64,000 nt of DNA. Source: Selenomonadaceae bacterium. Its GTDB lineage: Bacteria > Bacillota > Negativicutes > Selenomonadales > Selenomonadaceae. Each line of letters begins with the position of its first letter. Within the stretch, counting starts at the first letter, position 1. The stretch covers positions 1-64,000 of the forward strand of contig JAQYBD010000012.1 in assembly GCA_029338835.1 (NCBI GenBank). Direction: 5' to 3'. Below are positions 1-64,000 of this stretch, piece by piece. The notes under the pieces are model-generated. The model ran no database searches. It was not told the DNA's origin and saw only the letters and a list, made by a program, of their open reading frames with translations. The translations under genes were made by a program, and so were the position numbers.

Positions 1-1818
1 ATCACGGCAAACTTCCGCGAAGGCCTGTCGGTATCCGATTACTTCATCTCGTCTCATGGCGCCCGCAAAGGTCTGGCCGATACGGCACTGCGTACGGCTG
101 ACTCGGGTTACCTCACGCGTCGTCTCGTCGACGTCGCACAGGATGTCATTGTCCGCGAGGAAGACTGCGACGTCTCGACGCTGAACCTTGTACAGGCTCG
201 CGCACGTCTCGCCGCTTCGACCTTCGATGCGCTTGAGATTCTCAACGACAGCCTCATGGGCCGTCTGCTCGGTGCTGATGTCATTGACCCCGAGACGAAG
301 GAAGTCCTCTTTGCACGCGATACGATCCTCGATGAGGAGAAGCTCACGACCATCGGCGAGAAGAATGTACGCGAGATCATGGTCCGCGGTTCTTCGCTGG
401 CTTCGGAGGCAGCCCTTTCGAATGCAATGGTCACCGAGGTCGTTGCACTTGGCGAGCCGGATGAAGCTGCGCGCCAGAAGATCAAGGATTCCATGATCCG
501 TGAGACCTGCGGCAAGGAAGTCACGCACGATGTTGTCGATGAAGAAGACAATGTCATCCTTGAGGCCGGCAAGAAGATCACGACGGAAGATTTCGAGCGG
601 ATCCTTGCCAGCACGGCCAAGGAACTCCACGTCCGCGACAACAATGTCCGCGGCATTGAAGTTGAGGCCATCAAGGAGGGCGACGGCATCATCGAGTCGC
701 TGGCGGAACGCATTGTCGGCCGTGTCCTTGCGGAAGACATCATCGATCCGGAAACGGGTGAGAAGATTGCTTCCATCAACGACAGCGTGGACGAAGACCT
801 TGCAAAACGCATCGAGAAAGTACGCGATCATGTATCCATCCGCAGCGTTCTGACCTGCAAATCCCAGTTTGGCGTCTGCATCAAGTGCTATGGCCGCGAT
901 CTTGCCAACCAGGCAGAGGTCGAGATCGGCGAGGCTGTCGGTATCATCGCTGCACAGTCCATCGGCGAGCCGGGCACGCAGCTCACCATGCGTACCTTCC
1001 ACTCCGGCGGTGTCGCAGGTGACGATATCACCCAGGGTCTTCCGCGTGTCGAGGAACTTTTCGAGGCCCGCAAGCCGAAACATCATGCCATCATCGCTGA
1101 GATCGAAGGCGTGGCTGAGGTTGAGGACTCCGGCAAGGGCATGCGCAAGGTCACGATCCGTCCTTCCGAGGGCGAAGCGCGCGAATACGCAATCCCGTAT
1201 GGCGCCCGCATGCACGTCAAGCAGGGCATGCATCTGAAGCCGGGTGACAAGCTCACCGAGGGGTCGGTCAACCCGCATGACATCCTGCGCGTCTGTGGCC
1301 TCCAGGCTACACAGCGTTACCTGGTGTACGAAGTGCAGAAGGTATACAAGTCCCAGGGTGTTGAGATCAACGATAAGCATATCGAAGTCATGGTCCGCCA
1401 GATGCTCCACAAGGTCAAGATCGAGGAATCCGGCAGCACGGATTTCCTGCCTGGCGAATACATCGATATCAACTCCTTCGAATCGGCCAACACGAAGGCC
1501 ATCGAGGAAGGCGGCGAGCCGGCTGTGGCGAAACCAATCCTGCTCGGTATCACGAAGGCTTCGCTGGCTACGGACTCCTTCCTGTCAGCAGCTTCCTTCC
1601 AGGAGACGACGCGTGTCCTGACGGATGCCGCCATCAAGGGCAAGGTCGATCCTCTTATCGGCCTCAAGGAGAACGTCATCATCGGCAAGCTCATCCCGGC
1701 TGGTACGGGCATGAGCCGTTATCGCAACCTCAAGGTTGTCGAGACGCATCCGAAACCGGCTCCGGAAGTCCCGGCCGAAGAAACGCCGGAAGAATCTTCC
1801 GAGCAGACGGGAGCTTGA
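1..1818 (+). CDS. rpoC: DNA-directed RNA polymerase subunit beta' (C-terminal part, 5' end outside window)
   Basis: Catalytic-core subunit of RNA polymerase. The frame is open from base 1, so the gene starts upstream of the window; about 605 codons are visible. The first residues ([23 protein letters not shown]) are the conserved bridge-helix/trigger-loop segment. The second zinc site of bacterial beta' is complete: a cysteine in 'REEDCDV' followed by the C-x6-C-x2-C group in '[13 protein letters not shown]'. The downstream '[18 protein letters not shown]' block is also typical. The tail is acidic and Glu/Pro-rich ([16 protein letters not shown]). A strong terminator follows, so this is the last gene of the rpoB-rpoC unit. 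Identity is not in doubt. Confidence 0.98.
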
Positions 1819-1853
1819 CGGCATTCGTTGGATGTGCTTGAACACATAAAAAG

Positions 1854-1885
1854 AAAACCTTCCCCGCTTCGGGGAGGGTTTTTCC
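1854..1885 (+). terminator. Rho-independent terminator after rpoC
   Basis: An inverted repeat (CCTTCCCC / GGGGAGGG around a CTTC loop) is followed directly by a run of five T. It lies 36 bases past the rpoC stop and ends the RNA polymerase operon. Confidence 0.9.
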
Positions 1886-1949
1886 ATTATCATTACCATT
1901 ACGAAAAAATAATCAAGTAGCTGTTACTTGTTTTCAGGAGGTAAGGCAA

Positions 1950-2801
1950 ATGTCAGAAACATGCAATCATGATTGCGGCTCCTGCGGGACGACCTGCGGG
2001 CAGGATACGCGCAAGAAGGACTTCCATGAAGAACCGAATGAACTGAGTTCCATCCGCCACGTCATCGCAGTCGTCAGTGGCAAGGGCGGTGTCGGCAAAT
2101 CGCTCGTGACGGGCCTCATGGCAGTGGCCATGAGCCGCAAGGGCATGCACACGGGCATCCTCGATGCGGATATCACGGGGCCATCCATCCCGAAGATGTT
2201 CGGCGTGAAGGGCGAGGTGCGTGGCAGCCAGGCAGGAGCCTATCCGGTGACGACAGCCGGCGGCATCGACATCGTCAGCATGAACCTGCTGCTGGAGAAT
2301 TCGACGGATCCTGTCGTCTGGCGCGGTCCAATCATCAGCGGCGTCGTCAAGCAGTTCTGGCATGATTTCATCTGGGAAGATGTCGATTACATGTTTGTCG
2401 ATATGCCGCCGGGAACCGGCGATGTGCCGCTCACCGTCATGCAGTCCATCAAGCTCGATGGCATCATCATCGTCACGAGCCCGCAGGAACTCGTCTCCAT
2501 GATCGTCGAGAAGGCCGTCAAGATGGCCGAGGGCATGAAGGTTCCCATCCTGGGCCTCGTTGAGAACATGAGCTATTTCGAATGCCCGGACTGCGGCAAA
2601 CGCCATGAGATTTTCGGACACAGCCATATTGAAGAGATTGCGCAGGCATATCACCTGGATGTCTTGGCCCGGATCCCCATTGAGCCGCAGCTCGCGGCAG
2701 AATGCGATGCCGGCCAGATCGAGACGATTGCCGATACGCATATGCAGGGTGCCGTTCAGAAACTCCTGGCGGCCGACAATCCGGAGAATGTGGAGGCGTG
2801 A
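1950..2801 (+). CDS. Mrp/ApbC/NBP35-family iron-sulfur cluster carrier ATPase
   Basis: Cytosolic P-loop ATPase thought to carry and transfer Fe-S clusters to apoproteins. At 283 residues it is the usual family length. The deviant Walker A motif GKGGVGKS is at residues 44-51. An N-terminal Cys cluster (C5, C9, C12, C16) resembles the ferredoxin-like motif of NBP35 proteins. A C-terminal CPDC pair is the family's cluster-binding site at the dimer interface. 'MPPGTGD' is the Walker B-like segment. An AGGAGGT ribosome-binding site sits 7 bases before the ATG. It stands alone between the rpoC terminator and a convergent AraC gene whose 3' end overlaps it by 46 bases. Whether it acts mainly in assembly or repair of Fe-S enzymes cannot be told from sequence. 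Confidence 0.93.
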   Translation: MSETCNHDCGSCGTTCGQDTRKKDFHEEPNELSSIRHVIAVVSGKGGVGKSLVTGLMAVAMSRKGMHTGILDADITGPSIPKMFGVKGEVRGSQAGAYPVTTAGGIDIVSMNLLLENSTDPVVWRGPIISGVVKQFWHDFIWEDVDYMFVDMPPGTGDVPLTVMQSIKLDGIIIVTSPQELVSMIVEKAVKMAEGMKVPILGLVENMSYFECPDCGKRHEIFGHSHIEEIAQAYHLDVLARIPIEPQLAAECDAGQIETIADTHMQGAVQKLLAADNPENVEA

Positions 2802-3652
2802 GTCTTGCGCCATTCCTTCGGGCTGCAGTGGAAATGCGCGTGAAAGGCTCGGGAAAAGGTTGAATAGTCATGGAAGCCGGTTTCCGTGCTGATGCGCGTG
2901 ACGGGCATATCGGTGCGCAGCAGGTCGCGTGCCAGGATCAGCCGTTTGTTCTGGATGTATTGATGCAGGCTGTAGCCGGTGGCTTCCTTGAATTTGCGCA
3001 TGAGATGGTAGCGGCTCAGGAAGACCTCTGCAGCCAGGCGTTCAATCGAGAGATCTTCTTTCAGATGACTGCTGATATAGCGGAGTACCTGCTGGATCTT
3101 GGGGTCGTACGCGATGCTTTCCTGTGCCTGCAGTTCATGGTCTTCCAGGCTGCGGTGAAGAAGGATCAAGAATTCCATAAAGACGATTTCTGTATACAGC
3201 CCATTGGCAAAGCCTTGCCCGTGGGCTGTTTTTTCAACTTTATCCATGTGGAAGAGCAGGTCATGGCTCTGTCCGGGCAGCTGATGCATGACACTGCCTG
3301 TGTGTTGCGCCAGTTCGAAGCAGGCGGAGAGATCGGCGCCATGGGCCTGAGCTGACCAGCGTGCCAAGAAGTCAGGTGCCACATAGATCACGATGCGTTC
3401 GTATGGCGTATTGCTGTTTCGGAAGACCGGCCGGTGGACTTCGCCGGCTGAGACGAAAACGATATCGCGTGCCTGCAGGGCATACGTCTTGCCTTCGATG
3501 ATATAATCGACCTCGCCGCCGAGGAACATGATGATTTTGTGGAATTCATGGTAATGGAAAGGGATCGGGTGCAGGTTCCGATCCTTGAGGCGGAACACGC
3601 GGAACGCGCCGCTCAGATATCCTTTTTTTGGGTAAGTTGGCATCGGTGCCAT
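2756..3652 (-). CDS. AraC-family transcriptional regulator with N-terminal cupin domain
   Basis: Probable DNA-binding regulator of 298 residues. The N-terminal half is a cupin-type effector domain: His-rich 'PFHYHEFHK' near residue 35, then 'DIVFVSAGEVHRP'. The C-terminal 100 residues hold the two helix-turn-helix motifs of the AraC/XylS family, with the typical 'RISTETGFHDYSTFSRAF' second helix pair. A purine-rich AGGGGGG lies 8 bases before the chosen ATG. It is divergent from the small DapF-like gene and convergent with the Mrp gene, overlapping the end of the latter. No sugar genes adjoin it, so its ligand and targets are unknown; the divergent neighbour is one possible target. Confidence 0.9.
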   Translation of the reverse strand: MAPMPTYPKKGYLSGAFRVFRLKDRNLHPIPFHYHEFHKIIMFLGGEVDYIIEGKTYALQARDIVFVSAGEVHRPVFRNSNTPYERIVIYVAPDFLARWSAQAHGADLSACFELAQHTGSVMHQLPGQSHDLLFHMDKVEKTAHGQGFANGLYTEIVFMEFLILLHRSLEDHELQAQESIAYDPKIQQVLRYISSHLKEDLSIERLAAEVFLSRYHLMRKFKEATGYSLHQYIQNKRLILARDLLRTDMPVTRISTETGFHDYSTFSRAFHAHFHCSPKEWRKTHASTFSGLSAARSF

Positions 3653-3761
3653 GGCGACATCCCCCCTAGCTTCTTTATCTGATTCTATTTCCTATTGTTA
3701 TCATAGAGCATTTTTTGCAATATAGAAAGCATATTTTGTGATTTTATTGCGAAATACATCC

Positions 3762-3770
3762 TGTTATAAT
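3762..3770 (+). promoter_or_regulatory. Extended -10 promoter for the DapF-like gene
   Basis: The sequence TGTTATAAT fits an extended -10 element (TGnTATAAT) about 40 bases before the proposed start at 3810. No good -35 hexamer is visible, which is usual for extended -10 promoters. Confidence 0.5.
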
Positions 3771-3809
3771 AAAGCCATCGCAAGGAAAAAAGAAAGGTTG
3801 GTGGCCCTC

Positions 3810-4136
3810 ATGATGGTCGTTCGTGTTTATAAAGCAGATAACAAAGAATACATGGTGATGGATGGCACGCAGGGGTTCTTGCCGGAAGCAGCTGCTGTCC
3901 GCCTGCTGATGCATCGTCGTCATGGTGTGGGTGCCGACCGTCTGCTGGTCTTTACGGGCAGTGAAGAAGTCCCGTCCTTCGTGGCGTTTACGCCGGAAGG
4001 CGAGCAGCAGGAACTCACGTCGGCCGATTACGCTGTGCTGAGCCGCAGTAGGGAAGATTATGAGATCCATTTGACGGATCACTTCCTCGGCCGCCTGCGT
4101 GCAGCGGCAGCTTCGCGCGCAGTCTGTGCTGGTTGA
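3810..4136 (+). CDS. Short DapF-like protein (N-terminal lobe of diaminopimelate epimerase fold, catalytic Cys absent)
   Basis: Predicted 108-residue protein. Residues about 30-45 (MHRRHGVGADRLLV) match the 'DRHxGVGxDxLL' block of diaminopimelate epimerase, and the preceding segment (KADNKEYMVMDG) matches its 'GNDFMVVD' strand. Real DapF is about 275 residues with two lobes and one active-site Cys in each. Here only one lobe is present, and where the first catalytic Cys (QCGNG) should fall the protein reads 'QELTSADYA'. It is therefore unlikely to be an epimerase. The start is either of two adjacent ATGs (3810 or 3813), with GGTGG 5 bases upstream. It ends in an Ala/Arg-rich tail and is followed by a terminator, so it is monocistronic. 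The function is unknown; the homology is inferred by eye. Confidence 0.65.
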   Translation: MMVVRVYKADNKEYMVMDGTQGFLPEAAAVRLLMHRRHGVGADRLLVFTGSEEVPSFVAFTPEGEQQELTSADYAVLSRSREDYEIHLTDHFLGRLRAAAASRAVCAG

Positions 4137-4233
4137 TGCATTGCTGTCAAAACGACCTGAATGCGTGGCTGCAGGTTTCGCCTCAGTCGCATAACATACA
4201 GAGAGAAGCGTTTCAGGGATAAAAGGCGAACGA

Positions 4234-4266
4234 GCCTGCGCCGGTTTTGCCGGTGCAGGCTTTTTT
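4234..4266 (+). terminator. Rho-independent terminator after the DapF-like gene
   Basis: The stem GCCTGC-CCGG / CCGG-GCAGGC closes a short loop and is followed by six T. It separates the small gene from htpG. Confidence 0.9.
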
Positions 4267-4277
4267 CGACTTTATCT

Positions 4278-4306
4278 TTGACTTTTTGTTGTTTATGGTG
4301 TATAGT
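4278..4306 (+). promoter_or_regulatory. htpG promoter (sigma-A type)
   Basis: TTGACT at 4278-4283 and TATAGT at 4301-4306 are separated by 17 bases. Transcription should start near 4313, just before the CIRCE operator, so repressor binding would block initiation or early elongation. Confidence 0.85.
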
Positions 4307-4318
4307 ATTAGCTGTACG

Positions 4319-4345
4319 TTAGCACTCGTATGGTATGAGTGCTAA
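4319..4345 (+). promoter_or_regulatory. CIRCE operator (HrcA binding site)
   Basis: A perfect CIRCE element: TTAGCACTC, nine spacer bases, GAGTGCTAA. It lies between the promoter and the htpG start. CIRCE is bound by HrcA, which normally controls groESL and dnaK operons; its position here implies HrcA control of htpG. Confidence 0.96.
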
Positions 4346-4390
4346 TAATGACTTCGTCAAAAAAATTTTACATAAGAGAGGCAGATTTAC

Positions 4391-6349
4391 ATGGGAAAAG
4401 AAAAATATGAGTTTAAAGCGGAGACCAAGCAGCTGCTGGATCTCATGATTCATTCCATTTACACGAACCATGAGATTTTCCTGCGCGAGCTGATCTCGAA
4501 TGCTTCCGATGCCATTGACAAGGCTCACTTTGAGAGCCTGACGGATCGCAGTCTGCTTGAGGGCAATGAGAATTTTGAGATTTTCCTGACGCCGGATGCA
4601 GAGCAGCATACGCTGACGCTTGCCGATAACGGCATCGGCATGAACCGTGAGGAACTCATCGAGAACATCGGCACGATTGCGAAATCCGGCACGAAGGCTT
4701 TTCTTGAGCAGCTCAAGAAAGCGAAAGAGGAGAACCAGGATCTTACCGATAAGGAAATGATCGGCCAGTTCGGTGTCGGTTTCTACTCGGCCTTCATGGT
4801 GGCCGACCAGGTGACTATCATTTCCCGCAAGGCCGGCGATGCGCAGGCCTGGAAGTGGGAGTCTGCAGCCGATGGGTCGTACACCATCGAGGAAGCCGAG
4901 CGTGCAGAGCGCGGTACGAGCATCACGCTGCATCTCAAGAAAGAATTCTGCGGCAAGGAAGCGGAGCAGGACTTCACGGATCCGTATGAGCTTGAACGCC
5001 TGGTGAAGAAGTACAGCGATTACGTCCGTTACCCGATCAAGATGGACTTCACGTTTGAAGAAACGCCGAAGGACAAGGATGGCAAGGAAATCGAAGGTGC
5101 AGAGAAGATCAAGAAGGTCGAGACACGCACGCTCAATTCCATGCAGCCGCTCTGGACAAAGAACAAGTCCGATATCAAGCAAGAAGAATACAACGAATTC
5201 TTCAAGCATCAGTTCCACGAGTGGGAAGACCCGATGGAAGTCTTCCACACGAAGGCTGAAGGCACGGTGGAGTATACGGCACTCCTGGCTATCCCGGCAC
5301 ATGCACCGTACAACCTCTATCAGACGGATTACGAGCCGGGCGTGCAGCTCTACAGCCGCCATGTCTTCATCATGGACAAGTGCAAGGATCTGCTGCCGGA
5401 TTACTTGCGCTTCATGAAAGGCCTCGTCGATTCGCCGGATCTTTCGCTCAACATCTCGCGTGAACTCCTGCAGCAGAGCCGCGAACTCAAGACGATTGGG
5501 CGTGCGCTTGAGAAAAACATCCTGAAGGCACTGGCGCGCAAGCTCAAGAATGACCGTGAAGCCTATGAGAAATTCTGGAACGAATACGGCAAGTCCCTGA
5601 AGATCGGCATCTACAACAGCATCTACAGCGGTTCGTCGGATACGGTCGATAAACTCAAGGATCTCATCCTGTTCCTGAGTTCCAAGGAAAGCAAGCTCGT
5701 TTCTCTCAAGGAATATGTGGAGCGCATGCCGGAGAGCCAGAAGAAGATCTACTATGCGACGGCCAAGGACAAGGAGACGATCGAGCATCTGCCACAGATG
5801 GAGACGCTGCGCGACAAGGGGATCGAAGTCCTGTATCTCTTGGATCCGGTCGATGAGTTCTGCCTGGAAACCATCCACGAATACGAAGGCAAACCGTTCC
5901 ATTCGATCAGCCGCGGCGACCTCGACCTCGACGATGCCGAGAGCCAGGAAGTCAAGAAGGAGACGGAGGAGATCCAGAAGGATAACGGCGATCTCATGAA
6001 GGACATCAAGGACGTCCTGGGCGATAAAGTCGCGGATGTCAAGGTCTCGGCACGTTTGAAATCGAGTGCCGTCTGCCTTGTTGCCGATGAAGCCGGCCCG
6101 TCGCTGGCTATGGAGCAGACTTTTGCTGATATGAAGAATCCGCTCTTCAAGGCAAAGCGCATCCTCGAGATCAATCCGCATCATGAACTATTCCAGCGCT
6201 TGCAGCAGCTTCATGCAGCCGGCAAGGACAGCCAGGACTTCAAGGATTACTGCGACCTGCTCTACACGCAGGCTCTGCTCATCGAAGGCATCCTGCCGGA
6301 GAATCCGGTCGATTTCGCGAATAAAGTCGCTAAGCTCATGGCAAAATAA
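4391..6349 (+). CDS. htpG: Molecular chaperone HtpG (Hsp90)
   Basis: Cytosolic ATP-dependent Hsp90 chaperone of 652 residues, slightly longer than the typical 610-640. The N-terminal GHKL ATPase domain shows 'ELISNASDAIDK', 'DNGIGM' and 'GQFGVGFYSAF'. The middle domain has the conserved 'LNISRELLQQ' segment, and a C-terminal dimerisation domain follows. GAGAGG lies upstream of the ATG. It is a single-gene unit bounded by a CIRCE-controlled promoter and a downstream terminator. Heat-shock control by HrcA is inferred from the operator. Confidence 0.97.
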   Translation: MGKEKYEFKAETKQLLDLMIHSIYTNHEIFLRELISNASDAIDKAHFESLTDRSLLEGNENFEIFLTPDAEQHTLTLADNGIGMNREELIENIGTIAKSGTKAFLEQLKKAKEENQDLTDKEMIGQFGVGFYSAFMVADQVTIISRKAGDAQAWKWESAADGSYTIEEAERAERGTSITLHLKKEFCGKEAEQDFTDPYELERLVKKYSDYVRYPIKMDFTFEETPKDKDGKEIEGAEKIKKVETRTLNSMQPLWTKNKSDIKQEEYNEFFKHQFHEWEDPMEVFHTKAEGTVEYTALLAIPAHAPYNLYQTDYEPGVQLYSRHVFIMDKCKDLLPDYLRFMKGLVDSPDLSLNISRELLQQSRELKTIGRALEKNILKALARKLKNDREAYEKFWNEYGKSLKIGIYNSIYSGSSDTVDKLKDLILFLSSKESKLVSLKEYVERMPESQKKIYYATAKDKETIEHLPQMETLRDKGIEVLYLLDPVDEFCLETIHEYEGKPFHSISRGDLDLDDAESQEVKKETEEIQKDNGDLMKDIKDVLGDKVADVKVSARLKSSAVCLVADEAGPSLAMEQTFADMKNPLFKAKRILEINPHHELFQRLQQLHAAGKDSQDFKDYCDLLYTQALLIEGILPENPVDFANKVAKLMAK

Positions 6350-6387
6350 GCAGCTATCTGGCATATTTGCATCGCGTTTCTCAGTAA

Positions 6388-6432
6388 GGGAACACAGGGG
6401 AATACGTTTACCCCTGTAAGTTCCCTTTTTTT
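6388..6432 (+). terminator. Rho-independent terminator after htpG
   Basis: GGGAAC and CAGGGG pair with CCCCTG and GTTCCC around a short loop, followed by seven T. Confidence 0.92.
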
Positions 6433-6488
6433 ATTGTTGCATAAATGTGCGTACAATTAAGAAAACAAATAAAAAATAAAAAATCATC

Positions 6489-6517
6489 TTGCTTTTTATT
6501 ATTCGTTAGCGTATAAT
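6489..6517 (+). promoter_or_regulatory. Promoter of the galactoside operon
   Basis: TTGCTT at 6489-6494 and TATAAT at 6512-6517 are separated by 17 bases. The start of transcription would fall near 6524, right at the first operator-like palindrome. Confidence 0.8.
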
Positions 6518-6526
6518 ACAGTTGTA

Positions 6527-6546
6527 AGCAAAAGAAAACGTTTGCT
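6527..6546 (+). promoter_or_regulatory. LacI-family-type operator overlapping the transcription start
   Basis: Inverted repeat AGCAAA-N8-TTTGCT with a central GAAAACGTTT core. A palindrome with a central CG placed at +1 is typical for repression by a LacI/GalR-family protein. The repressor gene is not in the window. Confidence 0.6.
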
Positions 6547-6635
6547 ACAAGGAAAGAAAAGACAATCGGTGCTGTTCTGCTGAAATGGTCTTGCAGGAAA
6601 AAAGGGGGATTTGCCGTTTGTTTTTTTGCATTATG

Positions 6636-6649
6636 TGAAAACGTTTACA
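6636..6649 (+). promoter_or_regulatory. cre-like site (CcpA/LacI-type operator) in the leader
   Basis: TGAAAACGTTTACA fits the catabolite-responsive element consensus TGWAANCGNTNWCA at every position. It lies about 112 bases downstream of the predicted transcription start. Binding there would act as a roadblock or form a loop with the upstream operator, which shares the GAAAACGTTT core. Confidence 0.65.
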
Positions 6650-6667
6650 TTTAAGGGGGAAAATATT

Positions 6668-7273
6668 ATGAAAGAGAACCTTGTGATCACGATCGGTCGT
6701 CAATATGGCGCGGGCGGACGTGAACTGGCAGGGATCCTGGCTGAGAAGCTGGGGATCAAGCTCTACGACCGCCAACTGGTGCATCTGGCTGCAGCCAAGC
6801 TCGGCATCCACGACCTCAGCGAAGAGGAACTGCTCGAGCTGGAGAATACCGTCAAACCGCTTTCTCTGAGCTTCATCCCGTTCCATTCCTTCGGTACGCG
6901 TATGGGTGAGTCCAGTCAGGGCATGTTCATGAGTGAGTCGGCCGTCATCCGCAAGATTGCTCAGGATGGATCCTGCATCTTCCTCGGCCGCTGTGCTGAT
7001 TATGCTCTGCGCAACAGCGATAATCATTTCGACATCTTTGTCTGTGCTGATGACGAATATCGCGAGCAGCGCGGCCAGACAGTATACGAAGGCAAGAGCC
7101 TCAAGGAACTCAACCGCGAGAATGAGAAACGCGCTCGTTACTACAATTATTATACGGGCCGCACGTGGGGCGATGGTGCCAATTATGATCTCGTCGTCAA
7201 TACGAGCAAGGGTGCTTCGCTTGAAACGATTGCCGATGCCATCATTGCGTACATCGATAAGATTAAAGGCTGA
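6668..7273 (+). CDS. Cytidylate kinase-like family protein
   Basis: Cytosolic P-loop kinase-like protein of 201 residues. The N-terminus (ITIGRQYGAGGRELAGIL) is the modified nucleotide-binding loop of the Cytidylate_kin2 family, followed by 'GIKLYDRQLVHLAAAKLGI'. 'DGSCIFLGRCADYALR' and 'RARYYNYYTGRTWGDGANYDLVVNTS' are also characteristic of this family. Canonical Cmk proteins are about 220 residues and differ at the NMP-binding segment, so the substrate here is not established. AAGGGGG lies 9 bases before the ATG. It is the first gene of the galactoside operon, 29 bases before the transporter, and would share its operators. Why a kinase-like gene leads a sugar operon is unclear. Confidence 0.85.
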   Translation: MKENLVITIGRQYGAGGRELAGILAEKLGIKLYDRQLVHLAAAKLGIHDLSEEELLELENTVKPLSLSFIPFHSFGTRMGESSQGMFMSESAVIRKIAQDGSCIFLGRCADYALRNSDNHFDIFVCADDEYREQRGQTVYEGKSLKELNRENEKRARYYNYYTGRTWGDGANYDLVVNTSKGASLETIADAIIAYIDKIKG

Positions 7274-7302
7274 GGGCTTGATTTTTTAGGGAGGCATTCA
7301 TA

Positions 7303-8715
7303 ATGAACAGCAAATTACTGCAGCGCATCTGTTATGCGTGCGGCACGTTTGGTCATGACGTATTCTATGCCATGATCGGCACTTATTTCATGATTTTTGT
7401 CACGAGTAACTTGTTCCATTCCAATAATCCGAGCCACGATGCCTACATGATCGGCATTGTCACGACGATTATCCTCGTACTCCGTATCCTTGAACTTTTC
7501 GTCGATCCGTTCATCGGCAACCTGATTTATAAGACAAAGACGCGCTGGGGCCGCTTCAAGCCCTGGGTCATCGTCGGTGCCTTTGTCGCAGCCATCACGC
7601 TGGCCATGCTCTTTACGGACTTCGGCGGCCTGACTGCCACGAATCCGACGCTTTATCTGATCCTTTTCGCCATCATCTACTTCATCATGGATATCTTCTA
7701 CAGCGCGAAAGACGTTGCCATCTGGTCCATGATCCCGGCTCTTTCGTTTGATTCCCATGAACGCGATATCACGGCCACGATTGCCCGTATCGGTTCCGTC
7801 TTCGGTGCCAACCTCGTCACGGTCATCGTCATGCCGGTCGTCCTTTACTTCTCACTGAACCAGAACGGTGGTGCTGGTGACCCGACGGGCTGGTTTGCCT
7901 TTGCTTGCGTCGGCGGCGGCATCGCTACGCTCGGTGCCATTATCCTCGGCCTCGGCACGCACGAGCAGGAATCGGCACTGCGTGAGAACAAGACGGAGAC
8001 TTCTGCAAAAGACGTATTCAAGGTCCTGATGAAGAACGACCAGCTCATGTGGACGGCCATTGCTTATCTTGTCTATGGCATCGGCATCAACATCGTCAAC
8101 AACTTCAACCTCTACTATTTCATCTATGTCATCGGTGATGCTACGAAGTTCTCGATCCTCGGTGTCATCAATACGATCATCGGTCTCATCGCCGTTGCCC
8201 TGTTCCCGGCCATGACGGCCAAGTTCAGCCGCCGCAAGCTCTTCTTTGCCTCCATCGCCATCATGCTGGTGGCACTCCTGATTTACGCGACGTCCGGCAC
8301 GAATGTCACGATGGCCCTGATTGGTGCAGGCCTCTTTGCTCTGCCGCAGCCTCTCGTCTTCCTCGTCGTCCTCATGACGATCACGGATTCCGTCGAGTAT
8401 GGCCAGCTCAAGATCGGCCATCGCGATGAAGCTGTCTGCCTCTGTGTACGTCCGCTCGTCGATAAATTCGCTGGTGCTGTCTCGAGCGGCATCATCGGTC
8501 TTGTTGCCGTCTGGGTCGGCATGACGGGCGGTGCCTCGGCTGCCGATATCAAGCCGGATGCCCTGTTCCACTTCCAGGTTGTCATGTTCGCCGCACCGAT
8601 TGTCCTCATGATCATCGCTTCTTTCATCTATCGTGCCAAGGTTACGCTGACGGAAGCCGAGCATGCGCGCATCGTCCGCGAACTCGAAGAAAAGTGGGAA
8701 GATCTGAGCAAGTAA
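7303..8715 (+). CDS. Glycoside-pentoside-hexuronide (GPH) family sugar:cation symporter
   Basis: Inner-membrane permease of 470 residues with about 12 predicted hydrophobic helices. The early 'VDPFIGNLIYKTKTRWGRFKPW' region is the GPH/MelB-type signature: the Asp and the R-W-G-R-x-K/R-P/W loop. 'DSVEYGQLKIGHRDEAV' near residue 365 is the second conserved family motif. The ribosome-binding site AGGGAGG is 9 bases before the ATG. Located between a kinase-like gene and two galactosidases, it most likely imports alpha- and/or beta-galactosides such as melibiose, raffinose-type sugars or lactose. The exact substrate cannot be read from sequence. Confidence 0.92.
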   Translation: MNSKLLQRICYACGTFGHDVFYAMIGTYFMIFVTSNLFHSNNPSHDAYMIGIVTTIILVLRILELFVDPFIGNLIYKTKTRWGRFKPWVIVGAFVAAITLAMLFTDFGGLTATNPTLYLILFAIIYFIMDIFYSAKDVAIWSMIPALSFDSHERDITATIARIGSVFGANLVTVIVMPVVLYFSLNQNGGAGDPTGWFAFACVGGGIATLGAIILGLGTHEQESALRENKTETSAKDVFKVLMKNDQLMWTAIAYLVYGIGINIVNNFNLYYFIYVIGDATKFSILGVINTIIGLIAVALFPAMTAKFSRRKLFFASIAIMLVALLIYATSGTNVTMALIGAGLFALPQPLVFLVVLMTITDSVEYGQLKIGHRDEAVCLCVRPLVDKFAGAVSSGIIGLVAVWVGMTGGASAADIKPDALFHFQVVMFAAPIVLMIIASFIYRAKVTLTEAEHARIVRELEEKWEDLSK

Positions 8716-8778
8716 TTTGCTTTGCCCGGATATATAATCTGGATATGCATGGATAAGCTGTCCATTGACCTGGAGAGG

Positions 8779-8809
8779 AGGCCGTTGTACCATGAAGATA
8801 CAGCGGCCT
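8779..8809 (+). terminator. Intercistronic hairpin between the symporter and lacZ
   Basis: AGGCCGTTGTA pairs with TACAGCGGCCT (10 of 11 positions plus one wobble) around a 9-base loop, followed by a pyrimidine-rich TCTCTTT rather than a full T-run. It could be a partial terminator or an mRNA-stabilising hairpin that sets the transporter-to-enzyme ratio. Confidence 0.5.
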
Positions 8810-8844
8810 TCTCTTTATGTCGGTATAACAAACAGGAAATATAA

Positions 8845-12006
<3,162 letters not shown>

Positions 12007-12050
12007 AGGCTTGTCGATCTTTGTCCAGAAAGGAAAGAAAGGAAATCATC

Positions 12051-14300
12051 ATGATCCAATACGATGAAAAAACGGGCATCTTCCATCTGCGCAATGAGCA
12101 GATGAGCTATGTGCTGCAAGTGGTGCGCGGACGGTATCTCATGCATCGTTACTGGGGGAGGGCCCTGCGCACGTTCCGCGACAGCCGCCCGTCCCAGGGA
12201 ATTGACCGTGCGTTTTCGCCGCAGCCAGCAGCTTATGAGAATGAGCGGACGTTCTCGCTCGACGTGCTGCCGCAGGAATACCCGGCTTACGGCCATACGG
12301 ACTATCGCATCCCGGCCTATGAAGTGCGTCTTGAAGATGGCACGACGACGACGGAACTCTTTTACAAGAGCCATGAGATCCAGCAGGGAAAGCCAGCCCT
12401 GACTGGCCTGCCAGCTTCGTATGCGGGGGATGCCGAAGCGGAGACGCTGCTCATCCAGCTCGAGGATTCACAGGGCAAGCTGGCCGTCTGTCTCTCGTAC
12501 ACGGTTTTTGCCGAGGCGAATGTCATCGCGCGCAGCGTGCGCATCGAGAATAGTGGCACAGAGGCTCTGGATCTTTTGAATGCGGCCAGTTTTGCCCTCG
12601 ATCTGCCGGACCACGATTACGATCGCATCAATCTCTGGGGCGGCCATGCCCTGGAACGCCAGCTGGAGCGCGTGCCGCTCATGCACGGCATCGAGGAGAG
12701 CGCGAGCCGCCGCGGGGCAAGCTCACATCAGATGTCGCCGTTCCTTGCCCTGATGCGCAAAGATGCCGGAGAGACACAGGGCGATGTATATGGCTTTGCT
12801 CTCATCTGGAGTGGAGAATTCTCGTTGAAGACCGAAGTCGAGCAGTTCGGCACGACACGCGTCGTGGGCGGCATCAATCCGTTTGAGTTCCGCTGGCACC
12901 TGGAGCCCGGCGAAGTCTTCCAGACTCCGGAGGCCCTGCTCGTCTACAGCCCATCTGGCCTCAATGGCATGAGCCAGTCCTTCCATGAGGTCGTGCGCCA
13001 TCACATCGTGCGCGGCAAATATCGCGACGCTGTGCGTCCGATTCTCGTCAATAACTGGGAAGCGACGTATTTTGACTTCGACGATGAGAAGATGGACAAT
13101 CTCGCCGCCTGCGCCAAAGACCTCGGCATCGAGCTTATGGTACTCGATGACGGCTGGTTCGGCAAGCGAGAGGATGACAATTCTTCGCTCGGCGACTGGG
13201 TCGTTAATGTGGAGAAGCTCAAAGGCGGCCTGCAGGGGGTTGCTGAGAGCGCACACAAGCGCGGCCTCAAGTTCGGGCTCTGGTTTGAACCGGAAATGGT
13301 GTCGGTGGACTCAGATCTCTATCGCGCGCATCCGGACTGGGTACTCAAGGCTCCTTCGTATCCTCTGAGCTTTGGCCGTCATCAGCTCGTACTAGATCTC
13401 TCGCGCGCCGATGTCCGCGCTTATATCGTCGACTCTGTCTGCAAGATCCTTGACAACGCACCGATCGACTACGTCAAATGGGATTTCAACCGCCATCTGA
13501 CGGATGCCTTCTCGGCGAAACTGCCGCCTGAGCGTCAGGGAGAAGTGCGCACGCGTTTCGTCCTCGGCCTTTATGATGTCCTTGAGCGCATCACGCAATC
13601 GCACCCGGATATCCTCTTTGAGAGCTGCTCCGGGGGCGGCGGGCGCTTTGATGCCGGCATGCTCTATTACATGCCGCAGACCTGGACAAGTGATGATACG
13701 GATGCGATCTGCCGCCTTGCCATCCAGAGCGGCACGAGCCTTGTTTTCCCGCCAATCACGATGGGCGCGCATGTCTCTGTGACGCCGAACCATCAGGTCG
13801 GCCGTGTGACACCGATGCAGACACGTGCGTTTGCCGCCATGATGGGCTGCTATGGCTATGAGATGGACATCACGCGCATGAGCGAGGAAGAAAAGGCAGA
13901 AGTGCGCCGACACATCGCTCTCTATAAGAAAATCCGCCCGACGATGCAGCTTGGCAAGTTCTATCGCCTGCTGACGCCGTTTGCGGGCAATGGCAATGAG
14001 ACGGCCTGGGAGTTCGTGTCCAGGGACGGGCAGGAGATCGTACTCGTTTACTTCAAGACGCTCGCGACGCCGGCCACGGAACTGCGGACGCTGAAGCTCC
14101 AGCAGCTTGAGGCCGCGGCAGAATACGAAGTGGCTGCGTATTATCCGGCTCAGGGCCTTTCGCACGATGGTGCCGCCAACAAGAGCCTGAGCCTTGCCGG
14201 CCGCTCCTTCTACGGCGACGAACTCATGTACAGCGGACTTGAAGTGCCAAAAATCGACACGGACTTTGCTGCCTACATGTGGATCCTAGAACGCAAATAA
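12051..14300 (+). CDS. Alpha-galactosidase, glycoside hydrolase family 36
   Basis: Removes terminal alpha-galactose from melibiose, raffinose-type sugars or galactomannan oligomers. At 749 residues it is the usual size for GH36 group I enzymes, and it lacks a signal peptide. The nucleophile Asp is D478 in 'VKWDFNRHLT', and the acid/base Asp falls in 'WTSDDTDA' at D548. 'ESCSGGGGRFD' and 'DDGWFGKREDD' are family signatures. The ATG at 12051 is preceded by AGGAAAGAAAGGAAA. The open frame extends upstream into lacZ, but no better start is seen there. It is the last gene of the operon, 44 bases after lacZ, with a strong terminator behind it. Confidence 0.95.
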   Translation: MIQYDEKTGIFHLRNEQMSYVLQVVRGRYLMHRYWGRALRTFRDSRPSQGIDRAFSPQPAAYENERTFSLDVLPQEYPAYGHTDYRIPAYEVRLEDGTTTTELFYKSHEIQQGKPALTGLPASYAGDAEAETLLIQLEDSQGKLAVCLSYTVFAEANVIARSVRIENSGTEALDLLNAASFALDLPDHDYDRINLWGGHALERQLERVPLMHGIEESASRRGASSHQMSPFLALMRKDAGETQGDVYGFALIWSGEFSLKTEVEQFGTTRVVGGINPFEFRWHLEPGEVFQTPEALLVYSPSGLNGMSQSFHEVVRHHIVRGKYRDAVRPILVNNWEATYFDFDDEKMDNLAACAKDLGIELMVLDDGWFGKREDDNSSLGDWVVNVEKLKGGLQGVAESAHKRGLKFGLWFEPEMVSVDSDLYRAHPDWVLKAPSYPLSFGRHQLVLDLSRADVRAYIVDSVCKILDNAPIDYVKWDFNRHLTDAFSAKLPPERQGEVRTRFVLGLYDVLERITQSHPDILFESCSGGGGRFDAGMLYYMPQTWTSDDTDAICRLAIQSGTSLVFPPITMGAHVSVTPNHQVGRVTPMQTRAFAAMMGCYGYEMDITRMSEEEKAEVRRHIALYKKIRPTMQLGKFYRLLTPFAGNGNETAWEFVSRDGQEIVLVYFKTLATPATELRTLKLQQLEAAAEYEVAAYYPAQGLSHDGAANKSLSLAGRSFYGDELMYSGLEVPKIDTDFAAYMWILERK

Positions 14301-14327
14301 AAGTCCCAATCAATGGCAATGATATGC

Positions 14328-14377
14328 AACGCCCCGGAGGGGACAAGGAAGTGCCTTGTCTTATCCGGGGCGTTTTT
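14328..14377 (+). terminator. Rho-independent terminator of the galactoside operon
   Basis: AACGCCCCGGA pairs with TCCGGGGCGTT, with a second inner stem (ACAAGG / CCTTGT), and is followed by a T-run. Confidence 0.92.
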
Positions 14378-14522
14378 CGTGTGGCGGCTGGGAATATTTG
14401 TTCTAGGACGCAACATGATGCAAATGCTAGCAGGAAAAAGTTCATTTCGTGTATAATATAAGTATTATGACTTTCATGGCAGGCAGGGGACCTGCCAAAT
14501 ACAGATGTTAGGGGAATCCATC

Positions 14523-15398
14523 ATGCAGAAAATCAGAAAAGCGGTCATTCCAGCTGCGGGGTACGGTACGCGTTTCCTGCCGGCAACCAAGGCAACGCCG
14601 AAGGAGATGTTGCCCATCGTCGACAAACCGACAATCCAGTACATCGTCGAGGAGGCTCTTGCGAGCGGGATCGAGGAGATCCTCATCGTCAGCGGCCATG
14701 GCAAACGCGCCATCGAGGATCATTTTGATTCCGCACCGACGCTCGAAGCTGAACTCAAGAAGAAGGGGAAACTCGATCTCCTGAAGATGGTGCAGGATAC
14801 GGCCAACATCCGCATCCATTATATCCGGCAGCGCTACATGCGCGGCCTTGGCGACGCCATCCTCTGTGCCAAGGCGTTCATGGGCGATGAGCCCTTTGCC
14901 GTGCTGCTCGGCGATGATGTTGTTTACAGCCCGGAAAAACCGGCACTCAAGCAGCTTATCGATGTCTATGACCAGACGGGCGGCTCTGTACTCGGCTGTC
15001 AGGTCGTGCCGCCCGAGAAAGTCTCTTCTTATGGCATTGTCGCTGGGGAAAAGACGGAAAACCCGCGACTGATGCGCGTGCGCGATATGATCGAGAAGCC
15101 GAGCCTTGAGGAGGCGCCGAGCCGCATGGCTGTACTCGGCCGTTACATCATCCGTCCGGAAATCTTCCACATCCTAGAGCATACGGCACCTGGCAAGGGC
15201 GGCGAGATCCAGCTCACGGATGCGTTGAAGGAACTTGCCCGCCATCAGGCTGTTTACGCCTATGACTTTGAAGGCCGGCGCTATGATCTTGGCGATAAGC
15301 TTGGTTTCCTCAAGGCTACGGTGGAATTTGCGCTGCGTCGTGAGGACCTGGGCGAACCGTTCAAGAAATATCTCAAGGATCTCGTCGCGGGAATCTGA
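14523..15398 (+). CDS. galU: UTP--glucose-1-phosphate uridylyltransferase
   Basis: Makes UDP-glucose from UTP and glucose-1-phosphate for envelope polysaccharides and the Leloir pathway. At 291 residues it is typical. The nucleotidyltransferase signature 'AAGYGTRFLPATKATPKEM' is at the N-terminus, followed by 'VDKPTIQYIVEEA' and 'GDDVVYSPEKP'. TAGGGG lies 9 bases before the chosen ATG; an in-frame ATG at 14505 lacks such a site. A -10-like TATAAT at 14452-14457 could belong to its promoter. It is followed within 10 bases by the DUF445 pair, so these are probably co-transcribed. The link with the preceding galactose operon is functional rather than transcriptional because a terminator lies between. 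Confidence 0.95.
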   Translation: MQKIRKAVIPAAGYGTRFLPATKATPKEMLPIVDKPTIQYIVEEALASGIEEILIVSGHGKRAIEDHFDSAPTLEAELKKKGKLDLLKMVQDTANIRIHYIRQRYMRGLGDAILCAKAFMGDEPFAVLLGDDVVYSPEKPALKQLIDVYDQTGGSVLGCQVVPPEKVSSYGIVAGEKTENPRLMRVRDMIEKPSLEEAPSRMAVLGRYIIRPEIFHILEHTAPGKGGEIQLTDALKELARHQAVYAYDFEGRRYDLGDKLGFLKATVEFALRREDLGEPFKKYLKDLVAGI

Positions 15399-15408
15399 GG
15401 TGTGAAGG

Positions 15409-16647
15409 TTGCAAAAGAAAAATAAGGCAAATCTGGCTCTGGGCATCAGTGCGGCGGGGGCTCTCGGCACCTTTGCGGCAGGGGGCTCCGGCTTTGCCAT
15501 GGGACTTTTCCATCATGGCTTCCTGGCTGCGACTATCGGCGGCCTGGCCGACTGGTTCGCCGTCACGGCTCTTTTTCACAAGCCGCTCGGCATCTCATAT
15601 CGCACGGATGTCCTGCGCCGCAATCGCCAGCGGCTCATGGATGCCATCGTGACCTTTGCGAGTGAAGATCTCCTGAGTACGCAGAATATCATGAGTGTCA
15701 TCCGCACGCAGGATACGGCCGGGCTGCTCGTCGATTATCTGGAACATCGCGGCGGCCGTGCGGGCGTCGTTGAAGTGGTCGATGCCGTTGTCCTCAAGAT
15801 TGTCAATGACCTCGACAGCAAGAGCATCGCAAGAGAACTGGCACCGGCTGTGCGGGAAGGACTCGGTGGCTTGGCACTCGAGAACATCCTGCTGGAAGTC
15901 GTGCGCATGCTCGGGGAGGAACGTCATGCCAAAAGGATCCTGCACAGCATCCTGAGCATCGGCGAACAGGTGCTTGATTCGCCAGCCATGCAGCAGGTCC
16001 TGCTCGATAATATCAAGGCCCTGCGCAAGGAATATGAAGGAGAATCCGCCGGGCGCGCCTTTGTGCTTTCGGCACTTGGCCTTGACGACAAGGAACTCCT
16101 GAATATCTTCAACGAGAAGGCACGGCAGGGACTAGCGGGTCTCTTGAGCGAGCAGACGGAAAGCTATGGGCGCCTCAAGGCGGGCTTTGAGAGCCTGGCA
16201 GTGGCCTTCAGCCATGACGAATCCCTGCGGCAGGCACTGGCAGACTGGAAAGAACGCTGGCTCCAGGAAATCGACATCGAAGGTCTGCTGGAACGGTGGA
16301 TCGATACGGGACTCAAGGGAGAAAGCCCGTTCTGGCTGTCAAGCCTCCATGCCTTTGTGGAAAAGCGTATCGATGACTTTGTTGCGTCAAAAGCCTGGCA
16401 GCACCGGTTTGATAAACTTATGAAGGATTTCCTCGAAAGCGAACTCACGAAGCACCACGACCTCATCCCCGGAATCATCCGCGAACGTCTCGATGAGTTC
16501 AGCGATGATGCGCTGGTACAATTCGTGGAGGATAAAGTGCAGGACGATCTGCAGATGATCCGCATCAACGGCGCCGTTGTCGGCTCCCTTGTCGGCATGG
16601 GACTCTATCTCCTGGTCTGGGTGGCAGAAAGGGTGTGGGGTGCATGA
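15409..16647 (+). CDS. DUF445 family membrane protein (first of two)
   Basis: Membrane protein of unknown function, 412 residues. The N-terminal hydrophobic segment is followed by the DUF445 hallmark 'GGLADWFAVTALFHKPLG' near residues 44-61. The middle is long, helical and charged, and one transmembrane helix lies at the extreme C-terminus (GAVVGSLVGMGLYLLVWVA). The start is TTG at 15409 with GAGGTG six bases upstream; no ATG precedes the conserved domain. It lies 10 bases after galU and overlaps the next gene by four bases. The closing 'DLQMIRINGAVVGSLVG' has a close counterpart in the neighbour, so the two are paralogues that may form one complex. Relatives are known as YheB-type proteins, and their biochemical role is not established. 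Confidence 0.88.
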   Translation: MQKKNKANLALGISAAGALGTFAAGGSGFAMGLFHHGFLAATIGGLADWFAVTALFHKPLGISYRTDVLRRNRQRLMDAIVTFASEDLLSTQNIMSVIRTQDTAGLLVDYLEHRGGRAGVVEVVDAVVLKIVNDLDSKSIARELAPAVREGLGGLALENILLEVVRMLGEERHAKRILHSILSIGEQVLDSPAMQQVLLDNIKALRKEYEGESAGRAFVLSALGLDDKELLNIFNEKARQGLAGLLSEQTESYGRLKAGFESLAVAFSHDESLRQALADWKERWLQEIDIEGLLERWIDTGLKGESPFWLSSLHAFVEKRIDDFVASKAWQHRFDKLMKDFLESELTKHHDLIPGIIRERLDEFSDDALVQFVEDKVQDDLQMIRINGAVVGSLVGMGLYLLVWVAERVWGA

Positions 16648-17951
16648 TCGAGTATATAAAATCCTGGAACAAGGCGGATCGGGTACTGCTTTTTGCGTTC
16701 CTGCTCTTCCTGCTGGCCTTGTATCTTCATCTGCAATGGCCGGGATCTGCGGCAGCATCCGGTTTCCTGTTCTGTGCGGAAGCGGCGCTTGTGGGTGGCA
16801 TTGCCGACTGGTTTGCCGTCACGGCACTCTTCCGCAAGCCTCTGGGCTTCCCGTATCATACGGCCATATTGCCACGCCGTCGTCAAGCCTTCATCAAGGC
16901 TTCGGTGACGATGGTACAGAAAGAATTCTTCTCGCGCCGCAAGGTGTTCCATCATCTGGAACGCCTTCACCTGATGCCGATGCTCATGAAATGGCTCGGC
17001 GAGCCTGATACACGGGCGAAGGTATCGCATCATCTTTACCATTATGCGCGGAGCTTCCTGCTCCGCCAAGACAGCGAGCAGAAAGCCGCGGAATTTGCTC
17101 AACGCATCCGCGCACATCTGAGCACGATGGAACCGGAAGAACTCTTTGCCCATATCGGGCAATGGCTTCAGGCGAGCGGCCGGGACAAGGAGTTCCTGGC
17201 AAAAATCACAGCCTATCTCCGGGAGAAGGCCATGCAGCCAGGAACGGCACGAGCCATTGAGAGACTGCTGGAGCAATATGAGAGGGAAAAGGCGAAGAGT
17301 ACGCTGGCACTCTTCCTGACAGGATTGGCTGAGGCCATGGATCTCGTCAATCTGGAAGATGCAGCCAAACTCATGCAGAAGCAGCTCGTGGCGATGCTGA
17401 CGGAGCTTGGTACCAGAGACTCCGAATTGCAGCAGGATATGCTCGCACTCTTTTATGAAAAGACAGCGCTCCTCAATGCCGAACCGGAATTCCATCAGCT
17501 TGTGCATGAACTGCGCGATAATCTCGTGGCAGAACTGCCGATTGAGGAAGTCGTGAACCGGGCTGCAGCGCATATGCGTGAGCATTTTGAGGCCGATGCA
17601 GCACGTCAGGTCGATGCCGTCGAAGAACATCTGCCTGTGCTGCGCAGCCGCCTGGCAGAGATCCTTGAAGCAGAATACGACAGAGGCCTGCACCTCATGC
17701 AGGAGGATGATGAGCTTCGCCGCGTGGTGGGGCATTTCCTTTATGACCTCATTGCCCGTTCAGCTCTGCATGCCCAGACGCTGGTCGGTGTCATCGTGCG
17801 CAGTGTGCTGTCGCGCCTGACAGACGAGCAGCTCAATCATCTCGTTTACGACAAGGTGGAACCAGACCTCCTGTGGATCCGCATGAACGGCTCCATCGTT
17901 GGTGCAGGCATCGGGCTGGTGCTTTATGGCCTTTTGCAACTCCTTTCATGA
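16644..17951 (+). CDS. DUF445 family membrane protein (second of two)
   Basis: Paralogue of the preceding gene, 435 residues. An N-terminal transmembrane segment (VLLFAFLLFLLALYL) is followed by 'GGIADWFAVTALFRKPLGFP', a long helical charged middle and a C-terminal helix after 'DLLWIRMNGSIVGAGIGL'. The ATG overlaps the upstream stop as ATGA, implying translational coupling and a fixed ratio of the two proteins. GTG at 16635 is an alternative start. The function is unknown; topology suggests both termini anchor in a membrane with a large helical domain on one side. Confidence 0.87.
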   Translation: MIEYIKSWNKADRVLLFAFLLFLLALYLHLQWPGSAAASGFLFCAEAALVGGIADWFAVTALFRKPLGFPYHTAILPRRRQAFIKASVTMVQKEFFSRRKVFHHLERLHLMPMLMKWLGEPDTRAKVSHHLYHYARSFLLRQDSEQKAAEFAQRIRAHLSTMEPEELFAHIGQWLQASGRDKEFLAKITAYLREKAMQPGTARAIERLLEQYEREKAKSTLALFLTGLAEAMDLVNLEDAAKLMQKQLVAMLTELGTRDSELQQDMLALFYEKTALLNAEPEFHQLVHELRDNLVAELPIEEVVNRAAAHMREHFEADAARQVDAVEEHLPVLRSRLAEILEAEYDRGLHLMQEDDELRRVVGHFLYDLIARSALHAQTLVGVIVRSVLSRLTDEQLNHLVYDKVEPDLLWIRMNGSIVGAGIGLVLYGLLQLLS

Positions 17952-17994
17952 TATTATTTTTCAGAAGTGCAATCATGATATCTTGCAGATGTAA

Positions 17995-18150
17995 TGTACT
18001 TGTCTTACTTATGGTCTTGTAACCTCATGGGGGCGTGGAGTCAACTACCCGCGATGGAACCGCGAGCTTGAGGGAATCTTGCGACACCTCAATTTGCTTA
18101 GATAGGCCAGGCTTACTCGTCAGGCGCTTAATGGATTGACTGGCGTTCAG
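17995..18150 (+). ncRNA. Candidate structured RNA or IS200/IS605-type element end (unverified)
   Basis: The region between the convergent DUF445 and mutY genes contains no plausible protein gene but is rich in short stems. These are CGCG-N7-CGCG near 18050, TTGAGG / CCTCAA around a 13-base loop at about 18069-18093, and GCCAG / CTGGC enclosing 30 bases at about 18106-18145. Base composition is unlike a simple terminator and there is no T-run. The look is that of the 3' non-coding part of tnpB-type elements (the omega-RNA/right end) or of an independent small RNA. No tnpB or tnpA frame is present, and the element abuts the mutY stop. The assignment is by general resemblance only. Confidence 0.35.
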
Positions 18151-19235
18151 GGGAGAAAATGCTGGAATGCGGCGGGGATGCTGTAGGTCTCGGCAAGTTC
18201 CTGCGGGGAGGCCCAGACAAGCGGCTCCTTGCTCTCAGCTACGTTCCCGGAGGAGGGTGCGGCAAGGATCACCTCAAAGCCGTGCATCTGCCATTCGACA
18301 TGCGAGAAGATGTGGCGCGCGTTCGGCAGCTGATGGAGTTCCTGGACGGGAAGTCCGTGTGCATGGAGATGGGCTCGGACTTCTTCTGCCGTGAGGTGTC
18401 CTTTGAGATGCGGGAGTTCCCAGAGTCCGGCGAGCAGCCCTTTGGCCGGGCGTTTGCGCAGGGCAAACGCCTGTCCTGCGCGCAGCAGCAGCACTGTCAG
18501 GTTTTCCTGGCGGCGCTGCTTTTTCTTTTGCTTGACGGGCAGTTCCTGTTCGCAGCCTGCATCATGCGCGAGACAGAGTGAGGCGAGCGGGCAGCGGGCG
18601 CAGTGCGGCGCGCCGTGGGGCAGGCAGATGGTGGCGCCGAGATCCATGAAGGCCTGGTTGAGGTCGCCGGCTGCTTTTCCTGTGGGGTAATGGGGTGCGA
18701 GGGCGTTCTCGACGGCGCGTTTCACGGCTGCGGAAGCGATGTCCTCTCTGCAGGCGAGTACGCGCATGACGACGCGCAGGATATTGCCGTCGACTGCGGG
18801 CAGAGGGAGGCCGAAAGCGATGGAGCCGATGGCACTGGCTGTGTAGCGCCCGATGCCGGGGAGCTTCAGCAGGGCATCAAGATCTCCCGGCATCTCGCCA
18901 TGGAAGGTATCCATCAGGACGATGGCAGCTTTTTTGAGGTTGCGGGCCCGGCTGTAGTAGCCGAGTCCCTGCCAGAGCTTCATGAGCGTTTCCTCCTCGC
19001 AGGCTGCAAGAGCTGCGATGTCGGGGAGGGCCGCAAGGAAGCGGTGGTAGTAGGGGATGACGGCCGAAGCTCTTGTCTGCTGGAGCATGATTTCTGACAG
19101 CCAGGTATGGTAGGGCGTTACTTCTTCGCGCCATGGCAGTTCGCGTGCTGCCGACTGCCCCTGGTACCAGGTGAGCAGGGGCTGAGGCAGCTGACCGAGG
19201 ATTTCTGTGCGGGGAAGTGGTATGGCTTGTTTCAT
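18147..19235 (-). CDS. mutY: A/G-specific adenine glycosylase MutY
   Basis: DNA repair glycosylase that removes adenine mispaired with 8-oxoguanine. It has 362 residues from the ATG at 19235; the open frame extends further upstream but in AT-rich, non-homologous sequence. 'WLSEIMLQQTR' holds the catalytic Glu, and 'AVDGNILRV' holds the catalytic Asp after the 'LPGIGRYTASAIGSI' helix-hairpin-helix. A C-terminal NUDIX-like domain (GLLAGLWELPHLKG) reads the 8-oxoG strand. The Fe-S loop reads C-x7-C-x2-C-x5-C, one residue longer in the first spacer than the usual x6. It is a monocistronic gene on the minus strand, convergent with the DUF445 pair. Confidence 0.94.
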   Translation of the reverse strand: MKQAIPLPRTEILGQLPQPLLTWYQGQSAARELPWREEVTPYHTWLSEIMLQQTRASAVIPYYHRFLAALPDIAALAACEEETLMKLWQGLGYYSRARNLKKAAIVLMDTFHGEMPGDLDALLKLPGIGRYTASAIGSIAFGLPLPAVDGNILRVVMRVLACREDIASAAVKRAVENALAPHYPTGKAAGDLNQAFMDLGATICLPHGAPHCARCPLASLCLAHDAGCEQELPVKQKKKQRRQENLTVLLLRAGQAFALRKRPAKGLLAGLWELPHLKGHLTAEEVRAHLHAHGLPVQELHQLPNARHIFSHVEWQMHGFEVILAAPSSGNVAESKEPLVWASPQELAETYSIPAAFQHFLP

Positions 19236-19291
19236 GACGTATTTTCTATCCTTTCCAGAGGGTTTGTCTATGGTATCTGCGGTATCTCCTG

Positions 19292-19313
19292 ATTTCCATT
19301 GTAACATGGAAAT
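19292..19313. repeat. Inverted repeat in the mutY-ilvN intergenic region
   Basis: ATTTCCAT and ATGGAAAT are perfect inverted copies separated by six bases. It is 57 bases upstream of the mutY start and could be a regulator binding site. Confidence 0.5.
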
Positions 19314-19491
19314 GTCTGTGTGCAAAAGACGATGATATCGATACAAATAAGTGTAAATAATAGATGATTTTATCCTGCGTAGAAAGACAGTAGTATTGTC
19401 GTTACTGGTATACCTGAGAATCATGTCTACTATATAAAGATGAAGTGTCGAAGCTCAGACCAAAAAACAGAATAAAATTTACAAAAACATG

Positions 19492-19519
19492 TTGACAAAA
19501 TTCATCCATAGAGTAATAA
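19492..19519 (+). promoter_or_regulatory. Promoter of the ilv-leu gene cluster
   Basis: A perfect -35 TTGACA at 19492-19497 is followed after 16 bases by TAATAA. The start of transcription would be near 19526, giving an untranslated leader of about 90 bases before ilvN. Confidence 0.65.
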
Positions 19520-19616
19520 TGTATACATATTTACAGCGTTACACATTGAAAGACAAGTGAGTCGCGTCATATATGGGATGATGTGGCAGCAGGCTTTCAA
19601 AGAAGGGGATGAACCT

Positions 19617-21144
<1,528 letters not shown>

Positions 21145-21177
21145 TTCGCCATCAGGCAACTGAACAGGAAATGAACG

Positions 21178-21212
21178 CTTCCCCGGCGAATACTACGTCG
21201 GGGAAGTTTTTT
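21178..21212 (+). terminator. Rho-independent terminator between ilvC and leuC
   Basis: CTTCCCCG pairs with CGGGGAAG, followed by six T. It splits the cluster, so leuC and the genes after it depend on readthrough or on a separate promoter that I could not identify with confidence. Confidence 0.88.
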
Positions 21213-21265
21213 CCAATCACTGAATATCGAACATCATTGGATTGCATAGATTAGGAGGGCATACT

Positions 21266-22528
21266 ATGGGTATGACTATGAGCGAGAAGATCCTCGCGAA
21301 ACACGCCGGCCTCGATTCCGTGAAAGCCGGTCAGCTTGTCACGTGCGAACTCGATATGGTACTCGCCAATGATATCACGGCACCGCCGTCCATCGCGAAA
21401 TTCGAGGAAATCGGCTGCCCGGTCTTCGACAATACGAAAATCGCACTGGTACCGGATCACTTCCAGCCGGCCAAAGACATCAAATCGGCAGAGCTTGCCA
21501 AGACGGTCCGTGATTTTGCACATAAGCACAAGATTGTCAATTACTTTGAGCAGGGACGTGTGGGCATCGAGCATGTCATCCTGCCGGAGAAGGGCATCGT
21601 GGCGCCGGGGATGCTGACGATCGGCGCAGATTCCCATACCTGCACGTATGGTGCCGTCAATGGCTTTGCAACGGGTGTCGGTTCGACCGATCTCGGCGCA
21701 GCCATGGCCACGGGCAAGGCCTGGTTCAAGGTGCCGGAAGCCATCAAAGTCAATCTGACGGGCGAGAAGCCAGCGAATATCAACGGCAAAGATGTCATCC
21801 TGACGCTCATCGGCATGATCGGTGTCGATGGAGCCCTCTATAAATCCCTGGAGTTTGCAGGCCCTGGCGTCAAAGCGCTGACGATGACGGATCGCCTGAC
21901 GATTTCCAATATGGCCATCGAGGCTGGCGGCAAGGCCGGTATCTTCCCGTTCGATGAGGTCACGAAGGCGTATGTCGATGGCCGTGTCACGAAGCCATAT
22001 GAGCCGGTTGCTGCTGATGATGATGCCGAGTACTGCCGTGAGGTCGATATCAACCTTTCGGAACTCAAGCCGGTCGTTGCTTTCCCGCATCTGCCGGGCA
22101 ACACGAAACGCGTCGAAGAGATCAAGGAACCCATCGAGATCGATCAGGTCATCATCGGTTCCTGCACGAACGGTCGCCTCGAAGATATGGAAATCGCTGC
22201 GTCTATCCTCAAGGGACATAAGATCGCAGACCGCGTGCGCTGCATCGTCATCCCGGGCAGCCCGGCCATTTACAAGGAATCCATGAAGCGCGGCTACATC
22301 GATGTATTCATCGATGCCGGCTGCGCCGTCTCGACGCCGACCTGTGGCCCGTGCCTCGGCGGCTATATGGGCATCATGGCAGCTGGCGAACGCTGCGTCT
22401 CGACGACGAACCGCAACTTCCGTGGCCGCATGGGTCATGTCGACAGTGAAGTTTATCTGGCAGGCCCGCACGTCGCCGCTGCCAGTGCAATCTTGGGACG
22501 CATTGCAACACCGGAGGAGGTCCAGTAA
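21266..22528 (+). CDS. leuC: 3-isopropylmalate dehydratase large subunit
   Basis: Fe-S subunit that isomerises 2- to 3-isopropylmalate in leucine synthesis. It has 420 residues, matching the shorter LeuC/homoaconitase-type subfamily rather than the 466-residue enterobacterial form. Three cluster cysteines are visible: 'IIGSCTNGR' and the pair in '[10 protein letters not shown]'. '[20 protein letters not shown]' is the conserved substrate-binding segment. AGGAGG lies eight bases before the ATG at 21266. It is followed one base later by leuD. Confidence 0.96.
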
Positions 22529-22529
22529 C

Positions 22530-23021
22530 ATGAAATTAGAAGGCAAAGTATGGCGCTACGGCGACAATATCGATACGGATGTCATCATCCCCGCTCGTTA
22601 TCTCAATACGTTTGACCCGAAAGAGCTTGCCAAGCACTGCATGGTGGATATCGATGAGAGTTTCGCTCCGAATGTCAAGGAAGGCGATATCATGGTCGGC
22701 GGCCGCAACTTCGGCTGCGGTTCCTCGCGTGAGCATGCACCGGTCGCCATCAAGGCTTCGGGCATCCCGGTCGTTATCGCTGCAAGCTTCGCACGCATTT
22801 TCTATCGCAATGGCATCAACATCGGCCTGCCGCTCCTTGAGATCGGGGATGCCGTCGAGAAGATCAAGGCTGGCGACCAGCTGCGCGTCGATACGGCAAC
22901 GGGTACCATCGAAGATCTGACGACGGGGGACGTTTTCCATGCCCATCCGCTGCCGGGATTCGTGCAGGATATTGCCAAGGCCGGCGGCCTGATCAATTAT
23001 ATCAAGAGCCAGAAGGACTGA
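22530..23021 (+). CDS. leuD: 3-isopropylmalate dehydratase small subunit
   Basis: Swivel-domain partner of LeuC, 163 residues, matching the short LeuD subfamily that pairs with 420-residue LeuC. '[18 protein letters not shown]' at the N-terminus and '[21 protein letters not shown]' are the diagnostic substrate-recognition motifs. GGAGGAGG lies inside the end of leuC, and the ATG is one base after the leuC stop, so translation is coupled. The frame is open further upstream within leuC, but that is not part of this gene. Confidence 0.96.
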
Positions 23022-23110
23022 GGACGCAGCAGCCTGTCGGACCGGTGCTGGATTCGGCGCGTCTGATGGGCTGATGCTGGCGTTTTGTCAGAGTAGAGAG
23101 GGTTAAGCTT

Positions 23111-24178
23111 ATGTCATATAAAATCACAGTGATACCGGGCGATGGTATCGGCAAGGAAATCACGGATTCTGCTGTGGAAGTTCTCAAGAAGGTGGATGAG
23201 AAATTCGGCCTGGGACTTTCGTATACCTATAAGGATGCCGGCGGCACGGCTTATGACAAGTTCGGCACGCCGCTGCCGGAGGATACGATTGAGGCCTGCA
23301 AGGCATCGGATGGCGTACTTTTCGGTGCTGTCGGCGGCGACAAGTGGGATAACGTTGCCCCGGCACTGCGTCCGGAAAAGGCTATCCTCGGCCTGCGCAA
23401 GAAGCTTGGCCTGTATGCGAATCTGCGTCCGGTCAAGGTGGCCGATGCGCTGGTGGAATACTCGCCGTTGAAGCCGGAACTCGTACGCGGTGTCGATCTC
23501 GTCATTGTGCGCGAACTCATCGGCGGCATTTACTTCGGTGATAAATGCGAATCGGAGCAGCATAATGGTGCAGAGCGTGCCTGGGATCTTGAGAATTACT
23601 CGGTTCCTGAGGTTGAGCGCATCGCAACGCTCGCGTTCGAGACGGCGAAACTGCGCCGCGGCAAGGTCACGTCGGTGGATAAGGCCAATGTCCTTGCCAC
23701 ATCGCGTCTCTGGCGCCGTACGGTGGCCAAGGTGGCGGAGAGTTATCCGGATGTCGAACTCAACAACCTCTATGTGGATAACTGTTCCATGCAGCTTGCC
23801 ATCCATCCGACGCAGTTCGATGTCATCGTCACGGGCAATCTGTTCGGCGATATCCTCTCCGATGAGGCAGCTGTTGTCGGCGGTTCCATCGGCATGATGC
23901 CGTCGGCTTCCATCGGCACGAGTACGAGCCTCTACGAGCCGATTCATGGCAGTGCGCCGGATATTGCCGGCAAGGGCATCGCCAATCCGATGGGGACCAT
24001 CCTCTCCGCTGCCATGCTCCTGCGCTACTCGCTGCATGAGGAAGAAGCGGCGAAGGCCATCGAAGCAGCTGTCGACAAGGCTCTATCTGATGGGTATCGC
24101 ACGCCGGATCTCTGGAAGGAAGGCTTTGAGAAAGCCAATACGGAAGAAATCACCAAGGTCATCTGCGCACGGATCTGA
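23111..24178 (+). CDS. leuB: 3-isopropylmalate dehydrogenase
   Basis: NAD-dependent oxidative decarboxylation step of leucine synthesis. 355 residues is standard. 'VIPGDGIGKEI' opens the protein. 'LRPEKAILGLRKKLGLYANLRPVK' provides the substrate arginines, and 'NLFGDILSDEAAVVGGS' the metal aspartates. 'EPIHGSAPDIAGKGIANPMG' is the NAD-binding region. GAGAGGG precedes the ATG. An 89-base gap without features separates it from leuD. Confidence 0.97.
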   Translation: MSYKITVIPGDGIGKEITDSAVEVLKKVDEKFGLGLSYTYKDAGGTAYDKFGTPLPEDTIEACKASDGVLFGAVGGDKWDNVAPALRPEKAILGLRKKLGLYANLRPVKVADALVEYSPLKPELVRGVDLVIVRELIGGIYFGDKCESEQHNGAERAWDLENYSVPEVERIATLAFETAKLRRGKVTSVDKANVLATSRLWRRTVAKVAESYPDVELNNLYVDNCSMQLAIHPTQFDVIVTGNLFGDILSDEAAVVGGSIGMMPSASIGTSTSLYEPIHGSAPDIAGKGIANPMGTILSAAMLLRYSLHEEEAAKAIEAAVDKALSDGYRTPDLWKEGFEKANTEEITKVICARI

Positions 24179-24246
24179 TGCCGTCAGAGACACAGGCGGA
24201 TGTGCAGTCACGCAGGGCCGCAGGCGCGGCGGAAGGGGGACGAGCG

Positions 24247-25911
24247 ATGAAAGGCGCACAGGCTGTAGCTCACTGTCTCAAGGAGCAGGGAGTCGATACG
24301 GTTTTTGGTTATCCGGGCGGCATGATCCTGCCCCTTTATGATGTTTTTTACAAGAATCCCGAATTCCGGGAAATCCTGGTCACGCATGAACAGAATGCAG
24401 CACATGCTGCCGACGGCTATGCCAGGGTTTCCGGCAAGGTTGGCGTCTGTATCGCGACGTCAGGCCCGGGGGCGACGAATCTCGTCACAGGGCTTGCGAC
24501 GGCTTTCATGGATTCCATCCCGGTCGTGGCTCTCACGGGGCAGGTCGATACCTCGCTCCTGGGCCGTGACGCCTTCCAGGAGACGGATATCCTTGATGTC
24601 ACCATGCCCATCACGAAGCATAATTTCAAGGTCAAGGATCCGAAACTCCTCGTGCCGACGGTGCGCAAGGCCTTTGCCCTGGCACGCCATGGACGTCCGG
24701 GGCCGGTCCTTGTCGATATCCCGCGGGACCTCTTCTTTGCAGAGGTGGATTACACGCCGATGGATCCGCAGACGGAACACCATGGCCGTCCTGATGCAGA
24801 CTTCTGCATCTGTGCGGCTGAGGCTGCAGCGGAGATCGTCAAGGCGAAGCAGCCGGTGGCCATCGTAGGTGGCGGCGTCATCTCTGCCGGTGCGAGCAAG
24901 GAAGTCATCGCGTTTGTTGAAAAATACCATCTGCCGGTGGCGCATACGCTGATGGGGCTGGGAGCCATCCCGCATTCCCATCCGCAGTCCCTGGGCTTTG
25001 CCGGCATGCACGGCGAGAAAGCAGCCAACCATGCCATCGCTGCGGCAGATCTCGTCGTGGCCATCGGCAGCCGCTTCGGCGACCGCCAGACCGGCAATCT
25101 CGATAAGTATACGGAGAATACGAAATTCATCCACATTGACATCGACCCGGCGGAAATCGATAAGAATATCGGCAATTCGCTGGGGCTGGCCGGTGATATG
25201 AAGACCATCCTCAGGCTCTTGATGCAGCATGAGCCAAATTCTGCGTTGACTGACTGGTGGACGAAGATCCGGAAATGGCAGGATGCCTATGCGTACGATT
25301 ACCATCAGAACCGCTTGACGGTTCCCTGGGCCATGCATCAGGTGGCGATGTGTACGAAGGGCAAACCCTACGCCTTTGCGACGGATGTCGGACAGCATCA
25401 GATGTGGGCGGCTTTGCATCTGCGCATCGAGGAGCCACGTACCTGGCTGACTTCCGGCGGTCTCGGCACGATGGGCTTCGGCCTGCCGGCTGCCATGGGC
25501 GCGCAGCTTTTCTATGGCAGGGATCGCCGTGTCATCCATGTGGCCGGGGATGGCGGCATCAAGATGACGGGCAATGAGTTCTATACCATCGCACGCCTCA
25601 GTCTGCCGGTCATTTCCCTGATTGTCAACAACAGGAGTCTCGGCATGATCCGCCAGCTGCAGAAAGTCATGTACAAAGAACATTATATTGCCTGCGAACT
25701 CGATTATCCGATGGATTACGTCAAGTACGCAGAGTGCTTTGGCATCCATGCGGAAGCGGTGTCAACGCAGGATGAATTCGCAGAGGCGCTCAAGGATGCC
25801 CTGGAAGATACGGAACACCCGCGCGTCATCGTCCTCAACGTATGGCGCAGCTTCGTGGAGCCGATGATCAAGGGCGGCGCCCGCATCGATGAATTCGTCG
25901 AGTTCAAGTGA
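24247..25911 (+). CDS. ilvB: Acetolactate synthase large (catalytic) subunit
   Basis: Thiamine-diphosphate and FAD enzyme joining two pyruvates to acetolactate, the first step to valine and leucine. From the ATG at 24247 it has 554 residues, with GGAAGGGGGA six bases upstream. A frame-compatible ATG overlaps the leuB stop at 24178, but the extra 23 residues look non-conserved. 'VFGYPGGMILPLYD' and 'THEQNAAHAADGYAR' hold the catalytic Glu. 'GDGGIKMTGNEFYT' through 'VNNRSLGM' is the TPP-binding motif. It is the last gene of the cluster, followed by a terminator, and pairs with the distant ilvN. Confidence 0.95.
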   Translation: MKGAQAVAHCLKEQGVDTVFGYPGGMILPLYDVFYKNPEFREILVTHEQNAAHAADGYARVSGKVGVCIATSGPGATNLVTGLATAFMDSIPVVALTGQVDTSLLGRDAFQETDILDVTMPITKHNFKVKDPKLLVPTVRKAFALARHGRPGPVLVDIPRDLFFAEVDYTPMDPQTEHHGRPDADFCICAAEAAAEIVKAKQPVAIVGGGVISAGASKEVIAFVEKYHLPVAHTLMGLGAIPHSHPQSLGFAGMHGEKAANHAIAAADLVVAIGSRFGDRQTGNLDKYTENTKFIHIDIDPAEIDKNIGNSLGLAGDMKTILRLLMQHEPNSALTDWWTKIRKWQDAYAYDYHQNRLTVPWAMHQVAMCTKGKPYAFATDVGQHQMWAALHLRIEEPRTWLTSGGLGTMGFGLPAAMGAQLFYGRDRRVIHVAGDGGIKMTGNEFYTIARLSLPVISLIVNNRSLGMIRQLQKVMYKEHYIACELDYPMDYVKYAECFGIHAEAVSTQDEFAEALKDALEDTEHPRVIVLNVWRSFVEPMIKGGARIDEFVEFK

Positions 25912-25922
25912 GGATTTATTGA

Positions 25923-25970
25923 GTCGCCCCGAGCAGACAGACTTTGTTTGCTTGGGGCGGCTTTCTTTTT
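25923..25970 (+). terminator. Rho-independent terminator of the ilv-leu cluster
   Basis: A 15-base imperfect stem (GTCGCCCCGAGCAGAC with TTTGCTTGGGGCGGC) is followed by CTTTCTTTTT. Confidence 0.9.
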
Positions 25971-26029
25971 GCTGTGCTATAATGGAATCATCAGAAAACA
26001 TCCTTTGCAAGTGGGAAGGGGGAATCTTG

Positions 26030-26143
26030 GTGGCTGTATTCCTGGAACAGCTCATGGCACTCATCGCTGTCGTCTTCATCGTGGGTGGAGCCTGCTATGC
26101 CTATCGGAATTACCGGCGGCAGCAGAAAAACAGGCCGGATTGA
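26030..26143 (+). CDS. Small single-pass membrane protein, 37 residues
   Basis: Not a recognised family. From GTG at 26030 it reads 37 residues: about five N-terminal residues, one hydrophobic helix (LMALIAVVFIVGGACYA) and a strongly basic tail (YRNYRRQQKNRPD), which predicts the C-terminus inside. GGAAGGGGGA is six bases before the GTG; TTG at 26027 is an alternative. A TATAAT at 25978-25983 may belong to its promoter. It lies just before the polyamine gene pair but has a promoter between, so a shared role is only a guess. The topology resembles small regulatory or complex-stabilising membrane peptides. Confidence 0.5.
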   Translation: MAVFLEQLMALIAVVFIVGGACYAYRNYRRQQKNRPD

Positions 26144-26173
26144 TTGCTAGAGCCTGCGCAGAAATGATATAAT
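26144..26173 (+). promoter_or_regulatory. Promoter of the polyamine gene pair
   Basis: TTGCTA at 26144-26149 and TATAAT at 26168-26173 are 18 bases apart. The -35 begins directly after the stop codon of the 37-residue peptide gene. Confidence 0.65.
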
Positions 26174-26224
26174 GAACTGCGTAAGATTTTTTAGACCAAG
26201 TATACAGGAGGCGTAGATTACAGA

Positions 26225-27427
26225 ATGGGAAAAGCGTTGATCATTGGCTGCGGCGGCGTGGCAAGTGTGGCAATCCACAAGTGCTGCCAGAATTCGGATG
26301 CATTTGAGGAAATCCTGATTGCTTCGCGCACGAAGTCGAAATGCGATGCCCTCAAGGAGAAACTGGAGGGGACGACGAAGACGAAGATACAGACGGCACA
26401 GGTGGATGCGGATGATGTCGATGCCCTGGTGGCACTCATTGAATCGTTCCAGCCGGATGTCGTGCTGAATCTGGCTCTGCCGTACCAGGATCTCCATATC
26501 ATGGATGCCTGCCTGAAGACGAAAACGAATTACGTCGATACGGCCAATTATGAGCCGGAAGATACGGCAAAATTCGAATACAAGTGGCAGTGGGCTTATC
26601 GTGAGCGTTATGAGCAGGCTGGCATCACGGCACTCCTCGGCTCGGGGTTCGATCCGGGCGTCACGGGCGTGTTTGCGGCCTATGCGCTCAAGCATCATTT
26701 TGATGAAATCAATTACATCGATATCCTGGACTGCAATGCCGGCGACCATGGGTATCCGTTCGCGACGAATTTCAACCCGGAAATCAACATCCGTGAGGTT
26801 TCGGCGAACGGCAGCTATTGGGAAGATGGACACTGGGTCGAGACGAAACCGATGGAGATCAAGCGCGTCTACGATTTCCCGGAAATCGGTCCGAAGGATA
26901 TGTATCTGCTGCATCATGAGGAACTCGAGAGCCTCGGCATCAACATCCCGGGCATCAAGCGCATCCGTTTCTTCATGACGTTTGGCGAGAGTTACCTCAA
27001 TCATCTCAAATGCCTCGAGGATGTCGGCATGACTTCCATTGAGCCCATTGAGTTCGAAGGGAAAAAGATCATCCCGTTGCAGTTCCTCAAAGCAGTCCTG
27101 CCGGATCCGGCGAGCCTTGGTCCGCGCACGAAGGGCAAGACGAACATCGGCTGCATCTTCCGCGGCAAGAAGGATGGCAAGGACAAGACGTATTATCTCT
27201 ATAACGTCTGTGACCATCAGGAATGCTACAAGGAAGTCGGCTCACAGGCTGTCTCCTACACGACGGGCGTGCCGGCGATGATCGGTGCGATGCTCGTCAT
27301 GAACGGCACCTGGAAGGGGCCAGGCGTCAAGAACATCGAGGAGTTTGACCCGGATCCGTTCATGGAGGCACTCAACAAATGGGGGCTGCCCTGGAAGGAG
27401 AGCTTCACGCCGGAGCTGGTTGACTGA
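26225..27427 (+). CDS. Carboxynorspermidine/carboxyspermidine dehydrogenase (saccharopine dehydrogenase family)
   Basis: Predicted to condense aspartate semialdehyde with putrescine or diaminopropane, using NADPH, to carboxy(nor)spermidine. It has 400 residues, the usual length. The N-terminus is a Rossmann fold (ALIIGCGGVASVAIHKC). 'YVDTANYEPED' and 'LLGSGFDPGVTGVFAAYA' are characteristic of this branch of the saccharopine dehydrogenase family. The assignment as polyamine rather than lysine enzyme rests on the next gene, nspC, whose ATG overlaps this stop by one base. AGGAGG lies 13 bases before the ATG, rather far. Confidence 0.9.
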   Translation: MGKALIIGCGGVASVAIHKCCQNSDAFEEILIASRTKSKCDALKEKLEGTTKTKIQTAQVDADDVDALVALIESFQPDVVLNLALPYQDLHIMDACLKTKTNYVDTANYEPEDTAKFEYKWQWAYRERYEQAGITALLGSGFDPGVTGVFAAYALKHHFDEINYIDILDCNAGDHGYPFATNFNPEINIREVSANGSYWEDGHWVETKPMEIKRVYDFPEIGPKDMYLLHHEELESLGINIPGIKRIRFFMTFGESYLNHLKCLEDVGMTSIEPIEFEGKKIIPLQFLKAVLPDPASLGPRTKGKTNIGCIFRGKKDGKDKTYYLYNVCDHQECYKEVGSQAVSYTTGVPAMIGAMLVMNGTWKGPGVKNIEEFDPDPFMEALNKWGLPWKESFTPELVD

Positions 27428-28566
27428 TGGCGGCCCAAATGATGAAGCGCGAGTGGCTTGAGGTGCCAACGCCTTCGTATGTCATAGAGGAAGGCCTGCT
27501 GCGCCGCAATCTCGAGATCTTGCACGATATCGAAAACGATACGGGCGCGCATGTCCTGCTCGCGCAGAAGTGCTTCTCCATGTATTCCTTTTATCCCCTG
27601 ATCGGCCGTTATCTTTCCGGTACGACGGCCAGCGGCCTCTATGAGGCACGTCTCGGTCATGAGGAAATGGGCAAGGAGAATCATGTCTTCTCGCCTGCCT
27701 ATAAGCAGGAGGACTTCCCGGAACTAGTCCGGATCTGTGACCACATCGTTTTCAATTCCTTTGCCCAGTGGCGAACGTTTGGCCCGCAGGCACGACAGGC
27801 CGGTGTGTCCTGCGGCCTGCGCATCAATCCGGAATGCTCGACACAGGAACATGCCATCTACGACCCGTGTGCAGAGGGGTCACGTCTCGGCGTGCGCCTG
27901 CGGGATTTTGACGAAACGCAGCTCGCGGGGCTCGAGGGCCTGCATTTCCACACGCTCTGCGAACAGGGAGCCGATGCCCTCGCTGTGACGCTCAAGGCGG
28001 TGGAGGAGAAATTCGGCAAATACCTGAAGCAGATGAAGTGGCTGAATTTCGGCGGCGGTCACCACATCACGAAGCCAGGCTACGATATTGCCCTCTTGAA
28101 GCAGTGCATCCGCAGGATGCAGCAGGAATACGGCCTTGATATCTACATCGAGCCGGGAGAGGCCGTGGCTTTGAACGCCGGGTTCCTCGTCGCTACGGTA
28201 CTCGATATCCAGGCAGACAATGGCATCGCCATCCTCGATACATCGGCGGCCTGCCATATGCCCGATGTCATCGAGATGCCGTATCGTCCGCCTGTCGTGG
28301 GTGCCGGAAAGCCGGGTGAGTTTGCCTGCACGTATACGTTCGCCGGGCCGACGTGCCTGGCCGGCGATACGATTGGCACATATTCGTTCCAGGAGCCGCT
28401 TTCGGTGGGCAGCCGTGTCGTGTTTGGCGACATGGCCATCTACACGATGGTCAAGAACAATACGTTCAATGGCATGCCGCTGCCCGACATCGTTGCCGTG
28501 CATGAGAACCATGACTGGGAAGTCGTGCGCCATTTTGGCTACGAAGATTTCAAGATGCGGTTGTAA
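27427..28566 (+). CDS. nspC: Carboxynorspermidine decarboxylase
   Basis: PLP enzyme of the alanine-racemase-fold decarboxylase family that makes spermidine or norspermidine from its carboxy precursor. It has 379 residues. The PLP lysine is K48 in 'LLAQKCFSMYSF'. 'FGGGHHITKPGYD' is the phosphate-binding glycine loop. 'YIEPGEA' and 'GPTCLAGDTIG' (active-site Cys) are family motifs. The ATG overlaps the dehydrogenase stop (TGATG), so the two are translated together. The pair is the alternative, S-adenosylmethionine-free spermidine route. Putrescine supply genes are not in the window. Confidence 0.94.
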   Translation: MAAQMMKREWLEVPTPSYVIEEGLLRRNLEILHDIENDTGAHVLLAQKCFSMYSFYPLIGRYLSGTTASGLYEARLGHEEMGKENHVFSPAYKQEDFPELVRICDHIVFNSFAQWRTFGPQARQAGVSCGLRINPECSTQEHAIYDPCAEGSRLGVRLRDFDETQLAGLEGLHFHTLCEQGADALAVTLKAVEEKFGKYLKQMKWLNFGGGHHITKPGYDIALLKQCIRRMQQEYGLDIYIEPGEAVALNAGFLVATVLDIQADNGIAILDTSAACHMPDVIEMPYRPPVVGAGKPGEFACTYTFAGPTCLAGDTIGTYSFQEPLSVGSRVVFGDMAIYTMVKNNTFNGMPLPDIVAVHENHDWEVVRHFGYEDFKMRL

Positions 28567-28594
28567 CATTGTAAACTAAGTTTTTGGGGAACGA

Positions 28595-28623
28595 TTGACA
28601 GTCGTTCTCCTTTATAGTAAACT
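28595..28623 (+). promoter_or_regulatory. guaB promoter
   Basis: A perfect TTGACA at 28595-28600 is followed after 17 bases by TAAACT. The -35 hexamer includes a TTG that could be misread as an upstream start codon of guaB. Confidence 0.5.
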
Positions 28624-28678
28624 AGCAACAATATATTTAAGGCAAGTCCTTGCAGTATTCAAGAAAGAAGGGGTTACG

Positions 28679-30184
28679 TTGGCATTCTATTTCAAAGAAC
28701 CATCACACACTTTTGGGGAGTATCTTCTCGTTCCGGGGTATTCTTCGGACAAATGCATCCCGAACAATGTGTCGCTCAAGACGCCGCTCGTGAAGTTCAA
28801 GAAGGGGGAGGAGCCGAAGATCTCCATGAATATCCCGATGACTTCCGCCATCATGCAGGCTGTCTCCAACGACAAGATGGCGATTGCGCTGGCCAAGGAA
28901 GGCGGCGTATCCTTCATCTATGGTTCGCAGAGCATTGAAGAAGAAGCTGCTATGGTCGCCCGCGTCAAGAATTACAAATCCGGTTTCGTCAGCAGCGATT
29001 CCAATATCAAGCCGACGACGACGCTCGGCGAGATCCTGGATCTCTTGCAGAAGACGAGCCATTCGACGATGGCCGTCACGGAAGACGGCACGCCGACGGG
29101 CAAGCTGCTCGGCATCGTCACGAGCCGCGATTACCGCGTTTCGCGCATGAGCCTCGATACGCCGGCGGAATCCTTCATGACGCCGTTCGAGAAGCTCGTC
29201 TATGCCGATGCGGATACGACGACGCTGACGAAGGCCAACGACCTCATCTGGGAACACAAGCTCAACATGCTGCCGCTCGTCGACCACAACCAGCGCCTGC
29301 GTTACATGGTCTTCCGCAAGGACTACACGGATAACAAGGAGAATGCCCTGGAACTCATCGATGCCAATAAGCGTTACATTGTCGGTGCCGGCATCAATAC
29401 GCGTGACTATGCAGAACGTGTCCCGGCACTCCTGAAAGCTGGTGCCGATGTCCTCTGCATCGACTCTTCCGAAGGCTTCTCGGAGTGGCAGCGCATCACG
29501 CTCAAGTACATCCATGAGAACTTTGGCGAAGATGTCAAGGTCGGTGCCGGCAACGTTGTCGATGCCGAGGGCTTCCGCTTCCTCGCTGAAGCTGGTGCGG
29601 ACTTCATCAAGGTCGGCATCGGCGGCGGTTCCATCTGCATCACGCGTGAGACGAAGGGCATTGGCCGCGGCCAGGCTACGGCGCTCATCGATGTCTGTGC
29701 AGAGCGCGACCGTTACTATGAAGAGACGGGCGTTTACATCCCGGTCTGCTCTGACGGTGGTATCGTCCATGACTACCACATGACGCTGGCTCTTGCCATG
29801 GGTGCTGATTTCCTGATGCTCGGCCGTTACTTCTCCCGTTTTGATGAAAGCCCAACGGACAAGGTCAAAGTCAATGGCACGTACTACAAAGAGTACTGGG
29901 GCGAAGGCTCCAACCGCGCACGCAACTGGCAGCGTTACGATCTCGGCGGCGCACGCAAGCTTTCCTTTGAGGAAGGCGTGGACTCCTATGTCCCGTATGC
30001 CGGTCCGCTCAAGGACAACGTGCATACGACGCTCGCCAAGGTCCGTTCGACGATGTGCAACTGCGGTGCGCTGACGCTGCCGGAACTCCGCGAGAAAGCC
30101 AAGATCACCCTTGTTTCTGCTACGAGTATCGTCGAAGGCGGTTCGCACGACGTTATCCTCAAAGATAAGTTCGGCCGCGAATAA
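28679..30184 (+). CDS. guaB: Inosine-5'-monophosphate dehydrogenase
   Basis: NAD-dependent oxidation of IMP to XMP, committing purines to GMP. It has 501 residues from TTG at 28679, with AGAAGGGG five bases upstream; the first in-frame ATG is inside the conserved barrel. An upstream extension would overlap the promoter. The TIM barrel has a CBS pair inserted ([22 protein letters not shown]). The catalytic Cys loop reads '[19 protein letters not shown]', where most IMPDHs have GxGPGSICTT. '[20 protein letters not shown]' is the phosphate-binding region. It resembles the longer IMPDH form found in many anaerobes. A terminator follows. Confidence 0.93.
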
Positions 30185-30210
30185 GATACGGATATATTTA
30201 TACAGAAGAT

Positions 30211-30242
30211 GCTGCTCAGGTTTCCTGGGCAGTATTTTTTTA
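30211..30242 (+). terminator. Rho-independent terminator after guaB
   Basis: CTGCTCAGG pairs with CCTGGGCAG around a three-base loop, followed by TATTTTTTT. Confidence 0.9.
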
Positions 30243-30375
30243 TGCTTTCTTCTTTCCTGGGGGAGGAATCCCGAAGCTGGCAGCGAAATTAACTAAGATA
30301 ACATAAAATGAAATGTATCTGCATATATTGATCGATTCATCTAACAGGAAGCATCTTTCCTGCAGGGAAGGGCTG

Positions 30376-32409
30376 ATGGAAATGGTTATGAAGAAGCCAA
30401 TCAGGAACCAGGATGTGGGGGACGTCCTGAAGGAACTAGGCAAACGGTATGATATGGTGCGCATAGTGAATCCGGAGGAGTGCCACACGTTCCGCATGAA
30501 TGAGGACGGGCATATGGTGTATGGCCCAGATTGTTATTCGGTCTGGCACAGCACGAACCGCTGCCGTGACTGTACGAGCTTGCGGGCTTTGAAAACGGGA
30601 GTCGAACTCCATAAGACAGAAATAAAGGACGGAGATCTTTACGAGGTCACCTCGCGCCCAGTGGAAATCCTGCGCGATGATGAGCTGATCTATCCTTGTG
30701 TCATCGAGATGATACGCATCCGGAGGGGGAAAGGCATGAAACAAGATCATCATCATGCAGTCCTGCACGAGGAGTACAAGCCGGAACGATTTATGGAACT
30801 TTTGCAGCGGGCTATGCAGGATTTTCCTTACGGCATGGTCTGGTTTGACAAAGAGGGTCATTGCCTTTATGCCAACAGCGAAGCATTCCGTTTGTTCCGG
30901 ATTGCAGATGACTTAGAAAAGCTGTCGCATATCCTGCGGGAATGGATCCAGCAGGATATGCTGGCCGGGTGTCAGGCAGCGTCTTGGATCCAGTCGTATG
31001 AGACGGGGGTGGAAACCAAGGCCATCTCCATCAGCCGCTATCCGCTGCACGATTCGTCAGGCGGCGTAGTCGGCAATTATTTCCTGTTGCGTGACTGCAC
31101 ACAGGCACAGAAAAATATCGACCTGGAACATTTCGGCACCCTGCATGACAGCCTGACTGGTCTTTATAACCGCTACGGCTTCTATCGCCAGGCACGTCAC
31201 TGCCTGGAATCGTACCCGGAAGAAGCATATTGCCTCGTCGGCTCGAACTTCTGTGATTTCAAGCTCATCAACAACTTCTACGGCCTTACGAAGGGGAATG
31301 AACTCCTGGCTCAGATCGGCACGATGCTGCGTCGCCACTATGAAGGCGATGACGAAGTGGCTTATGGGCGCATCCAGGATGACCGTTTTGCGCTGCTGAT
31401 CCCCGTACGGCGCTTTCACCCCGAGGAACTCCTGCACGATACGGAGGAAATCATGCAGCGGATCCAGCCTGGCAATCTCATGCTGCAGGTGACGGTGGGC
31501 ATCTGTCGTGTGGAGGATGCACAGACGCCGATATCCATCCTCTGTGACCGGGCGTTCCTCGCGGCCAGCTCCCTCGAGAAAATGGAGAGCAGTGGCTTTG
31601 TCTGGTATCAGGAAGATATGCTCGCGGATAAATTGCACGACCAGACCATCCTGGCCCGCTTCACGGAAGCCATGCAGAATCAGGAAATGCAGATTTTCCT
31701 GCAGTCCCAGGTGGATGCCCAGAGCGGCCGTGTGGTGGGAGCAGAAGCCCTGTCGCGCTGGTGCCGCCCGGACGGTTCCATCATATCGCCTGCGCTTTTT
31801 GTACCGGTCCTTGAACATCATGGCAAGATCTGGCAGCTCGATTACTGGGTGTGGGAGCAGTCCTGCAGCCTGCTGCGGAAATGGCAGGGAACTCCTCTTG
31901 AACGCTGCACGATCTCAGTGAATATCTCCGTCAAGGATATGTATTATCTGGATCTTTACGAGGTCTTCACTCATCTGGTGCAGCAGTATGATATCAATCC
32001 AGCCAGCCTGGAGCTGGAGATCACGGAGACGGTCTTCATGGATAAGCCGCGCGAGGCCATGGCACTCATCCGCCGTCTGCAGGCATATGGCTTCCGGATC
32101 GCCATTGATGATTTTGGCAGCGGCTATTCAAGCCTGCGCCTGCTCAAGGACATCCAGGCGGATATCCTCAAGATCGATATGGAATTCTTGCAGCGGACGG
32201 CGCATCACCGGCGCAGCCGCATCATCCTGCAGGCCATCGTGTCGCTGGCACAGGCCCTCTCCATGCCGACGATTGTCGAAGGCGTGGAGACAAAGGAACA
32301 GGCCGATTATTTGCGCAGCATCGGCAGCACGATCTTCCAGGGGTTCTACTTCTCTGAGCCCATCCCCATAGCGGAATTCGAGAACCGCATGCAGCAAGAG
32401 TGGAAGTGA
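30376..32409 (+). CDS. EAL-domain c-di-GMP phosphodiesterase with Cys-rich N-terminus, PAS-like and degenerate GGDEF domains
   Basis: Probable signalling enzyme that hydrolyses cyclic di-GMP, 677 residues. Residues 36-66 carry four cysteines (C36, C53, C63, C66; spacing x16, x9, x2) in 'DCYSVWHSTNRCRDC', a possible metal, heme or redox sensor. A PAS-like region follows (FPYGMVWFDKEGHCLYANSEAF). The GGDEF domain begins 'DSLTGLYNRYGFY' but has 'GRIQDDRFALL' where GGDEF belongs, so cyclase activity is unlikely. The EAL domain keeps its catalytic set: E457 of 'GAEALSRW', 'SVNIS', 'LEITET', 'AIDDFGSGYSS', 'LKIDMEF' and 'VEGVETKEQ'. Start codons at 30376, 30382 and 30388 are all possible after CAGGGAAGGG. 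No transmembrane segment is seen, so it is cytosolic. Confidence 0.88.
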   Translation: MEMVMKKPIRNQDVGDVLKELGKRYDMVRIVNPEECHTFRMNEDGHMVYGPDCYSVWHSTNRCRDCTSLRALKTGVELHKTEIKDGDLYEVTSRPVEILRDDELIYPCVIEMIRIRRGKGMKQDHHHAVLHEEYKPERFMELLQRAMQDFPYGMVWFDKEGHCLYANSEAFRLFRIADDLEKLSHILREWIQQDMLAGCQAASWIQSYETGVETKAISISRYPLHDSSGGVVGNYFLLRDCTQAQKNIDLEHFGTLHDSLTGLYNRYGFYRQARHCLESYPEEAYCLVGSNFCDFKLINNFYGLTKGNELLAQIGTMLRRHYEGDDEVAYGRIQDDRFALLIPVRRFHPEELLHDTEEIMQRIQPGNLMLQVTVGICRVEDAQTPISILCDRAFLAASSLEKMESSGFVWYQEDMLADKLHDQTILARFTEAMQNQEMQIFLQSQVDAQSGRVVGAEALSRWCRPDGSIISPALFVPVLEHHGKIWQLDYWVWEQSCSLLRKWQGTPLERCTISVNISVKDMYYLDLYEVFTHLVQQYDINPASLELEITETVFMDKPREAMALIRRLQAYGFRIAIDDFGSGYSSLRLLKDIQADILKIDMEFLQRTAHHRRSRIILQAIVSLAQALSMPTIVEGVETKEQADYLRSIGSTIFQGFYFSEPIPIAEFENRMQQEWK

Positions 32410-32484
32410 CGCCTGTACTTCAGCCTTTTTTCACGCAGGGCGTGTATATATAGAGAAAGAATCTTGATTTTTAGGAGTGATAGT

Positions 32485-33162
32485 ATGCGGGTTTTGCTGG
32501 CAGAAGACGATAAGAGACTCGGCAAGCTGATCCAGTATATGCTGGAGCAGAACGACATCCAGGTGGAATGGGTGACGAACGGCAGTGATATCTATGAATA
32601 TGCCATGTATACGGATTATGACATCCTGATCCTTGATTGGATGATGCCGGGAGAGACGGGCGTGGAAGCCTGCAGCCGCCTGCGGCGGGACGGCTACGAG
32701 AAAGCCATCCTGATGCTGACAGCCAGGGATTCGGTCGAAGACCGTGTGACGGGACTCGATGCCGGTGCGGACGATTATCTCGTCAAGCCGTTTGAGTTTG
32801 CCGAACTCATGGCTCGTCTGCGCGCTCTTGGCCGTCGCAGCACCCAGAAGATCCAGCAGGATGTGGTGGAAGTGGGCGAATTCACGTTGAACCGCACGGC
32901 CAAAGTCCTCAAGAAGAAGGATCAGGTCATCCAGCTTTCGCCGCGTGAATTCCAGATTTTCGATCTCCTGGCTCAGAATATCGGCATCGTTGTGCCGCGT
33001 GATATCATCCTGGACCGCATCTGGGGCCTTGAGTCTGATGTCAGCTCCAATAATATCGATTCGTATATGAAGATCCTCCGCAAGAAACTGGACCTCGGCG
33101 ATGGCGGTACGGTCATCAAGACGGTGCGCGGCGTTGGCTACAAGCTGGAGGCCAAGAGCTGA
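32485..33162 (+). CDS. OmpR/PhoB-family response regulator
   Basis: Two-component response regulator of 225 residues. The receiver domain has the acidic pair 'AEDDKRL', the phospho-acceptor D51 in 'LILDWMMPG', and the Lys in 'LVKPFEFAEL'. The C-terminal winged helix carries 'LSPREFQIFDLLAQN' and 'SNNIDSYMKILRKKL'. TAGGAG lies eight bases before the ATG. Its stop overlaps the start of the histidine kinase gene by one base. The stimulus and targets are not evident from the context. Confidence 0.95.
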   Translation: MRVLLAEDDKRLGKLIQYMLEQNDIQVEWVTNGSDIYEYAMYTDYDILILDWMMPGETGVEACSRLRRDGYEKAILMLTARDSVEDRVTGLDAGADDYLVKPFEFAELMARLRALGRRSTQKIQQDVVEVGEFTLNRTAKVLKKKDQVIQLSPREFQIFDLLAQNIGIVVPRDIILDRIWGLESDVSSNNIDSYMKILRKKLDLGDGGTVIKTVRGVGYKLEAKS

Positions 33163-34469
33163 TGGCCCAGAATCTTTTTGGCAGCAGCCGCCGTAAGCTG
33201 ACCCTCCTGTATTCCATCGTGATGATTGTCTTTCTCGCCATCCTGATCTTTGTCATGCACAAGACGATGGAGTGGGCAATCACTTCGGAGCAGGCGCGGG
33301 AACTCATGGATACAGCCAGCAATGTCGCAGAGGCGGAGGAATACTTCAACCAGCATCCTGAACTGGCTCTCGATGATAACATTGCCTATAAAAGTACGAA
33401 TGACCGCCTGTTCTTCTATGTGTTTGACGACGATGGCCGCCTCCTGAATTTTGCGCGCGCCTCGTTCCGCATCGAGCCGTTCATCCTCGATACCATCCGC
33501 AAGCGCAATGTGGCGGAGGGCGAAGTGGTCGTACTAAGCAAATCGGGCAGCGATGGTTCATCAAAAGCACGCATCATGATGACGGCGCAGCGTGTCAAGA
33601 ATGACGATGGCAGCACTTCTCAGACTGTCTATGTGGGCAAGGATGTCACAGCGATGTACAATGGCATGGAAAAGGCGACGTATGCCCTGGCAATCCTGGG
33701 GTTCCTGGCGCTGATCGTCGCTGCGATGGTCGGCCATATCCTGTCGGGGCGAGCGATGGTACCTCTGAAACAGGCATACGAGAAACAACGTCAGTTTGCT
33801 GCCGATGCCTCGCATGAATTGCGGACTCCGCTGGCAGTCGTCATGGCTTCGGCAGAGCTTTTGCAGAATGATCCTTCCATCCAGTCGCCATTCCTCAAGC
33901 AAGTCATTGAGGATGTGCGCGATGAAGTCAAGAAAATGACGAAACTCGTCAGCGATCTCCTGGTGGTGGCACGCAGTGACAATAAAGTCTTGAAGGTGCG
34001 TCCTCAGAATTTCAACCTTTCTTCGCTGATCGAGCAGACGGCTCGTCTCATGCAGCCCCTGGCGGATCAGAAGCATATCGAAGTCAGGGCGGCTGGCCTG
34101 CCAAAGGTCGAGATCCAGGCTGACGAGCAGAAAATACGCCAGCTGGTGCTGATCCTCGTCGACAACGCCGTCAAGTACACGCCAGATGGCGGCCGGGTTT
34201 CCGTAGAATACCGGCCGGCGGAAAAAGGGAAGGTGCGCTTCGCTGTCATCGATACGGGCATTGGCATTGCAAAGGAAGATCAGGCAAAGGTCTTTGACCG
34301 TTTCTATCGTGTGGATAAGGCCCGTTCCCGCGAGATGGGCGGCAACGGTCTGGGACTGGCCATCGCACAGGAAATCGTTCATCTGCATAAGGGCAGGATT
34401 TCCATCCAGAGTGAACTCGGTAAGGGAACCACGTTCCTCGTTGAACTGCGCACCAAGATGAAACCGTAA
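33162..34469 (+). CDS. Membrane sensor histidine kinase
   Basis: Partner of the response regulator above, 435 residues. One transmembrane helix lies near residues 12-32, an extracytoplasmic sensor region of about 145 residues follows, and a second helix lies near 175-195 (ALAILGFLALIVAAMVGHIL). The phospho-accepting His is H218 in 'ADASHELRTPL'. The ATP-binding boxes are present: N box 'ILVDNAVKYTPDGG', G1 'VIDTGIGIAKED' and G2 'GNGLGLAIAQEI'. The sensor region shows no recognisable ligand domain. It overlaps the regulator by one base and is followed by a terminator. Confidence 0.95.
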   Translation: MAQNLFGSSRRKLTLLYSIVMIVFLAILIFVMHKTMEWAITSEQARELMDTASNVAEAEEYFNQHPELALDDNIAYKSTNDRLFFYVFDDDGRLLNFARASFRIEPFILDTIRKRNVAEGEVVVLSKSGSDGSSKARIMMTAQRVKNDDGSTSQTVYVGKDVTAMYNGMEKATYALAILGFLALIVAAMVGHILSGRAMVPLKQAYEKQRQFAADASHELRTPLAVVMASAELLQNDPSIQSPFLKQVIEDVRDEVKKMTKLVSDLLVVARSDNKVLKVRPQNFNLSSLIEQTARLMQPLADQKHIEVRAAGLPKVEIQADEQKIRQLVLILVDNAVKYTPDGGRVSVEYRPAEKGKVRFAVIDTGIGIAKEDQAKVFDRFYRVDKARSREMGGNGLGLAIAQEIVHLHKGRISIQSELGKGTTFLVELRTKMKP

Positions 34470-34491
34470 CGATGAAAATATGATATTGCAG

Positions 34492-34532
34492 AAAAATCCT
34501 GCTGGAATGGCGAGTCTTGGCAGGATTTTTTT
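34492..34532 (+). terminator. Rho-independent terminator after the two-component system
   Basis: AAAAATCCTGC pairs with GCAGGATTTTT across a 16-base loop, followed by more T. The left arm and following bases are nearly the same as those of the terminator at 45609-45649. Confidence 0.9.
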
Positions 34533-34712
34533 ATGCTTGTCTTGAATATATATAAGATTATAGATTATATAAGTATGCAGGCTTCGTGGTGAGAGCAATC
34601 TGTGCTATCGTGACATTTTTGTGGGGAATCGTATCGCTGTAATATCTTGTGCCACAGATGCTTCTGCCTGAAGCTGGGATGCAGTCTGTCGTAAGACAGA
34701 AGGGAGATTGGG

Positions 34713-36638
34713 GTGTCTATGCGGAAACAGGAAAGAGAAAAGAAAATCATGGAAATGCTCCTGGAAAAGAGCAATGGCCTCACTGGAGATGAACTTGCCA
34801 AACAGCTGGGCGTCTCTTCGCGTACAGTGCGCTCAGATATCAAGGAGATTACGGAAAAACTGGCACCATTGGGCAGTCATATCATTGCTGCGCCCAATAA
34901 GGGGTATCGCCTGATCCAGATGGATCAGGAAGAAGACTTACTGCAGGCTGTCACGGAAGAAGAGCATGGCATTGGTCATGAGAGCGTCAAAGAACAGCAG
35001 AATTATATCATCAGCCGTTTCCTGATCTGTTGCCTGCAGGATAAGGCCATTACGCAGATGAATCTTGCGGATGATATGTATCTGGGGATTTCCACCATCA
35101 AGAAGTATCTGGGCGAGGTGAGGGGGCGCTTCCAGGAATACGCCCTGTCCATCGAGCAATATCGCACGGATGGCTTGCGCCTGGCTGGTGATGAAGGCAA
35201 TATCCGTACGTTTTTTGTTGATTTCCTGCAAAATGTGCGCGATACAGAAATCTTGAAGATCCTCTTCGACAAAGTCAGCCAGAAAGATATGGAGAATATC
35301 CTGATGAGGATCCCGAGCCTGCGCAAGTTGCAGCTCACTGACACGGCACGCCAGAGCCTGATCGTCCAGTCGGCTCTTTCCATCTATCGCTCGGAACACG
35401 GGCATCTTTTGGAATGCCCGGCCAGCTTGGCCCAGAAGCTGGAGAATACCTTTGAATACGTCTGTGCCAAGGATGTGGCCAATGAACTCTTCCGTTATAT
35501 CGGTGTGGATCTTTCCTACAGCGAGGTCTTCTACTTGACCAGGTGTCTCTTGACGAGCAAGAAACTCCTGGACATCGGTGATTCCATCAACGATGAACAC
35601 ATGAAGCAGCTCGTCGAAAAAGTATTGACTGCCGTAGATGATCAGTTCGGCTATGATTTCCGGTCGGATGATTATCTGAAAGATGGCTTGATCCTTCATC
35701 TGCGCATCGCCATTGCCCGTGTCAATTTCCGGGTAGCCATACGGAATGAGATGCTGGAGACGGTCAAGCAGGACTATCCGCTGGCGTTCCAGATTGCCGT
35801 ATATGCGGCGCAGGTCATGCGGGATATTGAAGGCATCGTCTTCAATGAAAATGAAATCGGGTATATCGCTCTCCACTTTGGCGCGTCCATGAGCCGCCGC
35901 GGCATGGAAGAGGCGGCGAAGCCCAAGCGTGTCTATATTGTCTGTTCGGCAGGCCTGGGTGTTTCCATCATGCTGAGAGCAAAGATCCAGGAATACTTCC
36001 ATTCGGATATCCATGTCCTGGGCGTACTGCCCGCTTACAAACTGACAGACGAGATGATTGAGGAAGCCGATTATATTTTCTCGACCGTACAAGTCCCGTT
36101 CGCTTCACCTAAGATCATACGTGTCAATCACATGCTGCGCAAAGAAGACATTGCCCGCATCCAGCGGGTGGTATTCCACCGCAATGCCGATGTACAGGCT
36201 AAGGAAATCCAGGAGTTTTTCCATGCTTCTTCCTTTTTTGCCGATAAGGATTTCAAGACGCGCGATGAATGCCTGGAATTCCTGACAGAGCAGGCGATGC
36301 AGGCGGGGTATCTGGATGAGAAGGGCAAAGCTTCTGTCTTTGAACGTGAGAAGATGAGTTCTACGGCCATCGGCGATCTGGCGGCTATCCCGCATGCGTT
36401 CAATACGGCAAAAGCGGTTTCCAATATTTCCGTATTGCTCCTGCAATCACCAATCGATTGGGGTGGCATGCCGGTACAGGTCATCTTTTTATTGAGCATC
36501 GAACAGCGGAAAGCTGCGGTCTGGGAAAAGGTTTTCCTGAAGCTGTATGACTTCATCAAAGAGGGCCGTGGCATTGAACGGTTGCTGAAATATCGTTCTT
36601 ATGACAAGTTCATAGCGGATTTTGAAGCGGTCTTATGA
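34713..36638 (+). CDS. PRD-containing transcriptional regulator with PTS IIB- and IIA-like domains (MtlR/BglG type)
   Basis: Probable activator of the adjacent polyol PTS genes, 641 residues. Domains in order are an HTH_11 winged helix (LTGDELAKQLGVSSRTVRSDI), a second HTH-like region (ADDMYLGISTIKKYL), two PTS regulation domains, a galactitol-type IIB domain with 'IVCSAGLGVS' and a IIA domain with 'AAIPHAF'. PRD2 keeps both His positions (LILHLRIAIARV, YIALHFGAS). PRD1 reads Gln and Arg at the equivalent places (LIVQSALSIYR, YLTRCLLTSK). This suggests control only through PRD2, IIB and IIA phosphorylation. GTG at 34713 has AAGGGAG six bases upstream; ATG at 34719 is an alternative. Confidence 0.92.
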   Translation: MSMRKQEREKKIMEMLLEKSNGLTGDELAKQLGVSSRTVRSDIKEITEKLAPLGSHIIAAPNKGYRLIQMDQEEDLLQAVTEEEHGIGHESVKEQQNYIISRFLICCLQDKAITQMNLADDMYLGISTIKKYLGEVRGRFQEYALSIEQYRTDGLRLAGDEGNIRTFFVDFLQNVRDTEILKILFDKVSQKDMENILMRIPSLRKLQLTDTARQSLIVQSALSIYRSEHGHLLECPASLAQKLENTFEYVCAKDVANELFRYIGVDLSYSEVFYLTRCLLTSKKLLDIGDSINDEHMKQLVEKVLTAVDDQFGYDFRSDDYLKDGLILHLRIAIARVNFRVAIRNEMLETVKQDYPLAFQIAVYAAQVMRDIEGIVFNENEIGYIALHFGASMSRRGMEEAAKPKRVYIVCSAGLGVSIMLRAKIQEYFHSDIHVLGVLPAYKLTDEMIEEADYIFSTVQVPFASPKIIRVNHMLRKEDIARIQRVVFHRNADVQAKEIQEFFHASSFFADKDFKTRDECLEFLTEQAMQAGYLDEKGKASVFEREKMSSTAIGDLAAIPHAFNTAKAVSNISVLLLQSPIDWGGMPVQVIFLLSIEQRKAAVWEKVFLKLYDFIKEGRGIERLLKYRSYDKFIADFEAVL

Positions 36639-36650
36639 CCGCTTTTTTTT
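36625..36650 (+). terminator. Terminator overlapping the end of the PRD regulator gene
   Basis: AAGCGGTC pairs with GACCGCT, followed by eight T. The left arm lies inside the last codons and the stop of the regulator gene. Confidence 0.9.
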
Positions 36651-36677
36651 ATTGGGGAAATACGGAAAAATAGCGGA

Positions 36678-36700
36678 AAATCCTTGTATTCCAAGGATTT
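36678..36700. repeat. Perfect inverted repeat upstream of the polyol operon
   Basis: AAATCCTTG and CAAGGATTT are perfect inverted copies with a five-base spacer. There is no T-run beyond the right arm, so it is more likely a binding site than a terminator. Confidence 0.6.
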
Positions 36701-36743
36701 AGCTCAGTTTGTGCGATGTGGAAAATAAGAAAAGATTTTTAAA

Positions 36744-36761
36744 TTTCCGCAATAGCGGAAA
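36744..36761. promoter_or_regulatory. Candidate activator site for the PRD regulator
   Basis: TTTCCGC-AATA-GCGGAAA is a perfect palindrome about 35-50 bases before the predicted -10. The half-site GCGGAA(A) also occurs at 36673-36679 and 36775-36780, and a variant ACGGAAAA at 36662. Repeated half-sites ahead of a poor -35 fit activator binding by an MtlR-like protein. Confidence 0.55.
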
Positions 36762-36794
36762 GAGGTGCAACTATGCGGAACCGGATTGTTTTGT

Positions 36795-36800
36795 TATACT
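36795..36800 (+). promoter_or_regulatory. -10 element of the polyol PTS operon
   Basis: TATACT at 36795-36800 is the best -10 before the operon. The -35 position (around 36772) has no consensus match, as expected for an activator-dependent promoter. Confidence 0.5.
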
Positions 36801-36866
36801 AAAGACAATTCAAGAGCAATCGAGAATAAAAAAAGAAAATCAAGATGGAGAAAGGAGGCAAGACAT

Positions 36867-37337
36867 ATGAGTATTTCAATCGAAGAAGATCTCGTCCTGC
36901 TGGATGTCACAGCGAAAGACAAGTTCGACTTGCTGAGCCAGGTGGCAGATCGTCTTTTTGAAAAGGGGTATGTCAAGTCAAGTTATAAAGATGCAGTAAT
37001 CGCTCGTGAAAAGATTTTCGCGACGGGGCTGCCGACCGTTCTGGGGGGTGTGGCAATCCCGCACACAGATGTCGAGCATGTTGTCAGCCCTGCCATCTGC
37101 ATGGCTCGCCTGACTTCGCCGGTTGATTTCGTCATCATGGGCGATGATAAAGAAACGGTTTCCGTTGATTTCGTCTTCATGCTGGCCATGAAGGAAGCAC
37201 ATGCTCAGATTGAGCTGTTGCAGAATCTGATGGGTATCCTGCAGGATGAAGAAGCTCTGCGCTTTGTCAAAACGGAAAAGTCGGCAGAAAAGATTGCCGC
37301 TTTCGTAAAAGAGCGTCTGGCCGGCACGGCAGAATGA
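36867..37337 (+). CDS. gatA: PTS galactitol-type transporter subunit IIA
   Basis: Cytosolic phosphocarrier that passes phosphate from HPr to IIB, 156 residues. It belongs to the mannitol/fructose-type IIA fold. The phosphorylated His is H66 in 'GGVAIPHTDVEHV'. AAAGGAGG lies eight bases before the ATG. It is the first structural gene of the polyol operon. The order IIA, IIB, IIC as separate proteins is typical of the Gat family. Confidence 0.92.
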   Translation: MSISIEEDLVLLDVTAKDKFDLLSQVADRLFEKGYVKSSYKDAVIAREKIFATGLPTVLGGVAIPHTDVEHVVSPAICMARLTSPVDFVIMGDDKETVSVDFVFMLAMKEAHAQIELLQNLMGILQDEEALRFVKTEKSAEKIAAFVKERLAGTAE

Positions 37338-37416
37338 TGATTCATCCCAGATGATTCCATAAGCTATCATTTAGATCTATCATAATCATATTTCATTTAT
37401 CAAAGGAGTGTTTATC

Positions 37417-37701
37417 ATGTCGAAGAAACAGGTACTCGTAGCGTGTGGCACTGGCATTGCAACCTCCACGGTTGTTTGCAAGAGAGTTGAGCAGCTCTTG
37501 AAAGACAATGGCATCGATGCAGATGTCATCCAGTGCAAAGTGGCAGAAGTCGGGGGATATGAGGATACGGCAGATCTCCTGGTAACGACGACGATCCCGC
37601 CACGTGAATACAAGATGCCGGTTGTCAAAGCAGTCAACTACCTCACGGGCATGATGACGGAAAAGACCGACAAGCAGATCCTGGATATCCTGAATAAATA
37701 A
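37417..37701 (+). CDS. gatB: PTS galactitol-type transporter subunit IIB
   Basis: Cytosolic phosphocarrier of 94 residues that phosphorylates the incoming sugar alcohol on IIC. The active-site Cys is C10 in 'VLVACGTGIATSTVV', the P-loop-like motif of galactitol IIB. AAAGGAG lies nine bases before the ATG; an in-frame GTG at 37408 overlaps that site and is unlikely. Confidence 0.94.
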   Translation: MSKKQVLVACGTGIATSTVVCKRVEQLLKDNGIDADVIQCKVAEVGGYEDTADLLVTTTIPPREYKMPVVKAVNYLTGMMTEKTDKQILDILNK

Positions 37702-37749
37702 GTTATTTTCTATTCATTCTATTTTTTATTCATAGATTGGAGGACTATC

Positions 37750-39012
37750 ATGGTATTAGAAGTCGTACAATTTATCCTGGGCCTTGGACCAACGGTCATG
37801 TTGCCGATCGTCATCACGATCATCGGCATCTGCTTCGGTCAGGGCTTCAAGAAAGCATTCCGCTCTGGTGTCACGATTGGTGTTGGTTTCGTTGGTATCA
37901 ACCTCGTTATCGGCCTCCTGACGACCAACCTCGGTGATGCTACGCATGAGATGGTCACGCGTTATGGCCTCGAGCTTTCCATCATCGATGTCGGCTGGCC
38001 GGCAGCCGCTGCAATGACCTGGGCATCCCCGGTCGCTGCAATCATGATCCCGATCTGCATGTTCGTCAACATTGCCATGCTGGCAACGAAGTTCACGAAC
38101 GTTGTCGATATCGATATCTGGAATTATTGGCACTTTGCTGCAGCATCCGCTACGGTTTTCGTCCTGACTGAGGGCAACTGGATCCTGGCAATTATCGCAG
38201 GTATTTTGTATGAGATGGCCGTCCTGAAGATTGCAGACTGGACGTCTCCGATGGTTCGTGATTATTTCGGCATGGAAGGCCTTTCCTTCCCGACTGGTTC
38301 TACTTGCGCACAGGGCTTGATTGGTATCCCTATCGTTAAAGTCATTTCCAAGATTCCTGTTATCAAAGACCTCAAGGCTGACCCGGAAGCTATCCAGAAA
38401 CGTTTCGGTATCTTCGGTGAGCCGCTCATGATGGGCTTGTTCCTTGGTATCCTCCTCGGTATCCTCGCTGGTTATCCTCTGGCAAAAGTCCTTCAGCTTG
38501 GTGTCATCATGGCAGGTGTCATGTTCCTGATGCCGCGCATGGTCAAGATCCTCATGGAAGGCTTGATCCCGGTTTCTGAGTCCGTCAAGGAATTCCTCCA
38601 GAAGAGAAATCTTGGCCAGGGCAGAGAGCTTACCATCGGTCTTGATGCTGCTGTCGCAGTTGGTCATCCGGCTGTTATCGCTACGGCACTCGTACTGGTA
38701 CCGTGCACGCTGTTCCTGTCCGTTATCATTCCTGGCAACCACGTCCTGCCGTTCGGCGATTTGGCTACGATCTGCTTCTACGTCGCCTTTATCGTCGGTG
38801 CTGCAAAAGGAAATATCGTACATTCCGTACTCGCTGGTATGATCGTTATGGGCCTTGCACTCCTCATGGCTACGAATATCGCAGAATTCCATACGGGCAT
38901 GGCTATCCAGGCACACTTCCAGATGCCTGCCAACACGACTGAGATTTCCAGCTTGGATCTCGGCGGTAACTTCCTCAACTGGATCGTTATCAAGATCTTC
39001 CAGTTCTTCTAA
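37750..39012 (+). CDS. gatC: PTS galactitol-type transporter subunit IIC
   Basis: Inner-membrane channel subunit of the PTS, 420 residues with about 10 hydrophobic segments. It belongs to the EIIC-GAT family: N-terminal 'FILGLGPTVMLPIVITIIG', then 'GQGFKKAFRSGVTIGVGFVGI' and 'LDAAVAVGHPAVIATALVLVP'. GGAGG lies eight bases before the ATG. Family members transport galactitol and, in other bacteria, pentitols such as arabitol or ribitol. The set of enzymes downstream favours a pentitol here. Confidence 0.93.
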   Translation: MVLEVVQFILGLGPTVMLPIVITIIGICFGQGFKKAFRSGVTIGVGFVGINLVIGLLTTNLGDATHEMVTRYGLELSIIDVGWPAAAAMTWASPVAAIMIPICMFVNIAMLATKFTNVVDIDIWNYWHFAAASATVFVLTEGNWILAIIAGILYEMAVLKIADWTSPMVRDYFGMEGLSFPTGSTCAQGLIGIPIVKVISKIPVIKDLKADPEAIQKRFGIFGEPLMMGLFLGILLGILAGYPLAKVLQLGVIMAGVMFLMPRMVKILMEGLIPVSESVKEFLQKRNLGQGRELTIGLDAAVAVGHPAVIATALVLVPCTLFLSVIIPGNHVLPFGDLATICFYVAFIVGAAKGNIVHSVLAGMIVMGLALLMATNIAEFHTGMAIQAHFQMPANTTEISSLDLGGNFLNWIVIKIFQFF

Positions 39013-39031
39013 TGTAAATTCTCCATATGAG

Positions 39032-39052
39032 GGCGTCAGCTTAGCTGACGCC
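39032..39052 (+). terminator. Intercistronic hairpin between PTS IIC and the first dehydrogenase
   Basis: GGCGTCAGC and GCTGACGCC form a perfect nine-pair stem with a TTA loop. No T-run follows, so it is more likely to protect or process mRNA than to terminate fully. It may set a higher level of PTS than of enzymes. Confidence 0.55.
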
Positions 39053-39111
39053 TTGCATATTGAAGGGATAAAAGTAGTGAGTTTAGCTTGAAATAGGGAG
39101 GCAATGATTGT

Positions 39112-40152
39112 ATGAAAGCTGGCGTTTTCTATAAAGAAGGAGACATTCGCTTTGATGATTTCGCTGATCCTGTATGCGGCGATGATGATGTCATCATCAA
39201 GGTCAAAGCCGCTGGTATCTGTGGTTCCGATCCCCCGCGTATCCTGAATCTCTGGAAATATCCGCGTCCGCAGGTTCCTGGCCATGAGTTTGCCGGTACA
39301 ATCGCAGAAGTCGGCAAGAACGTAAAGAACTTCAAGCTCGATGATGCGGTCGTAGCTCAGCCGCTGATTCCCTGCCGCAAATGCGAGAATTGCGAAGAAG
39401 GCCATTTCTCCATGTGCAATGATATGCAGATGCTTGGTGCGGATCTGCCGGGCGGTTTTGCCCAGTATGTGCGCGTTCCAGCTACGAATATCCAGCATAT
39501 TGAATGCGAGAATCTGGAAGAAGCTGCGCTCATCGAGCCGTGCGCCGTTGCTCTGTATGGTGTCCTCGGCATTCGCCCGGAAATCGGTGATACGGTAGCC
39601 ATCCTGGGCTGCGGCACGATTGGACAGCTCGTCCTGCAGTGGTTCCGTCTTGCCGGTGTTCATCGCATCATCGCGGTGGATATCTCGAAGAAAAAGCTCG
39701 AAGAAGCGAAAGCCCTCGGCGCAGATATCTGCATCAACGGTATGGAACAGGATACGGTGGAAGCTGTCCTGGAGGCAACGCATGGCAAGGGTGTAGACAT
39801 CGCCATGGAGACGGCTGGTTCGAAGATCACGCAGGAACAGTGCCTGCTGGTCACGAAGAAACGCGGCCGCATCGGTTATCTCGGCATTGCCCGCTCGGAT
39901 ATCCTGCTGAAGGAGAAATCCTTCGAGAGCATCTTCCGTCATGAACTGACGTTGCGCGGCTTCTGGAATTCGTATGGCAGCCCGTTCCCGGGACCGGCCT
40001 GGGTGAAGAGCATCCGTGCCCTGGAAGACGGTAAGATCCAGTTCAAGCCTTTGATCTCGCATCGTTTCCCGCTGGAAAAGGTGAGCGATGCTTTCCAGAT
40101 GATCAAGGAGCGTAAAGAAGAATACAATAAGATCCTGTTTGTTATGGACTAA
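39112..40152 (+). CDS. Zinc-dependent polyol-phosphate dehydrogenase (GatD-like)
   Basis: Medium-chain dehydrogenase of 346 residues expected to oxidise the PTS product, a polyol phosphate, to a ketose phosphate with NAD. Catalytic-zinc residues are in 'AAGICGSDPPRI' and 'GHEFAGTI'. The structural-zinc loop has four Cys in 'CRKCENCEEGHFSMC'. The Rossmann motif is 'ILGCGTIGQLVLQW'. 'GFWNSYGSPFPGPAW' near residue 285 matches the 'SWMNYSSPWPGQEW' stretch of galactitol-1-phosphate dehydrogenase, placing it close to GatD. Related enzymes act on arabitol phosphate. It lies directly downstream of the PTS genes. Confidence 0.88.
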   Translation: MKAGVFYKEGDIRFDDFADPVCGDDDVIIKVKAAGICGSDPPRILNLWKYPRPQVPGHEFAGTIAEVGKNVKNFKLDDAVVAQPLIPCRKCENCEEGHFSMCNDMQMLGADLPGGFAQYVRVPATNIQHIECENLEEAALIEPCAVALYGVLGIRPEIGDTVAILGCGTIGQLVLQWFRLAGVHRIIAVDISKKKLEEAKALGADICINGMEQDTVEAVLEATHGKGVDIAMETAGSKITQEQCLLVTKKRGRIGYLGIARSDILLKEKSFESIFRHELTLRGFWNSYGSPFPGPAWVKSIRALEDGKIQFKPLISHRFPLEKVSDAFQMIKERKEEYNKILFVMD

Positions 40153-40164
40153 GGAGGTTTCCTC

Positions 40165-41202
40165 ATGAAAGCACTTGTAAAAATGGAGCCGGGCGCAGGC
40201 CATTGGGAAGTTATCGACAAACCGGAGCCGGTACCAGGCGAGGGTCAGGTCAAGATCAAAGTTGAATATATCGGCATCTGCGGCAGTGATCTGCATACGT
40301 ATGAAGGCCATTATAATGTCAATGCAAAAGGCTTGACGATTGGTCATGAGTTCGCTGGTGTTGTGGCAGAAGTCGGTCCTGGTGTTACGAATGTCAAAGT
40401 CGGTGACCGTGTGACGAGTGAAACGACCTTCACGGTTTGCGGTGAATGCCGCTACTGCAAGGAAGGCCTTTACAACCTTTGCCCGACGCGCAAAGGCCTG
40501 GGAACGCAGCAGGATGGTGCCATGGCACAGTACGTACTGGCACGTGCCAAGAGCTGCCATATCCTGCCAGAGAATGTGACGACGCGTCAGGCCAGCATCA
40601 CGGAAGCAGCTTGCTGTGCCCATCACGGCGTAGCGAAAGCCAAGATCAACCCGGGCGACATCGTCCTGGTCCTTGGCCCTGGCCCTATCGGCCTTCTGAC
40701 GGCACAGTGCGTCATGGCTCGGGGCGGTCGTGTTGTCATGACCGGCCTTACGCAGGATGCTGGACGTCTCAAGATCGCTAAAGAGAAATTCGGTGTGGAA
40801 CACATCGTCGATGTCCAGAAGGAAGATGTCAAAGCGCTGGTCAATGAGCTGACGGATGGCTATGGTGCAGATGTCTGCTATGACTGCACGGGTGCTGTCC
40901 CGTCCATGCAGCTTGGCATGGATCTCCTGCGCAAACAGGGTCAGTATGTCCAGATCGGCCTCTTTGCAAGAGATGTCGTGGAAGTCGACTTCTCGAAGAT
41001 CATCCAGAAAGAGCTGGTCGTTTCCGGCAGCCGCAGCCAGAATACGCATGACTGGGAGCCGACGCTCAAGCTCATGAGCGAAGGCAAGATCAATGCCGAT
41101 AAGATGATCACGCATGAGGTCGGCATCGATGAGTGGGATAAGGCATACCATCTCCTCAAGAGCGGCCAGGCAACGAAAATCGTCATGCATCCGATCGGCT
41201 GA
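40165..41202 (+). CDS. Zinc-dependent alcohol dehydrogenase, sorbitol dehydrogenase-like
   Basis: Second medium-chain dehydrogenase, 345 residues, only moderately like its neighbour. Zinc ligands: 'GICGSDLHTYEGHY', 'GHEFAGVVAEVG' and the four-Cys loop 'CGECRYCKEGLYNLC'. The Rossmann motif is 'VLGPGPIGLLTAQ'. It has 'TEAACCAHHGV' where many relatives carry a Glu zinc ligand followed by 'PLAVAxH'. AAGGAGG lies nine bases before the ATG, 12 bases after the first dehydrogenase. It may oxidise a different isomer or phosphate position of the polyol. Substrate unknown. Confidence 0.87.
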   Translation: MKALVKMEPGAGHWEVIDKPEPVPGEGQVKIKVEYIGICGSDLHTYEGHYNVNAKGLTIGHEFAGVVAEVGPGVTNVKVGDRVTSETTFTVCGECRYCKEGLYNLCPTRKGLGTQQDGAMAQYVLARAKSCHILPENVTTRQASITEAACCAHHGVAKAKINPGDIVLVLGPGPIGLLTAQCVMARGGRVVMTGLTQDAGRLKIAKEKFGVEHIVDVQKEDVKALVNELTDGYGADVCYDCTGAVPSMQLGMDLLRKQGQYVQIGLFARDVVEVDFSKIIQKELVVSGSRSQNTHDWEPTLKLMSEGKINADKMITHEVGIDEWDKAYHLLKSGQATKIVMHPIG

Positions 41203-41214
41203 GGAGGTTGCAGC

Positions 41215-41673
41215 ATGAAACCTATCATTGTTATGGCATCCGATCATGCTGGTTTCCGCATGAAAGAGTTCGTGAAACAGCAGCTGGAAGATGCCGGTTA
41301 CACGGTTGAAGATTACGGCACGCATAGCGAGGACTCTGTTGACACAGCACCATATGCTTTCCGTGTCGGCGAGGAAGTCGCGGCGCATCCAGAAGAGAAG
41401 AAGGGCATCCTGATCTGCGGTACTGGCCTTGGCATGTCAATCGCTGCCAATAAGGTGAAAGGCGTTCGCGCACCGCTGGTCCATGATCTTTTCTCAGCCA
41501 AGATGACGGTTGAGCATAATCATGCCAATGTCCTTTGCATGGGCGCTCGTGTCATTGCCCCCAATATGGCTTGGGAGATCACGAAGGTCTGGCTCGCCAC
41601 GGAACCGCTGTACGGCGGCAAGTATGAACGCCGCGTCCAGCAGATCACGGATTACGACAATAAGCGGGGCTGA
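41215..41673 (+). CDS. rpiB: Ribose-5-phosphate isomerase B family protein (RpiB/LacAB)
   Basis: Sugar-phosphate isomerase of 152 residues. 'ASDHAGFRMKE' at the N-terminus and 'ICGTGLGMSIAANKVKGVRA' (active-site Cys) are the family motifs. 'VEHNHANVLCMGARV' holds the conserved His/Asn. It probably interconverts ribose- and ribulose-5-phosphate or allose/allulose phosphates. LacA/LacB-type galactose isomerase activity is possible but less likely without tagatose enzymes. GAGGAGG lies eight bases before the ATG, 12 bases after the dehydrogenase. Confidence 0.92.
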   Translation: MKPIIVMASDHAGFRMKEFVKQQLEDAGYTVEDYGTHSEDSVDTAPYAFRVGEEVAAHPEEKKGILICGTGLGMSIAANKVKGVRAPLVHDLFSAKMTVEHNHANVLCMGARVIAPNMAWEITKVWLATEPLYGGKYERRVQQITDYDNKRG

Positions 41674-41676
41674 GGT

Positions 41677-42369
41677 ATGGGCAGAAAAGCAGGATTTTCT
41701 GTTGACCTTCCCAATCTTTCGGCGTCGGTATCGTGCATGGATCTCGGTCACATCGCTGATGAGATTGAGCATGTAGAGGCATCTCCTGTACGGTTTTGGC
41801 ATTATGATATCGTGGATGGGAAGTTCAACCAGTGCCTGATCCTTGGCGATCAGCTTTATGGATATCTGGCCGCCCACTCGGATCTGCCCATCGAACTCCA
41901 CATTGCAGCATATGATCCCTTGCGGTACGTTGAACTGTTTTCAAGGTTCCGCCTGGATTATGTGGCTGTCCATGCGGAGGCCATGGATGAACCGAATCGC
42001 GTTTTTGAGAAAATCCGCGAGTTCGGTGCAGAACCGGTGCTGGCTTATCGCGCCGAGACACCTCCGGGTGCTGATTTTGAAGCGTTGGCTTCACAATGTG
42101 CATGGATCCTGAAACTCACGGTGAATCCGGGATTTTCCGGTCAGACGATTCAGGAAGCAGCTTTAAAGCACATCCGCATGATGCGGACGCGCTTAAAGGC
42201 GGCGCATCTGACCCAGCCAATCCAGGCGGATGGCAGTGTCAATCTGCAGATGATCCGCAAAATGCACGAAGCAGGAGCAAATTTGTTCACAGGAGGAACC
42301 AGCGGCCTCTTCCGCAAGGGAAAGACGGTTCGCGAAAATGCAGAAGACCTCTTGTGTGCTGCAGAATGA
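41677..42369 (+). CDS. Divergent ribulose-phosphate 3-epimerase-like protein
   Basis: TIM-barrel sugar-phosphate epimerase relative of 230 residues. Recognisable but altered motifs: '[13 protein letters not shown]' (Rpe has HxDxMDGxFVPN), '[10 protein letters not shown]' (DVHLMVxxP), '[10 protein letters not shown]' and 'IQADGSVN' (xVDGGI). The metal-binding His/Asp positions appear kept, so it may be an active epimerase on another substrate, for example allulose-6-phosphate or a 4-epimer. It is three bases after rpiB, while a canonical rpe closes the same operon at 44923, so it is not simply a spare copy. Confidence 0.82.
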
Positions 42370-42388
42370 AAATGAAGGAGAAGATAGC

Positions 42389-43210
42389 ATGGCAAATGAA
42401 GAAGCGATGAAGCGCGCTCGTCACTTGCGCGCCAATATCGTCCGCATGCTTACGAAAGCGGGCTCAGGGCATCCAGGTGGATCCCTTTCGATTATCGACA
42501 TCTTGAACGTCCTTTACTTCGAGGAAATGAACATTGATCCGAAGAATCCGAAAATGGAGGATCGCGATCGCTTTGTTCTCTCCAAAGGACATGCTGCACC
42601 GGCACTTTATGCCGTACTGGCAGAAAAAGGCTATTTCCCGGAAGAAGAACTCTGGAAGCTCAGGAAGACGGGCGCAATCCTCCAGGGTCATCCGGACATG
42701 AAGAAGATACCGGGCGTGGATATGTCAACGGGTTCGCTGGGCCAGGGCCTTTCGGCCGCCAACGGCATGGCCATTGCTGCCAAGCTGAACAAGAAATCTT
42801 ACCGTGTTTATGCCGCTGCTGGTGACGGTGAGATCCAGGAAGGGCAGATCTGGGAAGCAGCCATGAGTGCAGCTCATTACAAGCTTGATAATCTGATCCT
42901 GTTCGTGGATTGGAATGGACTCCAGATTGACGGACCGAATGACGAAGTCATGACGGTAGCTCCGATTGATGCGAAATTCCGTGCTTTCGGCTGGAATGTC
43001 ATCTCCATCAACGGTCATGATTACGATGCCATCCGCGGTGCTATCGCTGCCGCAAAGAGCGTGAAAGGAAAACCGACGGCAATCGTTGCGACGACGGTCA
43101 AAGGCAAGGGTGTATCCTTTATGGAGAATCAGGTTGGCTGGCATGGCAAGGCTCCGAATGAAGAGCAGTGCCAGGAGGCTCTCAAGGAACTGGAAGGAGG
43201 CGAGGCGTAA
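42389..43210 (+). CDS. Transketolase, N-terminal subunit
   Basis: TPP-binding half of a split transketolase, 273 residues. '[15 protein letters not shown]' and '[15 protein letters not shown]' carry the conserved His residues. '[15 protein letters not shown]' is the TPP/metal motif. AAGGAGAAG precedes the ATG at 42389, and the stop overlaps the next ATG as TAATG. With the C-terminal subunit it transfers two-carbon units between xylulose-5-phosphate and aldose phosphates, linking the polyol ketose phosphate to glycolysis. Confidence 0.95.
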
Positions 43211-44127
43211 TGGCAACAGCAACACGCGCAGCTTACGGCAAGTTGCTTGAAACGGAATTGTACAAGAACGAAGATATCGTCGTTTTGGATGCGGATCTTG
43301 GCAATGCAACGAAATCGATTGCCTTCAAGAAGGTTGCGCCGGAACGTTATTTGGATATGGGTATTTCGGAAGCAGATATGATGGGAACGGCAGCAGGTCT
43401 GGCGACTTGCGGCAAGATCCCTATCGCCAGCACGTTTGCCATCTTTGCGGCTGGCCGTGCTTTCGAGCAGATCCGCAATTCCATCTGCTATCCGCGTCTC
43501 AACGTCAAGATCGCCGCAACGCATGCAGGCCTTACGGTCGGTGAGGATGGCGGCAGCCATCAGGCTATCGAGGATATCTCCTTGATGCGCAGCCTGCCGA
43601 ACATGACGGTCATCAATCCGGCGGATGCCAAGGAAGCGGAAGAAGCTATCAAGGCCGCCATCCAGTATTATGGCCCGGTCTACATCCGTCTGGGACGTGC
43701 CGCTGTCCCGGATATCCATGATGAGAATTATCAGTTCAATTGGGGCAAGGGCGAAGTCCTCTCTGAAGGTGATGATGTTGCTCTCGTGGCAACGGGCATC
43801 ATGGTCGCAAAAGCGATGGAAGCTGCCAAAGAGCTGGCAAAAGATGGCATCCATGCCCGCGTGATCAATATCCACACGATCAAACCTCTGGATGAGGAGC
43901 TGATCATTGAGACGGCCAAGAAGACGGGGCACATCGTGACGTGCGAAGAGCACAGCGTCATCGGCGGCCTGGGTTCTGCTGTGGCAGAGGTTCTGGCAAA
44001 GAATTGCCCGACGCGTCAGGATTTCATCGGCGTTCAGGATGTCTTCGGCCAGTCCGGCAAGCCGGCTGAACTCCTGGAGAAGTATGGTTTGACGGTGGAA
44101 GCAATCGTTAAAGCAGCCAAGAATTAA
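43210..44127 (+). CDS. Transketolase, C-terminal subunit
   Basis: Pyrimidine-binding half of the split transketolase, 305 residues. 'YLDMGISEADMMGTAAGLA' contains the catalytic Glu, and 'AATHAGLTVGEDGGSHQAIED' is conserved in the family. A C-terminal transketolase domain (TCEEHSVIGGLGSAVAEVL) completes it. The ATG at 43210 shares a base with the N-subunit stop, enforcing equal synthesis. A terminator-like hairpin follows, before the aldolase gene. Confidence 0.95.
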   Translation: MATATRAAYGKLLETELYKNEDIVVLDADLGNATKSIAFKKVAPERYLDMGISEADMMGTAAGLATCGKIPIASTFAIFAAGRAFEQIRNSICYPRLNVKIAATHAGLTVGEDGGSHQAIEDISLMRSLPNMTVINPADAKEAEEAIKAAIQYYGPVYIRLGRAAVPDIHDENYQFNWGKGEVLSEGDDVALVATGIMVAKAMEAAKELAKDGIHARVINIHTIKPLDEELIIETAKKTGHIVTCEEHSVIGGLGSAVAEVLAKNCPTRQDFIGVQDVFGQSGKPAELLEKYGLTVEAIVKAAKN

Positions 44128-44134
44128 GTGAACG

Positions 44135-44180
44135 ATGCCTTCTGTTTTTGCTTTGTTTCGAAAACAGGAGGCATTTTTTT
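44135..44180 (+). terminator. Terminator-like hairpin inside the polyol operon
   Basis: ATGCCTTCTGTTTT pairs with AAAACAGGAGGCAT (one mismatch), followed by seven T. It lies between the transketolase genes and the aldolase gene, and would lower or end transcription before the last two genes. No clear new promoter is seen beyond it. Confidence 0.85.
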
Positions 44181-44212
44181 CGGTAACAATTGGGATGGGA
44201 GGGCACGCGATC

Positions 44213-44890
44213 ATGAAATTAGTGATTGATGATGCAGACACGAAGAAGATTCAACATATCTGGGAATATTATCCCTGTGCTGGTGTTACGACCAATCCCA
44301 GCATATTGGCCAAAGCCGGCAGGCCTCCTTTTGAGGTACTCCGGGAAATCCGTGCCATCATTGGTCAGGACGCGGAACTCCATGCACAGGTCATCGCCAG
44401 CGATGCAGATGGGATGATGCGTGATGCTGAGCGCATCCGCAAAGAGCTGGGGGAGAATACGTTCGTCAAGGTTCCGGCCGTGCCGGAAGGCTTCAAGGCC
44501 ATGAAAGCAATCCACAAAGCAGGCATCAAGATTACGGCAACGGCCATTTATACGCCGATGCAGGCGTATCTGGCCGGGATGGCAGGTGCTTCTTATGCGG
44601 CTCCGTATATCAATCGCATTGATAACATGGGGTATGATGGCATTCATGTTGCCTGCGAAATCCAGGATATCTTTACGAAAAATGAGATTCCCTGCGAGAT
44701 CCTGGCGGCAAGTTTCAAGAACAGCCAGCAGGTCCTGGCACTCTGCAAACACGGTATCGGTGCCGCGACAGTGGCCTGCGATGTCATTGAAGGTTTTGTC
44801 AAGAATGCGGCAATCGATGCGGCTGTAGAAGCGTTCCAGGCAGATTTTGCCGGTCTGGTCGGCCAGGGGAAAACGATGGCTTCGTGCTGA
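44213..44890 (+). CDS. Fructose-6-phosphate aldolase / small transaldolase-like protein
   Basis: Class I aldolase fold of 225 residues. It aligns along its length with fructose-6-phosphate aldolase: '[14 protein letters not shown]', the Schiff-base Lys in '[11 protein letters not shown]', '[19 protein letters not shown]', 'APYINRID' and '[11 protein letters not shown]'. It could cleave fructose-6-phosphate or act as a small transaldolase, completing the non-oxidative pentose phosphate steps. TGGGAGGG lies upstream of the ATG at 44213. It sits between a terminator-like hairpin and rpe. Confidence 0.9.
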
Positions 44891-44922
44891 ATGGGTCAAG
44901 AGAAAGAAAAGGAGAAACTGAT

Positions 44923-45567
44923 ATGATTAAAGTTGCACCGTCCATTTTGTCGGCTGATTTTGCCGAATTGGGAGCAGAAGTACAGAGAGTAGATCAGGCA
45001 GGCGCAGATTATATCCATATTGATGTCATGGATGGCACCTTTGTGCCGAATATCACGCTGGGCTCTCCTGTGGTGAAGGCTCTTCGCAAAGTAACGAAAA
45101 AGCCGTTTGATGTCCATCTGATGGTCGAGCATCCGGAAACACAGATTGCAGCCTTTGCCGATGCGGGTGCAGATATCATCTCGTTCCATATCGAGGCTGC
45201 CAAGCACAGTCATCGTCTCGTGCAGCAGATCAAATCACATGGTGTCAAAGCTGCGGCAGTATTGAATCCTGGCACGAGCCTGGCCAGCATTGAGGAAATA
45301 TTGGGAGATCTGGATATGGTCCTTCTCATGACGGTCAACCCTGGCTTCGGCGGTCAGAAATTCATTGCCAGCCAGCTCGAGAAAATCAGCCGGCTTCGCC
45401 AGACGATCGATGAGATGCAATACCATTGTGATATTGAAGTCGATGGCGGCATCAACAGTGTGACGTCGCAGCAGGTACGAGAGGCTGGCGCGAACGTTTT
45501 GGTGGCAGGCTCCGCTGTTTATGGTGCGGCAGACATGAAGAAAGCCATCGCGGATATCCGCGGCTGA
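44923..45567 (+). CDS. rpe: Ribulose-phosphate 3-epimerase
   Basis: Interconverts ribulose-5- and xylulose-5-phosphate, 214 residues. All canonical motifs are present: '[17 protein letters not shown]', '[10 protein letters not shown]', 'FHIEAAKH', '[12 protein letters not shown]' and 'IEVDGGIN'. AAGGAG lies nine bases before the ATG. It is the last gene of the polyol module and is followed by a strong terminator. Confidence 0.97.
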
Positions 45568-45608
45568 TAGGAATTAGAGGAGCGTACGCGCTCGGATATT
45601 GCTTGCAT

Positions 45609-45649
45609 CAAAAAATCCTGCTGGATTTTTCTTATTCAGCAGGATTTTT
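45609..45649 (+). terminator. Rho-independent terminator of the polyol module
   Basis: AAAAAATCCTGCTG pairs with CAGCAGGATTTTT around a 13-base loop. The left arm matches the terminator at 34492-34532 over 15 bases. Confidence 0.93.
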
Positions 45650-45813
45650 CTATTGTTATCGCGAAAAGATAATTGTTAAATAGCGAAAGTTTCCCAGTAA
45701 GGATTTCAGTATATTGCAGAGAGCAAGCGCATTATAGAAGAAACAGGCCAGACAAGTGAGCAAGGTGGATGGTTGGAATGCAGGGGCTGAGCGGGGCTGC
45801 CAGGAGGTCTGTC

Positions 45814-46236
45814 ATGAAAAAGGTTGGTTTTGAGGAACGGTTGGATGATATCATGGTCTGTGCTGCTATCCGTTTGCAGAAGCGGATGGCAATGGTTGGT
45901 TCGTTCCGGGGACTCGTCGGTTATCTGACACGTGCCGGGCTCTGGGCGGATATGGGCGTGCGCAAACTGCAGGGGCTGAGCCGCAGTGAGGTCGAAGACC
46001 GTGCGGCCATGGCACTTGCCAGGAAATTGCGCCGGGCGCGCAAGACCGGTACGCTGCGGGCTGTCCTGCAACAGCTAAATATGCAGGAACTATTGCAGCC
46101 GCGAGCCAAAGAGCATGCTGTGCATCAGGGATCGCCGGTTGCCTTGCGCATGCTGGTCGGTGAGGCGCCGTATGCGGAGCGCATGACGGTCCGGAAAGCG
46201 AGGTGTCCCCAACGAGCCTTGCGGCTCGTCCGCTGA
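45814..46236 (+). CDS. Hypothetical basic protein, 140 residues
   Basis: Not recognised. AGGAGG lies six bases before the ATG at 45814; ATGs at 45769 and 45778 have no such site. The protein is rich in Arg, Leu and Ala, with a predicted helical first half (ERLDDIMVCAAIRLQKRMAM), a segment rich in Lys/Arg near residues 66-80 (ALARKLRRARKTG), and an Arg-rich C-terminus (RKARCPQRALRLVR). It has no signal peptide, transmembrane helix or known motif. The last codons encode a perfect RNA hairpin (ACGAGCC / GGCTCGT at 46212-46229), so the end of the frame may be shaped by RNA structure. It is isolated between terminators. A nucleic-acid-binding role is only a guess from charge. Confidence 0.5.
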   Translation: MKKVGFEERLDDIMVCAAIRLQKRMAMVGSFRGLVGYLTRAGLWADMGVRKLQGLSRSEVEDRAAMALARKLRRARKTGTLRAVLQQLNMQELLQPRAKEHAVHQGSPVALRMLVGEAPYAERMTVRKARCPQRALRLVR

Positions 46237-46272
46237 GCAAGGAGAAGACGGGCGAAATGGGCAGAATGAATG

Positions 46273-46305
46273 AATGCCGTGCTGGCAATGAGTTGGCACG
46301 GCATT
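46273..46305. terminator. Bidirectional hairpin between convergent genes
   Basis: AATGCCGTGC and GCACGGCATT form a perfect ten-pair stem with a 13-base loop. It lies between the hypothetical gene and the convergent flavodiiron gene, with a short T-rich tail on the + strand. Confidence 0.65.
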
Positions 46306-46328
46306 TCATATATCATAGACTGGATTTT

Positions 46329-47495
46329 TTATTTGCAGAGGGACTGCACAGCATCGGTTAGCTTCTGCAAGTCTTCTGCAGAGGGAACGTTTGCAAGGCG
46401 CTGCTTGTCAAGGACAATCTCACAGCCAGCGGCTTTGAGTTCTTCCTCCACCTGGCCGATGCTCTGCCCGCCCCAGCCATAGGAACCGAACGCGAAAGCC
46501 TGGCGTCCCTTCGGCGCAAGGCCCTTGAGGTAGCAGAGGAATCCGGCCACCGTCGGCAGCATCTGGTTGTTGATGGTTGGCGAACCGACTGCAAGGTATT
46601 TGCTCGTGAGGATCTCGGTCATGATGTCGGAGAGTGCATTTTCCTTGATATCGTAGAAAACAGCGGGAACACCCTGCTGCTGGAACGCTTCCGCAATCGT
46701 GCGCGCCATGGTCTCTGTGGAGTGCCACATGGTATCGAAGACGACGACGGCACGCTCTTCGAGGGTTCCGGTGGACCATTCCTGGTAGAGCTGGAGGATG
46801 TCTTTGACGTGGCTGCGCCAGATGAGACCGTGCCCCGTGGCAATCATGCTGATCTCGAGATCATGCAGGGCCTTGAGGGCGGCCTGGGCTTGACGGCCGT
46901 AGAGCATGAGGATGTTGGCATAATATTTCTTGGCTTCGAAGAATACGGTGGGCAGATCGTTGTCATCATCATAGCGGCAGCCGGAAGCCAGGTGCTGGCC
47001 GAATGCATCGTTGGAGAACAGGATCGTTTCTTCCGGACAGTAGGTGACCATGCTGTCGGGCCAGTGCAGCATCGGCGTCGGGATGAACTGCAGCGTGCGT
47101 TTGCCGATGGAAAGCGTATCGCCAGCCTTGACGCCGATATACGGCAGGTCGCCGTAATGAGCCTTGAGGCCTTTGAGCCCATTGGGCAGGCTCGTGATGA
47201 CCTTGGCCTGCGGGCAGTGCTGCATCATGAAGGGGATGGCGCCGGAGTGGTCTGGCTCTACGTGGCTGGAAACGATATAGTCAATCTTGGCTGGATCGAT
47301 GATGGAAGCGATGCGCTCCAGGAGTTCTTCCTTGAAGGGTTCCTTGACGGTATCGATGAGGGTGATTTTTTCATCGAGGATCAGGTAAGCGTTATAGCTC
47401 GAACCACGGCTCGTCTCATATCCATGAAAGCTGCGCATGGACCAATCGATTGCGCCGACCCAGTAGATGCCTTTGCGGATTTCAACTGCTTGCAT
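46329..47495 (-). CDS. FprA-family flavodiiron protein (A-type flavoprotein)
   Basis: Cytosolic oxygen- or NO-reducing enzyme that protects anaerobes, 388 residues. The N-terminal metallo-beta-lactamase-like domain carries the di-iron ligands: 'SSHVEPDHSGAIP', 'TPMLHWPDSM', 'FSNDAFG' and 'ATGHGLIWR'. The C-terminal flavodoxin domain (from about residue 250) starts 'VVFDTMWHSTETMA' and binds FMN. It has no rubredoxin or flavin reductase fusion, so an external electron donor is needed. AGAGGG lies before the ATG on the minus strand. It is divergent from the RND efflux genes. Confidence 0.94.
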   Translation of the reverse strand: MQAVEIRKGIYWVGAIDWSMRSFHGYETSRGSSYNAYLILDEKITLIDTVKEPFKEELLERIASIIDPAKIDYIVSSHVEPDHSGAIPFMMQHCPQAKVITSLPNGLKGLKAHYGDLPYIGVKAGDTLSIGKRTLQFIPTPMLHWPDSMVTYCPEETILFSNDAFGQHLASGCRYDDDNDLPTVFFEAKKYYANILMLYGRQAQAALKALHDLEISMIATGHGLIWRSHVKDILQLYQEWSTGTLEERAVVVFDTMWHSTETMARTIAEAFQQQGVPAVFYDIKENALSDIMTEILTSKYLAVGSPTINNQMLPTVAGFLCYLKGLAPKGRQAFAFGSYGWGGQSIGQVEEELKAAGCEIVLDKQRLANVPSAEDLQKLTDAVQSLCK

Positions 47496-47555
47496 AATGT
47501 ACCCTCTTTCTTTTGCTGAACGAATGAGCGAAGTTATAGTTGTTACGCATTTTAT

Positions 47556-47583
47556 TTTATATCGATTCCTTTGTTCTTGTAAA
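47556..47583 (-). promoter_or_regulatory. Promoter of the flavodiiron gene
   Basis: Read on the minus strand, TTTACA (47583-47578) and TATAAA (47561-47556) are 16 bases apart, ahead of the flavodiiron start at 47495. Confidence 0.55.
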
Positions 47584-47607
47584 CATGCAAATTCCGAAAA
47601 TAAAGGA

Positions 47608-47637
47608 TTGACAACGAAAATTTTTCATCAATATATT
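47608..47637 (+). promoter_or_regulatory. Promoter of the RND efflux genes
   Basis: TTGACA at 47608-47613 and TATATT at 47632-47637 are 18 bases apart, about 60 bases before the start of the membrane fusion protein gene. Confidence 0.65.
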
Positions 47638-47699
47638 TGCTATCCGTGTCCTGATGCGGTAGGCTGTAAGAAACAGCAGGAAAGGCAGGAGCATGCAAT

Positions 47700-48968
47700 A
47701 TGCGGCATAAGATCACTCAATTCAATCGCAGGAACGCCGTTTTTTCCGGTATCCTGTGTCTGCTGGTCCTGGCACTGGCACTTTACGGGTTTTTCGGGCA
47801 GAGCCGGGACCAGAAGGCAAAGGTCGCTCACGGCAAGCCGCTTGTCAAGGTCGTGACCGTGAACCGGGCTGATATGACGCGTCATATCAACTTGTCGGGG
47901 CAGACCGTAGCGGATGCCAATATCCCTCTGGCACCTAAGTATACTGGGCGCGTCACGGAGGTCCGGGCCAGGCTGGGCGATGCCGTCAAGGCGGGCGACA
48001 TCCTGATGATCCAGGACACAGGAGACCTCGATATCTCGATTGCGGAGCAAGATGCGGCTGCCGGTGCCGCACAGGCGGATGCCCGCGAAGCTACGGCTTC
48101 GTATGATGCCAACTACCTGAAAGCACGCAATGACCTTGAACTTGAAACGAGCAAATATGAACGCAATCAGTATCTGTTCTCGATCGGTGCGATTTCTCAG
48201 GATACGCTCGACCGCGTCAAGCAGGAATACCTGGCCTCGCAGGCAGCGTTCGATATCCTGGCGGATCAGGTACAGGATGGCGATGCGGCGAGTGTCCAGT
48301 CGAAGCAATATACGGCAGAAAAAGCAGAGCGTGCCGCCGATGCGCTGCGCCGCCAGCGGGCGGATATGTTTTTGCGGGCACCGCGTGACGGCATCATCGG
48401 TTATCGCAATGTGGAGGCCGGAGCTATCGTTTCGGCAGGAACAAAGGTTTTTTCCTTAGTCGATAACAGTCATCTCAATGTGGACTGCACGCTCTCAGAG
48501 AGTGATGCGGCCATCCTCAAGACGGGGCTGTCTGTACAGGTGACAATCGATGCCCTGGGAACCGATTGCCCGGGGCGCATTGTCTATGTCAGTCCGGCGA
48601 TGGATGAGGCGAGCCGGACTTATCAAGTGCGCATTGAACTGGATACGGCTGCAGATGATATGAAAGCCGGGCTTTTTGCGCATACGTCCATCGATATCCT
48701 GCAGCGTCCGCAGACGCTTTTTGTCCCGAAGGAGGCCGTGCTGTCGCGCAATGGCCGGCAGATCCTGTATATCCTGCAGGCCGACGGAACGGTGGCGGAG
48801 CGCACGGTGCGCATCGGCCTCATGAACGATGAGGAGGAAGAGATCCTTGCAGGGCTTCAGGATGGCGAGGTCGTGGTAGTGACGAATCAGGACAAGCTCA
48901 AGGACGGCACAGCTGTTGAATCTGTGCCGTATGAGGGGCCTGATGACGATGCGGAGGCAGCCTCATGA
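47700..48968 (+). CDS. RND efflux system membrane fusion (periplasmic adaptor) protein
   Basis: Adaptor linking an inner-membrane RND pump to an outer-membrane channel, 422 residues. An N-terminal membrane anchor (AVFSGILCLLVLALALYGFF) has no clear lipobox. The lipoyl/barrel-sandwich part follows, with 'GRVTEVRARLGDAVKAGDIL', a helical hairpin (about residues 115-210) and its return 'LRAPRDGIIGYRNVEAGAIV'. A beta-barrel domain ends the protein. AGGAG lies eight bases before the ATG. The stop overlaps the permease start by four bases (ATGA). The need for such an adaptor supports an outer membrane. No TolC-like gene is in the window. Confidence 0.93.
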   Translation: MRHKITQFNRRNAVFSGILCLLVLALALYGFFGQSRDQKAKVAHGKPLVKVVTVNRADMTRHINLSGQTVADANIPLAPKYTGRVTEVRARLGDAVKAGDILMIQDTGDLDISIAEQDAAAGAAQADAREATASYDANYLKARNDLELETSKYERNQYLFSIGAISQDTLDRVKQEYLASQAAFDILADQVQDGDAASVQSKQYTAEKAERAADALRRQRADMFLRAPRDGIIGYRNVEAGAIVSAGTKVFSLVDNSHLNVDCTLSESDAAILKTGLSVQVTIDALGTDCPGRIVYVSPAMDEASRTYQVRIELDTAADDMKAGLFAHTSIDILQRPQTLFVPKEAVLSRNGRQILYILQADGTVAERTVRIGLMNDEEEEILAGLQDGEVVVVTNQDKLKDGTAVESVPYEGPDDDAEAAS

Positions 48969-51900
48969 ATATCACGCGCTTTTCCATCAGGCGTCCGGTC
49001 GGCATCTCGATGATTGTCGCTTTCTTTGTCGTCCTGGGGATTTACAGCTATTATCGTCTGGGCGTGGAGCTGTTGCCGGCTCTCAATACGCCCTACGTCA
49101 CCATTTCCGTCAAGTATCCTGGTGCCAGTGCGGAATCGGTGGAGCAGGAGATTGTCAAGCCTGTAGAAGATGCCGTATCATCGGTCTCAGGGGTCAAGAA
49201 GATTACATCGACGGCCAGTTACGAGCGGGCGCGCATCAGCATGGAACTGGAATTTGATACGAATGCGGATACGGCCGCGATTGATGCCAGCAAGAAAGTG
49301 GAGGCCATCAAGAACAAGCTTCCCGATGAAGCGGATTCCCCGGTCGTCGTCAAGCGCGATCTCAATGCCAAACCCGTGGTGGAACTCGCGGTCCTGTCCA
49401 AGAAGAGCCTGGCGGAGACGTATGCTGAAACGGAAAATATATTTTCGGAAGTTATCCAGCAGGCTGATGGGGTCTCTGAAGTGGAGCTGCATGGCGGCCG
49501 CGACAGGGAGGTGGCCGTTGAGGTCAATCGCGACAAGATGGCCGCCTACAAGCTGACTCTGACGCAGATTGCCAATGCCATCCGCAAGGAGAACCAGCTG
49601 CTGCCATCGGGCTCGGTATATACGGAGACGACGAAAGCAGATGTGCGGGTCATTGCCCAGTATAAGACTGCTGCTGATATCGAGAACGTCCAGGTCACGA
49701 ATGCGGCAGGGGCTAAGATCCCGCTGACTTCCGTCGCTACGGTCAAGGAACAGGAAGCTCGTGCGGAACGATACGGCCGCCTAAATGGGGAAGATGCCAT
49801 CAATGTGCTGGTCTACAAGAACAGTGATGCCAATGTCGTGGCAACGGCCGACCATATCCTCAAGAATGTGGAGAAGCTCCGGAAGGCGTATCCGGATTAT
49901 CAGTTTGTCGTCGTTTCCAATGATGCAGATTACGTTCAATCTGCCCTGCACAGCACGATGGGGACGCTCGTAGAGGGCCTCATCACGACGGGGCTCGTGC
50001 TGTTCTTCTTCCTGCGTGGCTGGCGTTCGACGGCTGCTGTCATGATTGCCATACCGACTTCGCTGATCGCGACCTTCTTCGTCATGTATCTCTTCGGCTT
50101 CACCTTCAATATGATGTCGCTGATGGGCATGACTCTCTGCGTCGGCATCCTGGTCGATGATTCGATCGTGGTACTGGAGAATATCGTGCGTCATCTCAAG
50201 CTCGGCGAATCGCCGGAAGAAGCAGCGGAAAACGGACGCACGGAGATCGGCATGGCGGCGATTGCCATTACGCTCTGTGATGCTGCGGTGTTCATGCCCA
50301 TCGCGTTCATGCAGGGCATGACGGGGCAGTATTTCCGCCAGTTCGGTTTGACAATCGTCTTTGCCGGACTTTTCTCCCTGTTCGTTTCGTTCACGCTGAC
50401 GCCGATGCTGGCTTCGCGCTTTTTCCGGGGCGGATACCATCCGCCGTCTTTGCGGGCCTTTGCGTTCATGGATCGTCTGGAAGCTTGGGCCGTGTCACAT
50501 TATGAGCAGGCCCTCTGCTGGAGCCTGGCGCATGAAAAGAGATTGCTGCTTTCCATCCTGGCCGTTTTCGTGGCTGTCATTTCCCTGGTGCCGCTTGGTT
50601 TCGTGGGCATGGAATACATGCCGCAGACTGATGAATCGAGTTTTACGGTCAGCATCCAGGCCCCGACAGGCGCCTCGCCGTCTGAGACCAGCCGCGTGGC
50701 TGAGAAGATCGAAGCGAAACTGGCCACGCTGCCTGAGGTCAAGTATTATATGACGCAGGCGGGCGGATCTACGGCTTACGAAGGCCGCATCAAGGTACAG
50801 CTCGTAGACCGCAAGGATCGTGAGCGTACGGTCTGGCAGGTGGCCAATGAGATCCGTCAGCTGGCGGGAGACATCCGGGAAGCGGATGTGCGTGTTGCGG
50901 AAACGCAGACGAATGTTGCCGGTACGACGGGGGGCGGAGGCGCGAAAGGAGGCAGCGGCGCCCTGCAGATTGAGCTGCGCAGCACGGATCCGGCTGCACT
51001 TGATGCTGCTACGGAAAAAGCCATCCGCATCCTGGATTCTAAGGTACCGGGCATTACCGATGTCAATTCCTCGTATACGGAGGGCATGCCGGAACTGCAG
51101 CTCACAGTCAATCGCGAAAAGCTCAAGGCCTATGGCACGTCTCTTGCCGATGTTGATACGGCCTTTGCTTCGGCTATTTCTGGTCTTTCCGCTGGTGAAC
51201 TCAAGAATGACGCAGCAAACGGCGGGCAGGATACGGATATCAAAGTGCGTTTCAGCCAGGCCGACAGCTACAAAGCATCGGATGTAGCCCGCGTGCCGCT
51301 CTCGGCTGCAGGCAGGCTCATCTATCTTGGCGATGTGGCCGATATCCATAATGGGCGCGGCCCGGTGAGCATCCGCCGGGTCAATAAGCAGCGTTCGGTG
51401 GCCATCGGTGCGAATCTCAGCGGCCGCCCGGTCGGCGATGTCATGAAGGATGTCAAGAAAGCCTTTGCCAAAGAAGGGCTGGGGGACGGCGTGACCTATC
51501 AGTTCAAGGGGCAGGCCACGAATATGGATGAAACATTCTCGGAACTCTTGTCCGCGTTGTTCCTGGCACTCGTACTCATCTACATGCTGCTGGCTGTCCT
51601 CTATGAATCCGTCATCACTCCGTTCATCCGCATGTTCTCGCTGCCGCTCGGTCTCATCGGTTCCATCCTGCTGCTGTTTCTCACGCATAACACGCTGAAT
51701 CTCTTCTCGCTCATCGGCATCCTCGTGATGGATGGCATCGTGGCCAAGAACGGCACCCTGCTCATCGACTACACGCTGACACTCATGGACAGGGGCCGCT
51801 CTGCACGTGATGCCGTCATTGAGGCGGGACGAGTGAGACTCAAGCCAATCTTCATGACGACCATCACGATGATGGTGGGGATGATGCCGATGGCACTGGC

Positions 51901-52042
51901 GATGACACCCGGCTCGGAATCGCGGTCCTCACTGGCCTGGGTCATCATCGGCGGCCTCTTGACATCAACGGTATTCACGCTGATTGTCATTCCCATCATC
52001 TTCTTGTTCTTTGCCGAACACACGGAAGATAAGCATCTTTAA
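48965..52042 (+). CDS. RND-family efflux transporter permease
   Basis: Inner-membrane proton-driven exporter of 1025 residues with the standard twelve-helix, two-large-loop layout. The N-terminus 'FSIRRPVGISMIVAFFVVLG' and the porter motif 'YPGASAESVEQEIVKPVE' are typical. The proton-relay Asp pair is in 'VGILVDDSIVVLENI'. Late 'VMDGIVAKNGTLLIDY' and 'RLKPIFMTTITMMVGMMP' are hallmark segments. A Gly-rich insertion (TTGGGGAKGGSG) lies in the second periplasmic loop near residue 660. It belongs to the hydrophobe/amphiphile drug efflux branch by motif, not the metal branch. Substrates are unknown. Confidence 0.95.
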   Translation: MNITRFSIRRPVGISMIVAFFVVLGIYSYYRLGVELLPALNTPYVTISVKYPGASAESVEQEIVKPVEDAVSSVSGVKKITSTASYERARISMELEFDTNADTAAIDASKKVEAIKNKLPDEADSPVVVKRDLNAKPVVELAVLSKKSLAETYAETENIFSEVIQQADGVSEVELHGGRDREVAVEVNRDKMAAYKLTLTQIANAIRKENQLLPSGSVYTETTKADVRVIAQYKTAADIENVQVTNAAGAKIPLTSVATVKEQEARAERYGRLNGEDAINVLVYKNSDANVVATADHILKNVEKLRKAYPDYQFVVVSNDADYVQSALHSTMGTLVEGLITTGLVLFFFLRGWRSTAAVMIAIPTSLIATFFVMYLFGFTFNMMSLMGMTLCVGILVDDSIVVLENIVRHLKLGESPEEAAENGRTEIGMAAIAITLCDAAVFMPIAFMQGMTGQYFRQFGLTIVFAGLFSLFVSFTLTPMLASRFFRGGYHPPSLRAFAFMDRLEAWAVSHYEQALCWSLAHEKRLLLSILAVFVAVISLVPLGFVGMEYMPQTDESSFTVSIQAPTGASPSETSRVAEKIEAKLATLPEVKYYMTQAGGSTAYEGRIKVQLVDRKDRERTVWQVANEIRQLAGDIREADVRVAETQTNVAGTTGGGGAKGGSGALQIELRSTDPAALDAATEKAIRILDSKVPGITDVNSSYTEGMPELQLTVNREKLKAYGTSLADVDTAFASAISGLSAGELKNDAANGGQDTDIKVRFSQADSYKASDVARVPLSAAGRLIYLGDVADIHNGRGPVSIRRVNKQRSVAIGANLSGRPVGDVMKDVKKAFAKEGLGDGVTYQFKGQATNMDETFSELLSALFLALVLIYMLLAVLYESVITPFIRMFSLPLGLIGSILLLFLTHNTLNLFSLIGILVMDGIVAKNGTLLIDYTLTLMDRGRSARDAVIEAGRVRLKPIFMTTITMMVGMMPMALAMTPGSESRSSLAWVIIGGLLTSTVFTLIVIPIIFLFFAEHTEDKHL

Positions 52043-52071
52043 AATTTTTTGCAGGAATTTTATTTTAGGGG

Positions 52072-52100
52072 TTGCATTCACCTGTATTCCGTTATATAAT
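52072..52100 (+). promoter_or_regulatory. tRNA-Pro promoter
   Basis: TTGCAT at 52072-52077 and TATAAT at 52095-52100 are 17 bases apart and end 12 bases before the tRNA. Confidence 0.8.
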
Positions 52101-52112
52101 AATCTACGTTGT

Positions 52113-52189
52113 CGGGATGTGGCACAGTTTGGTAGCGCGCATCGTTCGGGACGATGAGGCCGCAGGTTCGAATCCTGTCATCCCGACCA
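52113..52189 (+). tRNA. tRNA-Pro (anticodon CGG)
   Basis: 77 bases including an encoded CCA. The acceptor stem CGGGATG pairs with CATCCCG. The anticodon stem CATCG / CGATG encloses the loop TTCGGGA with anticodon CGG. The T-arm is GCAGGTTCGAATCCTGT. It reads CCG proline codons, which are the dominant Pro codons in these genes. Confidence 0.97.
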
Positions 52190-52205
52190 TTTCTCAGAGA
52201 TCAGG

Positions 52206-52235
52206 GACCAGTCCGTTGGGGCTGGTCTTTTTTTT
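52206..52235 (+). terminator. Terminator after tRNA-Pro
   Basis: GACCAG and CTGGTC form the stem with inner CC / GG pairs, followed by eight or more T. Confidence 0.9.
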
Positions 52236-52303
52236 GTGTGGTCAAGCCTTCGATGGCTATGATATAATGTATATTTGTAAATGAATAGAAGGGGTTGTTT
52301 TAT

Positions 52304-53686
52304 TTGGGAATCTTTCGTACAAAAAGCATTGCTGCTTATAAGCAGGATGCATCCCATTCGCATCTGCGGCGAGCCATGGGCTCGCTCGATGTCACCTTGC
52401 TCGGCATCGGCGTCATCGTCGGTACGGGCATCTTTGTGCTGACCGGCGTAGCGGCTGCCAAATATGCTGGCCCGGCACTCATGCTGTCCTTCCTGCTCGC
52501 GAGCATTGCCTGCGGTTTTGTCAGCATGGCGTATTCGGAACTCGCGTCGATGGTGCCGGTGGCAGGCTCCGCCTATGCCTATGCCTATACTTCGGTCGGC
52601 GAGTTCTTTGCCTGGCTCGTGGGCTGGAATCTCGTACTCGAGTATTCCGTTGGTGCGAGTGCTGTGGCGGGCGGCTGGTCGGCCTACGTCGTCGGCCTGC
52701 TGAAAACAGCTGGCATAGAGTTGCCCGCAGCCTGGACTTCTGTGCCGGCTGACGGTGGCATCGTCAATCTGCCGGCGGTCCTCATCACTTTATTCCTGAC
52801 CTTTTTGCTTGTGCGCGGGGTACGCGAAAGCGTCACCGTCAATAAGGTGCTTGTCGGCGTCAAACTGGCAGCCATCTTCCTGTTCCTGTTCCTCGCGGCT
52901 CCTTCTGTGGATCCTGCGAACTGGGAGCCCTTCATGCCGTTTGGCTTCTCTGGTGTCTCGGCTGGCGCGGCCGTCATCGTCTTCGCGTATCTCGGCGTGG
53001 ATTCCATCGCGACGGCAGCAGAAGAAACGAAAAATCCGGCACATGATATGCCGACTGGCATCATCGCTTCGCTGCTCATCTGCACGGTACTCTATATTGC
53101 GGTGACTGCCGTCATGACGGGCAATGTGCCGTATGCAGAACTCGACAACGCGGAGCCTGTGGCTTTCGTGCTGCGCCAGCTCGGCTACCGGTTCGGTTCA
53201 GCCCTGGTCGGTACAGGCGCCATCGCTGGCCTTACGACCGTCCTGCTCGTCATGATCTATGCACAGACGCGCGCCTTTTTTGCGATGAGCCGTGATGGCC
53301 TTATCCCGCAATCGATCTGCAAGGTTCATCCGCGCTATGCGACGCCGCACCGCATCACGATCCTCGTTGGCCTTGCTGTCGCGCTTATCAGCGGCTTTAC
53401 GCCGATCAACGTCATTGCCGAGATGTGCAGCGTCGGCACGCTTTTTGCCTTCATCGTCTCTTCGGTCGGCGTGATGCTCATGCGCCGGAAGTACCCGGAT
53501 CTGCCGCGTCCGTTCCGCTGCCCGGCCATCTACGTTGTCGGCACACTTGCCATCGTAAGCTGCGCGTACATCATGTACAACCTTTCGTCCATGACCTGGG
53601 AACGTTTCTGGATCTGGAGTGCGCTGGGCATCGTGATCTATTTTGTGTATGGCTATCGTCACAGCCGTCAGAACAACATATCTTAA
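52304..53686 (+). CDS. APC-family amino acid permease
   Basis: Inner-membrane amino acid transporter of 460 residues with about 12 hydrophobic helices. The family signature in helix 1 is 'GIGVIVGTGIFVLTGVAA'. 'VFAYLGVDSIATAAEETKNP' in helix 6 and 'RAFFAMSRDGLIP' are also characteristic. It resembles the YfnA/cationic amino acid branch. TTG at 52304 has AGAAGGGG ten bases upstream; TTG at 52295 would leave no spacing. It is monocistronic after the tRNA terminator. The substrate cannot be assigned. Confidence 0.92.
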   Translation: MGIFRTKSIAAYKQDASHSHLRRAMGSLDVTLLGIGVIVGTGIFVLTGVAAAKYAGPALMLSFLLASIACGFVSMAYSELASMVPVAGSAYAYAYTSVGEFFAWLVGWNLVLEYSVGASAVAGGWSAYVVGLLKTAGIELPAAWTSVPADGGIVNLPAVLITLFLTFLLVRGVRESVTVNKVLVGVKLAAIFLFLFLAAPSVDPANWEPFMPFGFSGVSAGAAVIVFAYLGVDSIATAAEETKNPAHDMPTGIIASLLICTVLYIAVTAVMTGNVPYAELDNAEPVAFVLRQLGYRFGSALVGTGAIAGLTTVLLVMIYAQTRAFFAMSRDGLIPQSICKVHPRYATPHRITILVGLAVALISGFTPINVIAEMCSVGTLFAFIVSSVGVMLMRRKYPDLPRPFRCPAIYVVGTLAIVSCAYIMYNLSSMTWERFWIWSALGIVIYFVYGYRHSRQNNIS

Positions 53687-53731
53687 TATCTTAAAGAATG
53701 CATTTTCGCAAGGTTTTCGCACGGATTCTTG

Positions 53732-53760
53732 TTTACAAGTTTTTGCATAGAAGGTATAAT
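53732..53760 (+). promoter_or_regulatory. PFOR promoter
   Basis: TTTACA at 53732-53737 and TATAAT at 53755-53760 are 17 bases apart, which is strong. Transcription would start about 118 bases before the ATG. Confidence 0.78.
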
Positions 53761-53766
53761 AAAGAC

Positions 53767-53791
53767 TGATGGATGACTATCCATTCCATCA
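53767..53791 (+). promoter_or_regulatory. Leader hairpins at the start of the PFOR transcript
   Basis: Right at the predicted transcription start two alternative stems share bases: ATGGAT / ATCCAT (53769-53784) and TGATGGA / TCCATCA (53767-53791). The latter is followed by AAATTTTTCT. They could stabilise the 5' end of the mRNA or attenuate it. Confidence 0.4.
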
Positions 53792-53884
53792 AATTTTTCT
53801 ATTGTCGATTATCGGATACTATCGTTTCAACCCGATACGTAGCGATAAAGGTAAATCTTCATCAAGAGGGGAGCAATCACAAAC

Positions 53885-56800
53885 ATGAGCAAAAAGATGA
53901 AAACCATGGACGGCAACACTGCTGCCGCCTACATCTCCTACGCCTTCACTGACGTAGCGGCCATCTATCCGATCACGCCGTCTTCGCCGATGGCTGAGCA
54001 TGTGGATGAAATGGCTGCCAAGGGTGCAAAAAACCTGTTCGGCCAGAAGGTTCGCGTCATTGAGCTGCAGTCTGAGGCTGGCGCAGCTGGTGCCGTTCAT
54101 GGTTCGCTGCAGGCCGGCGCACTCACGACGACGTACACGGCCTCTCAGGGCCTCCTGCTGATGATCCCGAATCTCTATAAAGTTGCTGGCGAGCTGCTGC
54201 CGGGCGTATGCCACGTCAGTGCCCGCGCCCTGGCAGCCAATTCGCTGAATATCTTCGGCGATCATCAGGATGTCATGGCTGCACGCCAGGCTGGCTGCGC
54301 CATGCTCGCGGAAGCCAGCGTCCAGGAGGTCATGGATCTCTCTGCCGTTGCCCATCTCGTGGCCATCAAGGGTCGCGTGCCGTTCATCAACTTCTTCGAT
54401 GGCTTCCGTACCTCTCATGAGATCCAGAAGATTGAAGTCGTTGATTACGAAGACCTCGGCAAGCTGCTCGACTGGGATGCTGTCAAGGCATTCCGCCGTC
54501 GCGCACTGAATCCAGATCATCCGGTCATCCGCGGTTCGGCCACGAATCCGGATGTCTACTTCCAGTCCCGTGAAGCAGCGAACAGCTACTATGAAGCACT
54601 GCCGCAGCTCGTCGAGGAGGCCATGGCTGACATCGCCAAGATCACGGGCCGTGAGCATCATCTCTTCGATTACTATGGTGCCGAGGATGCGGAGCGCATC
54701 ATCGTGGCCATGGGTTCGGTCTGCCAGGCTGTTGAAGAGACGGTCGATTACCTCAATGCACATGGCGAGAAGGTCGGCCTGCTGAACGTCCATCTCTATC
54801 GTCCATTCTCCATTGAGCATTTCTTCAAGTTCCTGCCGAAGACGGTCAAGAAAGTTGCCGTCCTCGACCACACGAAGGAGCCGGGTTCCCTTGGCGAGCC
54901 GCTCTACCTCGATGTCAAGGCTGCTTTCTATGCATCCGATCTGCATCCGGTCATCGTCGGCGGCCGTTTCGGTCTCGGCGGCAAGGATACGACGCCGGAT
55001 CAGATTTTCGCTGTGTTTGAAGAACTCAAGAAAGATGCCCCGAAGAACGGCTTCACGATCGGCATCGAAGACGATGTGACGAACACGAGCCTCGCACCGG
55101 TCATGAGCGATGTTGACCTCACGCCTGAGGGCACGACGGCCTGCAAGTTCTGGGGCCTCGGTTCCGATGGTACGGTCGGTGCCAACAAGAGCGCCATCAA
55201 GATCATCGGCGATAAGACGGATATGTATGCACAGGCTTACTTTGCCTATGACTCCAAGAAATCGGGCGGCATCACGATGTCCCATCTGCGCTTCGGCAAA
55301 TCGCCAATCACGAGCCCGTACCTCATCAACAAGGCAGACTTCATCTCCTGCTCGCAGCAGTCGTATGTCTACAAATATGACCTGCTGGCCGGCCTCAAGA
55401 AGGGCGGCAAGTTCCTGCTCAACACGGTCTGGAGCGATGAGGAACTCACGAAGCACCTGCCGGCTTACATGAAGCGTTACATCGCGAAGAACGATATCGA
55501 GTTCTACACGGTCAATGCCGTGGAGATCGCGAAGGAACTCGGCCTCGGCGGCCGCTTCAACATGGTCATGCAGTCGGCGTTCTTCAAGCTGGCAGCCATC
55601 ATCCCCCTTGACACGGCGGTCAAGTACCTCAAGGATGCCGTCGTCACGTCGTACGGCAAGAAGGGCCAGAAAGTCGTTGATATGAACAACGGTGCCATCG
55701 ACAAGGGCATCGAGGCCCTGCATCGTGTCGAAGTCCCGGCTTCCTGGGCTGAGGCTGAGGATGCACAGGCAGAGCAGCATGACGTACCGGCTTTCATCAC
55801 GGAAGTGCAGAATGTCATGAATCGCCAGGAAGGCGACAAGCTGCCGGTCTCGAAGTTCCATGGCGATATGGCTGACGGCACGTACCCGGTCGGCGGCGCC
55901 GCTTACGAGAAGCGCGGCACGGCCATCAATGTCCCGGTCTGGAACACGGAGAAGTGCATTGGCTGCAACAAGTGTTCCTATGTCTGCCCGCATGCTTCGA
56001 TCCGTCCAGTCCTCACGACGGATGCCGAACGCGACGCTGCTCCGGCTGGTTTCCCGTCGAAGGATCTCCGCACGGTCAAGGATTACCACTTCACGGTGGC
56101 TGTCTCCACGATGGACTGCCTCGGCTGCGGCAACTGCGCACAGGTCTGCCCGGTCAAGGCTCTCGACATGACGCCGCTTGATGATGAACTCAAGGCAAAG
56201 CAGGCTTATTTCGATTACGGTGTCGATGCGACGAAGGTTGCCCCGAAGAAGAACCCGATGAAGAAGGAAACGGTCATTGGTTCGCAGTTCGAGCAGCCGC
56301 TGCTCGAGTTCTCCGGTGCCTGCGCCGGCTGCGGCGAGACGCCGTATGCGAAACTCATCACGCAGCTCTTCGGCGACCGCATGATGATTGCCAATGCTAC
56401 GGGCTGCACGTCCATCTGGGGCGGCAGTGCTCCGGCTATGCCGTACACGAAGAACGTCAAGGGTCATGGCCCGGCTTGGGCAAACTCCCTGTTCGAGGAT
56501 AACGCGGAGTTCGGTCTTGGCATGTTCCTCGGCACGCAGTCGGTCCGCAATGGCCTTGCCGATGACGCCAAGAAAGCCATCGAAGCTGGCCTCGGCAGCG
56601 AAGACCTGCAGGCAGCCCTCAAGGATTGGGTAGAGAACCTCGAGAATGGCAACGGTACGCGCGACCGTGCTGACCGCCTCGAAGCCTTGCTCGCAGCCGA
56701 GAAGGGCGAGGATGAACTCCTCAACAAGCTCTACGAGAACCGTGACTACTTCGTCAAGCGTTCCCAGTGGATCTTCGGCGGCGACGGCTGGGCTTATGAT

Positions 56801-57409
56801 ATCGGCTACGGCGGTGTCGACCACGTCCTCGCTTCCGGCCAGGATGTCAACGTCTTCGTCTTCGATACGGAAGTCTACTCCAACACGGGCGGCCAGGCTT
56901 CGAAATCTACGCCGGCTGCTGCCATCGCACAGTTCGCTGCTACGGGCAAGAAGACCCGCAAGAAGGATCTCGGCATGATGGCCCGCACGTATGGTTATGT
57001 CTATGTCGCTCAGGTTGCCATGGGTGCTGACCAGAATCAGCTGCTCAAAGCCATCACGGAGGCAGAGGCTTACCATGGCCCGTCCCTCATCATCGCGTAT
57101 GCACCGTGCATCAACCACGGTATCCGCAAGGGCATGGGCTGCAGCCAGCTCGAGGAGAAACTCGCTGTTGAATGCGGTTATTGGGCAAATTACCGTTACA
57201 ACCCGCAGCTCGTTGGCACGGACAAGAATCCGTTCAGCCTTGATTCCAAGGAGCCGGATTTCTCGAAGTTCCAGGACTTCCTCATGGGCGAGAACCGCTA
57301 CATCAATCTCAAGCGTTCCTTCCCGGAGGCCGCCGACGCACTGTTCGAGAAGACGCAGCATGATGCGCAGATCCGTTACAACAACTACAAGACGCTCGCA
57401 GGCAAATAA
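53885..57409 (+). CDS. nifJ: Pyruvate:ferredoxin (flavodoxin) oxidoreductase
   Basis: Single-chain PFOR of 1174 residues that converts pyruvate and CoA to acetyl-CoA, CO2 and reduced ferredoxin, the central catabolic step in this type of anaerobe. The N-terminal domain begins 'MDGNTAAAYISYAFTDVAAIYPITPSSPMAEHV'-like sequence typical of PFOR domain I, then the CoA-binding and domain III regions. Two [4Fe-4S] motifs lie at residues 691 (CIGCNKCSYVCP) and 745 (CLGCGNCAQVCP). The proximal cluster Cys are in 'CAGCGETPYAKL' and further on. 'GDGWAYDIGYGGVDH' is the TPP motif. It has its own promoter, a leader and a terminator. High use of favoured codons suggests strong expression. Confidence 0.97.
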   Translation: MSKKMKTMDGNTAAAYISYAFTDVAAIYPITPSSPMAEHVDEMAAKGAKNLFGQKVRVIELQSEAGAAGAVHGSLQAGALTTTYTASQGLLLMIPNLYKVAGELLPGVCHVSARALAANSLNIFGDHQDVMAARQAGCAMLAEASVQEVMDLSAVAHLVAIKGRVPFINFFDGFRTSHEIQKIEVVDYEDLGKLLDWDAVKAFRRRALNPDHPVIRGSATNPDVYFQSREAANSYYEALPQLVEEAMADIAKITGREHHLFDYYGAEDAERIIVAMGSVCQAVEETVDYLNAHGEKVGLLNVHLYRPFSIEHFFKFLPKTVKKVAVLDHTKEPGSLGEPLYLDVKAAFYASDLHPVIVGGRFGLGGKDTTPDQIFAVFEELKKDAPKNGFTIGIEDDVTNTSLAPVMSDVDLTPEGTTACKFWGLGSDGTVGANKSAIKIIGDKTDMYAQAYFAYDSKKSGGITMSHLRFGKSPITSPYLINKADFISCSQQSYVYKYDLLAGLKKGGKFLLNTVWSDEELTKHLPAYMKRYIAKNDIEFYTVNAVEIAKELGLGGRFNMVMQSAFFKLAAIIPLDTAVKYLKDAVVTSYGKKGQKVVDMNNGAIDKGIEALHRVEVPASWAEAEDAQAEQHDVPAFITEVQNVMNRQEGDKLPVSKFHGDMADGTYPVGGAAYEKRGTAINVPVWNTEKCIGCNKCSYVCPHASIRPVLTTDAERDAAPAGFPSKDLRTVKDYHFTVAVSTMDCLGCGNCAQVCPVKALDMTPLDDELKAKQAYFDYGVDATKVAPKKNPMKKETVIGSQFEQPLLEFSGACAGCGETPYAKLITQLFGDRMMIANATGCTSIWGGSAPAMPYTKNVKGHGPAWANSLFEDNAEFGLGMFLGTQSVRNGLADDAKKAIEAGLGSEDLQAALKDWVENLENGNGTRDRADRLEALLAAEKGEDELLNKLYENRDYFVKRSQWIFGGDGWAYDIGYGGVDHVLASGQDVNVFVFDTEVYSNTGGQASKSTPAAAIAQFAATGKKTRKKDLGMMARTYGYVYVAQVAMGADQNQLLKAITEAEAYHGPSLIIAYAPCINHGIRKGMGCSQLEEKLAVECGYWANYRYNPQLVGTDKNPFSLDSKEPDFSKFQDFLMGENRYINLKRSFPEAADALFEKTQHDAQIRYNNYKTLAGK

Positions 57410-57426
57410 TCCCTGCCGGGCATAAT

Positions 57427-57465
57427 GAAAGTCCATCCAGTCAAATCGACTGGATGGACTTTTTA
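57427..57465 (+). terminator. Terminator after PFOR
   Basis: A perfect 15-pair stem (AAAGTCCATCCAGTC and its complement) with a five-base loop is followed by T. It may serve the convergent ZIP gene as well. Confidence 0.93.
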
Positions 57466-57478
57466 TATCTCTTTTATT

Positions 57479-58261
57479 TTATCCCAGGATGGTGTCAAGT
57501 GCCATCATGAGAGTGAAGCCTGCGGCAAAGGTGATGACGCCGACATTGGAGTGCTGGCCGGCACTCATCTCCGGGATGAGTTCTTCGACGACGACGTACA
57601 TCATGGCACCGGCCGCGAAGGCCAGGAGATAGGGCAGGATCGGCACGACGAAGCTCGCCGCGACGATTGTCAGTGCGCCGCCAATGGGTTCGACCACGCC
57701 TGAAAGCACGCCGCCGATAAAGGCTTTTGTCCGGCTGGTGCCGCCAGCTGCCAGTGGCATCGAGATGATGGCTCCTTCCGGGAAGTTCTGGATGGCAATG
57801 CCGATGGAAAGTGCGAGAGCCGCACTGAGCGATACCCCCGTGCTGTCCGTGAGCCAGCCGGCCAGCACCACACCCACGGCCATGCCTTCCGGGATATTGT
57901 GGAGGGTGACGGCCAGTACCATCATGGCACTTTTCGAGAGAGAGCTTTTCGGTCCTTCCGGATCCTTGGTATTCATGTGGAGATGGGGGATGATGTGGTC
58001 GAGGGACAGCAGGAAAAGCGTGCCGAACCAGAACCCGGCAATGGCCGGCAGGCTGGCATAAGGCCCGAGTCCCTGGCTTTCTTCCATGGCCGGTATCAAA
58101 AGGCTCCAGATGGAGGCCGCGACCATGATACCTGCGGCAAAGCCCGTGAGGGCTTTCTGTACGCGCGGTTTCATCGCCCCGCGCATGAAAAAGACACAGG
58201 CGGCACCGAGCGTCGTGCCGAGGAAGGGGATGGCCAATCCCTGTAAGATTTCAATTTGCAT
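57479..58261 (-). CDS. ZIP-family divalent metal transporter
   Basis: Inner-membrane importer of zinc, iron or manganese, 260 residues with eight hydrophobic helices. The two metal-binding helices have the family motifs 'VTLHNIPEGMAVGVVLAG' and 'IAIQNFPEGAIISMPLA'. A short His-rich loop (DHIIPHLHMN) lies between helices 3 and 4. On the minus strand AGGAGG lies seven bases before the ATG. It is monocistronic and convergent with PFOR. It is similar to the GufA/ZupT branch. Which metal is carried is unknown. Confidence 0.92.
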   Translation of the reverse strand: MQIEILQGLAIPFLGTTLGAACVFFMRGAMKPRVQKALTGFAAGIMVAASIWSLLIPAMEESQGLGPYASLPAIAGFWFGTLFLLSLDHIIPHLHMNTKDPEGPKSSLSKSAMMVLAVTLHNIPEGMAVGVVLAGWLTDSTGVSLSAALALSIGIAIQNFPEGAIISMPLAAGGTSRTKAFIGGVLSGVVEPIGGALTIVAASFVVPILPYLLAFAAGAMMYVVVEELIPEMSAGQHSNVGVITFAAGFTLMMALDTILG

Positions 58262-58394
58262 AACAAACCTCCTGTCAAAAAAATGATATCTCTTTACTAT
58301 TATTATAACGGAGCAGGCAGGAATTGACGATGGTTGGAGAGAATAATCCTGTTTATGGTATACTAGGGAAAGATATATTGTAGGAGGGAGTATT

Positions 58395-58823
58395 ATGGAG
58401 TCTTGGCTTTTTTATGCACTTCTTTCGGCAATCAGTGCTGCATTCGTCTCGATTTTTGGCAAGGTTGGTTTGTCCGGTGTGGACAGCAACGTCGCTACAG
58501 CCATCCGTGCCATCATCATGGCCTTGTTCCTCGTGGGCGTCGTGGCTGTCCAGGGAAACCTGGCGCATTTATCTGATGCTCTGGCCGACAAGCGGGGGCT
58601 CTTCTTCATTGCGCTCAGCGGCATCGCCGGTGCGACCTCCTGGCTGTTCTACTTCCTGGCGCTCAAAACGGGCAATGTTTCCCAAGTCGCGCCTATCGAT
58701 AAACTCAGCGTGGTCTTTGCCGTCATCCTGGCTGTCCTGATCTTCGGCGAGAAAGTCAGCCTGGTGCATGGCGTCGCCATTGCCATGATTGCTGTTGGCG
58801 GCCTGATCCTCGCGATATTCTGA
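58395..58823 (+). CDS. Half-size EamA/DMT-family membrane protein
   Basis: Inner-membrane protein of 142 residues with five predicted hydrophobic helices, a single EamA unit instead of the usual tandem pair of about 300 residues. The start 'WLFYALLSAISAAFVSIFGKVGL' and the end 'VAPIDKLSVVFAVILAVLIFGEKVS' are the two EamA signature stretches. Such short members are thought to work as dimers. GGAGGG lies eight bases before the ATG. A -10-like TATACT lies at 58359-58364. It is followed 14 bases later by the M16 peptidase. Substrate unknown. Confidence 0.88.
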   Translation: MESWLFYALLSAISAAFVSIFGKVGLSGVDSNVATAIRAIIMALFLVGVVAVQGNLAHLSDALADKRGLFFIALSGIAGATSWLFYFLALKTGNVSQVAPIDKLSVVFAVILAVLIFGEKVSLVHGVAIAMIAVGGLILAIF

Positions 58824-58837
58824 AAGGAGTTCATTTC

Positions 58838-61753
58838 ATGACTAATGGTACGCTTATCCACGGCTTCCAGCTGTTGCATAAGATTTTCATCAAGGAGGCC
58901 GATTCGACGGCCTATACCTTTGAACATGTCAAGAGCGGCGCTCGCGTCTTCATCTTGCAGAATGCGGATGACAACAAGGTGTTTTCCATCTCGTTCCGCA
59001 CGCCGCCGACCGATGATACGGGCGTTGCGCATATCGTCGAGCATTCGACGCTCTGCGGTTCGCGCAAGTATCCGCTGAAGGAGCCTTTCGTTGAACTTGT
59101 CAAAGGCTCTCTTAACACATTCCTCAATGCGATGACGTATCCGGACAAGACGATGTATCCGGTGGCCAGCCGCAATGACAAGGATTTCCAGAATCTCATG
59201 GATGTCTATCTCGATGCCGTATTCTATCCGGCGATGTGCCAGAATCCACAGGTCCTCATGCAGGAGGGATGGCATTATGAAATCGAGTCTCCGGAGCAGC
59301 CGCTCGTCTACAGCGGTGTCGTCTACAACGAGATGAAGGGAGCGCTTTCTGCACCGGATGACCTGCTCGAGAGCCGCATCCTGCATTCCCTTTATCCCCA
59401 CACGACATATCAGTATGAGTCGGGTGGAGACCCTGAGGCCATCCCTGATCTCACGCAGGAAAAGTTTGTGGCGTTCCACAGCCGCTATTATCATCCGTCC
59501 AACAGCTACATCTATCTGTATGGCGATATCGATATTGAAGAAAAGCTGGCCTATTTCGACGAAGAATATCTGTCGCATTTTGACCGTATTCCCGTGCCGT
59601 CTCATATTGACCGGGAACCCGCGTTCCCGGCGTTCCGCCGTGTCGATGCCACCTATCCCATCAGTGAGGAAGACGGCACCAAGGACAAGACATTCCTGGC
59701 ACTCAACTGGTCGGTGGGCGAATCGCTCGATCCCAAGACCATGATGGGCCTCGAGATTCTGGAGCATGCTCTTTTGCGGACGCCGGCCGCGCCCTTGCGC
59801 AAGGCACTTATTGATGCGAAGCTCGGCAAGGATGTGGATTCGCTGTTTGAAGATGATATGCTGCAGCCGATGTTCAGCATCATCATCAACAATTCAGAGG
59901 CAGAGCGTGCGGAGCGTTTCCGCACGTTGACACTTGAGGCAATGCAGAGTCTCGTGCGTGACGGCATCGACAAGGAACTCCTGGAAGCCTCCATCAATCT
60001 CCTGGAATTCCGCCTGCGCGAATCGGATTTCGGTTCGGCCCCCAAAGGCCTTATCTACGGCATCCGCATCATGAAGAGCTGGCTCTACGATGGCCAGCCG
60101 GAAACGTATCTTTATTACGAAGAACTGCTGCGTGATATGAAGGCAGGCCTTGCAAGCGGCTACTTTGAGCAGCTGCTCGAGAAGTATTTCCTAAAGAATT
60201 CCCACCAGACCCTGCTCGTCATGGCACCGGATACGCAGCTGGCTGCCCGTCGTGAGGCCGCCCAGGAAAAACTGCTGGCTGAGAAGAAGGCCTCGATGAG
60301 CGCGGAAGAAATCGAGCAGGTCATTGCCGCTACGCATGCGCTGAAAGAGCGTCAGCAGAGTCCGGAGACAGAGGAAGCATTAAAGAGCATCCCCATCCTG
60401 GAGCTTGCGGACATCCGCAGGCAGACCGACTGCCTGCCGCTCGAGGTGCGCAGCTGCGAAGGGGCCAAGGTCCTTTTCAGTGATGTCGAGACGAATGGCA
60501 TCGCTTATCTGAATCTCTACTTTGATGCGAGTGCCGTGCCGCAGCAGGAAATCCCGTATCTTTATCTCCTGTCCGGCTTCCTCGGCATGGTGGATACAGA
60601 GGCGCATACGTATGCGGAACTTGCTAACTTGCGCAATCTGCATACGGGCGGCATCGCAGCCGATGTCATTGCGTATACGAAGAAGGATCAGCCGGATTCC
60701 AGCATGCCGACGCTGCGCGTTCGTGCCAAGGCCCTCATTGAGAAGCTGCCGAAGCTCATGGATATCCTTGAGGAAATGCTCACGCGCAGCAGGTTCACGG
60801 ATGGCAAGCGTCTCAAGGAACTCCTGGAACAGGGACAGGCCAGCATGGAACTCGAACTGCAGCGCTCGGCCAACCAGATCATCGTCGCGCGGCTCGCTTC
60901 CTATCTTTCGGCAGCCGGCTGCTATGCCGAAGAGGGCGGGCTCAAGATGTATCCGTTCCTCAAGGAACTCCAGCAAGACTTTGACGCGGGCTTGGCAAAA
61001 ATCCAGCAGGCTTTCGCTGATATCATCCCGCGTGTCTTCAACCGCCGGAACCTCATCGTCAGCGTTACGATGAAGGATGAGGATTATTGTCGCTTCTCCG
61101 AGGCTTTTCCTGCATTGTGGCAGTCTTTGTCCGGCCATGCATATGAGCCGCAAACATACCATTGGGATATCGAGCCGCGCAATGAAGGGCTGACTTCCTC
61201 GAGCCGTGTGCAGTATGTCAGCAAGGGAGCGAATTTCCTGCGCCTTGGTTATCCGTATACGGGCAGCCTGGCTGTACTGGAAACGCTCCTGCGGTACGAT
61301 TACTTCTGGACGAAGATCCGTGTGCAGGGCGGTGCCTATGGTGCATTCACGGGCTTCAACCGCAATGGCTTCATGTATTTCGGCTCTTATCGCGACCCGA
61401 ATCTCAAAGAGACGCTGGATGTATTCGACGGCACGGCTGATTACGTGCGCGGTTTCATGGCCTCGGAGCGCGAGATGGATAAGTTCATCATCGGTACGAT
61501 GAGCGGCATCGATACGCCGCTGACCCCTATGATGAAAGGCGATTTGGCGGCAACCTGTTATCTGCGCGGCATCACGCAGGAGGATCGTCAGCGCCGCCGC
61601 GATGAGATACTCGCCACCCGTCAAGAGGATATCCGCGCGCTCGCGCCGATGATTGACGCCTGCATGAAGCAGGATATCTGCTGCGTCTTCGGCAATGAGG
61701 AGAAGCTCCGCGCCGAGCAGACCCTCTTCGGCAGCGTGAAACCGGCACTTTAA
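58838..61753 (+). CDS. M16C-family (presequence protease-like) zinc metallopeptidase
   Basis: Peptide-degrading metalloprotease of the insulinase superfamily, 971 residues, close to the PreP/M16C length. The inverted zinc motif 'HIVEHSTLCGSRKYPLKEPF' (HxxEH) is near residue 66, with the third ligand Glu expected in 'YNEMKGALSAPDDLLE'. Duplicated catalytic-like and non-catalytic halves are joined by a charged helical linker (about residues 480-520, 'EEIEQVIAATHALKERQQ'). No signal peptide is seen, so it is cytosolic. AAAGGAG precedes the ATG. It is probably co-transcribed with the EamA gene. Confidence 0.94.
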   Translation: MTNGTLIHGFQLLHKIFIKEADSTAYTFEHVKSGARVFILQNADDNKVFSISFRTPPTDDTGVAHIVEHSTLCGSRKYPLKEPFVELVKGSLNTFLNAMTYPDKTMYPVASRNDKDFQNLMDVYLDAVFYPAMCQNPQVLMQEGWHYEIESPEQPLVYSGVVYNEMKGALSAPDDLLESRILHSLYPHTTYQYESGGDPEAIPDLTQEKFVAFHSRYYHPSNSYIYLYGDIDIEEKLAYFDEEYLSHFDRIPVPSHIDREPAFPAFRRVDATYPISEEDGTKDKTFLALNWSVGESLDPKTMMGLEILEHALLRTPAAPLRKALIDAKLGKDVDSLFEDDMLQPMFSIIINNSEAERAERFRTLTLEAMQSLVRDGIDKELLEASINLLEFRLRESDFGSAPKGLIYGIRIMKSWLYDGQPETYLYYEELLRDMKAGLASGYFEQLLEKYFLKNSHQTLLVMAPDTQLAARREAAQEKLLAEKKASMSAEEIEQVIAATHALKERQQSPETEEALKSIPILELADIRRQTDCLPLEVRSCEGAKVLFSDVETNGIAYLNLYFDASAVPQQEIPYLYLLSGFLGMVDTEAHTYAELANLRNLHTGGIAADVIAYTKKDQPDSSMPTLRVRAKALIEKLPKLMDILEEMLTRSRFTDGKRLKELLEQGQASMELELQRSANQIIVARLASYLSAAGCYAEEGGLKMYPFLKELQQDFDAGLAKIQQAFADIIPRVFNRRNLIVSVTMKDEDYCRFSEAFPALWQSLSGHAYEPQTYHWDIEPRNEGLTSSSRVQYVSKGANFLRLGYPYTGSLAVLETLLRYDYFWTKIRVQGGAYGAFTGFNRNGFMYFGSYRDPNLKETLDVFDGTADYVRGFMASEREMDKFIIGTMSGIDTPLTPMMKGDLAATCYLRGITQEDRQRRRDEILATRQEDIRALAPMIDACMKQDICCVFGNEEKLRAEQTLFGSVKPAL

Positions 61754-61896
61754 AATCCCGGTTGACGCTTTAGACATTTGTGCATGCTGGGCGGCGTTGA
61801 CTTTCCCAGATGCACATGGGATAATAAGAACAACATCATGAAATTAGTCAATGTGCCGCGGCCAGAGCCGCCGGTAGCACGACAGGAGGCTTTTGG

Positions 61897-62784
61897 ATGA
61901 AAAAGACAATTTTCCAGGGCGCAGGCGTAGCCATCATCACGCCGTTCACGGAAGATGGCATCAACTTTGAAGAGCTGGGCCGCATTATCGAAGACCAGAT
62001 CGCAGGTGGTACGGATGCCATCGTCATCACGGGTACGAGCGGTGAATCCGCCACGATGACGGACGAGGAACATAAAGCTGCCATCAAGTACGCGGTGGAT
62101 AAAGTCAAGGGCCGCATCCCGGTCATTGCCGGCACAGGTTCCAATGAGACGTCCTATGCCATCCAGCTTTCCCGCTATGCAGAGCAGGCTGGTGCCGATG
62201 CCCTGCTCGTCGTCACGCCGTACTACAACAAATGCACGCAGAAAGGCCTGATTGCGCATTACAAGGCCATTGCCGAGAGCGTCAATATCCCCATCATCCT
62301 TTATGATGTGCCGTCGCGCACAGGTGTTGGCATCCAGATCCCGACGTATGTCGAACTCGCCAAGATCCCGAACATCGTGGCCGTCAAAGAAGCTAACGGT
62401 GATCTTTCGAAGATCCTGCGACTGCGCGCAGCCTGTGGTGACAGCCTGACGGTCTACTCCGGCAACGATGATCAGATCATCCCGATCCTCTCGCTCGGCG
62501 GCAAGGGTGTCATTTCTGTCCTGTCGAATGTGGCACCGCGCGATACGCATAATATGTGCCAGTATTATTTCGACGGCAAGGTCGAAGAAGCCGCGAAGTT
62601 GCAGATCGAATACACGGATCTCATCGATGCTCTGTTCTGCGAGGTCAACCCGATCCCCGTCAAGGTTGCCATGCGCAAGCTCGGTTATGCCGCCGGTCCG
62701 CTGCGCATGCCGCTTTCTGAGATGGAGCCTGCGCATGAGCAGCAGCTCGAGGATGCCCTGCGCAATCATGGCCTGATCAAATAA
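61897..62784 (+). CDS. dapA: 4-hydroxy-tetrahydrodipicolinate synthase
   Basis: Condenses pyruvate with aspartate semialdehyde, the first step to diaminopimelate and lysine, 295 residues. The Schiff-base Lys is in 'IVAVKEANGDLSK', the Tyr in 'TPYYNKCTQKG', the Thr pair in 'ITGTSGESATMTDEEH' and the Arg in 'VPSRTGVGI'. AGGAGG lies eight bases before the ATG. It has its own terminator, and the 143-base gap upstream holds no gene. Lysine and diaminopimelate serve peptidoglycan here. Confidence 0.97.
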   Translation: MKKTIFQGAGVAIITPFTEDGINFEELGRIIEDQIAGGTDAIVITGTSGESATMTDEEHKAAIKYAVDKVKGRIPVIAGTGSNETSYAIQLSRYAEQAGADALLVVTPYYNKCTQKGLIAHYKAIAESVNIPIILYDVPSRTGVGIQIPTYVELAKIPNIVAVKEANGDLSKILRLRAACGDSLTVYSGNDDQIIPILSLGGKGVISVLSNVAPRDTHNMCQYYFDGKVEEAAKLQIEYTDLIDALFCEVNPIPVKVAMRKLGYAAGPLRMPLSEMEPAHEQQLEDALRNHGLIK

Positions 62785-62822
62785 AAGGCCGCTCTTGCGC
62801 AACTCGTTCTGTTATTGGAAAG

Positions 62823-62886
62823 AAAAAGCCTTCGGAGAGGAACGCTGCCCCTTTTGGGTACTGCCTCTCCAGAAGGCTTTCTTTTG
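62823..62886 (+). terminator. Terminator after dapA
   Basis: AAAGCCTTC and GAGAGG pair with CCTCTC and GAAGGCTTT across a 23-base loop, ending in CTTTT. Its arms make it usable from both sides. Confidence 0.85.
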
Positions 62887-62928
62887 TTCGCACTGCCTTC
62901 CGGTTGGTAGGGGGCAGGGGAGGTTTTT

Positions 62929-63591
62929 ATGCATGGTGTATTCGATATCGTCGGCCCTGTGATGATTGGGCCGTCGAGTTCTCATACGGCCGGTGCCGTG
63001 AGACTGGGGCTCATGGCCCGCAAGATCCTCGGCGAGCCTGCGGTGCGTGCCGACATCAATCTGCACGGCTCGTTTGCACAGACGTATCGCGGCCACGGCA
63101 CGGACAAGGCTCTCGTGGCCGGCATCCTGGGCTTTGCTCCCGATGATGAGCGCATCCGCGAGGCCCTGTCCCTGGCAAAGGAGGCAGGATTGTGCTATAC
63201 GTTCCAGAAGGTCAATCTTGAGCAGGCTCACCCCAATACGGCTGTCATCCATCTGACTGGCGTTTCGGGGCGCACGGCACGGGTCCGGGGCTCCTCCGTG
63301 GGCGGCGGCAATATCCGCATCACGAACATCGATGGCTATGAAGTGGAACTCACGGGCATGTATCCGGCACTCATCACGATCCATCGCGATCGTCCCGGCG
63401 TCATCACGAAGGTCACGCAGGTGCTGGCACGCTATGAGGTCAATATTGCCTTCATGCGCGTTTCGCGTCACAGCCGTGGTGAGATGGCCATGATGATCCT
63501 GGAACTCGACGAGCCGCTGGCTGATGAGGTCCTGGAGGAATGCCGCGAGGTCTACGAGGTGGAGCATGCCTTTGGCATCCCGGCCATCTGA
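62929..63591 (+). CDS. sdaAB: L-serine dehydratase, iron-sulfur-dependent, beta subunit
   Basis: Regulatory/accessory subunit of the oxygen-sensitive [4Fe-4S] L-serine deaminase, 220 residues. The N-terminus 'VFDIVGPVMIGPSSSHTAGA' is the SDH-beta signature, and 'FAQTYRGHGTDKALVAGILG' follows. The C-terminal ACT domain (about residues 145-215, 'ITIHRDRPGVITKVTQVL') probably senses an amino acid. GGGAGG lies six bases before the ATG. It is followed by the alpha subunit 21 bases later. Confidence 0.96.
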   Translation: MHGVFDIVGPVMIGPSSSHTAGAVRLGLMARKILGEPAVRADINLHGSFAQTYRGHGTDKALVAGILGFAPDDERIREALSLAKEAGLCYTFQKVNLEQAHPNTAVIHLTGVSGRTARVRGSSVGGGNIRITNIDGYEVELTGMYPALITIHRDRPGVITKVTQVLARYEVNIAFMRVSRHSRGEMAMMILELDEPLADEVLEECREVYEVEHAFGIPAI

Positions 63592-63612
63592 TGTTTTTAG
63601 CGGAGAGAAGAT

Positions 63613-64000
63613 ATGATACAGTTTAATTTCAATACGATTGCCGAACTCATCGAGCTGGCGGAGAGCCAGCAGGTTCCCCTCCATGAGGTTGTGCTGGCTC
63701 GCGAGGTACACGATTCTCAGCGCACGCGTGAAGCCGTCCTGCAGGAAATGGCGAGGAACTGGCAGGTCATGCAGGATTCCATCGAACGCGGCATACGCAA
63801 TACGGAGCGTTCCGTCAGCGGTATGACGGGCGGCGATGCCAGGAAGCTTTATGCATACCGGCAGAAAGGTTATATGGGCAAGGCCGTCCTGTCAGCGGCT
63901 GCTTATGCCGTGGGCATCAGTGAAGTCAATGCCGTCATGGGCCGTATCGTGGCCTGCCCGACGGCCGGTTCCTGCGGCATCGTGCCGGCTGCGCTCTACG
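63613..64000 (+). CDS. sdaAA: L-serine dehydratase, iron-sulfur-dependent, alpha subunit (truncated by window end)
   Basis: Catalytic subunit that converts L-serine to pyruvate and ammonia. The first 129 codons are visible and the rest lies beyond the window. The N-terminus 'FNTIAELIELAE' is typical. 'SVSGMTGGDARKL' and 'VACPTAGSCGIVPAAL', the latter with a probable cluster Cys, are diagnostic. GAGAGAAG lies before the ATG. With sdaAB it forms an operon feeding serine into the pyruvate pool used by PFOR. Confidence 0.95.
   Translation, partial: MIQFNFNTIAELIELAESQQVPLHEVVLAREVHDSQRTREAVLQEMARNWQVMQDSIERGIRNTERSVSGMTGGDARKLYAYRQKGYMGKAVLSAAAYAVGISEVNAVMGRIVACPTAGSCGIVPAALY

Follow-up and report, generated by a model that had tools for sequence, protein, structure and literature searches.

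A DapF-derived single lobe without the catalytic cysteine and its AraC-type partner gene in the Selenomonadaceae

The stretch of DNA analysed here (64,000 nucleotides, hereafter the window) carries a short gene whose product is homologous to one lobe of diaminopimelate epimerase (DapF), has lost the catalytic cysteine, is under purifying selection, and is accompanied in the Selenomonadaceae by a gene for an AraC-family regulator (Table 1). Our overall reading of this gene, hereafter half-DapF, is that it encodes a non-catalytic, DapF-derived lobe whose gene would be activated by the AraC protein and which would tune the supply of murein precursors. There are no expression, binding or phenotype data, and we judge this reading as a whole as likely to fail as to hold.

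Table 1. Features of the half-DapF locus in the window
Feature	Position	Strand	Details
AraC-family regulator gene	2756..3652	-	298 aa, N-terminal cupin/AraC_binding domain; divergent from half-DapF
Operator core GCANTTTTTGCAATATNNNNNGCA	3708..3731	+	opens the 21-bp direct repeat
Second half-box	3729..3751	+	21 bp downstream of the first, adjoining the -35 position; consensus of 83 upstream regions
Extended -10 TGtTATAAT	3762..3770	+	hexamer 57 bp past the operator start
Ribosome-binding site AGAAAGG	3791..3797	+	read from the sequence; similar in relatives
Half-DapF gene	3810..4136	+	108 aa, one DapF N-terminal-type lobe, catalytic Cys absent; start ATG 3810 (or 3813), stop TGA 4136
Intrinsic terminator, hairpin and T run	4234..4266	+	-28.5 kcal/mol, z -6.3

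Half-DapF keeps the HGVGADRLLV block of DapF, and QELTSADY occupies the place of the DapF segment EAEMCGNG. Searches with the single sequence gave too weak a signal to settle its identity and were set aside: Pfam returned no match, no DapF was among the PDB matches, and the NCBIfam DapF model TIGR00652 gave E = 0.071 (12.5 bits; curated cut-off, 114.65). A profile of 16 half orthologues, searched against the PDB, matched DapF 5ha4 (E = 3.7e-7), and hhalign of the 16-orthologue profile against five DapFs gave a probability of 97.2% (E = 3.4e-11); the half profile also recovered the full-length DapF of the same genome (E = 1.1e-7). The half of one relative, G079, scored 47.3 against TIGR00652, under the cut-off, and 36.1 against the Pfam cut-off of 34.7, over it. 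The AlphaFold2 model of half-DapF (pLDDT 88.2) superposed on one DapF lobe (VIA Z 12.1, rmsd 2.1, 90 aligned), and a structure search with this predicted model returned only DapF or O-ureidoserine racemase in its top 18 rows. Rows for DapF scored Z 10.1-12.1 and those for YddE, PhzF and proline racemase Z 6.6-7.8, and an origin from a PhzF or proline racemase lobe was set aside as less favoured, though not excluded, on these weaker scores. Homology to a DapF lobe is shown by sequence, and the fold is predicted by the model. DapF (PF01678, TIGR00652) shares with the half the N-lobe fold, the GxGAD loop and the DG motif; however, DapF has two lobes and a catalytic Cys. Half-DapF, with a single lobe, no catalytic Cys pair and scores under the curated cut-offs, falls short of a full DapF.

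All 44 chosen genomes, including the 16 that bear a half, encode a full DapF that passes the curated cut-off, and the catalytic pair was Cys/Cys in each of the six half-bearing genomes in which it was read (G000, G008, G009, G017, G073 and G078). At E <= 10, the DapF domain model picked out the two lobes of a full dapF on another contig of the half's own genome and nothing adjoining the half. That the half might be a piece of a split dapF was excluded, the second lobe being absent beside it in its own genome.

The promoter of half-DapF is conserved across genera. The terminator stretch was chosen by eye, and a simple consensus scan missed both the promoter and the terminator. We infer, from sequence alone, that the gene is a transcription unit of its own, with its own promoter and terminator. 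A link to an htpG operon was considered and dropped: htpG is the next gene in the half's own genus and is absent beside the half in most other loci. Positions 4319-4345 of the window, ahead of htpG (at 4391), hold a perfect match to CIRCE, an element linked to HrcA (TTAGCACTC-N9-GAGTGCTAA).

Halves occur in 90 of 189 Selenomonadaceae genomes, 89 of them found by profile and one, the diverged member of G073, by eye beside its AraC gene. The 89 profile-found halves are all 82-146 aa long, the one in G197 being truncated to 82 aa. Class-wide (380 genomes), no other short member was seen outside the Selenomonadaceae, with weak-E matches not fully covered; among 398 genomes sampled from the phylum at E <= 1e-11, the ten matches were nine from the half's own family and one from G418. 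Two frames of similar length were rejected as independent halves: the 112-aa frame of G418 is a Ser/Ser DapF truncated by a contig end, and the 108-aa frame of G299 is a broken Ser/Ser dapF (locus L290). For ten close pairs of halves, dN/dS was 0.04, 0.06, 0.07, 0.07, 0.09, 0.10, 0.11, 0.14, 0.16 and 0.30, the last from a pair with few silent changes (dS 0.083). Purifying selection on half-DapF is shown by these sequences. In the usual numbering of DapF, the catalytic pair is Cys73/Cys217, and Asn11, Asn64 and Asn75 are ligand residues. In all 90 halves the column of the DapF catalytic Cys and the three columns to either side of it are free of Cys, and no residue is conserved at the catalytic column itself (Thr in 28, a gap in 30, the others mixed). 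Asn11, Asn64 and Asn75 are retained in 3, 13 and 4 of the 90, respectively, counts that are approximate owing to many alignment gaps in those columns. The Gly following GAD is replaced by Arg in 64 of the 90 and by Lys in seven, and the halves conserve the GVGAD loop, this new Arg and then a new (L)TDxF-like motif. That the catalytic Cys and most substrate residues have been lost is likewise shown by sequence.

These results bear on a preliminary description of the gene made from the letters of the window. Its account of the protein, with one lobe, HGVGADRLLV kept and the Cys segment replaced by QELTSADY, held in the sequence, the profile and the predicted structure. Among the checks it had proposed, the profile search and the superposition on DapF both favoured it, the match being to one DapF lobe, and the survey of Negativicutes found the Cys absent near the catalytic column in 90 of 90 relatives, all of them Selenomonadaceae. 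A frameshift joining the gene to a second lobe would have refuted it; no second lobe was found beside the gene in its own genome, and a separate full dapF lies elsewhere. The description of a short, separately transcribed gene with its own promoter and terminator held on sequence evidence, as did the claim that the gene is not the decayed neighbour of a full dapF, given the full dapF on another contig and the purifying selection. The suggestion that the protein is probably inactive is supported by the loss of the catalytic Cys and remains an inference from the sequence.

The AraC gene, which the preliminary description had not included, nor the operator or the relatives of the regulator beside full-length dapF, ddl and alr, encodes a protein with clear Pfam matches to HTH_18 (89.2 bits, cut-off 33.6, E 2.2e-25), AraC_binding (37 bits, cut-off 21.1, E 3.3e-9) and Cupin_2 (35.1, cut-off 27.2). 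The nearest NCBIfam model, RhaS, gave 93 bits against a cut-off of 288. With presence of the AraC gene set at E <= 1e-60, the 189 Selenomonadaceae genomes comprised 90 with both genes, none with the half only, two with the AraC gene only and 97 with neither (Fisher p about 1e-52, genomes being treated as independent without phylogenetic correction). In one of the two exceptions the AraC gene lies at a contig end (G152), and the other is a fragmented assembly, 79% complete (G003). The search by eye for diverged halves was confined to the neighbourhood of AraC genes, a limit that tilts the count towards co-occurrence by one genome (G073), and the count of zero for half-only genomes relies on the sensitivity of the profile. 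The two genes are divergent neighbours in 76 of 89 cases; a contig end interrupts four of the other 13, and in the remaining nine the genes are genuinely separated. Since both genes are retained in these nine genomes, a functional connection is favoured over mere linkage.

An operator scoring at least 10, by a matrix trained on 16 sites from genus representatives, was found upstream of 83 of the 89 halves. With the best -10 hexamer sought only 46-71 bp past the operator start, the distance from operator start to hexamer was 56 bp in 35 cases and 57 bp in 48, that is, in all 83 promoters, and the extended TGn was present in 82 of them. At AraC-type promoters, an activator in contact with RNA polymerase would require such spacing. 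The 21-bp direct repeat itself shows up best in the operators that precede dapF and ddl. Six halves fell under a score of 10 within the 160 bp scanned upstream (G009, G014, G059, G078, G079 and G147). The operator core is degenerate or missing in G009, G014 and G147; G059 has just 66 bp of upstream sequence; and in G078 and G079 the operator is present farther upstream, beyond another short frame. At these last two loci (L219 and L220) this frame is unidentified, of about 90 aa, and on the strand of the half. Of the nine genomes in which the two genes are separated, eight have the operator in front of the half, and none has it in the 300 bp preceding the AraC gene. It is shown by sequence that the operator-promoter unit is rigid and stays with the half gene when the AraC gene is elsewhere. 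The half's own genome and two congeners have one operator site each at <= 2 mismatches, with no control match; several relatives (e.g., G004, G005, G007 and G015) have extra sites at 2 mismatches, whose context was not studied. In its own genome, and for sites at <= 2 mismatches, the half gene is inferred to be the only evident target of the AraC protein. Although binding and expression data are lacking, we consider it very probable that the 21-bp direct repeat is where the AraC protein binds, and that from there, next to the -35 position, it activates transcription. AraC/XylS activators with a cupin share with this protein the HTH_18 and AraC_binding domains and a direct-repeat operator adjoining the -35 position. 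In contrast to the sugar context of the named AraC/XylS regulators, its context is one of murein precursors, and its scores are far under their cut-offs.

Relatives of the AraC protein were sought in 73 chosen genomes, 28 of which (four of these Selenomonadaceae) have one at E <= 1e-30, giving 35 matches, of which the 30 with loci were examined. At 25 of the 30 the relative lies by a half, a full DapF, Ddl or Alr: by a half at three (with the extra short frame between in G078 and G079), adjoining a full Cys/Cys DapF at six, adjoining a Ser/Ser DapF at eight, with a GNAT gene intervening before a Ser/Ser DapF at two in two families (L226 and L235; Pfam confirms GNAT in L235), adjoining a D-Ala-D-Ala ligase at five, and adjoining an alanine racemase at one. 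The arrangement is divergent from ddl or alr at L214, L224, L228, L230, L234 and L227. The remaining five neighbours were ScpB-like (G009), nothing clear (G292), SDR-like and, twice, GH31; the ScpB-like and SDR-like ones were named by eye. One further AraC-linked Cys/Cys DapF, in G025, came from the operator search. Among the neighbours, three Ddl out of five, one Cys/Cys DapF, one GNAT and one GH31 were checked with family models, as was the Alr, which passed the Pfam cut-offs and narrowly missed that of NCBIfam alr; the remaining two Ddl were identified by likeness to the checked three, and the other DapFs from DapF searches or Cys-pair reading. In a tree, the AraC proteins linked to dapF, ddl, alr or a half stand apart from the SDR, GH31 and G292 group (92/93, under the starred level).

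The half-derived matrix found a site at p <= 0.015 in 14 of the 22 dapF, ddl and alr loci outside the family and missed in eight, each p value being computed against 200 random sequences and left uncorrected. By neighbour, sites were found at 6/6 Cys/Cys DapF, 3/8 Ser/Ser DapF, 0/2 Ser/Ser DapF with GNAT, 4/5 ddl and 1/1 alr loci. With this matrix there was no operator beside the SDR-linked AraC gene (p 0.15) or the ScpB neighbour (p 0.265); both GH31-linked AraC paralogues (L247 and L248) have one (score 17.9, p below 0.005), and these sites show that the operator motif is not confined to murein genes. The Ser/Ser dapF of G009 itself has an operator upstream, with one to two mismatches.

Two catalytic types were seen among the full DapFs examined (50 rows, three of them duplicates): each carries Cys/Cys or Ser/Ser as its catalytic pair. 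Full-length Ser/Ser paralogues occur in several Negativicutes families (L240, L231, L225, L241, L237 and others), and a Ser-type DapF fragment is present in G418, from another family of the phylum. Fifteen of the genomes examined encode a Ser/Ser DapF, and in 13 of them a Cys/Cys DapF occurs elsewhere; the other two, G275 and G277, have a second strong DapF whose catalytic positions were not read. An AraC-linked Cys/Cys DapF is the sole DapF over the cut-off in G025 (84% complete), G028, G027, G338, G344, G346 and G332. Ser/Ser DapFs share with the half a frequent AraC-relative neighbour, and supply the top-scoring model for the G078 and G079 halves; unlike the half, they are full length with the other checked DapF site residues intact, and their function is unknown. 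Against the halves of G078 and G079, which represent one genus, the Ser/Ser N-lobe model scored 107 and 104 bits and three Cys/Cys models 39-51. Across all 90 halves the best model was Ser/Ser for 51 and Cys/Cys for 39, and the Ser/Ser model beat the paired Cys/Cys model in 65 (median 2.7 bits). In a DapF tree the Cys/Cys clade (100/100) excludes the halves, which are placed farther out than the Ser/Ser rows, on very long branches. The half probably descends from a Ser/Ser DapF paralogue, evidence for which is decisive only in the G078/G079 genus and weak elsewhere. The derivation from DapF given in the preliminary description held, and is sharpened to a Ser/Ser paralogue in that one genus (104-107 bits versus at most 51). 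In the AraC tree, half-linked regulators join those beside the Cys/Cys DapF of family f4 (100/97), not those beside Ser/Ser DapFs, so the histories of regulator and target need not match. It appears likely, on an inference from sequence alone, that the regulator-pseudoenzyme pair grew from an AraC-controlled murein-precursor gene.

How the pair might work can only be proposed. Because AraC relatives adjoin dapF, ddl and alr, the cupin domain of the AraC protein may sense a murein-precursor or D-amino-acid signal; on the 21-bp direct repeat the protein would then drive transcription of the half gene. The induced half would act through protein binding, with no chemistry of its own, which is favoured because the catalytic and ligand residues have largely disappeared, whereas the fold core and certain new positions (the Arg and the (L)TDxF-like motif) are kept. 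Sensing of DAP by the half itself is doubtful, since the DapF ligand residues are lost. Its first candidate partner would be full-length DapF, and in this way it would tune the supply of meso-DAP for peptidoglycan, lysine and cadaverine. In E. coli, DapF binds RppH and raises its activity (PMC4227774), which resembles the present proposal in that a DapF fold acts via protein binding; however, there it is the intact enzyme that acts, and here it would be a lobe without an active site. The earlier suggestion of a regulator or binding protein, perhaps pairing with the true enzyme, remains an inference without interaction data.

Among rival explanations, the one that survives best is a co-regulator, in which binding of the half to the AraC protein, or to the ligand of that protein, would feed back on the circuit and make the pair a two-part sensor. 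This remains possible, if rather unlikely: 90 of the 92 AraC-bearing genomes have a half, no half was found without an AraC gene, and the single operator in the half's own genome (<= 2 mismatches) suggests that the regulator serves the half gene alone there. However, AraC relatives elsewhere lie beside full enzymes (dapF, ddl and alr), so this type of regulator does not seem to need a half, and to our knowledge no AraC co-regulator has a DapF-lobe fold. Alternatively, a homodimer of the half could mimic the two DapF lobes and bind or convert a new small molecule without Cys. DapF consists of two similar lobes, both of which match one Pfam model, and the conserved GVGAD loop, new Arg and (L)TDxF-like motif would suit such a role, but with no residue conserved at the catalytic column and the ligand Asn residues mostly lost in the 90 halves we regard a mini-enzyme or ligand binder as unlikely. 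Less likely still is that this DapF descendant moonlights, with no link to murein, as an adaptor for some other protein. The RppH case (PMC4227774) is the precedent, but the regulator is conserved in the company of murein-precursor genes. Finally, a decaying dapF pseudogene, to which the short length, the lost active site and the 82-aa half of G197 might point, is all but excluded by dN/dS of 0.04-0.16 in nine of ten pairs, presence in 90 genomes and the rigid promoter, and true decay looks different, as in the broken Ser/Ser dapF of G299.

Within our preferred reading, a non-catalytic lobe whose gene would be activated by the AraC protein, a bolder version is conceivable: the half would be a dedicated regulatory subunit that replaces a lobe or subunit on full-length DapF and, under an AraC sensor of murein precursors, sets the flow of meso-DAP between peptidoglycan and lysine or cadaverine, standing at the end of a path from active DapF through Ser/Ser DapF to the Cys-less half. 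In the open-access literature that we searched (subscription papers being mostly outside it), there was no description of half-DapF, of Ser/Ser DapF or of AraC control of dapF in Negativicutes, nor of AraC-type control of ddl or alr there. In Negativicutes, genes for D-amino acids and murein precursors (dapF, ddl and alr) may form an undescribed regulon under AraC-type control. The supply of DAP is of special interest in these bacteria because polyamine-modified peptidoglycan holds their outer membrane (PMC10628300). Since the regulator, the operator and the apparent intermediates (intact DapF, Ser/Ser DapF and the half) persist in living relatives, the turn from enzyme to regulator is directly testable. 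If the bolder version is true, one promoter type and one regulator would have been kept while an enzyme turned into a regulator, in diderm Firmicutes in which lysine and cadaverine would help to tether the outer membrane.
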